From: Hydra vulgaris
Taxonomy: Eukaryota; Cnidaria; Hydrozoa; Anthoathecata; Hydridae
Length of the DNA stretch: 64,000 nt
NCBI RefSeq assembly: GCF_038396675.1
Contig: NC_088930.1
Span: forward strand, 35,258,501 to 35,322,500
Direction: 5' to 3'
Part shown: positions 1-64,000 of the stretch, piece by piece
Numbering within the stretch: position 1 is the stretch's first letter
Layout of the letters: the number at the start of each line of letters is the position of its first letter
Notes under the pieces: model-generated
Database searches by the model: none
What the model was told of the DNA's origin: nothing
The model's input: only the letters and a program-made list of their open reading frames with translations
Position numbers and translations under genes: made by a program

Positions 1-479
1 TTTGGAACGAACTGAGAATTAGTTAGTACGAAAAATTAAGATGCAGTCAAAGCTGAGCGCTCCTAAATTGACTAAGGCTTTAGAACTTAATCTAGGACAA
101 ACTGTATGTGTGCAAACAGTGAGATGATGTTTAAAGAAACAAAATTTTCATAGAAGAGTAGCGAAAATAGTGACTCTTAACTTGAAGTTGTGTTACAAAG
201 AAAGAAGAGGCTAAAATAAAGTTCCTAACATTATTTATTTCAAAATTATTTTAATAAAATAGTAAAAATAAATAACTATTAAACTAGTTTTAATTGTATA
301 ACATTTGATACCTAAAATAAAAACTTACTTAATTTCATTTGGTTTTCACTTTATTAATCATTGCATTTCTCCATCATGCTGCAATATAGTTCTTATGCAA
401 GAATGTTTTTAATGACATTTGTGGCTATGAAAATAACCTTTTTTAATGTCTATTTTTTATCTAAACTATTCAGTGGAGT
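1..479. other. No gene seen; AT-rich flank
   Basis: I see no conserved reading frame here. A short open stretch near 361-570 on the + strand overlaps the minus-strand protein relic that starts at 480 and looks like chance. The base composition resembles the introns and spacers elsewhere in the window. Confidence 0.4.
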
Positions 480-1676
480 TCAAAGTTCCTTCTTGATTTC
501 TTTTCTTAATGATTTTGTTCTTTTAATCTTAGACTTGATTTTATGCAAGTTTACAAGGTCCTTTGAATAGGAAAATGAGCGAACACGAATATAAAGAGTT
601 AAAAGATGGTCTAGAAGATCGAGAGACATTTCTTTAGATACTTTAGTAGAAGAAACATTGCAAATTTTTGAGAAGTGAGATAAAACCCCAACATCTTGAA
701 GTAACTCTGCAGTCATTTTGCTGCAATCAATAGTTTTATTTAAAATTTTTGTTGATTTTCTGAATGCTATTTCTGCTATTTTAAATAGTGACAAAGCATC
801 ACAAGATATAGACCAAAGACCGCCTCGATTTTTTAAGCTAGTAAATTTTTTATGAGTATCATGATTATACTCATCAAAATAATTAGAATCATTTTCTACA
901 ATTTTTCCAGCCAACAGAATTGAGAGTGTTTCTTGACAAAATCTGGTTTGTCAACTTTTTGAATATCGTATATTTTGATAAAAAGTACTAAATACATACC
1001 AACCCAAATGTTCAATTAAACTTTTTTCTTTATCTGTAAACTTAATTTCATCATCAATAACTAAAACTGAGGTGGCATTATTAGACTTAGTCAAGTGAGC
1101 AAGTTTTATCTGTAAGATTTTTCATAAAACCTTTCTGACCAGCAACTTTGTAAAATTGTGGATAAAAAACTTCCGCATCACCATTAAAATTTTCAATAAC
1201 TTCCTTTATTAGATCAAATAAATGCTTTGCATCATCTTTAGAGAAACTGTACCTTGAAAGCTCATCTCTGATATATGGAGGGTAGCAAAGATCGTTTTGC
1301 ACAAATTTAATGTTTTTTTTTAATGAAAGTTATGAACTCGTCTGCAGTACACGCACGCTTAATATCTGTTGTTGCATTTGTTTGCAGTGTTGAAGAGTCA
1401 ATCTTAGAGTGATGTGTTGTTATGTGGCGTTTGAGTCCTTTCTCTGATTTTCATTTTTTCACACGCTGCTGGCAGTGTGTGAAAAAATGTTTTAAAGTTG
1501 TTTGAAACGCTTCCTTTCTCAATTTCTGTAAGAAAAGCATCGACATCATTAAGAAACTTACTTTTTTCAAAAAAAACGTCTGATTCTAGATCTAATATAA
1601 GAGAATCAATGGACTGTTCCTCTCCAAAGTTTGCTATTTTTTTAGATTTTTGTGCACTTATTAGTAGTTTGGGCAC
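480..1676 (-). pseudogene. Broken transposase-like protein, family unknown
   Basis: Three minus-strand open segments (1676..1404, 1302..1087, 914..480) follow one another in N-to-C order and are separated by stops and frame changes, so they read as one decayed protein. The last segment has a NRGGLW motif, then a helical stretch of about 100 residues and a basic tail rich in Lys. The order 'RGGLW, amphipathic helices, basic end' resembles the C-terminal part of transposases of domesticated or hAT/P-like type that I have seen in cnidarian sequence, but I cannot name the family. No catalytic triad could be read. No terminal inverted repeats were found around it. Alternative: a lineage-specific host gene with introns; the frame changes without clear splice sites make this less likely. 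Confidence 0.35.
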
Positions 1677-1901
1677 GATAAATAAACTATTTTCAACATC
1701 AATTCAAATTTTAATTTTTTATTGTTAAAAAACAAAAGAATCTTGCGAAAACGGCCCCACTGGCCAGACTATGTGTTATTATGACTGGTTTTTATAAAAA
1801 TAAAAAAATTTCAAAATTTATTAAATTCAATTTCCTGATATTTTTAAGTTAAATTGAAATAACCATCTCAATTAAATTTTGGTGCATAGCTGTGTGTGTG
1901 T

Positions 1902-1903
<2 letters not shown>

Positions 1904-1991
<88 letters not shown>

Positions 1992-2020
1992 ATATGTATA
2001 TATATATGTATATATATATG

Positions 2021-2051
<31 letters not shown>

Positions 2052-2156
2052 TCATATATATATATTTATATATATATATATGTGTGTGTATATATATAAA
2101 TATATGTTTATATATACATATATATATATTTATATATATATATATGTTTGTATATG

Positions 2157-2246
<90 letters not shown>
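1904..2246. repeat. (TA)n microsatellite with TG/TT interruptions
   Basis: Almost pure TATA tract of about 340 bp, interrupted by TGTG and TTT blocks between about 1980 and 2165. Open frames of alternating Tyr and Ile here are products of the repeat and are not genes. Confidence 0.97.
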
Positions 2247-2597
2247 AATAAATATTATATAGAATACTCTGAATAAATGCAAGATAAAATAATTTTTAAA
2301 AAAACTGGTAAAAAAAATGCCATTTTTCATAAAAGTTGAACAAAGGAACAAAAAGTTTTGTTGCATATTAAAACAAAATGCTTTTATTTTTTTGGCGAGT
2401 GCTTTTTATGCACTTTCCAAAAAAATAAAAGCATTTTATGCAAAGTTTTTGTCTATATGTGGGTGAGTTTTTAAAAACTTAAGCACGAAACCACTGGCTT
2501 AACAAAGAAGAATGAATATTTATTATAATTATGATATATTATATACATATATATTTTATTCAAACTATGTATTGTATACTATATTTCTTAGTAAATA
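2247..2597. other. Upstream flank of MOB4; one foldback hairpin
   Basis: This is the region just 5' of the MOB4 start codon, so it should hold the 5' UTR and part of the promoter, but I see no clear TATA box or other element. At 2375..2437 there is an inverted repeat: a 21-base arm ending in TTTTTTTGG pairs with 2417..2437 across a loop of about 21 bases. The 5' UTR may also contain an intron that cannot be seen from sequence alone. Confidence 0.45.
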
Positions 2598-18742
<16,145 letters not shown>

Positions 18743-20164
18743 AAATTTATTTTAAAATCAAAGTAAAAATTCGCATTAGTGCTGTTTTTCCTTTTATTTT
18801 TGTTTAATCTCCATTTAATTTTTAAACGAAATGTTTTTTGCGATGAAAGTTTTTTTTTTTTTTTTTCCAATATTATTTATGTTATATAATTTAATGATTA
18901 GGGTTACAAAATACTTTTTTATTATATTTTGTATTAGAAATTAAAAATATTGAAATTGTAATTTTATGATATGCTCTCTAATTTTTGTATTAAAGTGAAT
19001 AATGGCAGAACATAACGGCCTCACGTTGCAAACGCCGGAAAAGTTACGGTTTTTCAACATGTAATTATTTTGAAACCAACCATAATTCTTTTCCTTTCTA
19101 ATGTTAAAGTATAAACAAGTCTCGGTTTCCTCTTTAAAACAAAATTGTAGTTTATTTTAAACATAGAGAAATAATTATATTCAGTCACACAGGTGCCAGT
19201 ATTTTTTTATCAAACAAGTTGCATGAAAAACATGCTAAATTAACAAGTTTAGTCATGCTAGTTATGGGTTATGAAGATAGAAATTTCTGAAATCTGTTTC
19301 ACCCCTCTCTCCGCAATATCAGAGCCAACTGTTCATGTTGCACGCTTACTAGGTCTTTCGAAAGTTTTGCTTCCCAGTGAAGGACATTAAAGTAAGGAGA
19401 ATTGAGCATTATGACATTCACAGCCATCGTCATTCCATTTAACATTCTATTTCAATGAGATCAATCTAGAGTAATCAAAGTCGTCCAACTTTCCACCACC
19501 GGTTTTAATTTCAGCAGACGCAATCATAATTGGTTACCAAATAACCTGTCTGCCGCAGAAGTGAGAGTTATATATCCATTTTAAAGTGGCATCTACTTTT
19601 TTAACGCAATTAAGTTCCTCAATATAGTGTTATTCAATAGTTCCTCAAAGTTCCTGTTATTCAAAAAGTTCCTCAATATAGTGTTATTCCGAGTCATCCT
19701 GATTTACATTTTTTTTTTTTTTTTTTTTGGCTAAGCGTGACATGATTTTATCCTACTTGAATTTTTGCTTTAATCTCGAAAACTTTCGTGACCATACATT
19801 GTTGCTTTTTTCTCTCTTTTTTTGTCTAAACAGTCGTCATTATCTTTCTTTTGGGCAGACAGAAGTCTATATTTTTTATATGGCATCAGATGACCTAATA
19901 TCAAAATGACAGTCATCGTTATCATTATCACCATTTATGTTAAAAAGAAGATAAGTCAAGTAAATAAACAATTTTAAAATGTCAAACAAAAAGTGTGTTG
20001 ATGTATTGAAATGGTTTTTGAAATTACAAAAAAAATATTGAAACGGTTAACAAAAATCGTTAACTCAACGCATGTGTAGTACTTTGCTACGCAAAATGCT
20101 GGTCAATAACGGACGGTTCATGACTTGCATATGACGGTTCATGATTATTTGCAAGTGTTTCTTT
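18743..20164. other. 3' flank of MOB4; one possible coding exon
   Basis: Follows the MOB4 stop. At 19002..19060 an ATG opens 19 codons (MAEHNGLTLQTPEKLRFFN) and ends at a GT donor; it is locally rich in CpG compared with its surroundings. I could not find the next exon, so this is only a candidate. A low-complexity T tract lies at 19710..19728. The stretch 19300..19640 is less AT-rich and could be an old transposon, but no motif was recognised. Confidence 0.3.
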
Positions 20165-20582
20165 GTTAAGCCAACAATGTTTTTGGATTCCACAACATTT
20201 TATAGCAAAATATAGCGTGCAATTTAATTTTAAAAAACTTAATTTACTATCATAAATTGCTACAATTTTAAAAATGATAGATATTTCAATTAGTCGATAT
20301 CTGTTGCGCTAATCAAATCGTCATAAACGTAAATCGTTTGGACTGGCTGCTTATATAAAACAATTAATGTTCCCCTTGGAAATTTGTATAAATAGCGTGC
20401 TTATCGAAGCCTTGCTATCTTGGAGTAACCTATCAAACAACAACGGACTCGAGCAACTCTTCTACTACTAGCTGTGATCTACGATATCTTCTTTGTGTTT
20501 ATCGCATATTCGTATATACTTATTAACCATAATAAATTGAACTCGTTTTACAATACGTAAAACAACAATACCGACGTATAAC
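20165..20582 (+). other. Possible solo LTR or promoter-like block
   Basis: Within this block are TATATAAAA (20352) and GTATAAATAG (20388), then about 140 bp further an AATAAA (20530), followed by an end reading TATAACA. A TATA box, a short transcribed segment and a polyadenylation signal in this spacing resemble the U3-R-U5 layout of an LTR starting TG and ending CA. I found no matching target duplication and no internal retroelement genes, so a host promoter is an equal alternative. Confidence 0.25.
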
Positions 20583-20994
20583 ACTTACATATAAAGTTAG
20601 TCTATAAATATAAACAAAATGCTTTTAATTATAGACCGCAAAAAAGTTTTTATAATTTTTTTAATTTTTGATAATATAAAATACTTAAAATCATACAGGT
20701 TTTGCGTGACATTGTAAAAAACATGTCCGCAGTTATCTTTACTATTCTTTTAAATGAAACAAGTAAGCTTTTCAATTTGGGTTGTTTAATTTAGGTGGGT
20801 TGATGGTTTGTAAGCAGTGGCTTAGCACGACCGCACAAATGGCATGACTATTTAATTAAACATCTAAAAAATTTCTTCCGCATTTTGCACAAATGAATCA
20901 CTATAAAAAACACACTGTAAATGACATAACCAAAAATGCATGAATTATTAGATAATTATTATAACTATAATTAAAATAGTTTTAAATATTTTTT

Positions 20995-22130
20995 AAAAGG
21001 TAAAATTCTCGTTTTCTGGCTTTTTGGTTTGCAAAATCTCTAACTGTTGTATTTCTATCCATCTCTTTAAAGTGCTTCTTTTCTATGCGTAAAATAGCCG
21101 AGTCACTTAAGAGATCTTACGCTATATCAAATCGCAGAGATGTTTTTATTAATTTGCGCTTTAAAAAGCTTAGTTTATCAGAGGCCACAGAAACGAGCCT
21201 CAGAGATGTTAAATAAATTACTTTCGCAGTTACTATATCTGGAAAGCTAGACATTAATTGAGCTCCATTATGGTGTCAAAGAGTTCCTTCACACTGCTTT
21301 TCGTTTCTTCTTTTGTGATGTAGATGACACACGAACGGAATGACAAAAATTAGCTTAGAAGGTCATATGAAACATCGTGTTTGTACTTTACAATATATAC
21401 TACAACAAATTTAGAGAGTTCTTCATCAGAAAAATATGTTAAATTTTTTTGCAAAAAGAAACCGGAAATGACTTACAACACGTTGAAGAAATTCAAATTG
21501 GCTCTTCACTTAGTTGGAAAAAGTATCAACAGTAGGAATATAAACAGTTATCTTGAAACAACCTTCTGCTGTTTCAAGTTTCAAGTTTTAATTTTATTTT
21601 TGTTTTAATTGAGTGTAGCTGCATCCAGAGGTTTAAGTGTTATTATAAGGTTAGCATTTTTTCTCTGCAACAATTTTGTTACCGCACGTGCGATCGTAGA
21701 ACTTTCTCCCAAAGGATAAAAGAAAAAATAAAACTAATTTTTATCATGTTTTCTAGAGTTTACCCAGCTTCATTTCAAATGGCTGGTTGATCACTTGTCA
21801 ACTTTAAATTTGTGAGATTCTTAATGAAATCAAGATATCTATTTAAAAAAGATAAATGTCTACTTTCTCATCTTGTTGCGCATAAACATATTAACAAAAT
21901 TTGCTTTTCCGAATATGTGCTAAAGGCTTGTAAAGTCCAACGTAGTGCACTTTCTCTAAAGTAAACATACATTTGTTGAACAATGCTGAAGAAAGTTTTT
22001 AAATCTTCAAAAGATTTAGCAGGATCACCTAACAATAAGTTTAATCAATGGCACACAAAGTAAACAAAACAACCAAAAGAAACAAAAACTATAGGGTAAT
22101 TTTTTAAACTCTTCCGAGTCAATGCAGGCG
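20995..22130 (-). pseudogene. hAT (zf-MYM type) transposase relic
   Basis: Read on the minus strand from 22130 down, with several stops and shifts, the translation contains GDPAKSFEDLKTFF, VYFRESALRW, CATRWESRHLSFLNRYLDF in the middle, and near 21260..21000 a decayed dimerisation block: ASDKLSFLKRKLIKTSLRF, a degenerate leucine-rich turn, then FANQKARK. This order (RNase-H fold middle, then 'A-S-x-E-R-x-F-S-x-L-K-x-I-K') is that of hAT transposases with an N-terminal TTF/zf-MYM finger. Inactive. Confidence 0.6.
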
Positions 22131-22159
22131 TCAATGAAATTTAACAGGCAAAAAACGAC

Positions 22160-22230
22160 ATATCCATCTTTATCGTATTCATTTTTATCATATTCTTCTT
22201 TATCATATTGTTCTTTATCATATTCTTCAA
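22160..22230. repeat. 15-bp tandem repeat
   Basis: About five copies of a unit close to TTCTTTATCATATTC. The minus-strand frame with repeating NMIKK residues is a product of this repeat. Confidence 0.85.
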
Positions 22231-23141
22231 ATGTATTTTATTTAAAACAAGCAACCTTATTGCTCTATCACAAGCAATCTTATCGCTCTTTTTGTTTATG
22301 AAACTAAAATAAATGTTGTACAAAAACTTATATACTACTTTACATCAGTTTGTTAAGCTCGTACTAAATTAGATCATTTAAAAAGGATGTCTCGCGAAAG
22401 AAAAAAAAACTCAAATGCATCTTGAGACTTAACTCAGCGAAGCAATAGATTTGACAGACGATTGGTTGATCACCAGGCTGACGTTGATAACGTGCATTTT
22501 TTACTAAGTTGGTGACTAACATTATTAACCTAAAAAACATGTACAGTGTAAATGTTAGTCTAATAAATAGCCAACTATATCCGATTGCAATGCCAATTTA
22601 CATTTAACTATATTGCTTCGTTGGTCCGTCAACAACAAATGCTTTAGGTTAACTAAATTATGCTGCTTGAAAATTTACCAAATTACAAATCTACTGTAAT
22701 TAAAGAGACACAGCAAATTAAAAGTTATCAACTTATTTCACTAATCAAAAGATTGAAATATTGTATTTTATAAAGATTAGTATGCTTTGTAGTCTTTCTA
22801 AAAAAAAAGACTTGTAACTTGTAACTCAACCGATTGCGCAGTTCTAAAGAAACAAAAATAAGTAAAATTAAAATAAAAAGTAAAATTAACCATTTAGAAT
22901 ATATTAAATAAAAACTACCCCACCCCGTCCAATATCATTATTTAAATAAAACATTTTATACACGGACCAAGGTTTCCCAGCTAAAAACTTTAACAGCACT
23001 AATAAAACCTTTCTACAATTAGATTTTTTTAAACTAAAATTTTAATAAAAATGCATTTTTGTATAACATTTATTTATCATCTATCTATAAAATTTACAAC
23101 CTCGTTAACGTAGATAAAGCGCAGAATAAACTTTACAATCG
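22231..23141. other. No gene seen
   Basis: AT-rich spacer between the hAT relic and a foldback element. Its left part may be the N-terminal end of the hAT relic, but no finger motif could be read. Confidence 0.35.
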
Positions 23142-23437
23142 AATCGGTGAGTGGGGAAACCAGTTGAGTCACAAACTTCACATTTTTCTGGAGAGAGAAA
23201 AAACGTCATAACTCCTACAAATTTACAAATATTTAAACTTTTTTTATCCTCTCTTATAACATACATTGGATATCACACATTTAACGCAAGTTATAAGAGG
23301 GGATTAAAAAAGTTCAAATATTTGTAGGAGTTATGGCGATTTTTCTCTCTCCTAAAAAATTTGAAAAATTCGAAAAATTCTCCTGAAAAATTAGGAGAAA
23401 TAAAGATTTGATGTGGTTTCTACACTCACCAAATCAA
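23142..23437. mobile_element. Foldback MITE
   Basis: Outer ends are imperfect inverted repeats: CGGTGAGTGGGGAAACCAG at the left and, reversed, TGGTGAGTGTAGAAACCAC at the right. Inside is a longer foldback, 23190..23352, with arms of about 70 bp (GGAGAGAG...ACTCCTACAAAT...TCTTATAAC and its reverse) around a loop of about 35 bases. No coding capacity. Confidence 0.75.
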
Positions 23438-24204
23438 TTGTGTTTTAAATATGAGCGGAAAATTGGATAACAATTACAAAAGGATTGGATAACAACTATA
23501 ACAGTAAGTTGAATAACAGTAACGTTATATCAACGTAGATAAAGACAAAATTATCAGCTTGCTAATGTAAAAATCATAAGGGTGATGTTTATTAGTATCA
23601 AAAAAAATGTTATTTAAAACAAAAAGTAACTAAAAGTTCTCGGTGGGGAGATCTTTGGTGGTGGGGTGGGGTTAGGGAGGTCTTTGGTGGTAGGGTGGGG
23701 TGGGGGAGGTCTTTGTATATTTAAGTAGCTGTGTTGTAGTGATTTGTATTCAAGATGTTTGAGGTTTGATGTCAGTTCTGAGCATTAAAACGATCTTTAG
23801 GATAAAAACGTCAGCAAACTTTCTTCCAAGCGTTATTTTATGACAAGATAATATCTTCTTGTTAATTTACCTTGAAAACCAAAAATATAAAGATTAAATA
23901 ACAATAAAAAAAATATTTAGTTTAAAGTTTATAAAAATAAATGTTATAGCAAAAAATTATTTGTATAAATGTTAACATAATTTTCATTCTGATTGACAAA
24001 AAGAATTTTCATTATAAATATTCCATAATTATAAATATTTTCTCCGCAATTAATAATATTCCCTTCGTAATTATAAATAATCTCTACGTAATTAAAAAAA
24101 TTCTAATTTTATAACTATGTCTCCGTTTAATATTATTTATTGTTATACTGCTTAATTATCAATACTAATACAAATAATTTAATGTACTTTATACGTATGT
24201 AACC
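23438..24204. other. Spacer with G-rich minisatellite
   Basis: No gene. Contains the G-rich repeat at 23641..23712 (separate entry), and repeated TTGGATAACAA words at 23460..23520. The remainder is AT-rich. Confidence 0.4.
23641..23712 (+). repeat. G-rich minisatellite
   Basis: Two and a half copies of a unit of about 33 bp containing GGTGGGGTGGGG and GGAGGTCTTTGG. The closely spaced G runs could form a G-quadruplex on the + strand. It is striking because the surroundings are strongly AT-rich. Confidence 0.75.
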
Positions 24205-24498
24205 CCAGGAAAAAAAGTTTTATAGAATTTCTATAAACTTTTGGAACATATGGTCAATAGAATTCTATAGAATTCTATAGAATTCTATAGAATTTCTATA
24301 GAACCACTGTTAATTTCTATAGAAATTCCAATAGAACTTTTTATCTACTTTTTATTTTATAGAAAAAAAAGTTTTATTGCTATTTCTATAGAAATTAATA
24401 GACATTCTATAGAAATTTTATAGCATTTCTATATAGTTTATATAGACCATATGTTTTAAAAGTTTATAGAAATTCTATAGAACTTTTTTTCCTGGGAT
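24205..24498. mobile_element. Palindromic MITE rich in TATAGAA words
   Basis: Left end CCCAGGAAAAAAAGTT and right end AACTTTTTTTCCTGGG are inverted repeats that continue for about 50 bp with few mismatches, to GACCATATG near the right end and CATATGGTC near the left. The centre repeats TTCTATAGAA, itself a palindrome, about a dozen times. No open frame. A target duplication could not be fixed. Confidence 0.82.
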
Positions 24499-25168
24499 CT
24501 ACTTTATATATTTGGTTGACATATTTAAAAAACATTTCCTATAAAACTAAAACTTAGTAATAAAAAATAAATAAGTTGTACAAACCTGCAAAAGTATGGA
24601 ATCCTATTTAAAATCATTTTCTGGTTTGAGCTTTTTCTTAAATTTGACACGTTTTCTTTAATATTATTATAAATAAATTTATTTATTATAAAGAAAAAGC
24701 ACTTTTTTCTTAAAAAAAATCTTTTTTTTGTTCCATCGACCATGTATTTACAGGTATATCTGTTTAAGTCGACAATAAGCAAATTTTTATTTCAACATTT
24801 TAATAAACAAGGTATATTTTATTTCAACATATTTTTATAATTCTAGTTTTAATGCGAATTCATTTTTTATAAATTATCAAAACAAATTTCAAGACATGTT
24901 TTTAATAATATAAACTGCATTTTAATAAAATATATATAAAAAAAGTTGAAAGTACCAAAATTGAACTTAAAATTGTTCAAAAAACCGATGCGGTCTATTA
25001 TTTGTACGTTGTCACTCAAAAATATCTAATCAGCTATAAAACAAACTATATCACAATACGAAGTATTAAAAAAATACATATATAGAGTTAAAAATATCTA
25101 AGAATATAAGTTGGGATTAATAAAAATATATAATTTGAAGAAGTAAAAATGTTTTGTATCTAGATCGG
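24499..25168. other. 3' flank of the MFSD6-like gene
   Basis: AT-rich sequence that should hold the 3' UTR of the minus-strand gene ending at 25169. An 85-residue minus-strand frame at 24782..24525 has no recognisable motif and is probably chance. Confidence 0.4.
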
Positions 25169-27286
25169 CTAATTATCAATTATTTTTTTTATTGCTTCTT
25201 TAGTTTCAATAGTATCTATTTTAGTTTCTACTTTGTCGTTTGAAATTAATTGTGCTTTCTCATGTTCATTGTGGTTCGTTTTTACTGGCATTGAAGGGGA
25301 TGTTATTGGCGTTAAATACATCGGGCTGTTTTGCTTTGAGTTATCTTGTTTCATATTAGACTTTACCGTCATTGGTGAGCTATTTTGAAGTTGATGATTT
25401 TGATCTGTCGTAACTAGGGAAAAGTCAAACTGATTGTTTGGTTCCTCAGACTTTATTGAACTCGGCACATTTTTATATGAGGGCGAATTTGTGGGTACAT
25501 TTTTTTCTAAAGAAGAACTTTCCGTTTTTTCTCCTTTAAGTTGAGTAACTCCGGGTTTGTTTACTTGGTGATCGTTTTCTTTCTTTGTTTTCAAACCTTC
25601 GTCACTAACTCCCTTGATGCTTTCGTCTAACTCTTCAGTTGCATCGTCGTCATTTGTAAACATAGTAAATCCTTCTGTTTGTGTTTCGTCGTCTTGTCTT
25701 CTTTTGCGGTCTTTTTCTCCCCAAATCATATTAATTAATATATACAGCAGCAACACAACTATGCACAAAATTCCAAACATAACAAATGTTGTAGGTGCGC
25801 CATAATGATGTACCAAGATTCCACCAATTACCTCACCTGCTCCATAACCTAGACCCCAATGGACTCCGTGTAAAATGCACTGCATTGTGGTTTGAGCCCC
25901 AGGTCGCGAGTTGATACTAACATAGGACAAACATGCAGCCCATACAGCTGCTGTTGTTATTCCTGGAAGCAATTCTACAACAAGTACCAGCCAGGTATAC
26001 GGCAAAATAGAATAATAAAACAATCTAATGGAGTAGCATATTAAACCTAAATACAACACCCGAATTTGACCAATTTTTGAAATTAACTTTTCTGATAAGA
26101 AATACATACTGACTTCAGCTACGCAGTTTACAGCTGAAATCACGGAAAAAAGTAGCTGAGTACCTCCAAGATCTTTTAAATGCCAAAACAAAAATGTTTT
26201 AATGAAAGCCATTAAAAATCCAAGATATAGGGCGGTGAACAAAAACATAAGATAAGTAGGGTCTTTAAGAGCAACTAGACCTACAGACAAACTTCTTGTT
26301 TGGCCTGCTTTTTGACTCGAACTGAACTTAAATTTAAACGCCACTACAAGTCCCAGTGTCATTAAGACTGCAAAAACATAAAAACACGGAATGTAGTCAA
26401 CTATCTCACGGCTTTTCGAAATTGAACAGTGGTGCGTTGTTTTTAATGAAGCTCCAACAATAAATGCTCCTAATCCCCAACCTAACGATCCTGTCAATCT
26501 TTGTTTTCCATATCGATGCGTTTCTTTACCCAGCATTTGTAATGTAGCTGTATCCACTAATGCTAAAGAAGGTGATGCTATTACAGTACCAAAAAGTGTG
26601 ATTAAAAATAAGCTTGTAAATGTTTTTGAAGCATCGATTTTATATCTGTTATAGAAATCTTGCTCAAAAGATGCTATGAAATCAACTGGCCACGGCCATC
26701 TTTCTTTAGAAAAATAAAAATCGCTTGTTTCTCTTTCAAGAACAACCATTTTTCCAATTTCTTGTTCGCCATCTAGGGCCATCATTTCTGACATATCCTC
26801 CGTTCTATTACAATGATTTTTTATAATAGTTGCTTGTTGCTTTGGACCTGGAACGAGGCTAAGTGAAAATGTTGACGTTATAAGTGCAGTCATTGATACA
26901 ATTAACACAATCTTATGAATGTGGAACTTATCTGTAAGAGCACCCCAAACAGGAGTTGCCAGAAAGTTCACAAAAGGTTTAAGTCCCATGATAATTCCTA
27001 CTTGACTGGGAGTCAGCATAAGCTGTTTAAAGTACAATGCTAAATAAGGAAGTAAAGAACCCCATGCAGAGAAAAAGCAAAAATAAAATGCTTTGGACGT
27101 TAATAGTTGGCGATTAACTCTCGGACAGCATAGGCCTTCCGCTCGACGATCTTCTGTTGTTTTAAGTTTTAAACTATCGTCTTCTTCTTCATCTTCGACT
27201 GGTTTATTAACTTGGGATGGTTTTTCCACATCCGTCCGAGCATTTCCACCTGCATCACCTCCATCAGACTTTTTTTCACCCGTCAT
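25169..27286 (-). CDS. MFSD6: Major facilitator superfamily domain-containing protein 6-like
   Basis: One uninterrupted frame of 705 residues. The N-terminal 60 residues are acidic and polar. From about residue 65 the first membrane helices carry the MFSD6 signature FFSAWGSLLPYLALYFKQL, PSQVGIIMGLKP and FLATPVWGALTDKF (residues 111-121 are the MFS A-motif loop between helices 2 and 3). A lumenal or extracellular loop of about 80 residues (147-228) with the glycosylation sequon N160-R-T separates helix 3 from helix 4 (SLFLITLFGTVIASPSLAL). RLTGSLGWGLGAF follows, and a second half of six helices ends near residue 535. The last 165 residues are a charged, disordered tail. MFSD6 proteins are poorly characterised multi-pass membrane proteins; vertebrate MFSD6 was linked to MHC-I recognition, and substrates are not established. 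The start chosen is the first Met, 17 codons before the conserved acidic leader. Absence of coding introns is unusual beside MOB4. Confidence 0.9.
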   Translation of the reverse strand: MTGEKKSDGGDAGGNARTDVEKPSQVNKPVEDEEEDDSLKLKTTEDRRAEGLCCPRVNRQLLTSKAFYFCFFSAWGSLLPYLALYFKQLMLTPSQVGIIMGLKPFVNFLATPVWGALTDKFHIHKIVLIVSMTALITSTFSLSLVPGPKQQATIIKNHCNRTEDMSEMMALDGEQEIGKMVVLERETSDFYFSKERWPWPVDFIASFEQDFYNRYKIDASKTFTSLFLITLFGTVIASPSLALVDTATLQMLGKETHRYGKQRLTGSLGWGLGAFIVGASLKTTHHCSISKSREIVDYIPCFYVFAVLMTLGLVVAFKFKFSSSQKAGQTRSLSVGLVALKDPTYLMFLFTALYLGFLMAFIKTFLFWHLKDLGGTQLLFSVISAVNCVAEVSMYFLSEKLISKIGQIRVLYLGLICYSIRLFYYSILPYTWLVLVVELLPGITTAAVWAACLSYVSINSRPGAQTTMQCILHGVHWGLGYGAGEVIGGILVHHYGAPTTFVMFGILCIVVLLLYILINMIWGEKDRKRRQDDETQTEGFTMFTNDDDATEELDESIKGVSDEGLKTKKENDHQVNKPGVTQLKGEKTESSSLEKNVPTNSPSYKNVPSSIKSEEPNNQFDFSLVTTDQNHQLQNSSPMTVKSNMKQDNSKQNSPMYLTPITSPSMPVKTNHNEHEKAQLISNDKVETKIDTIETKEAIKKIIDN

Positions 27287-28261
27287 TAAAGGCTCAAAAA
27301 AGTATTCATTAAATTAGGAACTTAAATTGTCTTTTTACATAAACACTAATCATTAAAAAAAAAAGAACCTCTTAAATGCACCTGCAGAGCGCTTTGTCGA
27401 TTTTTTTCTAATAGATTTTTCTGCTAACTAACGAGGCGTGTAGTTCGGCAGAATTTAGCAAACAACACCGCATCTAACTTACTCATGCATATATTTTTTA
27501 AAATCATTTTTTAAAGTAACTTGTTCATATTAGTATTACCAGTTCTCAGTCTTTTTTTTTTTTTTTTTTTTAAAACATATCGAAGTTTCTTTTTTTGTAC
27601 AAAAAGATTAAAAACATCCTGTATGCTTTTTTTTATATATAACAATAATCCAACAAACACACATTTTTTGTTAAATTGTTCAACTGTTGCTCGAACAACA
27701 AGCATGAACGGCATGTAAACACAAACTGCAACACAAACCCAAATTGAGCACAAACAACAATTTGAACTTGTTTAACATAAGCCTTATTGTTAAAAATTTT
27801 TAATAAAACTAAAAAACGATAAAACTATGAAAAAACACGTAAAACAAAAGAGTTGGCAACACATTTAGTAAAGCAAATTATATATTGATATTATATAATA
27901 CTTTATGTAGCATATTTATCTTTTATTAATAACTACAAAACTAAAAAACTACTTAACATTTATTTCGATTTTGATTTTTTTCTTGCTTTTCCTAATTTCC
28001 TAATTATTTTTAATCATAGTAATTAATTTACCAACAAAAAATAACTTACAGCTGTTATTTCTTTTTTAAATTCTGTTAATAATTATTCTTTCATTTCGAA
28101 ACATTATTCGAAACTATTCTCTTTTTTTTAAACATTCATAAACATTCTTTCATCGCAATTTTTCGCAAAGCATCTTTTTGACATTTGGCATAAATATATA
28201 CATACAAGAGTTTGCTCCATGCGTGCAAGATCTTAAACGTCAAAAAATGCTACATAATGTC

Positions 28262-28263
<2 letters not shown>
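27287..28263. other. 5' flank of the MFSD6-like gene
   Basis: Directly upstream of the minus-strand gene. The minus strand has a T-rich run ending in AG seven bases before the ATG (near 27294), which could be a splice or spliced-leader acceptor. A poly-T tract lies at 27551..27570. No other gene was recognised. Confidence 0.4.

Positions 28264-28300
<37 letters not shown>
28264..28300. repeat. (TA)n tract at left end of transposon
   Basis: About 37 bp of TA dinucleotides that stop exactly where the terminal inverted repeat of the element at 28301 begins. Confidence 0.95.
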
Positions 28301-28304
<4 letters not shown>

Positions 28305-28472
28305 ACTTGTCCGAAAATGTGAATAAATACTCCGAAAAGCACCGGAAAAACTCTTTGGTGGGAACAATATACACACCTTCCTGATATGAAAAATCCAAAA
28401 ATTGAAATCTTTTATGACCGTCCGAGAAAAAAAATTCACTTTGAAGTTTTCGGCATAGTCAAAAAAGTTGAA
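28301..28472 (+). repeat. Left terminal inverted repeat
   Basis: Matches 31010..31190 in reverse with about one mismatch or small gap in ten bases by eye. The outermost 30 bp are the least conserved. Confidence 0.88.
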
Positions 28473-28752
28473 AAATGCTGGAAATGTAACATTTTTTATC
28501 TCTGTAATAAAAAATATAAAAATAAGTCAGAAATTGTATATTGACTTCTTTAAGAATCATAATAAAACAATTTTTGCTTTTCTGAACATTTTATTCTCAA
28601 TAAATACAAGGTTATTTTTTCTTATGTAATCAAACATTTCTTCACAGCACTTTCCACATATTAAATTCAAACAGTGCATTCCTTTAATTTTAAATTCAAA
28701 ATGACGATTTTCTTCAAAAATTTTAACAGGTTTTCAAGAGGAGCCCATGCTT

Positions 28753-30827
28753 TCACAAGTTCTTGCTGTTGAAATCAACAAGACAATTTTGTAGGTTTTG
28801 CAAATATTCTGGATGGTCTATTGGCCTCTTGTATCTTTCCCAATGTGTCTTGAAGTTGTGATGCAATATTTTTGTGGCCTGCTCACTGTACTTGCCAAGA
28901 GATTCCTTTCTGTGATCAATGAGTTTCTTGACATGAATGAAAACGGCGTGGACTTTAGGGGTCACACTTGCCTTTGGCAAATAAAGGAAGGAATTTTTGA
29001 ACTGTGTAATTTTTTCAGCATAGTTACTCTGCAACTGATTTCTAAAATAAGAGGACACAACTGCATCAAACTTTCTGAGTGTATTAATCCATGGAAAAAC
29101 TTGGAATGCTGAGTCTTCTTCAGCAAGTCTTTGAAGAAGATCAACATGTTTCAAAAGTTTTCGGCACTCATTGCCAGCAAACTGGCCTCCATGAAATGGC
29201 TGAAGCTTGATGTGTAGTGCTTTTGGCCATTCATCAGCTTTATCCCAGGTTTTTTCAGTGTTTTGAACAAATGGTTCACCACGCCAAGTAAAAGATGAAG
29301 TTCCATGGGTGGAATCTTGTCAAGAACAAAAGTAGAGTCATGCACATCTAAGAGTGGACCATGAACAACATTTCGAAACTGCTTGGCCTTCTTGTGGTTC
29401 AGACCTAAATCTTGAAATGAAGCAAAGCACTTTCTTATTGAGCCAAAAGTGTGGAGTTTTCCACATTGTGACAAGTTACTGTGATCCGCATCACACCAAG
29501 TACATGGATGAGAGCTGGCATGGGATTGAAGCCTGCAAGCAAAGTTTGCTAACTTCATGCCGCAGGACAAAGAAAAATCTACTCCACTTGGACAAATAAA
29601 AGACAAGATGCTTTTGAGGTTATCATAATTTTCAGGAACATCCTCAGCAACTGCAACGAGAAGTTGGCGCTTAACTCCACTGTCTCTGAGTGTTTGAAAT
29701 AACACAGCCTTTTTGCTTGGTGGTGAAATGGATGGAAGTCTTGTTTCTTCTTCTGGAATGCTAAGACTGACTTTAAGGAAAACACCTCCACTATCGATGC
29801 CCAACTTCACCAAGTAGTCACCTTGAACATGACGTTGGAAGAAGACATCAGACAGATTTTTGCAGTGAACCACATGTTGTTTTTTGGACTGCTGCTTTTC
29901 ATTTAAAATGGGTATGTATGTGTGTGAGAAGTGGTCTGCCAATTGCTTCTAATGTTAAGAAACTTTTCTTTAAATCTTGGCTCGACAACTTTTGTATTTG
30001 TAACTTGGTTTAATGTAGATGCAAGTTTTTTGATGTTGTTGTTTGACAGTCCGGTGTTTGGATGCAGAAAAGATCTTTAGCTCGTAGAAATGGCACATCG
30101 CCAAACAGTCTCTTGGCGTTTGAAGGACCTTTAGGAAAGAAATTTAAAAAACGCCAACTTGAGACACCTAAAAAGCAGTGGCCTGATTAAAATGCAAAAC
30201 ATTTTATGTAGTACTTTTACTGTTGAAGTATTAAGCAAGATTCCCTTTACCTGGAGTAATTGGCATGGGACAGCCTCTACCACTTTGTGCAATTCTGACA
30301 GTTCTATGAGGTGAGGACTGTTTTGCTGAAATAACAGTCGATGCAATCTGTTTACTGGCTTTTGGATACTTTGAAGCAAGATTTTCTCTGAAGGTGTATT
30401 GATTGCACTGATGTGACACTCCTCTTGCAACAAGTGTGAGACAGTCTGAACATCTTTTTTGATTTTGTGAAGCTCCTGAAGATTCTGATTTGTCCAAAGG
30501 GTGCTTTTGAAGTGCTTTCAAATGACCAATTTAACAAATTATGCAATCACAAGGCTTACCACGTGTCTCTGGTCTAACCAGGACTTCTGAGAAATCAAAA
30601 AGTTTTGGGAGAGCCACATTTTCACCTTTGGACTTTTTTCCTAAAAGAACCCTGCAGGTATTGCATATTCCACTTGGAACTCGTGAATCAGAAAAGTCAA
30701 GTGTGAATGAAACTGATTTCTTAATTTGTTCAATTAAAAAACTTGTCAATTCTCGAGTACATTTGATCAAACATAGGAAACAAACTGTTTTCCTACAGTC
30801 ATCATGTTTTTTAACAGAATTTGGCAT
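28753..30827 (-). pseudogene. Transposase-like protein, cysteine-rich N-terminus, decayed
   Basis: Minus-strand segments in order: 30827..30531, 30530..30231 (same frame, separated only by a TAA codon at 30531..30533), a frame-shifted linker 30230..29943, 29942..29151 and 29154..28753. The N-terminal 180 residues hold Cys pairs VCFLC, ICNTC, CDCIIC and RCSDC followed by RGVSHQC, so probably two or more zinc-binding units. The middle carries FFQRHVQGDYLVKLGIDSGG followed by LKVSLSI, where the Asp could be a catalytic residue, then HPCTWCD. Near the end are PPMELHLLLGVVNHLF and GKYSEQATKILHHNF, either of which could supply the final acid. This resembles a family of uncharacterised proteins that I associate with aquatic invertebrate genomes. 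The function as a DDE transposase is inferred from position between the terminal repeats. Confidence 0.6.
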
Positions 30828-31009
30828 TTTTGCTTTGAAGTTAAAAAAAAGTTGTCATGCAGAATTTAACACTTGACAAAAACTGCTTTTTCCTGGAATT
30901 ACAAAAACTTGTTTAGAATTAAATATTTCTCACTAGGGCTTTGTAACAAAACGTTTTTTAATACAATTTCTGACTTATTTTTATGATTTTTATTCCAATG
31001 ATACATATT

Positions 31010-31190
31010 ATACCATATTGCAAACTTTTTGGACAATGCCGAAAACTTCAAATTGAATTTTTTTTCTTGGACGGTCATAAAAGATTTCAATTTTTGGATT
31101 TTTCTTATCAGGAAGGTGTGTATATTGTTCCCACCAAAGAAAAGGGTTTTTCCGGTGCTTTTCGGAGTAATTATTCTTATTTTCGTGTGA
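31010..31190 (-). repeat. Right terminal inverted repeat
   Basis: Reverse partner of 28301..28472; the last conserved bases GTGTGA run straight into TATATA. Confidence 0.88.
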
Positions 31191-31194
31191 TATA

Positions 31195-31280
<86 letters not shown>

Positions 31281-31281
31281 T
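31190..31281. repeat. (TA)n tract at right end of transposon
   Basis: About 90 bp of TA with one TTTA break at 31197..31200. It forms the right flank of the element that ends at 31190. Confidence 0.95.
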
Positions 31282-31625
31282 GAAGAGTCAAGGCCCCCGA
31301 GAGCTTTCATGACGCCCGAGGCTTAGCACCAACTAGGCGCCCCTTTAAGCATGCGTTTTTTTAAATTAAAAGCATGTATTATACAAATTAATTACTGTTC
31401 TTTTATTTCTAATACTGTTAATTTACATCTATATTTCAAAGAACGGCATCTGAATTAATAACACTTATGCAGCATATTCACTGATTAGTATTAAAAAACA
31501 GGTTCTTTGAAATTAATATTGAAAATACTCTTTTCTTGCTTTTTTACAAGTTAAAGGCATTTTTCTTTATTTCATCTTGAGATTGAATCTTGAATTTTAT
31601 CTTCGATAGTCGTTCTTCCTCTATA
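31282..31625. other. GC-rich transposon end and spacer
   Basis: 31290..31345 contains GGCCCCCGAGAGC, GACGCCCGAGGC and AGGCGCCCC, unlike the AT-rich surroundings and similar in style to the ends of zf-MYM-type hAT elements (compare 43490 and 49065). No coding sequence was recognised up to the hairpin at 31626. Confidence 0.35.
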
Positions 31626-31721
31626 GTGGCCCTACAATCATTTTAAATCAATTTTAGTCTACTTAAAGGTCGTCCAACCTTTAAGTAGACTAAAATTGAT
31701 TTAAAATGATTGTAGGGCCAC
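31626..31721. repeat. Perfect 45-bp hairpin
   Basis: GTGGCCCTACAATCATTTTA (31626..) and the next 25 bases are repeated exactly in reverse complement at 31677..31721, with a 6-base loop CGTCCA. Every one of the 45 pairs is Watson-Crick. It is too short for a transposon with ends and interior. It may be a miniature foldback or a very recent snap-back duplication. Confidence 0.93.
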
Positions 31722-32059
31722 AAGCGACAGGCACTGGCATTGCGTTAAAAAATTCGAATTAGAATGTATAAAGACTAAAAAATAGACTATAAACCCTTTG
31801 AGTATATTTAATTGAGAAAGCCTAAAGTGTTTTCTCAAGTAAAAAATGAAAACTCCTTTAAAATATTAAGGTGCAAATTATCTTCTATAAAGTTGTTTTT
31901 TATTTCACAAGCTTTAATTTTTACCAGTTCTTGATCTTTCAACCAGAAGAATGAGAACCTTAAAGAAACAGTTCTCACAATCCTATTTTTAATTGTAGAT
32001 AATAAGCAATTTTATATTGCAGTATGAGGTCATTGCGTTCTTCGAGTGTAGTCAAGCCG
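31722..32059. other. No gene supported
   Basis: Minus-strand reading near 32000..31850 shows VERSRTG and ELVKIKACEIKNN, faintly like the end of a hAT dimerisation domain, but not enough to call. Confidence 0.3.
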
Positions 32060-32760
32060 AGTATTTTTAGTTTTTGATCTTAACTAAAATGTTTAGTTAA
32101 CGATATTACGCTTGTTGGACACGTTTGAGTAGAGCAATTTTCAAAATACAAGACTCTAGATGTGGTTTAATGTACAGCTGATACAGTTTTTTTCATAGCT
32201 AAAGAGCTCCAACACTGAAGTGACTTCTTGAGACAACCAAGCATTCGATTGCCAACCCAAGTTGCTGCTTCTACTTGTACTTTGAATTTTTTGGATATTG
32301 GCACTCCAAGGTCACGCTTAGATTGGCACAAACTATACTACGTCCGTTACCGTCAATGTCAACCATGGTATTATAAATTAGTTTTTGCGACAACCAACTT
32401 GCATTACTTTGCACTTCTCGACGTTGAAATTCACAAAGCAGCTGTGCGATCAAATTACAGCACTGTCGATGTCCGCTGGTAATTTTTAATAATCAGAAGA
32501 AAATTCATTGACACCGATAATTTATATGATCATGCCATCATCGGCGTATAGTCTGGTATGGTTATAAATGCAGTCACTGATGAAGAACACAAATAGCAGT
32601 GATGCAAGAACTGATACTTGAGAGACGCCACTTGTTACCCTTTTCCACTCAGACATTTATTCTCCAATTATTACTCATTATTGTCTGTTAGCTAGCCAAC
32701 CAGTGATTTTCTGTTTATTATCAATAAATATTTAACAATCAATGAAGTGTGTGTTCAATA
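32060..32760 (-). pseudogene. Decayed non-LTR reverse transcriptase
   Basis: The minus strand reads KITGWLANRQ, then SEWKRVTSGVSQVSVLASLL in place of the 'VTSGVPQGSVLGPLLF' motif, FVFFISD, YADDGMI (motif C with both aspartates), and then FNVEKCKVMQVG. Order and spacing are those of a Jockey/I-like LINE ORF2. Stops interrupt it, so it is inactive. Confidence 0.7.
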
Positions 32761-33289
32761 AATCTAGTCTCAAGAATGATACAACTTTTAAAAATATTTG
32801 AAAAATTAATCGGAAATTCTGGCAGAAAACCTTTACAAATTAAATTTTAAAACTTGGTTTTCTCGGAAACACAAAAAATGGATATACGGCCTTATATCTA
32901 AAAAATAAATATATATGTACCTGAAATACCCAATTCTCCTGTTTTAGCATGTTATATTTAGAAAAAAAGGAATCTTTTTCTAAAACTACATACTAAAACA
33001 GAAGAAATATTGCATAAGTAACAGAAATTTTCAATAATTTTATTTTTTAAACATATAAATAAAGTGGTTTAAAAAAATATTATTCATGAAAATATAAGTT
33101 AAACAAAATACAAGATTTAACTTTAAATTGATTTAAGTCCAAGTATTGAGTGGCATTATACCACGTTAATAGCAATGTAAAAGGTTTCATAATTTGAAAA
33201 TGCGGCGATTCCTTTTCTTACCAAACCAATTAAAATTACTTAATCAACAACATCTTTAACTAATAGTATTACAAATAGTTACGTACAAA
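32761..33289. other. No gene seen
   Basis: AT-rich spacer with homopolymer runs. An inverted pair CTGTTTTAGCATGT/ACATACTAAAACAG lies around 32939..33001. Confidence 0.4.
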
Positions 33290-33425
33290 TGAGGTCTTTT
33301 AATGTGTTGTTAAAAACCATATTATATATATAATATGCTTTTTACATATTATATATATAATATGGTTTTACAACATATATATGTAAACCATATATATGTT
33401 GTTAAACTCATTTAAAGACTTTATG
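33290..33425. repeat. Double hairpin, palindromic repeat
   Basis: Two adjacent perfect hairpins lie at 33317..33365 (21-bp arms CCATATTATATATATAATATG, loop of 7) and 33370..33402 (about 14-bp arms). They are enclosed by a weaker inverted pair: GTCTTTTAATGTGTTGTTAA and, reversed, GTCTTTAAATGAGTTTAACA. The whole block looks like a foldback element. Confidence 0.7.
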
Positions 33426-33474
33426 GCAACCAATGGTATAATGATGTCTACTTGCGTAAATTTTGAGATGTAAT

Positions 33475-33563
33475 ATCCCAGTGGGCACAATACGTTTTAT
33501 TAAGTTTAAACCTTATAAAAACGTCTAAAAAACGTTTTAAAAACGTACCGTGCCCACTGGGAT
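33475..33563. mobile_element. 89-bp MITE, TAAT target duplication
   Basis: Ends ATCCCAGTGGGCAC and GTGCCCACTGGGAT are perfect 14-bp inverted repeats. TAAT stands immediately outside on both sides (33471..33474 and 33564..33567). The interior holds repeated AAAACGT words. No coding capacity. Confidence 0.85.
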
Positions 33564-33929
33564 TAATATAATTATGAAAAACCAATGATTTTGGTAGCAA
33601 ATAAAGATATTTACGTACAAATTTCTAAATTTCTCATGAAAAAAAAGCGTACGTACTTTATGGACGACCTCTAACTGCCTTGTTTCAGCTTTTAAATGGT
33701 TGGCAAGAGCGTAAATATTTTTGAGATGGTTTGATTCAGAGAATGGTTATTATAGCTAATAGAGAGGGTTTTGATCAGGAACAGAAACCTATTATTGATA
33801 TTTTCAAACTTTACAGGTAAGAAATACCTAAAACCGCGCAAATCAAATGTTGCAGCAAACTAAATGTTAGTGACTTAAAGTTTTACTTTTTTGCATAAAT
33901 TTTGTACAAGATCCTGTCAAAGTTTTTGT

Positions 33930-34672
33930 AAAATATAAGTAAATTTACTTACTTTATATAAATTACTTTTAATTTACTTTACAAATTATATAAAATGTAA
34001 GCTTATGTAATTTAAATTTTATTTTATATAATTTATTTTTAATAAAGATTCGTTATTACTTTGGAAATAAAAAATTCCTACTTAAAAAATATTATTTTAT
34101 TTGTAAATTTAATTTAATTTAATATTAGTCTAATGTAATTTACTTTCATATGTAAGTTACTTTTTAATATAATTTTTTTTTAATTAGTTACTTATAATAT
34201 AATATTTTAATATAATTACTTTTTCATATAACTTTTAAATATATTTACTTACACTTGAATGAGTTACTTTTATTATAATTCCTAATATATTACTTTTTAA
34301 TATATACATTTTTTAATTAGTTACTTTTAAAGGTAAATGTAAATTACAGTTTGAGGAACTTTTATATTATGTAATGTAATTTTCAAAAGTAATTAACTTT
34401 TAAATGTAAAAGTAAAATAGATTTTTCACGTGACTTACTTTTACATTTAAAAGTAAATTACTTTTTGATGTAATCTTCTTTTACATAACTTACTGTTGAA
34501 AGTAAAAAAGCTTACATTATGAAGTAAAAGTCGTTTCAAAAAAGTTAATTACTTATACGGAAATGTATATTTACATAAAACGTTTAAGATTACTTACGTA
34601 ATTTACTTTTTGATAAAAATTAACTTACTCGGGTAAGTAAAAAAAAATGTAAGTAAAAGAACCATCCCTAGT
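33930..34672. repeat. TTACTTTT/AAAAGTAA-rich subterminal region with hAT-like end
   Basis: The word TTACTTTT and its reverse complement AAAAGTAA recur several dozen times in about 740 bp in both orientations. The block ends at 34672 with ACCATCCCTAG, a typical hAT-type terminus (CTAGGGATGGT reversed). It looks like an element made almost wholly of subterminal repeats; a matching left end was not located. Confidence 0.55.
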
Positions 34673-35149
34673 TTTTAAACATTTCTATAAAAATTACTTT
34701 TTTACTTAACTGTCGAGCTAATTAGACTTAAGTTCTATTATTGAATTTAACTTTTATAGTCACTTGTAAAAAAAATGTAACAACTGGTGCTTAATTGAAG
34801 CGGTTTTTGAAGTAAATATAAAAATATTTCTTAAGAAGTTGTTTTTATTTTTATTTTTTTCAATTCACTTCAAACAAAGCTGCAAGCAACCATTATTAGG
34901 TTGGGAGTTACTAAAAAACAAAAAATTTGATTAACAGTTGACAGAAGATTTGCAAAGTTGAAGGTTGCATGAGTCAGGAAAATATGAAGATGGGAGAGAG
35001 TTGCAAAGCATTTGAAATGCGAAAAATTAAGAAACTAGATGAATAAATGTTTTTAGGGCATAAAGGGATAGATACAGCAGAATGCAACTATGCTGAATGA
35101 AAAGTCAAGCGAGAATGAGTTTTGTGATAGAAGTAGAGATGATAACATC
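34673..35149. other. No gene seen
   Basis: Spacer. Its right part (34920-35150) may belong to the LINE relic that follows, but no motif was readable. Confidence 0.35.
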
Positions 35150-35700
35150 GCATTTAAGTCATCCTCGAAGACCTAAACTCCTCCTCATTTCCAGTAACTT
35201 CTAATGCACCTCAAGGTTCTATCTTTAATCCTGATTGTTTCTTATGAACATTTATGATCTTTTTTAAATTCAAATTGGCTCTATTTGCTGATGACTCAAA
35301 GTTATATTACTGTCTTAAAAAAAAAGATCTTCTCTTTTCGATTGCTTATGGGCAGCAGATCTTGAATCTGATCTCTCTTCTGTAGCAGTTTGGGGCTTGC
35401 AGTGGATTGTGAATTTTAACTTTAACAAAACTAAGTTTGTAACTGCAAAGAACTATTGCAATATTTTCGACATTCCTATATTGATGAATGGCAACCTTTT
35501 CACTGGCAAACCTCTACTTTTGGATTGTCATATGCTATTAACCTCTAATGAAATCCTTATATGCAATTTACTGTAAACTTAGCATCTAAATATGTTGGTT
35601 CTTTTTATCGTGCACGCTATTATTTTATTCTTGATTCCATTCTCTATGTTAAAAAATCTCTTATTCGTTCCTGCATGGAATACTGCTTTCATAATTGAGC
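35150..35700 (+). pseudogene. Decayed LINE reverse transcriptase (+ strand)
   Basis: + strand translation shows FPVTSNAPQGSIFNPDCFL (motif B, decayed), FKLALFADDSKLYYCL (motif C), and in another frame ASKYVGSFYRARYYF and KSLIRSCMEYC, the normal order downstream of FADD in L2-like LINEs ('IRPCMEYCSHIW'). Multiple stops and shifts. Confidence 0.65.
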
Positions 35701-36779
35701 TGATTTTTTTTGAAAAGAAAAAATTCAACTAATGGAAAGTTGGTTGATGTTAACACTGGGTTATATGTTGCCAGCAGCGGTGTGATCGTTATAATCCTGA
35801 ACCTGACTTATTCTTGTGTAATTAAAAGAAGCTACTTCTGTAAACAGTATTTTAAATTATTGAACAGAAGACTTCGGAAATGCATTTGGAAAAACATTGC
35901 AACTAAAGGAATGATGGAAATAGTGGAGAACGTACTTTATATAGCTCTAGTCACTAGTTAGTAACTAAGCTTATTTTACACCAGAGATTCAAATACAACA
36001 AAAACATACGTTGCTTAAAGCAATTCGTGATAAATAATATTTAACTAAATGGATCATTAGGTATCCTCAATTTTATTTCATTATACAATTAAAAAAAAAC
36101 TTAACTTTTATTTGGTTTGTTAAAAAAAAAACAAATAAAAATTTCTTTACCAGAAATAACTTTTAGACATCCGCAAAGTAATTCACCCTAGATAAAATGA
36201 TAGTCAAAATCTTTTACTTTACAATCATCAGGAGTTGAAATTATAATAACTAATATACGTTAAAATGCACCAATCAACGTCCCTAATATTATTTCATTAT
36301 ATGATTTATCTTTGTATTTCGTTTTGTTTTCAATACTTACATGAAGAACATAATATTTATTCCTGAAATACATAAGGTTTATTCCAGATTTTTAAACTAT
36401 CACACAATGTTAAATTTTAATAGTGTTATTTTAAAATGCCACTCCATCAAAAATTTAAAAACATTATACTAAAAAATGACGAAATAAAACCAATCTCTTT
36501 AAAAGATATGTTACAAAAAAAATATTAGTTCTTGTAAAGATACGATTCTTATCAACTCTTGTAAAAAAGAAACAAGTATTAATAGTTATAAAATCATTCT
36601 AAAAATAATAGCAATTTTGTTGTTTTAAGGTATTTGTTCAAATTTTATGCTTTTAAATAACTATTTGGCTAATTATAACGTATAGTTGAGTATTAGCTAG
36701 TTAAAATTACTTATTAAATTTCATAAAAGTTTATTAAATATTATATTTTATGTACATCTTAGGTCTCAATCAACTGAAG
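35701..36779. other. No gene supported
   Basis: An 83-codon + strand open stretch at 35710..35961 overlaps the end of the LINE relic and has no recognised motif. The rest is AT-rich. Confidence 0.35.
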
Positions 36780-37100
36780 TTATCTTTACAGTTTTATTTC
36801 CTAATGTCTTCTTTGCTATTTGTGCCTCGTGCAACGTCCAATATGTCAGGAATCTTCTGGCACATATTAAAGAGCTATCATACTTTTTAATTCTTTCACC
36901 TACTAAGCAAAAGAGATTAGTGGAACATATAGAAAGTATTGCTCCATTAGGTCATTAAAAAAAAGTTAAAAGGTATTTAAATTAAACTTTGGGCAGAAAG
37001 CAAGAAAAAGAAAGCCGTTTGGATACTTTTCAACAACTTTGCGTTAGTTCTTAAAAAAATGATTTCAAAAGTTCAATGGTGTTGTGACATTAGTGGGAAA
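36780..37100 (+). pseudogene. Possible hAT transposase fragment
   Basis: + strand reads IKELSYFLILSPTKQKRLVE and then, after a stop, KKKAVWILFNNFALVL. The first stretch resembles 'LYNFFxxSPKRxxxLE' and the second 'ERxxxVxxFxxLxxxV', which occur in this order in zf-MYM-type hAT transposases. Too short and decayed for certainty. Confidence 0.35.
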
Positions 37101-37786
37101 GAGTCTTTTAATGACTTTCACTGAACAGATTTACTGATCCCCTTGTTTTTTTTTGATAAGATTGATTAATAAGAACGTCACCTTCTAATTTTATCCTTTT
37201 TGGATAAAATTTGAAGGTGTCGTCCTATCTAATATTACTGACATGTTAAAATTGATAAATTTTGCTGGCTTTGAAAACATAAAAGTTTTTCAAAATCACT
37301 TACTATCTTTTCATTAATTTCATGTGAATGTATTTGCACATTATCTTCACTTCGGCTCGTAAAAACTTGATGTAAAGCATTACGGTACATTGTAAAGCAT
37401 AATAGTACAGCACCGCCTAAATGGTTTAGCTTTGATGAACATTTATACAAAGTTAGTTATCAAAAAAGTCATTGATAACTTTTTAATAATCATAGATGAA
37501 CCGTTTTCAATTTTATTTTTAACTAAAATTAAAATAAATATAAAATATAAAAAAATATATATAACTTTGAAAAATTAAAAAAAAAAAAAGTATAGTGCAA
37601 AACAAGTCAGATTTTTTTTGCTACTGGTAAAAAAAACCAGTAATTTTCATTGTCGTGCATCTTTAGAAAACAATATTTTGGCATAAAGCTATTATTACCA
37701 TATAATTAATATTTAAATTGAGTTTCAGATATATCGTTGTTGCTATTATCATTTTTTAAAAAAGCTCTGTTGTAATTTTTTTTTTT
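37101..37786. other. Spacer with a small hairpin
   Basis: CACCTTCTAATTTTATCC (from 37181) and its reverse ending GAAGGTG at 37218 form a hairpin. A minus-strand frame of 71 codons at 37450..37235 has no recognised domain. Confidence 0.35.
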
Positions 37787-37948
37787 AAGGCACCCCGAGA
37801 AGTCCTAACGGTCTTATAACTATAACATTTAATCAATAAGTTCGCATCTCCTTTCTTACCAGTGACTCCTATATGGCCAAAGCAGGCTTTGAATCACGGA
37901 ACTTCAGTTCTGAAGCTAGAACTTTAACTATTATATTATGGCTGCTTG
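37787..37948 (-). mobile_element. tRNA-derived SINE, family B, copy 1
   Basis: On the minus strand it begins GCAGCCATAATATAATAGTT (decayed A box) and has B box-like GATTCAAAGCC, then a tail ending GACCGTTAGGACTTCTCGGGG followed by a long A tract (poly-T at 37775..37786 on +). The same unit lies on the + strand at 40966..41141. Confidence 0.75.
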
Positions 37949-38077
37949 ACTAAATATAAGTGATAAGTAATTGTTATACTGATAAGTGTTTTTAACCTTT
38001 AAACAGATTTTATGTATTTATCAGCAAGGTTAAATAGAATGAAGATTTTAAAATTTAATAGGATTTTTTATATGAAT

Positions 38078-38165
38078 CCGTCGGTGACGGGATTCAAACT
38101 CGTATCGCTCAGCAATCTAGGTTTTAACACTACGTTTGACGCTCTAACCAACAGAGCTGTTTAGA
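38078..38165 (-). other. tRNA-like segment, pseudogene or SINE head
   Basis: On the minus strand there is a perfect D arm (GCTC-TGTTGGTTA-GAGC) and a T arm around GAGTTTGAATCCCGT with one mismatch. The anticodon arm between them is poor and about 7 bases too long, so this is not a working tRNA gene. Confidence 0.4.
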
Positions 38166-38800
38166 AAAACAATTATAGAACTCTTTAGCTATTTTTTTTT
38201 ATGTGCTTCCCATTGTCTGGGCGTGATCTAATGAGTTCAAGTAGAGTGCTAAGCCAAAAAAGTGTTAGATGTGAAAGAGAAGCAGCAAAATACAATTCAA
38301 TAATTGTTTATGCAAGCTTGTAAATACAATTCAATACTTGTTTATTCAAACGTTGTAGGGAGGTGACAAAAACTTGTTTAGCTCTATTCTGCAAAGATAT
38401 AAATTTTAAAAGAAAATTTTTAAAAATAATATATTTTCATTAGATTATGGCCTTTTGCAGAATATCTTGATAGTTTGTGGAATCTGTCCAAGTTTAAATA
38501 TAGATGAATCTGACAACCAACTAATTATTAAATATCTGAAATTCAATTTTAAATAAATGTAAAATTGTTGCTGAAAACTTAGGTATGGTTTTCAATAACT
38601 ATATTATATTCTCAGGAAAAAAAAGCAGACGGTGAGTGATGAGACACCGAGTAATAAATTAGATGACACAAGCGCAGAAGTTTGTTTCAAGCCTAATACT
38701 TTGTATGTTCTTTTAGAATGTGAGTTATTAATCAAGTTTTAAAGGCATTCATGAGTCTTGTGGGAATATGTTGTTGGTTTTGTATCAAAATATATGACAT

Positions 38801-38802
<2 letters not shown>
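38166..38802. other. No gene seen
   Basis: Spacer. The near-direct repeat AAATACAATTCAATA..TTGTTTAT occurs twice around 38289..38345. Confidence 0.4.

Positions 38803-38850
<48 letters not shown>
38803..38850. repeat. (GA)n microsatellite
   Basis: About 24 GA dinucleotides. The minus-strand serine-leucine frame over it is a product of the repeat. Confidence 0.97.
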
Positions 38851-38853
<3 letters not shown>

Positions 38854-39779
38854 GTAAAAAACCTTCATTTATGTACATTAAATTTCTAAGGTAGCTCACG
38901 TTGAAATTCTCATAAAAGTACATTTATTTCAGTTATTAAACAAACTTCACAACTTAAAGCTAGATTTATTTTTTTTCGTACACTCTATATTTGCTTAAAA
39001 TCATTTGTATTCTTTCAGAGGCCATTGCATAATTAGAATATTTTTTCAGCACATTTGCAAAGACAAAATTACAAAATTTTTTATGTTCTACAGTATGTCA
39101 AAGTTAACTTTCCAGTTTAGAAAAACTCCCAGTTGAGGCGTTTCTTTCAAGAAAATTATACTTTGGTACAGTAATCAAATTTTTTGCGAGTAAAAAAACC
39201 AGCCAAGCACATTTTGGTTAGTTGTAATACGTTAATACAATTACTTATTTTATTTACTTATATTATTACTACATTTAAACTATTAAAATGCTTTATAAAA
39301 AGTTTTTTTGAAAAAAAATGAGAGTACTCTATTTATCTCAGAATAAGGTAAAACGAGGCATGTCGGGACAGTGGGACGTAACGGGACAGTTATGTATGAA
39401 GCCTAATATCATAGCTGATAATTATTTTTTTCAAAAACTTTTTCCGAAAAAACATTTATTAAAAAAAAAAGTTATTTTATTTTATCATTGTAAAAAAAAT
39501 TTTAATTTAAGAAATATCAAATATCTATTTACATGCATGATTTTATGAAGAAAACTTTTTTCTTAATTTTGTTGATTGAGTATTAGCCCATATAATATTA
39601 GTTTAAGACAAATTAGGTTTATGAAACCAATTATTTGACAATTTTTTATCGTATAAAGTTTAGTTTGTTTTATCCACATTGAAAAAAATTTAATTTGTCT
39701 TTATCCATTCATTGTTTTTTCTCAACTCAAAATTCATGTCAGGATAAAGTTGCTTGGGGTCAATCTTTAAACAGTGGCA
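38851..39779. other. No gene seen
   Basis: AT-rich. A 76-codon + strand frame at 39318..39548 has no recognised motif and poor composition. Confidence 0.4.
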
Positions 39780-40420
39780 TCAAGCATGACAACGAGCAAT
39801 AACATTAAATCTCTTCTTTTAAACGTGTTTGAAAAGACGAGGTTTGTAATTTCAGTATAAGTTTTTGTGTTTTTACTGTTGCATTTTTAAAATCAATGAA
39901 ATAAATTGAGTATAGGAGTTGACCAGTTATTGACCTTCGCAGAACTTCACAAACACTATTTAGTGCTTCGGATTCCTTATCAATTACATATTGTTTTCTT
40001 TCAGTGAGGTAGCTTTTTATCAAATCATGAGTTTCGTTTATTACTCCGTAGTGATTTAATTTTTCTAAAAAGGAATAAGGTGAACAGTTGTATCGAAGGC
40101 TTTAAAAAGTCAATAAATAAAACAATAGTGAGGTTATTATCATCAAGACTATCATAATTTGGTTTACTTCTTTATTTATTGCATGTTTAATTTAACGGTT
40201 TTTTTGAAAACCAAAATGTTTTGCGTAAAAAACACTGTACTAGTTTAAATGGTTACTGATTTTATTATAAACTACGCTTTAAAAAGTATTAAAGAATGCA
40301 AAAAATACTGGTATGGCTTTTTGGTTAAAGATATCAGATCATTCTTTTTATAAATTGGACATATGTTTGCTAAGATAAGTGTTTCAGAGAAAATCTTCCC
40401 ATTTAGTGAAAGTTTTATAA
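39780..40420 (-). pseudogene. Decayed LINE reverse transcriptase
   Basis: Minus-strand order: IDFLKAFDTTV-like region near 40110, FDKKLPH, then MIKSYLTERKQYVIDKESEA and SVCEVLRRSITGQLLYSIYF, a decayed form of 'CGVPQGSILGPLLFLIY', then LKLQTSSFQTR. This is the palm region of a CR1-like ORF2 around motifs A and B. Confidence 0.7.
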
Positions 40421-40965
40421 TATGGAACAAAAGCTTCGGAATATATTTTTATATTTAAAATAACTACATTACTAGAAATGTTATTAATTATTTCCTTGTA
40501 AAGAAGAAATGGCTATACTCCTTAGGATTAAAGATGCTTAAAGTTTAAAACATATTTGAAATAAATTTGACATTTATATATATTTTATTAATTTCTTCAA
40601 ATTTTGTAAGAGAATGTAAATATCAGTATTATTGATATTTTTTCTTCTAAGTAGTATAGTCCGATTATTTTTTTCTTTTTATTGGTATTTATAGTTAGTT
40701 ATCGTTAGTTATCGTTATTTATCGTTAAACTATAGTTTATTTACATTGAATTGGTTTTTTGCAATTTGTTTACTGTATAAGTTTTTATATCTTCCTAGAG
40801 AAAAGTTTTGTAAACATTAGTATTTCTCTTTTTACTACCTGCGCTTATATTTATTTATGTTTTGTTTATGGTAATTTTTTATGGCTAACATTTTACGTTT
40901 TATCCATTTAGGGTTTGCTTTATTTTTTGTTTTAGTTATTATCAACTCATATGAATAGAAAAAAT
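40421..40965. other. No gene seen
   Basis: AT-rich spacer. A short tandem of GTTAGTTATC/GTTATTTATC lies at 40692..40730. Confidence 0.4.
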
Positions 40966-41141
40966 AGCAGCCATGATTTAGTGGTTAGAGTCCTGGCTTT
41001 AGAATCAGAGGTCCACGGTTTGAAGCCGGCTCTTGCCATTAATGCTACATTAGTAAAGAAGTAGGCGTGAACTTCCTGGTTAAATGCTGTTCTGCGGTGC
41101 TCTGTGGTAAGACCGTTAGGACTTCTTGGAGCACCCAACTA
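40966..41141 (+). mobile_element. tRNA-derived SINE, family B, copy 2
   Basis: Begins GCAGCCATGATTTAGTGG, with A box TTTAGTGGTTAGAGTC and B box GGTTTGAAGCC at tRNA-like spacing, then a 100-bp tail ending in GACCGTTAGGACTTCTTGGA and a short A tract. Better preserved than the copy at 37787..37948, with which it agrees over the full length. Confidence 0.8.
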
Positions 41142-41739
41142 CAAAAAAAATTTGAAAAATTGAAATAGGTACGAAAATAAGAAACAAGATTTTTTTTTTT
41201 TTATTTCATTTTATTTTATATTTCGCTGTTAAAATAAATTACAGGTGAGTTTTACGTTGTAAATATCAATAAAATATTTTAAAAACAGACGGGGACTCAA
41301 AGAAGATATGGACGATGCAATATCACCTTAATCTTTTCATATAGCCCCTAATATAACAAAATATTGTCAAAATGAGTTATAAAAATCCATTTAAAATATA
41401 AAAGTAATAAAATAAAAAATATATAAAATAAACTGAAAATATAATAAGGAAGCAAATTTTTTTTACAATTGCAAAGATATTTTGCATCAACTATGTTGTA
41501 AATTTAGGTATTCAAAGATTTTGAAATAAATAAAAACATATACACAGAGATTTAATAATTAATACATTAAAAGACACATATATCATTAGTAACTACTAAG
41601 AATAATAAGTAAAATTCATTTAAATAAACTTACAAAAGATTTTTTAGAATTATTATTACGCAAAATTAAAAATGTGTTTTTTTGCTTGAAACTTTAATGA
41701 GTTTAATGATTTTACCATATTTGCATTACTTTTTTTTGT
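41142..41739. other. No gene seen
   Basis: AT-rich spacer, possibly including the 3' UTR of the minus-strand LINE relic that follows. Confidence 0.35.
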
Positions 41740-42720
41740 AAAGAATTCCATAACTTAGGTCCACGATATGCTATTGAATATTCTGTATATTTTTTAATTT
41801 CCTTGGCGGTTTAAAGGATTTGATCGATTTGTTTTTAAGAAATACTTTTTATTTACATTTTTCTCCAACTTGCAAATAAATCTAGCTGGAGTTAAGTTAT
41901 TAATATAATTATACATGAAAATTAAGTGCTGATGAAAATTTATTTCGTATACATTCATCATTTTCATATTTCTTATTATGGGTTTAGTTTGCTCCCCTCT
42001 TTTTTTGTCGTAAATAATTCTACACGTATGTTTTTGCAAACTAAGTATTTTTTTAAGTTTTGATGGTTGTGTACTAGCCCATGTAATACTAGCATAGTTA
42101 ATGAAACAATGAATTAAAGAAAAGTTTATTAACTTTAGACAAACTATAATTACATATGGACGAACTCGGTACATCAGACCAATGGTTTTACTAACTTTTG
42201 ATGGTAAATATTTAACATGGGGAAGCCAAGATAAATTATTATCAACAAGTATTTCAAAAAACTTTATATGGTCTTGTTTTTTTATTGTATGTTATTTAAG
42301 AATAGGTCTAGTAATTTATGGGGAAGATTTTCTTCCTGCATTTTTTATGAAATAAGGTACACTCTGTTTTTTCAACGTTTAAAGAGAGTTTATTCACCAT
42401 AAACCAGTTATTTATCTTATTTAATTTAAAATTCATGTCTGCATAAAGTTGTTTGATACTAATATTGGAAAGAAATAGGTTTATATCATCTGCAAACATA
42501 ATTGGGTTTAACTTTACTGAGGAATTATTTAAGTCGTTTACATGAGCTCAGAATAAGAGAGGACCAAGTATCAATCCTTGCGGTACTCCACACGGGATTT
42601 TAAGTATTCCGTATTCTTGATTTAGAACATATTGCTTTATTGTATTGTTTTTTAGATATCCCAATGACAAAACAAACTTTAGCACACAACATGCAGTTAG
42701 TAAAAACAGTATTTTTTAAA
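41740..42720 (-). pseudogene. Truncated LINE ORF2, reverse transcriptase C-terminal half
   Basis: Minus-strand segments: near 42640..42560 NTIKQYVLNQEYGI, IPCGVPQGLILGPLLF and HVNDLNN; then MFADDINLFLSNISIKQLY, NNWFMVNKLSLNVEKTE; then SLIHCFINYASITWAST and PSKLKKILSLQKHTCRIIY; and the C-terminal block. All belong to one CR1-type ORF2 from motif B onward. Two frame changes and several stops. Confidence 0.75.
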
Positions 42721-43009
42721 ATTAATGGAAGTAATTGTTATTATGAAGCCTCATTTTGTTTTTAAGTTTTAATTTAAAAAAATATTTTAGCATTTACAAT
42801 GTCAAATAGCGAATTATTCCGAAAATCAACAACTCTAAAATGCTGAAAACTCTTACATGCTTCATTTGTAATTTCACTCTGATAAACCTGATTCATTTGT
42901 TTTAGTTTCCAAATAAGATTACTCGTATTAATTGTAGAGGGGTAAAGTTATCTATTGTTATAACCTTAGATATAATCATTAGATGTTGTTGATAAGCCTC
43001 GCACAACCC
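42721..43009. other. No gene seen
   Basis: AT-rich spacer between LINE relic and MITE. Confidence 0.4.
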
Positions 43010-43225
43010 AGCAAACATTGTTTTAGTGGATATGCAGTGGACCTATATAGACATTTTTTTAGCGGTGAATTGGATGTTTGCTCATTGGTTACTTAATGAA
43101 CCATTAGTGGCACAGTAATCGGCTAGCCACATTTGGTGGCTTCCTCTAATGGTCCTCTAAGTACCCGATGAGCATAACTACAGTGGTCCGCTCAAAATGT
43201 CTATATACGCCCACTAAACCTTTTT
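43010..43225. mobile_element. Palindromic MITE, family M, full copy
   Basis: Left arm starts CCAGCAAACATTGTTTTAGT and right arm ends GCCCACTAAACC. Reversing the right arm recovers the blocks TTTAGTGG, TATATAGACATTTT, GCTCATCGGGTACTTA, GACCATTAG in the same order as the left arm. No coding capacity. Partial copies lie at 49455..49563 and 51389..51560. Confidence 0.75.
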
Positions 43226-43489
43226 TATCTGTAAGGCTTGAGTAGATGTAAAGCTGTGTTATGTTTCCTTCCTATGACAGTCTGCCTTATCAATAGTATC
43301 ACTTTGGAACTTCTAATATCTTCTAATTTGCAGCTCTATAACAATTTTTATGGATTTAAAGCGGGCTGGTACCATTTACAACCAAAAAATACCAGAGTTT
43401 TAACAGTGCTTTGTTGTCATTCCCTCGGTCAATTGTGTTTCAACTTGCGACTTTATGTTCATTACACTAAATGAATAAATCATACTTAT
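43226..43489. other. No gene seen
   Basis: Spacer between the MITE and the hAT element. Confidence 0.4.
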
Positions 43490-43772
43490 CAGGGCCGGAT
43501 TAAGCCTTTTTAGTGCCCAAGGCACAAACCCACATCGGTGCCCCCTTCTGCCCGGGGCCCCTGATTTTTCGCTGACTGTGACCGCTGGTATGTTCAATAT
43601 TATGCAAAGAAAACAGTTGTAAACAAATATGTTTGCAGTTTGTACTACTATCACTCATATAAAACCTGCAATAAAGTATTTCTGTATTAAAATTAGTAGT
43701 TAATAAATTTTGAAATAATAATAGATAAACTGTATTTTTTATTAGATGAAAAAATCGAAAAGATATTGTCAT

Positions 43773-44105
43773 TTACAAGTTTTTTTTTCTAGATTTACAT
43801 CTACCAAAGTCTTTGAGTATATCGTCAAAGTTAATTTTGCGCAACATATCTGCCTCAATCATAAGCAGAGATAAGGAATCAAGCCTTTCTTGTTTCATTG
43901 TTGATCTATTTGGATTTTTTGTACGTTTCAACTGAGAAAAAGAACGCTCAGTTGAACAGTTAGTAACCATTAATGTTAAAAATATGCGGAAGGCGATTTT
44001 AACATTTGGAAAGGCACACTCAATATTGTCTCTAACTATTACTTGGTATAATTCTCCATGATTGAACATGTTTATTTCCGATTTCATCATAAGCGGATAA
44101 GTCAA
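43773..44105 (-). pseudogene. hAT transposase C-terminal dimerisation domain
   Basis: 110 open codons. VKIAFRIFLTLMVTNCSTER is followed by SFSQLKRTKNPNRSTMKQER and LDSLSLLMIEADMLRKI, which is the hAT dimerisation block ('x-x-S-x-E-R-S-F-S-x-L-K-x-x-K...RLx-x-L-x-x-L-x-I-E'). It ends FGRCKSRKKNL. The frame is clean, so decay is recent or slight; the upstream catalytic domain is absent. Confidence 0.75.
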
Positions 44106-44200
44106 TTCACAGTCCTGGATCTACAAATACTTAACTCGACCGCCGTGGTGAACAGACGTAATTCTAACAGCTCAAAAAAGAAAGAAAAAAAAAATTAAAA

Positions 44201-44935
44201 ATGGCGATTACTTTATCCGAAATAAAAGATATGTTCATTCAGCACAAAAAAGAAATACAAACATTATTTAAAGAACAAGAAAAAGTATTTGTGGACTTAC
44301 TTAGCGATAATTTAAAAATAATCAATACACGCCTAGATGATATTGAAACAAAAACATTGGATTGCACTAAAAGAATACACTTGCTAGAAAATGATATAAA
44401 AGACTTAAAAGAAAGCTTAAATTTTCACGAACATTTAATCGACCAAAAGGTGAAAGCTGCTAATGATTCTAAAGAACTTGAAAGCTCTTATAATATTACA
44501 ATTTTAAACGAAAAATGCAGAATCTCCGAAGATAGATCGCGGCGTAATAACTTAAGGATAGACGGAATTCCTGAAAATATCAACGAAACTTGGGATGAAA
44601 CTGAACAAAAGGTTCAGAATTTATTATGTGTAAATTTAGGAGTAAAAGGAGTCGAAATTGAAAGAGCGCATCGAGTTGGATTTAGAAAAGAAGCCCGATC
44701 CCGAACCATTATATTGAAGTTGTTAAGGTTTAAAGATAAATCAAACATTCTAAAAGAAACAAGAAAACTCAAAGGTCTGAATATTTACGTAAATGAAGAT
44801 TTCTCTCAAGAGACGGCAAGAATACGAAGGAAGTTATTTTCTGAAGCGAAAGTGAGAAAATTAAATGGAGAAAATGTAATCGTCAGGTATGACAAACTTA
44901 TTATTTTAAAAAATGTTTATAATAATTCAAAATGA
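44201..44935 (+). CDS. LINE ORF1, L1-ORF1p-like nucleic-acid binding protein
   Basis: 244 residues, open throughout. The first 110 residues are predicted coiled coil by heptad pattern (IKDMFIQHKKEIQTLFKEQE, later LLENDIKDLKESLNFHE). From about residue 120, SEDRSRRNNLRIDGIPENIN begins an RRM-like domain, with ERAHRVGF and RTIILKLLRFKDK as the later strands. The C-terminal NEDFSQETARIRRKL is the CTD seen in L1-type ORF1 proteins. Such proteins form trimers and coat the LINE RNA as nucleic-acid chaperones. No break is visible. The stop is 56 bp before ORF2. Confidence 0.8.
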   Translation: MAITLSEIKDMFIQHKKEIQTLFKEQEKVFVDLLSDNLKIINTRLDDIETKTLDCTKRIHLLENDIKDLKESLNFHEHLIDQKVKAANDSKELESSYNITILNEKCRISEDRSRRNNLRIDGIPENINETWDETEQKVQNLLCVNLGVKGVEIERAHRVGFRKEARSRTIILKLLRFKDKSNILKETRKLKGLNIYVNEDFSQETARIRRKLFSEAKVRKLNGENVIVRYDKLIILKNVYNNSK

Positions 44936-44991
44936 TATAGCTAGAAATCTAATCATTTTTAATCTTAATTTTAAATATTATAATAATTAAA

Positions 44992-47943
44992 ATGGTTAAC
45001 AAATCAAACGTAACAAATCTTTTAGAAATTTTTAATAAACAAAACACACTTCTTTTGAATAATGATAATGATCCAGATGTAAACTTTTTTGAGGACGTCA
45101 TAATCAACTCTAACTATTTTGATATTGAGGAAGTATCTAACCTCATGAATGCGTCACAAATATTATTTTCAACTCTAACTTTAAACATTCGTAGTATGAA
45201 CAAAAACTTTGAAAGTTTTAAATCAATGCTTAAAAATATAAACTCTGAGTTTACGGTAATATGCTTAATAGAAACATGGTGCAGAAATGAAAAAAATAAT
45301 TTTCAAATTCCAGGTTATAAGGCAATCCACCAAACTCGAGGTGGTGGCATTGGTGGTGGTGTTTGCATTTTTGTTCATGACTCAATCCATTATCAGAAAA
45401 TAGAATTTTTAAGTATTCAAAACGCGGACTTTGAATTTCTAACTATCGAATTATTAAACCACAATAATCAAAAAAACATTTTAATAACTGCTTTGTATAG
45501 ACCGCCTTGTGGAAATAAGAAATCTTTTTTAAAACACTTAAAATGCTACTTAAAAAAAATAAAGCACAAACAAATTTACATCACGGGAGACTATAACCTA
45601 AATCTTCTTAATGTTAAAACTGATAGCGATGTAAAACGTTTCTCAAACACTCTTTTTCAGTACAACATTATTCCCTTAATTAACAAACCTACTCGCGTAA
45701 CTCTTCAAACCGAATCTCTCATTGATAATATTTTTACTAACAACTTTACAACATGCAACATTCAAAGCGGAATCATAAAAAGCGATATAAGCGACCACTT
45801 TCCAATCTTTTTCATTTCGGATTTTTTTAAAAAAGGAAAAAAATGCAAAGTACAAAGGGAAGTAAAAAGGCAGGTTAATGAAACTAATATTGAGGTGTTT
45901 AGAAATTATTTACTCAAAGTAAACTGGAAACAACTCAATAATTGCAAAGATGTTAATATAGCTTATGATTTTTTTTACAATGAGTTCATTAATGCTTACA
46001 ACAAAGCGTTTCCGATGAAGGAAATAAAAACTAAACTTAAAAACCTGCAAAGTCCCTGGATTACAAAAGGGCTTATTAAATCTTCAAAGAAAAAACAAAG
46101 ACTATATGAAAAATTCTTAAAAAATAAAACTTATCAAAACGAAAAAAAATATAAAATTTACAAAAACCTGTTTGAAAACCTGAAAAAGAAAGCTAAAAAA
46201 AATTATTTCTCAAAATCACTACAAAATAATATTGGTAATAACAAAAAAACTTGGGATATAATAAAGGAAGTGATAGGAAAAAATAAACAAGATCATGGTA
46301 ATACTTTACCAAAATATATATACACTGAAGATGAAAGAACAGTAATTAATGAGCGAAAAGTTATTGCAGAGAGTTTTAATAATTATTTTATAAACGTCGG
46401 TCAAAACCTAGCAAATAAAATAACTCCCGGAAATAAAAATTTTAAATCATATATTAAAGAAGAGGACTGTGTGATGGATGAGCATGAAGTATCTCCTGAT
46501 GAACTTCGGTTTGCTTTTAATATTTTAAAACCAAACAAAAGCTCAGGTCTTGATGACATAAGCCCAAGGGTTGTTAAAGAAGTTTTTGATATTATTGAAA
46601 AACCCTTGCTAATTATTTTTAATCTTTCATTTAATAATGGTATTTTTCCTGACCTCTTAAAACTAGCAAGAGTAGTTCCAATTTTTAAAGACGGTGATAT
46701 TTCTAAATTATCTAATTATAGACTTATCTCAATACTTCCATGTTTTTCTAAAATTTTAGAGAGAATAATGCATAATAGGCTATACAATTATTTTATAAAA
46801 CATAAATTGCTTAATAATAATCAGTACGGATTTAGAAAAGGGCACTCGACAGAACATTCAGTAATTAAATTTGTTAAAGAAATTATAAACGGATTTGATA
46901 ACAACCAATATACTCTTGGGGTTTTTATTGACCTCTCAAAGGCCTTCGATACTGTGGATCATACTATTCTTCTTTATTCTTCATACTATTCTTCTTTATC
47001 TTATGACAAAACCTGTACGAAACTAGAAAACATTTCTTGCGGAGTTCCACAGGGATCTATTCTAGGGCCTTTATTATTTATTATCTATATAAACGATATT
47101 TACTTATCTTCTAGTGTATTAAATTTCAATCTTTTTGCTGACGACACTCAGGTTTTTTATACCCACTCAAACATAGAGTCAATCTTTATCACTATTAATC
47201 GTGAGCTTGACAACCTCAATGAATGGTTAAAAGCCAACAAACTCTCTCTAAATAAAACTAAAAGCAAATATATTCTTTTTTCTAAACCCTCCAAATCTGA
47301 AAATTTGCCCCTAAAACTCCCAAATATTTCAATAGAAAAAACTAATTTACAACGGACATTCTGCATTAAATTTTTAGGCGTTTTACTTGACGAACAAATA
47401 AGTTGGAAAGACCACATTAATTTAATAGAAAATAAAATTTCAAAGAGTATTGGAATTATGTACAAGACAAGACATATGTTGGATAAAAACTGCTTAAAAC
47501 TTATCTACTTTTCGTTTATCCATAGCTATATCAGTTATTGTAACATTGCGTGGGCCAGCAATTATCCATCAAAATTAAAGCGTATCTTAAATAAACAAAA
47601 ACAAGCTAGCCGCCTTATATTAAATTCTAATAAATACACCAGTGCCAATCCACTGCTTAAAAAGCTTGGAGTGCTTAATGTTTATCAATTAAATATCTAC
47701 AGTATTCTTTTATTCATGTTTAGATTTAAATATCGTATGCTGCCAAATATTTTTGACGACCTTTTTGTTATTATAAATCATAAATATCAAACAAAGCATT
47801 CATTGCATAACTATCAGGTACCAAAAACCTTATTAAAACAGTCTAATTTCTCAATAGCATACCGAGGGCCACATTTGTGGAACTCATTCCTTCCAATTGA
47901 AAGTAAAACTTTAATTTCACTTCAAACTTTCAAAGTTATTTAA
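44992..47943 (+). CDS. LINE ORF2: endonuclease-reverse transcriptase with internal deletion
   Basis: 983 residues. The N-terminal EEP endonuclease shows LNIRSMNKNF, CLIETWCRN, TALYRPP, ITGDYNLNL and SDISDHFPIFF (catalytic Asp-His). The reverse transcriptase runs from about residue 510: LKPNKSSGLDDISP, ARVVPIFKDGD, NNNQYGFRKGHSTEH, FIDLSKAFDTVDH (motif A), SCGVPQGSILGPLLF (motif B), LFADDTQVFY (motif C). Between motif A and B about 40 residues are expected, as in the relative at 50200..50350, but only about 20 are present, formed by a duplicated TATTCTTC-rich stretch (46960..47000) joined to YDKTCTKLENI. The frame is kept, yet the palm/thumb loop is incomplete, so enzyme activity is doubtful. 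The stop at 47943 comes about 13 codons before the natural end, because the following frame continues with KKQLLDYDISQ. Confidence 0.85.
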   Translation: MVNKSNVTNLLEIFNKQNTLLLNNDNDPDVNFFEDVIINSNYFDIEEVSNLMNASQILFSTLTLNIRSMNKNFESFKSMLKNINSEFTVICLIETWCRNEKNNFQIPGYKAIHQTRGGGIGGGVCIFVHDSIHYQKIEFLSIQNADFEFLTIELLNHNNQKNILITALYRPPCGNKKSFLKHLKCYLKKIKHKQIYITGDYNLNLLNVKTDSDVKRFSNTLFQYNIIPLINKPTRVTLQTESLIDNIFTNNFTTCNIQSGIIKSDISDHFPIFFISDFFKKGKKCKVQREVKRQVNETNIEVFRNYLLKVNWKQLNNCKDVNIAYDFFYNEFINAYNKAFPMKEIKTKLKNLQSPWITKGLIKSSKKKQRLYEKFLKNKTYQNEKKYKIYKNLFENLKKKAKKNYFSKSLQNNIGNNKKTWDIIKEVIGKNKQDHGNTLPKYIYTEDERTVINERKVIAESFNNYFINVGQNLANKITPGNKNFKSYIKEEDCVMDEHEVSPDELRFAFNILKPNKSSGLDDISPRVVKEVFDIIEKPLLIIFNLSFNNGIFPDLLKLARVVPIFKDGDISKLSNYRLISILPCFSKILERIMHNRLYNYFIKHKLLNNNQYGFRKGHSTEHSVIKFVKEIINGFDNNQYTLGVFIDLSKAFDTVDHTILLYSSYYSSLSYDKTCTKLENISCGVPQGSILGPLLFIIYINDIYLSSSVLNFNLFADDTQVFYTHSNIESIFITINRELDNLNEWLKANKLSLNKTKSKYILFSKPSKSENLPLKLPNISIEKTNLQRTFCIKFLGVLLDEQISWKDHINLIENKISKSIGIMYKTRHMLDKNCLKLIYFSFIHSYISYCNIAWASNYPSKLKRILNKQKQASRLILNSNKYTSANPLLKKLGVLNVYQLNIYSILLFMFRFKYRMLPNIFDDLFVIINHKYQTKHSLHNYQVPKTLLKQSNFSIAYRGPHLWNSFLPIESKTLISLQTFKVI

Positions 47944-48349
47944 AAAAAACAGTTACTTGATTATGACATATCTCAAATTCTGTTTTTTTTTTAATATCTT
48001 CTTTTTCAATTCTTAACTTTTCTTTCGTTTGCTTAAAAGAAAAACATATATTTTTTTTGCTTGTTTATTTAAATTTGTATTTAATTAATTTTTTTTTTTT
48101 TTTTTTTTTTTTTATACATATATATTTTTATGAATGTATAAATATTTCTTTTTTTTATGTATAAAAAAATGTAAAATGTTTATTTTAAAGTATTTATATT
48201 ATTTTATTGATATTGTAAAAATTTATGATAGATTTATGATAGTGTAAACGATACAACGGGGCTAGATGATAAGACTTTTGTCTTCTGCCTGCTCCGGTCA
48301 TATCTTAACTCAAAATATTTTGTAAATAACTTATTATGAAAATGACGAA

Positions 48350-48383
<34 letters not shown>

Positions 48384-48386
<3 letters not shown>

Positions 48387-48693
48387 GCTTGATTAATTTT
48401 ATCATTCTCATCTTTATCATCTGCATCTTTATCATCATCTTCAGCAGATTGAAGAGGGTTACACAATAAATTTCTTTATCAAGCTCTATTGCAGTGTCTG
48501 GATTTGCACAACAGTCTATAGTAGACTTATCAAGAGGGCCGATAGTGTCAGTAAAATCCTTTTTTGCCTGTTGCTGATCAAAAACTAAATAACTTGTTAA
48601 TTTTCTGCTCGTAGCTTTCACAACAGAAATAGTGTGCTCTTTTTCTTTAGCTTGTTCTCTCTTTTGTGCACCACTTAACTGAACACGTTTCAT
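48384..48693 (-). pseudogene. hAT transposase N-terminal fragment
   Basis: Minus-strand start ATG at 48693 gives MKRVQLSGAQKREQAKEKE, the typical opening of zf-MYM/TTF-type hAT transposases ('K-R-x-x-x-S-G-A-x-K-R-K-x-x-x-E'), then a linker that loses meaning near the LINE insertion point. The frame continues into the LINE A tract as phenylalanines, which are not part of the protein. Confidence 0.65.
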
Positions 48694-49065
48694 TTTGGAA
48701 TCTGAAATTGAAATAATTTAATAAAATTTAATAATAGTTTGACGTTGTTAATAAAAAATTATCCTCAAGTGAAGTCGTTAAAGCGCAAAAAAAAAGTCAT
48801 TAAAGCGCGAAAAAAATAGTTTAAAAAAAAGCTAAATAGAAAAACCGGCTCATTCATAGCTTAATTTTTAAGCATTCAAGATTTTACCAAACTTGAATGT
48901 GAATTTTTGTTTTAATGTATTTCTTCATTTTTATAGCACTTGTTCAATTTTCAGTTGTTTCTGGACTCGAATTTGTTTAAAAAATTTCTTTAAGACTTGT
49001 GGTGCCCCCAAACGCTTGGTGCCCAAGGCAAATGCCTTGTTTGCCTAATGGTTAATCCAGGCCTG

Positions 49066-49454
49066 CCTTTACTCCTCAATTTGTGTCTTTTCTCTTACTG
49101 TTGCTTGTACTCAATTTCTTTATGTTTTTCTTTAGGTGATTTGGATTAGTATAATCCGAATCACCGAAAAAAAAACTTTTATTTTATTTTTCTTCTGTAT
49201 CAGACTCGTTTTAATAAAAATAGCATTTTTTTCTAATACTTTAAGACTGCTTGGAATACGTTTTGAAACTTGTGATGGTCTTTGGACTAATATATTTTGT
49301 CTTACCTCTTAAAATTACGTCTTCTATGTAGATTCCAAAATTTGTCTAGGCTTGAAAGCTATTATTCCTTATTATTGGTTTGAAATAAAATAGTTTCCTG
49401 TGCAGCTGCAACTTTTAATTGTGGCTATTTTATTTATGTTTTCCACAAGAAAAT
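49066..49454. other. No gene seen
   Basis: Spacer with GATTTGGATTAGTATAATCC palindrome near 49138..49160 and A/T tracts. Confidence 0.4.
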
Positions 49455-49563
49455 CTCCCAAACATCGTTTTAGTGGGTTAGCAATGAACCTATATGCCTA
49501 TATTAGCGGTTCATTGGATTTTACTCATCGGGTACTTGGTGGGCCATTAGTGGCAGCCGCTAT
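49455..49563 (+). mobile_element. MITE family M, partial copy
   Basis: Matches the left arm of 43010..43225 from GTTTTAGTGG through ACTCATCGGGTACTTGG to GGCCATTAGTGGCAG. Confidence 0.65.
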
Positions 49564-49689
49564 GGGATGTGTAAAAATTGATAATTTGCCAAATAGATTG
49601 CAAAGAGATAATAATAGAGATGTATTTTTTCATAAATATAAGGAAAAAACTGGTGCAAAAAAAAAAGGCTGGTGCGATTCCTGAGGGAA

Positions 49690-51000
49690 AAAAACCATTT
49701 AAATCTTTTTTGAAAAATTAGATCCTTTATGAATGAATTGGAGCTTTTGATTGATGAACTTCGGCCAGCGATTAGTATACTGAAAACAAATAAGAGTGCA
49801 GGACTCGATGAAACTAGCCCTGTTGTTGTAAAAGCAGTCTCAGCTATTATCGAGAAACCTCCTTTTATAATTTTTAATCTTTCTCTACAAGACGGCATTT
49901 TTCCTGACCAATTAAAATTAGCAAAAATAATTCCGATATACAAAAGCGGCGATGGCTCGATAAAATCTAACTTGAGACCAATTTCCACACTTTCTTGTTT
50001 TTCCAAAATACTAGAGCGTATTATGCACAACAGACTGTGTAATTATTTTGAAAAAAATATTCTTTATCATGATAAAGAACTGTTTATGCATAACACTTGG
50101 TATTCGCAAAATCTATTCCACGGAACACGCAACAATCGATCTTGTGAATCAAATTTTGAATTTGTTTGAAAATAATAGTTACACAATTGGAATTTTTCTA
50201 GATCTATCTAAAGCATTTGATACTGTCAACTACAAGATTCTTATCTATAAACTACGCAATTATGAAGTAGTTCACTCTAACTTAAAGTGGCTGCAATCTT
50301 ATTTAGAAAATCGTAAACAAAGAGTACCGTGTGATTTAACATCCACACGATTTGAATCAATTAGTTGAGGTGTTCCACAAGAATCAATACTTGGACCTTT
50401 GCTGTTTTTAATTTATATAAATGATATTCAATTGTTATCAAAAATACTTAATTATATATAATTTTTTCTGATGATACTAAAGTTTCCTTTCAGACTCAAA
50501 TTTAAATAATATTTTTCATTATATAAACACAGAACTAATATATCTTAATGAGTGGTTTATAGCAAATAAACTTCCATTGAATACTGATAAAAGAAAATAT
50601 ATTTTGTTTGCTAAACCATCTAAATCTGAAAACCTTCCACCTAAACTACGATAACTAACAAATAGCAATATTAAAAAAGAGCTTTTCCAATGAAAATATT
50701 TGGAATAATTTTCGATAAACAATTGAATTAAAAAAGCCAAATAAAGTTAGTCGAGAATGAAGTTTTAAAGACTCTGGGGATCATGTTCAAGACAAAACAT
50801 TTTTTAAATAAAATATGTTTAAAAAAATCTATATTATTCATTTATACATAGTCATGTCAATTAATGTATTATTGCCTGGGCAAACAATCATTCATCTTTC
50901 CTAAAAAATATTTATAGAAAAAAAAAAGCAAACAAGTCGATTAGTTTTGGGCACAGATAGGTATTTTGCATAAAAGATATAAATAGATGAACTTAAATCT
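49690..51000 (+). pseudogene. Decayed LINE ORF2, sister of the element at 44.1 kb
   Basis: Begins in the reverse transcriptase (ISILKTNKSAGLDETSP), then AKIIPIYKSGDGS, RIMHNRLCNYF, a frameshift near 50080, STEHATIDLVNQIL, FLDLSKAFDTVNYKI, LKWLQSYLENRKQRV, a TGA replacing Cys before GVPQESILGPLLF, decayed DDTKVSF, LNEWFIANKLPLNTDKRKY and FAKPSKSENLPPKL. Residues agree closely with the 44.1 kb ORF2, so the family is the same. It retains the A-to-B loop that the other copy lost. Confidence 0.82.
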
Positions 51001-51388
51001 TCAAAATGTTTTGAATCTTCTTAAATTCTAAATCTCTTGCAATAAAGAAAAAATCATTAAAAAAAAATATATATATAATATTTTTTTTAAATGATTTTTT
51101 CTTTATTGCAAACTTTATTTTTTTTTTTCGAACTTTTTAAAATATATATATATATATTCAATCTTTTTTGTTTCACTCTTTCGTATAATATTAGAGATTG
51201 TAAATATAATTTACAAGTTCTAGTATGATACAAAAGAATGAAACTAAACACTTTGTGAAATAGAGAAAAATATATTTCTCCATTTTACGAAGGGGCTTGA
51301 TGATAATTAACGATGCTGTTGAAAATTTATCAAAATTTTTAACAGCATCATTTACAAAGGTAAGTCTAACATTTTATCTCTAACATAC
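51001..51388. other. LINE 3' region and inverted repeats
   Basis: CTTTATTGCAA and its reverse TTGCAATAAAG flank 51040..51110 as a foldback around a TA tract. GGGGCTTGATGATAA at 51292 resembles the 3' UTR block of the 44.1 kb LINE, so this is probably the remaining 3' end of that relic. Confidence 0.4.
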
Positions 51389-51560
51389 CCCAGCAAACAT
51401 TGTTTAAGTGGATTTGAAGAGAACCTATATAGGCATTTTTTAGCGATTAATTGGAGCTTTACTCATCGGTTACTTAGTAGACCATTAGGGGAAGCCGTTA
51501 TAAATGGCAAACCGAAAACTTTCCGACATGTTAGTAGTGGCTAGTCACTTATTAACCGCT
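51389..51560 (+). mobile_element. MITE family M, partial copy
   Basis: CCAGCAAACATTGTTTAAGT, GAACCTATATAGGCATTTTT, ACTCATCGGTTACTTAGTAG, GACCATTAG in the order of the left arm of 43010..43225; the right arm is decayed (GTGGCTAGTCACTTATTAAC). Confidence 0.65.
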
Positions 51561-52080
51561 TAGAATAAGCAGTTGATCCTGATTGACACTTCTATGACAG
51601 CTTAGGGCTTGCAGTGGCAATTGAACATTAACCCATAAGAAAATTAGTAGTTTATTGATGACAATTATTGCAATATAGTTGATTCTTACATTATTTCTCC
51701 ACCTCTATAAATATTTTATTTGTACTTGTATTGAGGTTCTCGCCTTTTTAAAGGTGAAATCTTTTTTTACCAACATAACAATTTTAACAACAGTTTTTAA
51801 AACATTTAAGGGAAGAATTTAAAGAAAAATACAATTAACACCGCTTCAAGTATTAAACGAATGCTGTGAGTTAAAGCTTGATTTTTTTTTTCTAACATCT
51901 TAGTTTTCCTTAGAATCTTCTGTAACAGTAACTTCCAATAACCGTAGCACAAGCCACCAATAAATTATAACAATATAATAACATAGCATAGAATAAAATG
52001 TATAAAATAACAATAAAAGTATTAATAATAACATTAACAATGATAACAATTATTATTAATGTTATTATTTATTATAAATT
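51561..52080. other. Short LINE remnant and spacer
   Basis: CAGCTTAGGGCTTGCAGTGG at 51598 and the next 60 bp resemble 35385..35460 within the L2-like relic. The rest is AT-rich. Confidence 0.35.
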
Positions 52081-52108
52081 ATTATATATATATTATATAT
52101 ATATTATA

Positions 52109-52180
<72 letters not shown>

Positions 52181-52235
52181 CATATATATATATATATTAT
52201 ATATATATATATATATATATTATACATATATATAA
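52081..52235. repeat. (TA)n microsatellite with TATT interruptions
   Basis: About 155 bp of TA repeats with periodic extra T bases that give Tyr-Ile frames. Confidence 0.96.
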
Positions 52236-52459
52236 TAAAAATAATAATTTTAATAATATAGTATAAAATACACTAATAAACACTATTTGGAATAAACTAA
52301 CTGCTACGGCATATAGAGAAATTTTATTCAGTTTCAGTTTATTGATCAAAAGTGTAAGACTGTTTATATCATATATTAGTAACAAAAAATGTAATGAAAA
52401 CTAAATATTTGCAAGCATATAAACTTTAGTGTAGTTTAAAGTCAATACATTATGAGATA

Positions 52460-52648
52460 TTAAAACTTAATTTGCTTGACTTCTCCTGTTGGTTTTCCTT
52501 GAACCCATTTCGTTAGTTTTAATCCTGAGCTAGGCTTCATAATAGTTTCTGTTTGATATTCTGGTTTTAAGCATTTTCGAAGGGTATTAGAAGCAATACG
52601 TGAAAACTGCAAATAATTCAAGCCAGCTTGTCTCCAGTATGCAACCAT
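52460..52648 (-). CDS. ATP5F1E: ATP synthase F1 subunit epsilon, mitochondrial
   Basis: A 62-residue minus-strand frame opens MVAYWRQAGLNYLQFSRIAS, matching the invariant N-terminus of animal mitochondrial ATP synthase epsilon (MVAYWRQAGLSY...). The subunit is a small helical protein in the central stalk of F1, bound to gamma and delta; it is not the bacterial epsilon homologue. No cleaved presequence is expected in this family. The family is usually about 50 residues in animals, so the C-terminal dozen (WVQGKPTGEVKQIKF) is an extension. The minus strand has ATTTTAG 22 bases before the ATG, a possible splice or spliced-leader acceptor, and an AATAAA about 135 bp past the stop (near 52321). 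No intron interrupts the frame; a processed copy cannot be ruled out, but there is no break. Confidence 0.9.
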   Translation of the reverse strand: MVAYWRQAGLNYLQFSRIASNTLRKCLKPEYQTETIMKPSSGLKLTKWVQGKPTGEVKQIKF

Positions 52649-53554
52649 TGTATTAGTCTAAGTTTGAAACCTAAAATATTTTCGAACTTTGTAAATTAAC
52701 AAATTTATGTTATTTTAATTATTTATTTGAATAATTAAATAATAAATATAAAAAATATTAATGCGAATAAAACATATAAAAACAACTTATAGTAAAAAAT
52801 ACAATATGTTACAAATAGAATACGATATTACATAAATAAAAAATTGTCTTATCAGGTTTAGCAGATACAAAAGAAAAAAATTTAATTTGTCAGCATTTTT
52901 TCAAAATGCTGACAGCTTTGCTCTTGCAGATGCTAAGTTGTCAGCAGAAAATTTTATTTGACCATCCATTGTATGGTCAAAAGTTTTATTAATTTTATTA
53001 AAAAAAATTGGTGAATTACTAGTTTAACTTCAGTAATCTTAACTCATAAAAAAAAAAAAAAAAAAATAAAAACTGATTTCAAAAGTATTAAAAATATGAA
53101 CATTAATATATATTTTTAAAACTTCAAAACATCAATCACTCAATATTTCTTTAAAAAGACCCTGAAACGATTTCTTTACAGTTTACACTTTATAGAACCA
53201 AAATATTGTTAGTTGACTGTTATTTCTTATGTTAGTATTCGTATAATATATTAGTATGTATTTTATATATCGTATAATATATTAGTTAGTATTATATATA
53301 TCGTATAATATGTTAGTATTCGTATAATAATCAACTTTAGAAACTCCTTTTTTTATATACTCAAATTTAACTTTTATATTTGCATCACACCCTAAAGTTA
53401 TTGCTTAACCATTATAAAAAAATTAAAATAAGGATTTTCCCTTCAGGTTTTTTGAAAAATATCATCATTAAAAATAATTTTAATATCTGTTTAAAAATTT
53501 ACAACAGATTAAATAATATTTAATTTATAAAAGCTTTTTAATTAACATCAAGCA
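52649..53554. other. 5' flank of ATP5F1E and AT-rich spacer
   Basis: Should contain the ATP5F1E promoter. Hairpins TCAGCATTTT/AAAATGCTGA (52889..52913) and TTGACCATCC/GTATGGTCAA (52959..52983) are present. A ladder of TATTAGT/TCGTATAATA words lies at 53230..53330. No gene seen. Confidence 0.4.
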
Positions 53555-53604
53555 TAGAAATCAGTAGAATGTTAAATAGCAATTTAACATTCTACTGATT
53601 TCTA
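53555..53604. repeat. Perfect 23-bp hairpin
   Basis: TAGAAATCAGTAGAATGTTA (from 53555) with three more bases is exactly reversed at 53582..53604; the loop is four bases. Confidence 0.9.
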
Positions 53605-53655
53605 CAGTTTTTCTAAAGTTAGTAAAACCAAAATAATTTCCTTATTATATTTCAT

Positions 53656-53699
53656 TAGAGACCCATATTAGAGATATCATATATCTCTAATATGGCTCT
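53656..53699. repeat. 18-bp hairpin
   Basis: AGAGACCCATATTAGAGATA and TATCTCTAATATGGCTCT face each other with a short loop and one or two mismatches. Confidence 0.8.
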
Positions 53700-54239
53700 T
53701 TATAGCTAATATTCAACTTTGTTTTTTTAGAACTCCAGGAATGGGATAATAGCATTTAAAGCAATGTCACTATTTAAATTTTCACCTTCATCTACCAAAG
53801 ATATAAATATTAGGTAATTATTTAAAATTGATGAATATTTTCCCAACATAAATGTTCCTAAATAATTCCTTAATTACAATTAAAAGAAAAAGTATGATTT
53901 CAAGTTTCAAAAAAAACTTTTAAAAAGAATTATATTTGTTATGATAGAAAAGGTTTGCTTTAAGGTTTTTTTTTATTGCTAGTTGTTATTTTATTATATA
54001 TTAAAATTATATATCAAAAATTATATATAAAAAAATTATATATATATATGCCTCTTTAATAATAAGTATAATCCATTCACTTTAACAAAATTTTCTAGAT
54101 GATTTAAAAGAAAAAAAAAGGAGAAATTAAGGAGAGCAGTCCAATTTTAACTAAAGGGTATTAAAGGACTTTTAAGGAGGGAATTTTTTTTTTAAAGATA
54201 TTTCAAGTTTTTAAGGAGGAGAAGGAGCCCTGGTATTAC
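53700..54239. other. No gene seen
   Basis: AT-rich spacer. A run of AAGGAG words at 54118..54228 (GGAGAAATTAAGGAGAGC) stands out but is not coding. Confidence 0.4.
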
Positions 54240-54432
<193 letters not shown>

Positions 54433-54435
<3 letters not shown>

Positions 54436-55085
54436 TTTTATAACATGCAATAATAAAGATACTATAGTATTAGAATATAATGTTATACTCTGAAATAAAT
54501 TTTTTCCCATAAACTCAAAATAATTCACGATATTATAAATCGAACAAGCAAGCTAACAGTAAATGTCGAAGAAGCTAAGGTTACACGAGCCGATTTACGA
54601 AAAAGGCGGCCTTTTATTACTTGAGTGGTCGTAGTGTAATTTTTCTTCTTGCTCCATGGAGCAAGAATGTTTTACAACACTTTTGTTTTACAATGTTTTT
54701 TGTTTTACAAATGTTTTACAACACTTTTTACTTGCTCTTGGATCCAAGACAAGCGTGGAGGTGTGAGCTTACAATACTAATAGCTCCACACAAAAAAAGT
54801 TTGTGGCCCCCTCAAATTGAGGGGAGGGGAGTATTCTTTACATGGTTATAAAAACTGAACAATTTAAACATAAAAATATAAAATTTGAAATCTGTGGATA
54901 AATACATAACTAGTTTATATTTATGAAAAAATAACTAACTCATTGCTCTCATGTTTAGGGTAGGGGAAGGAGGAGGGGGGGGGGGAGGGCCGATTTTCTT
55001 GTTTCGTGTTTTCATTCTCCTATCACAGTAATTTTTTTTTGTGAAGAATCTTTTCATCATAAACGTAAAAAAGTTTGGAATATAC

Positions 55086-55089
<4 letters not shown>
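54433..55089. other. No gene seen; C/G-rich tract
   Basis: A perfect 22-bp palindrome TTCTTGCTCCATGGAGCAAG(AA) lies at 54650..54671, and words TTTTACAACACTTTT recur three times at 54668..54730. A G-run (GGAGGAGGGGGGGGGGGAGGG, 54968..54988) is present. No coding similarity. Confidence 0.45.

Positions 55090-55170
<81 letters not shown>
55090..55170. repeat. (TA)n at left end of Penelope-like element
   Basis: About 80 bp of TA, ending where the left arm of the Penelope-like element starts. Confidence 0.96.
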
Positions 55171-55173
<3 letters not shown>

Positions 55174-55430
55174 CTTTAAAAGTCATATCTTGTTATACGA
55201 TATGTATATAAATAAATTGATTTTAATAAAAAAGGCAGCGTATAACTATTTTTTTAAATATATTTTAGATATAATAATATATTTACAATATGTCGTTGAC
55301 CTATTGTGGTCAGCGTCATCAGGTAATGAAAAAAACGTTACAAAATAACATAAAACCAACCGTTTAAAAAAGAAGACATTAAAAAGGATAAAATATAAAA
55401 ACCAATCAAATAATATAATAGTGACGTCAG

Positions 55431-56006
55431 TTAAATTTTTGTCAAAATTGGTCCCCAAGTTTTTGTTTTCACACTTTCCCCGTCATCTCTATTTAGGACA
55501 GTTTGCCCAATACCCATCTCGTGTCGAATTCTTGCTTTATTTATCTCCAGGGATTCTCTATATTTTCTTATCCTGTATTCTGGAATGACTGCCAAGGTTT
55601 TAGGATTCAGCCAATCAAAAGTACCACGGCATGTTCTAGAATGTTCCGTGGCTCCTGAACTCGACCATTTTTGATTTTTACAGACTCTTTGGTGTTCCGC
55701 ACTTCTTGAAACAATTTTCTTTTTGGTCTCACCAATATATATACTTCCGCATGAGCATTTAAGCTCGTAAACACCTGGATTCGAGCTCGGTGGTAGTTTT
55801 GTTTTGTTGTTGCATACTATGTTATTTAAATTGGGAGGTGAAGTAAATATAACTCTGATGTTTTGTTTTTTAAACTCTCTTCGGAGTTTAGGGCCAATAA
55901 TAGGTATCCAAGGTAGTTTAACAAACTGCTTATTTAATTGTCTAGATGTAGTATTTTTTGAAACGCGGTCTAAATAGTTTTTGGTTATTTTAATAAGAAT
56001 TTTTCT
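55431..56006 (-). pseudogene. PLE C-terminal part: linker plus GIY-YIG endonuclease
   Basis: Open minus-strand frame ending at TAA (55431..55433). It reads KNYLDRVSKNTTSRQLNK, WIPIIGPKLRREFKKQNIRV, then NPGVYELKCSCGSIYIGETK, which contains the GVYELxCxCGxxYIGxT form of the GIY-YIG nuclease with the typical Cys pair before it, and AEHQRVC. The last 110 residues (HSRTCRGTFDWLN..., RIRKYRESLEINKA) match the tail of this family. The reverse transcriptase catalytic part is missing upstream, so this is a 5'-truncated copy. The endonuclease part looks intact. Confidence 0.82.
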
Positions 56007-56810
56007 TTACAAAACCTAAAAAAGCATTCACACCTAAAGATATATCCATTTGACAAAGGAGCAGGTTTTGCTTTATTAAACGAAAATGAAGCAAAAGATA
56101 AATTAAAAGAACAAATAAAAAATAGTAAAGTTATTGATTACGACCCAACACCCACATTCACCACTAAATTTCAAAAACTGTTATGTAAATTAAGAAAACA
56201 GGGTAAGTTAGACAATGCCACTTACTTTAAAATGTATCCATCAGATTGCGTTCCACCTAGAATCTATGGAATGGTTAAAGCTCACAAACCAGAAAAAAAC
56301 TACCCAATGCATCCTGTTGTTTCCACTATTAACACACCACCTTATGGATCATCAGAGTATCTGGTTAAAATCATTCAACCAACATTAAATAAAAATGCAA
56401 CTCGACTAATTAATTCAAGTAGTTTTGTCAACGATGCTAAAGAATGGAAGATAGACCCTAATGAAATTCAAGTTTCATTTGATGTAGTAAATTTATATCT
56501 ATCAGTACCGATCGATGAAGCAATACCGGTTATTAATAGCATATTGAACGATGATTTATTGGATTTAAAAACTAGGACTATTCTAAAAACCACGGAACAT
56601 TCTAGAACATGCCGTGGTACTTTTGATTGGCTGAATCCTAAAACCTTGGCAGTCATTCCAGAATACAGGATAAGAAAATATAGAGAATCCCTGGAGATAA
56701 ATAAAGCAAGAATTCGACACGAGATAGGTATTGGGCAAACTGTCCTAAATAGAGATGACGGGGAAAGTGTGAAAACAAAAACTTGGGGACCAATTTTGAC
56801 AAAAATTTAA
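55990..56810 (+). pseudogene. PLE reverse transcriptase N-terminal half fused to C-terminal tail
   Basis: Open + strand frame: YPFDKGAGFALLNENEAKDK, VIDYDPTPTF, PPRIYGMVKAHKP, HPVVSTINTPPYGSSEYL, and SFDVVNLYLSVPIDEAI (reverse transcriptase motif A with its Asp). At about codon for ILKTTEHSRTCRG (near 56590) the frame jumps into the C-terminal tail shared with the minus copy. Motif C, thumb and GIY-YIG core are lost by an internal deletion. Reading frame is kept up to the stop at 56808..56810. Confidence 0.82.
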
Positions 56811-57068
56811 CTGACGTCACTATTATATTATTTGATTGGTTTTTATATTTTATCCTTTTTAATGTCTTCTTTTTTAAACGGTTGGTTTTATGTTGTTTTG
56901 TAACGTTTTTTTCATTACCTGATGACGCTGACCACAATAGGTCAACGACATATTGTAAATATATTATTATATCTAAAATATATTTAAAAAAATAGTTATA
57001 CGCTGCCTTTTTTTATTAAAATCAATTTATTTACATACATATCGTATAACAAGATATGACTTTTAAAG

Positions 57069-57196
<128 letters not shown>

Positions 57197-57272
57197 ATGC
57201 AACTTTTTAATATTTGATCCCATGATAACGTTTAGATGGTGGATTTCTTCAATCAACTCCTTTACTTATACA

Positions 57273-57480
57273 TCATTTACGTAAAGATTTGCCATCGCTT
57301 TGGTAGTTTTTTTTCTGGTTTAGTGTTTTTTTATCATTTGAAAAAGATGGAGACCACAATATGAATGAAAACACGTCAACTGTCTTTGAAGCTGTATCCA
57401 TTCTGCTTCTTATCTGCTGGAATAAAGTATTAAGAGTTAGATTGAATACGTTCACTTTAAAATCTTTTGATTCGTTTTCA
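57273..57480 (-). pseudogene. hAT transposase fragment
   Basis: The minus strand reads FKVNVFNLTLNTLFQQIRSR followed by MDTASKTVDVFSFIL. This matches the 'F-x-V-x-x-F-x-x-x-x-D-x-x-x-x-Q-L-x-x-R-F...FSFL' segment that precedes the dimerisation domain in zf-MYM-type hAT transposases. The dimerisation block itself is absent. Confidence 0.4.
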
Positions 57481-59169
57481 GGAAAGTAAGTTTTGTCCTT
57501 TGACTCGCTAAGAATTATTTTTCAAATCATTTTCCTCTTCTTACCAAAATCATTTTTAAATTCAAACAAAGCTAGTTCAGGTGCAATCTTTTTCCTTTCT
57601 TGAAAGGTTTTTGGCCAAGAAGAACGTAGTTGGTCATTTTAGGCTACGCAAACCGCAATTCATTTACAAAGATTGAAAATTTTTCTCGAGAATGATAGCC
57701 TGTACTCCTTTATATATACCAAACAAATTATCGTTATCGTAGCTCTGACTTTTATAGTTCCTTAACTCAATTTGATCCGAAAAGATTATAATCAGCTTTG
57801 CAATGTCACCCTTTCTTTTTTTAAGATGGTCTTGTTTTATTTTATGAAATCGAGGGTTCATTAAGACAGTCTTAATGAACCCTCGAGCCCAAGAAAACTA
57901 TTGTCTACTTCAAATCACCGTTGAGTGATTTGAAGGGGACGATGGTTTTCATTAACTCAAAGGTTCCTCAGCACTGTTAGTGGCGTGGGATTTTTATTAC
58001 CGAATTGCTATAACCGTTTTTGAAATGAAATTTTGAATATTCAATTATCAACATAGAAATACAGCTATTAAGCTATATCTGGAATACTTTGCCTGACGTA
58101 GAGTTATTAGATGCCGCATTTTTTGATACTCTCTTGAGGCCACACTCTTCCAGTGCACGTTTGTTCCCGGCTTCTTTCACAACATTTTCTGCAGTTTTTA
58201 TTTTGTCTTGGTTTTCGAAACCCATCATGGTCATGGAGTTTTCAATTTATGTTGTGTAAGTAATAAAAATGAGGGAAGTGGTTGAACCTCTATTTGCAAA
58301 AGAAAAATTACTAACTACACGTCTAACTAATTTAATTAACTTTTTACGAATTATTATTATGTTAACAATTTTCACGGGCACGGACGCCCCCGATTCCCCC
58401 GTTCAACGCATTTTAATCAAAAAAAAATGACTTTAGAAAACTAAACTACCTTAAGTTGGTAGATCGAGTAGTTAAATGATATTTGGTAAAGGTCTTGGTT
58501 GTATTTTATCTGGATTGTTTGTAAAGATCATTAATAAACTTACTTATTGTTTGTAAAGACCATTAATTTGTTTTTATTTTTACAATGCATGTGCAAAGCG
58601 TTAACGTAAGAAAAAGAAAAGAGAAAAAAAAAAAAAAATCTTTTTTCTATAAATTTAAAAAAATACAAATTGTTTTTATTTTTAGTGTTCTTAAAAATAG
58701 CATTATAATTATAATCAGTGCATCATCAAAAACAATAATGAAAATGAGAAATGAAAAACAATAATGAAAAGATGAGGAGTTTAAAAAGACTCCAAAGCTG
58801 CATGTTTTCATGCATGATATACCAAAAAGTAATAAGCTAAAAGAATTGTTTAAACAATCATACTTTCAACATTGTCTTCAAATGGTGAAAAATGGTACAG
58901 GTCATGGCTTTGTTATTCTCCTGCAACTAATTAAAACTGTTGTTTTTCACGTTTACAAATTTAAAATGTTGTTTTTCAAAAATAATTTTTCGAAGAAAAT
59001 TCACTCTCAAACAAGGTCGATTGACTAAATAAATGCTATTGCAAAAATAAATACCAGATAATAATGATAAATACAGGATAAATGAAAAAAATAAATTGTT
59101 AGCTCATTCTATTACAATGATAATCTCATGCGATTAATAAATTAAAGCATTAAAAAGTTTATGGTTCTA
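57481..59169. other. Spacer with two hairpins
   Basis: Perfect hairpins lie at 57851..57885 (CGAGGGTTCATTAAGAC, 17-bp arms, one-base loop) and 57908..57935 (CTTCAAATCAC, 11-bp arms). A minus-strand frame at 57861..57664 and a + frame at 58810..59028 have no recognised domain. Part of this may belong to the hAT relic to the left. Confidence 0.4.
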
Positions 59170-59181
59170 CACCTTTTCAAG

Positions 59182-59430
59182 ATGTAATTGAGAACTTGAA
59201 ATTTGTAATTAAGAAAAGTAAGATGTAATTGAGAAATACAACATGCAATTTAGAAGTTGCAATATGTAATTAAGAAACACAACATGTAATTAGGAAATTT
59301 TAAAGTATAATTGAGAAACCCAACATATAAATAAGAAATCGCAATATGTAATTAGAAAAACAAAAGTTGTAATTAAGAAATCGTAATATGCAAATGAGAA
59401 TAAGTTATTTGTAATTGCGAATTCACAATG
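59182..59430 (+). repeat. Iteron array, 12 units of 20-21 bp
   Basis: Units share the core ATGTAATTnAGAAA with a variable 7-base end (for example ATGTAATTGAGAAATACAAC and ATGTAATTAAGAAACACAAC). Unit lengths by count are 20 or 21 bp, so the cores recur on about the same face of the helix every two turns. They sit just inside the transposon end. Confidence 0.85.
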
Positions 59431-59533
59431 TAAGTTTAAAGGTCATTATAAAAGATCTTCTTGGACATGCATTTTAATAAGTTGGTTATATCAAATTTAT
59501 CATTTGTATGCACCAACAATCAGTAATACAGTA

Positions 59534-59680
59534 ATGGAATTGAAAGATCGTTGTGTTATTTGTCAATACACTATGAATAGAAAGTCTGTTATCAAATTGA
59601 ATCCGTGCAAGCATTTATTTCACCAAATTTGTTTACAACCACTTCTGAAACAACCAGAACCACCTTGTCTAATTTGTTGA
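59534..59680 (+). pseudogene. RING-H2 zinc finger, left copy
   Basis: 48 codons from ATG to TGA. MELKDRCVIC begins the motif; ligands are Cys7, Cys10, Cys25, His27, His30, Cys33, Cys45, Cys48, exactly the C-x2-C-x14-C-x-H-x2-H-x2-C-x11-C-x2-C of a RING-H2 (C3H2C3) domain. RING fingers usually recruit E2 enzymes for ubiquitin or SUMO transfer. In frame after TGA (with one further TAA) the reading continues HTTEQVERKYYVLSSSNDRS into the transposase. So the RING was either the N-terminus of a fused transposase broken by the stop or a separate small protein. The minus-strand copy (61637..61491) has the same eight ligands and the same TGA. Confidence 0.75.
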
Positions 59681-59698
59681 TATTAAATACATACAACT

Positions 59699-60598
59699 GA
59701 ACAAGTTGAAAGAAAATATTATGTTTTATCTTCATCAAATGATAGAAGTAGAGTAATTGAATGTGCTGAGCGAAACGACGATTGGGTGACTCTGGCGCAA
59801 ACTTTATGTGTCAAATATACATACATACAATTATGTCCGCAATTATGACAGCATACAATTGTGTCCGCAGCGGAAATTTAAATTTTATTGGAAAAGGTGG
59901 TTTTAAACCAAAACAATTAACTAATGATCAAATCGTAGAAACACTAACATGGATTGAAAGTTGACATTGGTGGCCATTAAAGCAAGAGTATTAAGACAAT
60001 TTAATATTAGCGTCAGCACAACCACAACTACCAATTACCTCAAAGACAGACTATTTTCATTTAAAAAAGTGCACAATAAGCCTACTACAATGAATAGTAA
60101 TGAAAAAAACAAAAAAGAGCTAAATATGTTGGAACATTAACGAACACATCACAAATGGTCATCAGATAGCTTGGTTGGATGAAACAAATTTTAATTTTTT
60201 TTGTAGGAAAAATGCAAGGACGTGCCAAATAGGAAAAAAGAGCAATGATGAAAATACATTCTTCAAAAGGTGCAAATATACATTTGATTGCAGCTATATC
60301 AACAACAAATGTTGTCATGATGGAAACTCGCAGAGGATCATTTATTGTAGATTCTTGTTACGAGTGGATGTTGGCTTTGTTTAACCAGTGGGTTACATCC
60401 GGGAATCGTTTAGAGGATTTGGGAGCTAATGAATTTTCAAACACCCTTTCCAAACAGACAATGCTCCATGTCGCGTTTGGAAAGGGTGTTTAAAAATTCA
60501 TTAGCTCAGTTGTTGTGTTTAGGACCCCACAATCCAATGTTAAACCCAGTGGAAACTATCTGGTCCAAAATAAAAATAAACGTTAAAAATGCAATATT
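59699..60598 (+). pseudogene. Tc1/IS630-like DDE transposase, left copy
   Basis: Decayed + strand frames: AERNDDWVTLAQTLCVKY and AYNCVRSGN form a helix-turn-helix-like region; then QLTNDQIVETLTWIE; AWLDETNFNFFCRKN with the first catalytic Asp; SSKGANIHLIAAIS; RRGSFIVDSCYEWML; TDNAPCH with the second Asp (60459..60476); and LGPHNPMLNPVETIWSK with the final Glu (about 60523..60573). Order and spacing are those of the IS630/Tc1/mariner group with a DDE triad. At least three frameshifts, so inactive. Inserted palindromic AAACACCCTTTCC/GGAAAGGGTGTTT around 60440..60492 disturbs the region near the second Asp. Confidence 0.78.
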
Positions 60599-60601
60599 TA
60601 G

Positions 60602-61637
60602 TTAAGCACCAACTTGGACGTCTTCCAAATTTAAAAACTGTTGCGTAATACGTGGTTGTATGTTGTACAGCGCGTGTACAATCGCCGCCTATTATTGGAT
60701 TTTTTACCGCAGTAACAATTCTTTCTAAATATTGCATATTAGTTATTAGATAATCTTAGTTGTTAGATAATCTCAGCACCGAATACAGGTAGAATGCGAA
60801 TCACATTTTTAACGTTTATTCTTATTTTGGACCAGATAGTTTCCACTGGGTTTAACATTGGATTGTGGGGTCCTAAACACAACAACTAAGCTAATGAATT
60901 TTCAAACATTAAATGATCCTTTGCAAGATTTGTTGTTGATATAGCTGCAATCAAATTTATGTTTTCACCTTATTAAGCATGTATTTTCATTATTGCTTTT
61001 CTATCCTGTTTGGCACGTTCTTGCGTTTTTTTACAAAAAATATTAAAATTTGTTTCCTCCAACCAAACTATCTGATGACCATTTGTGATGTGTTCGTTGA
61101 TGTTCCTAACATATTCAGCTCTTTTTTTGTTTTGTTTTTGTTACTGTTCATTGTACAAGACTCGTTGTGCACATTTTTTAATGAAAACAATCTGCCTTTG
61201 AGGTAATTAGTGATTATTGTTATGCTGACGCTAATACTAAAGTGTCCTAGTATTTTTGTTTTGATGGCTACCAATTTTAAATAACAGTCACTTTCAATCC
61301 ATGTTAACGTTTCCTCAGTCAATTTTTTGGGTTCAAAACCACCTCTTCCAATAAAACTTAAATTTCTGCTGCGAACTCAATTGTAAGCTGTTTTGTATTT
61401 GACACCTTAAGCTTGCGTCAGAGTCGCTCAATCGTCATTTCGCTCAGAGTAATGTTTTCTTTCAACTTGTTCAGTTGTATGTATTTCATATCAACAAATT
61501 GGACAAGTTGGTTCTGGTTGTTCCAGAAGTGAATGTAAACAAATTTGGTGAAATAAATGCTTGCATGGATTCAATTTAATAACAGACTTTCTATTCATAG
61601 TGTATTGACAAATAACACAACGATCTTTCAAATCCAT
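60602..61637 (-). pseudogene. RING plus DDE transposase, right (inverted) copy
   Basis: From 61637 on the minus strand: MDLKDRCVICQYTMNRKSVI with all eight RING-H2 ligands, TGA at 61493..61491, then YEIHTTEQVERK, the TLTWIESDCYLKLVAIKTK segment near 61300, TNTSQMVIRxxWxEETNFN near 61070, a deletion of about 140 bp that removes the second Asp, then NPMLNPVETIWSKIRINVKN (60870..60810). The C-terminus continues through 60738..60602: MQYLERIVTAVKNPIIGGDC and TRAVQHTTTYYATVF, present only in this orientation and so supplied by the loop of the palindrome. Inactive. Confidence 0.75.
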
Positions 61638-61740
61638 TACTGTATTACTGATTGCTGGTGCATACAAATGCTAAATTTGATATTATTAACTTATTAAAAT
61701 GCATGTCCACGAAGATCTTTTATAATGACCTTTAAACTTA

Positions 61741-62032
61741 CATTGTGAATTCGCAATTACAAATAATGTATTCTTATTTGCATACTACGATTTCTTAATT
61801 ACAACTTTTATTTTTCTAATTACATATTGCGATTTGTTATTTACATGTTGGGTTTCTCAATTACATTTTAAAATTTCCAAATTACATTGTTGTGTTTTTT
61901 AATTACATATTGCGATTTCTAAATAGCATGTTGTATTTCTCAATTACATTTTACAATTTCTAAATTACATGTTTTATTTCTCAATTACATCTTACTTTTC
62001 TTAATTACAACTTTCAAGTTCTCAATTACATT
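61741..62032 (-). repeat. Iteron array, 14 units of 20-21 bp
   Basis: Inverted counterpart of 59182..59430. By hand alignment it has the same 12 units plus two extra (ATGTAATTTAGAAATTGTAA and ATGTAATTGAGAAATACAAC) between units 3 and 4 of the left array. Confidence 0.83.
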
Positions 62033-62045
62033 TTGAAAAGGTGTA

Positions 62046-64000
62046 CACTTGATTTGAGCGATTAGGTTGAAAAGCGATATGTAGATTATACTATACATCT
62101 ATTTATGCGTAGATTATATTGTCATATATTGAAGTTATATAAACGATTCAGCTAAATAATGCTTTCGGTTTTATATAACATTATTTTTAAAAACATTTTT
62201 TTTTTTTTTACAGCGCTACTAAATTAGGGTAAATAAGTTGTTTATACTTATAAACATCGATTTGTATTACACACTTATTTGGGGCGATTTCGTCAATGTA
62301 AAAAGAGTTAAAGCTTTATTATATTTTGTCGAACTAAGCACATTCTGTGCACATATCAATGCAAAATATGACAAGAAACGCATTGGATCTAGTCTTCTGA
62401 TAAATCCACCAATGCCACACTGAACTCAAAGCAGTGAGTTATTTTTTTCTGTTTCTGTTATAAGCTTTTGATGTACTCGGTAGCATTTAATAATGATTGT
62501 GAACTATGGCATTTTCTCTTCTTTGAGCCATATGCTTTTACTTGGTTAGGCAAAAAATTGCTTTTCTTTCTTGAGCCACTTGCTTTTTTTGTTTGAGAAC
62601 CATCTCATTTTACATTTCATTCTTCATGACATTTTTATTCTTAAATAGCCAAATGGAGGTTAGTATTACTATAAGATTTCTTTTCTTTGGGAGATATTTG
62701 CGTACTATCTAAAATATAGGTAAAATACAGCGAGTTTTAGATTTTGGCACTTATAAAATGCAACAAGATAGTTATTACCATTTGGCATAATAGCTATCTT
62801 TTTATCTTTTTTCTATCGATGCTTGGATTTTATGATGGTGTATTTTAAAAATGCTACTCGATATAGTGGCTATAAATATTCAGCGATGGTGAGCATTTAA
62901 TAATAAGAAATTCAAATATGAAATTTTTTTTCAATTGGATTTAATTGGAAGAAATAACACTTTCAAATACAAAGTTTTAGGAGAATTTTAGAAAACTATT
63001 TACTAAATGTATATCTAAAAACTAGTGATTTATTATATCTTCAAAATACTTCTAAAAAATTTATGATTACTTTTTTAATACATTGTTATTTATCATTTCT
63101 ATAATTCCTGATATATACCCTATGATTTTATAAAATCGTTTATATAATGATAAATAATAATATTAAATATTGTTTAGAAAGCGAAAATATTGTACATTAT
63201 ATATTTTTTTTAACTGTGGGACTGTTTTATCATTCTGTGGCGAAATCACCTCACAATATTCTACTTGGACAAAAACCTTAAAATATTTACCCCGAACTTA
63301 ATTAAAACATATTCCACGAACGCCAGATAAATAGTTTTAACAAATTTATGGAGCCCTCACCTAAGCAGTCATTCTCAAATGTAGTTTCAATCAATTTTAC
63401 AAAATTAGTAATAATGCCACTTGAAGCAAGAGTGACACAATAATATCAATTAATAAAATTAAACAGCAAATCTTATTTAAAATTTACAATACCCAATCAA
63501 ATTAGACGGAAACTATGATCAATCAATATTTATAAAGCTATAATTTTAAAATAATAAATATTTTACATCATCTTAATATGGTGTTATGCCAAAACAACAT
63601 CTTTTTCTTGAAATATCAAAAGTGGCGAAATCGCACTCGTGGCAAATCGCCCCGGTCTACCCTACTTGTCGTATTTTTATATCACACACAACTCTTTGTT
63701 GAACAAATTAATGCGGTTAGTTCAGCTGCATTTTTTTAGTACTGAAATGCTAACTAACGCGAAATCCATTTGACCAAACGACAGGGGTTGCTTGGGGATA
63801 CTTCGATATCCATCAATATAAAGGGAAATTTTCTATTTGTCAAGTAACTTTTATAACATTTTAGTTTTGTTGTAAATTTTCTTAACTATCAATGCCTTTG
63901 CTTGAGTTGCTCGCTGAAAGCTGTTTTAAAACTTCTCAATAAAAAGTTGAAATAAGATACAAACTGGGCTGAGGTAATCGATCTTACTTATTTTTTGCCC
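62046..64000. other. No gene supported
   Basis: AT-rich spacer to the window end. A 61-codon + strand frame at 62238..62423 has no recognised motif. Repeated words TGTGGCGAAATC (63237) and TGGCGAAATCGC (63623) suggest a diverged direct repeat about 390 bp apart. Confidence 0.4.

Follow-up and report, generated by a model that had tools for sequence, protein, structure and literature searches.

A palindromic transposon derivative in Hydra vulgaris and its IS630/Tc1/mariner family with a predicted RING-H2–transposase fusion

Introduction

In RAG1 and the Chapaev/Transib elements a single protein combines a DDE recombinase with a RING finger on its N-terminal side (PMC4411706, in its passages on these proteins), and RAG1/Chapaev is the nearest precedent for the fusion described here. 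As of 2015, the same passages give the Chapaev/Transib/RAG1 group as the only one in which RING fingers of transposable elements were known, which agrees with the statement of an earlier note on this DNA that a RING is no standard part of Tc1/IS630-type transposases. The RAG1 RING is described in the pertinent parts of PMC3949197 as an E3 ligase that autoubiquitinates and ubiquitinates histone H3, with joining defects in RING mutants, and also as not required for the V(D)J recombination activity of RAG1. Its purpose is still debated, and a separate superfamily with the same design offers an independent comparison. In type, the RAG1 RING is C3HC4.

Among the Tc1/mariner elements, the text of a survey of 5158 of them contains no word beginning with "ring" (PMC7325037), and the ciliate TBE elements, in that paper's passage on them, have an ORF of its own for a zinc-finger protein. 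The HvSm family of Tc1/mariner elements from Hydra vulgaris and Schmidtea resembles the family described below in its Hydra host, its TA duplication and its length of 1.7–2.75 kb; it differs in being DD34E, in its 15–56-bp repeats and in its transposase ORFs of 585–1106 bp, and the passages of PMC7325037 on it mention no RING. A ubiquitin-ligase component is joined to a Tc1/mariner part, as in the Hydra family, in the Caenorhabditis F-box proteins with a Tc1/mariner helix-turn-helix (HTH), but there, according to the relevant passages of PMC12062965, a host gene took up a transposon domain, whereas in Hydra the transposon carries a ligase-type domain. Among titles and abstract openings in the open literature, none was found that describes a Tc1/mariner transposase with a RING; a Repbase entry of the element may exist.

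A palindromic element made of two left halves

The window, a stretch of 64,000 nucleotides of the Hydra vulgaris genome (C11:35258501-35322500), contains an element of 2,874 bp (59170-62043) in which the left half of a DNA transposon of ~2.0-2.1 kb is present twice, in inverted orientation. Its parts, in window positions, are as follows.

59168..59169, unstranded: TA of the target-site duplication on the left side, reading ...ttcTA and then CACCTTTTCAAG
59170..59421, + strand: left terminal inverted repeat of ~20-21-bp subrepeats (repeat families D1 and D5; terminal motif)
59534..59677, + strand: left-arm RING-H2 finger, which starts with ATG and spans 48 codons (8/8 zinc ligands; PF13639 at 31.9 bits)
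59678..59680, + strand: TGA replacing the family's Arg49 codon, left arm (reading against family copies)
59681..60116, + strand: linker and HTH region of the left arm, frame broken (tblastn within the window; inverted arms I4, I9)
60124..60592, + strand: DDE domain of the left arm, in broken frames (DDE_3 fragment with E 0.0044, below cut-off)
60178-60180, 60457-60459 and 60552-60554, + strand: left-arm catalytic codons D1, D2 and E (motif location)
60424..60514, unstranded: small inverted duplication around the DNAPC codons, left arm (inverted self-match 60423-60507, 86%)
60583..60592, unstranded: head-to-head joint of the two left halves, ~9 nt being common to both sides (junction search)
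60583..61490, - strand: linker, HTH and DDE (to the C-terminal end) of the right arm (arm alignment, tblastn, reading)
61491..61493, - strand: TGA replacing Arg49, right arm (sequence reading)
61494..61637, - strand: RING-H2 finger of the right arm (PF13639 at 36.9 bits)
61760..62043, - strand: terminal repeat of the right arm, a second left transposon end and not a right end (match to L033)
62044..62045, unstranded: TA of the target-site duplication on the right side, reading ...GGTG and then TAcactt

The outer ends thus read TA-CACCTTTTCAAGATGTAATTGAGAA ... TTCTCAATTACATTTTGAAAAGGTG-TA, with terminal repeats built of 20-21-bp subrepeats. The arms are 87.6% identical to each other (1088/1242 aligned bases). 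In the left arm the DDE motifs DETNF, DNAPC and NPVE lie at 60178, 60457 and ~60546, while the right arm has lost its second Asp by an internal deletion and has Glu for the first Asp (codon at 61059). At its outer end the right arm aligns with the left end of the fuller copy L033 at 84% over 692 nt, as against 77% over 257 nt for the right end of that copy; since it is the left end that is matched, the element is read as two left halves joined head-to-head, both of which would derive from a copy that already had the TGA.

A query of 151 bases spanning the joint gave 74 matches, and among the 40 of 394 candidates scored only the window matched it from end to end (1-151); other places matched query positions 1-62 or those from ~54 onward, on opposite strands. 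The palindrome therefore looks one-off, and on the same junction search its reading as a mobile subfamily was rejected. Within the left arm, the duplication at 60424-60514 has arms of ~30 nt and resembles a scar left by template switching, which may point to the route by which the large palindrome formed.

Elsewhere in the genome, TA stands outside 17/20 detected left ends and 11/14 detected right ends of other copies (21 loci). The six copies in which both ends were recognised are 1.95-2.13 kb long, and their ends match one another at 68-79% over 141-254 bp.

The RING-H2 finger and the codon that follows it

The RING-H2 finger is complete in both inverted arms, as the earlier note had it: the ligands are C7, C10, C25, H27, H30, C33, C45 and C48, and the two scores exceed the PF13639 (zf-RING_2) cut-off of 27.3 bits (E 1.6e-7 and 4.5e-9). 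The whole genome (911,502,276 bases in 15 contigs) holds at least 150 copies of it at 80-100% identity (150 of 741 candidates scored). A RING confined to the two arms, the finding that the earlier note had set against its own proposal, is refuted by these copies, and together with the Pfam E values they leave scarcely any probability to the reading of the motif as chance or as an assembly artefact of the arms.

Family-wide comparison was based on 54 distinct copies, i.e., 52 loci and the two window arms, which remained after stretches with short RING matches had been dropped and the 67 left had been cleared of those sharing the same first 200 nt. Every zinc ligand is retained by 47-52 copies out of the 52-53 that could be read at its position, a count biased towards conservation because RING similarity mostly decided the ranking of the copies.

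In both arms a TGA directly follows the last RING Cys codon, which might suggest a small RING protein of its own that stops there, with the transposase as a second ORF. The earlier note had left room for this, and TGA is indeed found in frame at codon 49 in both window arms and in L020. Yet codon 49 across the 54 copies is AGA in 38, AGG in 3, AAA in 2, in-frame TGA in these 3 and shifted in 8; with one arm left out, residue 49 is Arg in 49/53, Lys in 2 and a stop in 2. In 20 copies fetched widely, as 7-kb stretches for frame reading, Arg directly follows the last RING Cys in 20/20 (18 AGA, one AGG and one count-shifted through an in-frame codon deletion). With Arg as the family codon and a continuous frame beyond it, the separate-protein reading is refuted for the family and in general retains a very small probability. 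What stood of the earlier observation is the presence of the TGA in both arms; as a trait of the family it fell. Two copies, L026 and L042, share with the window a next codon that starts with TA and nevertheless keep AGA, so that AGA would have become TGA in the window lineage, most simply before the palindrome formed. As read from the aligned copies, the window TGA is a nonsense mutation of the family's Arg codon, inherited by both arms.

One frame for the RING and the transposase

In 20/20 of the widely fetched copies a single frame covers the RING and the beginning of the transposase. The column-majority frame of the 54 copies is 419 codons long from stop to stop, 410 from an upstream ATG and 401 from MELK, and the single ORF across both parts for which the earlier note proposed to look is thus open over 401 codons in the majority. 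The majority protein has the RING-H2 at 7-48, Arg at 49, a putative HTH region to ~165, and the DDE residues D211, D295 and E328. In its 401 residues both domains score above their cut-offs, PF13639 at 36.6 bits and PF13358 (DDE_3; cut-off 28.6 bits) at 62.5 bits. Among natural copies one domain each exceeds the cut-off, namely the RING in L033, L036 and L038 and DDE_3 in L061 (47.6 bits); in L031, where both lie in one frame, they fall just under it (RING 25.3 vs 27.3; DDE_3 28.1 vs 28.6). The joining of a RING to a Tc1/IS630-type DDE transposase, proposed in the earlier note, is borne out at the level of the family. The proposed order with the RING in front was also right, while the gap of about 80 codons was not: the transposase part follows the RING directly, with likeness to other transposases beginning ~24 residues past it and the first catalytic Asp at residue 211.

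None of the 54 copies has an intact full frame, i.e., reaches 390 residues from the RING start (longest 302), 50 of the stretches being long enough to show one and four too short. When the 302-residue reading was used as a query (130 of 2,282 candidates scored), residues 1-302 were free of stops in the query's own copy alone, and there a stop directly follows residue 302. The fused protein is thus a reading of the family majority and not of any one copy. The best stretch of the 130 scored places begins at residue 16 or before in 86, at 17-49 in 15 and beyond 49 in 29 (126 counted by program, the last four by eye).

Six copies with no listed RING were chosen from the last of these groups. The RING is whole in L071 and frame-shifted in L072, L075 and L076, and the remaining two are damaged on the 5' side: the last ~30 nt of the RING remain in L074, while L073 lacks it and starts inside the HTH region. 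Intact RING-less copies, which the earlier note had named as evidence against its proposal, were thus not encountered among those examined, with 0/54 intact and a RING in four of the six chosen. Three hits fetched at 55-61% identity (L077-L079) included no older RING-bearing subfamily; all three proved to be decayed members of the family described here, with 87-95% DNA identity to the majority.

On this reading of the copies, the family encodes a single predicted RING-transposase protein, and the fusion, which is multi-copy, was already present in the ancestor of those sampled, with the TGA arising later. The element in the window is, in our judgement probably, a dead palindromic derivative of a TA-inserting IS630/Tc1/mariner family whose transposase of ~401 residues combined a RING-H2, a likely E3, with a putative HTH and a DD32E domain. 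This transposon family accounts for at least 96 of the genome's 149 listed zf-RING_2 matches, and RING gene counts in the genome can therefore be inflated.

Placement among the DDE transposases

TA target-site duplications, terminal inverted repeats and a DDE_3 domain, which is above cut-off in both L061 and the majority reading, together place the family in the IS630/Tc1/mariner superfamily. The second Asp and the Glu are separated by 32 residues (DD32E), and for this reason it is not filed in Tc1 (DD34E), mariner (DD34D) or HvSm (DD34E). Matches to HTH_32, HTH_17 and HTH_23 are all under the Pfam cut-offs, and part of the HTH region is similar to L062.

Nine DDE_3 copies of the same genome (L062-L070; six groups with <60% mutual identity), picked for long open frames rather than at random and five of them scanned in Pfam, allow a comparison by protein part. 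They share with the family DDE_3, motifs of the DETNF, DNAPC and NPVE type and a putative HTH region before the DDE, and the family's DDE part is homologous to those of L062, L063 and L067-L070 (E 9e-22 to 6e-10); its terminal inverted repeats and TA flanks are likewise IS630/Tc1/mariner traits. The nine have 34 residues between the second D and the E as against 32 in the family, and their longest frames are without a RING, whereas the family adds a RING-H2 at the N-terminus. It differs from its superfamily relatives also in terminal repeats made of ~20-bp subrepeats. From these sequences, the RING and the DD32E spacing set the family apart from the nine sampled RING-less copies. One of these, L065, belongs to a DDE_3 family that has an open frame of 361 aa and many equal-score places (C1:9641975, C3:20517793 and others); it is apparently a young RING-less Tc1-like family.

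The family departs from RAG1, Chapaev and Transib in its transposase superfamily, its TA target and its RING-H2. The Transib/Chapaev core is absent, as judged from the DDE_3 domain and the TA flanks rather than from an alignment to a Transib/Chapaev profile. Absent too is a Chapa zinc domain before the RING, the majority frame having 18 residues ahead of MELK and then a stop. Related loci were not confirmed among 5 and 54 pattern matches in viral contigs or among 44 in prokaryote contigs, collections with little bearing on animals.

The fusion amends the 2015 statement in PMC4411706, as its passages on transposable elements word it, that limited transposon RINGs to the Chapaev/Transib group. 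That an IS630/Tc1/mariner transposase gained an N-terminal E3 independently of Chapaev/RAG1, acting on the transposase or on cut-site proteins, and that the RING-plus-DDE design is accordingly of convergent origin, is a reading to which we give about an even chance.

What the RING may do

The solved structures with the best sequence scores to the RING are those of ARK2C/RNF165 and Arkadia (E 7.6e-5 to 3.8e-4), and no RAG1 chain occurs among the 52 PDB matches up to E 1. With the RING-H2 E3s ARK2C/RNF165, Arkadia and RNF126 the family shares the C3H2C3 pattern, an Ile and a Pro within the first and last CxxC, respectively, and the linchpin Arg; it differs from them in having Leu for the E2-contacting Trp and in being joined to a transposase. 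Ile of the first CxxC and Pro of the last are features of active RING E3 ligases, and they are found here as Ile9 in 50/53 copies and Pro46 in 41/52. Leu37 occupies the position of Arkadia Trp972 in 48/53. The Ile, Pro and linchpin Arg of the active-E3 residue set are accordingly all present, and the central-helix Trp is missing; some active RINGs lack this E2-contacting Trp, and it was for that reason not treated as defining. The linchpin is the residue after the last zinc ligand, at which Arg is the most frequent and the most effective (PMC7667886, in its passages on the linchpin) and, in Arkadia, essential for activity (corresponding passages of PMC9954413). Arg49 stands at this E2-activating position, and from the sequence a working ubiquitin ligase would therefore be the likeliest role.

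It is also conceivable, though unlikely, that the RING is fused and yet no ligase, serving instead as a zinc-stabilised dimerisation head or as one that binds DNA or protein. Non-catalytic zinc domains occur in other transposases, and the Leu in place of the Arkadia Trp that contacts the E2 would suit such a head, as would the dimerisation of the zinc region adjoining the RAG1 RING (PMC3949197, in its account of that region). However, Ile9, Pro46 and Arg49, the last in nearly all readable copies, are those of E2-activating RINGs, and the top solved relatives by sequence (ARK2C, RNF165, Arkadia) are E3s.

In the ligase reading, which we prefer, the HTH would bind the ~20-bp subrepeats of the terminal repeats and the DDE domain would perform cut-and-paste at TA, while the RING would act as a working E3 module that binds E2~ubiquitin, to judge from Ile9, Pro46 and Arg49 and with Leu for the Arkadia Trp. 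It would most likely ubiquitinate the transposase itself or proteins of the cut site, such as those of chromatin and repair, and this might limit the life of the transposase or help release and repair, by analogy with the RAG1 RING. If the RING tunes transposase life or aids joining here too, a general use of this design is probable.

Selection on the RING

Amino-acid-changing and silent variants (N:S) were counted with low-identity stretches masked, those found in a single copy being compared with those shared by three or more. For the RING the counts are 64:14 and 15:11 (Fisher p 0.017; p 0.044 when doubletons are pooled into the singletons), for the linker and HTH 223:67 and 48:25 (p 0.07), for DDE 273:93 and 62:27 (p 0.35), and for the whole ORF 560:174 and 125:63 (p 0.009). 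Both in the RING and in the whole ORF, amino-acid changes thus make up a smaller part of the shared variants than of the singletons; an unmasked count, which takes in non-homologous tails in the DDE part, gives no depletion in DDE. The comparison of shared with single variants is less exposed than the other RING counts to the RING-based choice of copies. It gives modest support, weak for each domain and from copies mostly chosen by their RING, to the view that the RING has been kept by selection.

These counts bear on the proposal that the RING is a passenger, i.e., a host exon that one copy captured before it multiplied and that plays no part in transposition. A single RING-bearing family was found, the mean distance of its copies from the majority is 3.5-5.2%, as a single burst would leave, and the nine sampled related transposases lack a RING, all of which would be in keeping with such a capture. 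Against this, the RING lies in frame at the transposase start with no intron, its shared variants have fewer amino-acid changes than the singletons, and the ligands and linchpin are kept in nearly all copies, mostly RING-chosen as these are; on balance the passenger reading appears improbable.

Other features of the window

The GC content of the window is 24.5-33% in 4-kb steps, and Rfam and tRNA scans of it were empty. A long (TA)n tract lies at 57072-57195, ~2 kb ahead of the element. At 55431-56810, two diverging ORFs share a near-identical terminal stretch of ~70 residues, which suggests another inverted duplication, perhaps of a retroelement. At 44168-47943 an ORF of 255 aa is followed by one of 996 aa with, by eye, endonuclease- and reverse-transcriptase-like features, which is probably a recent LINE.
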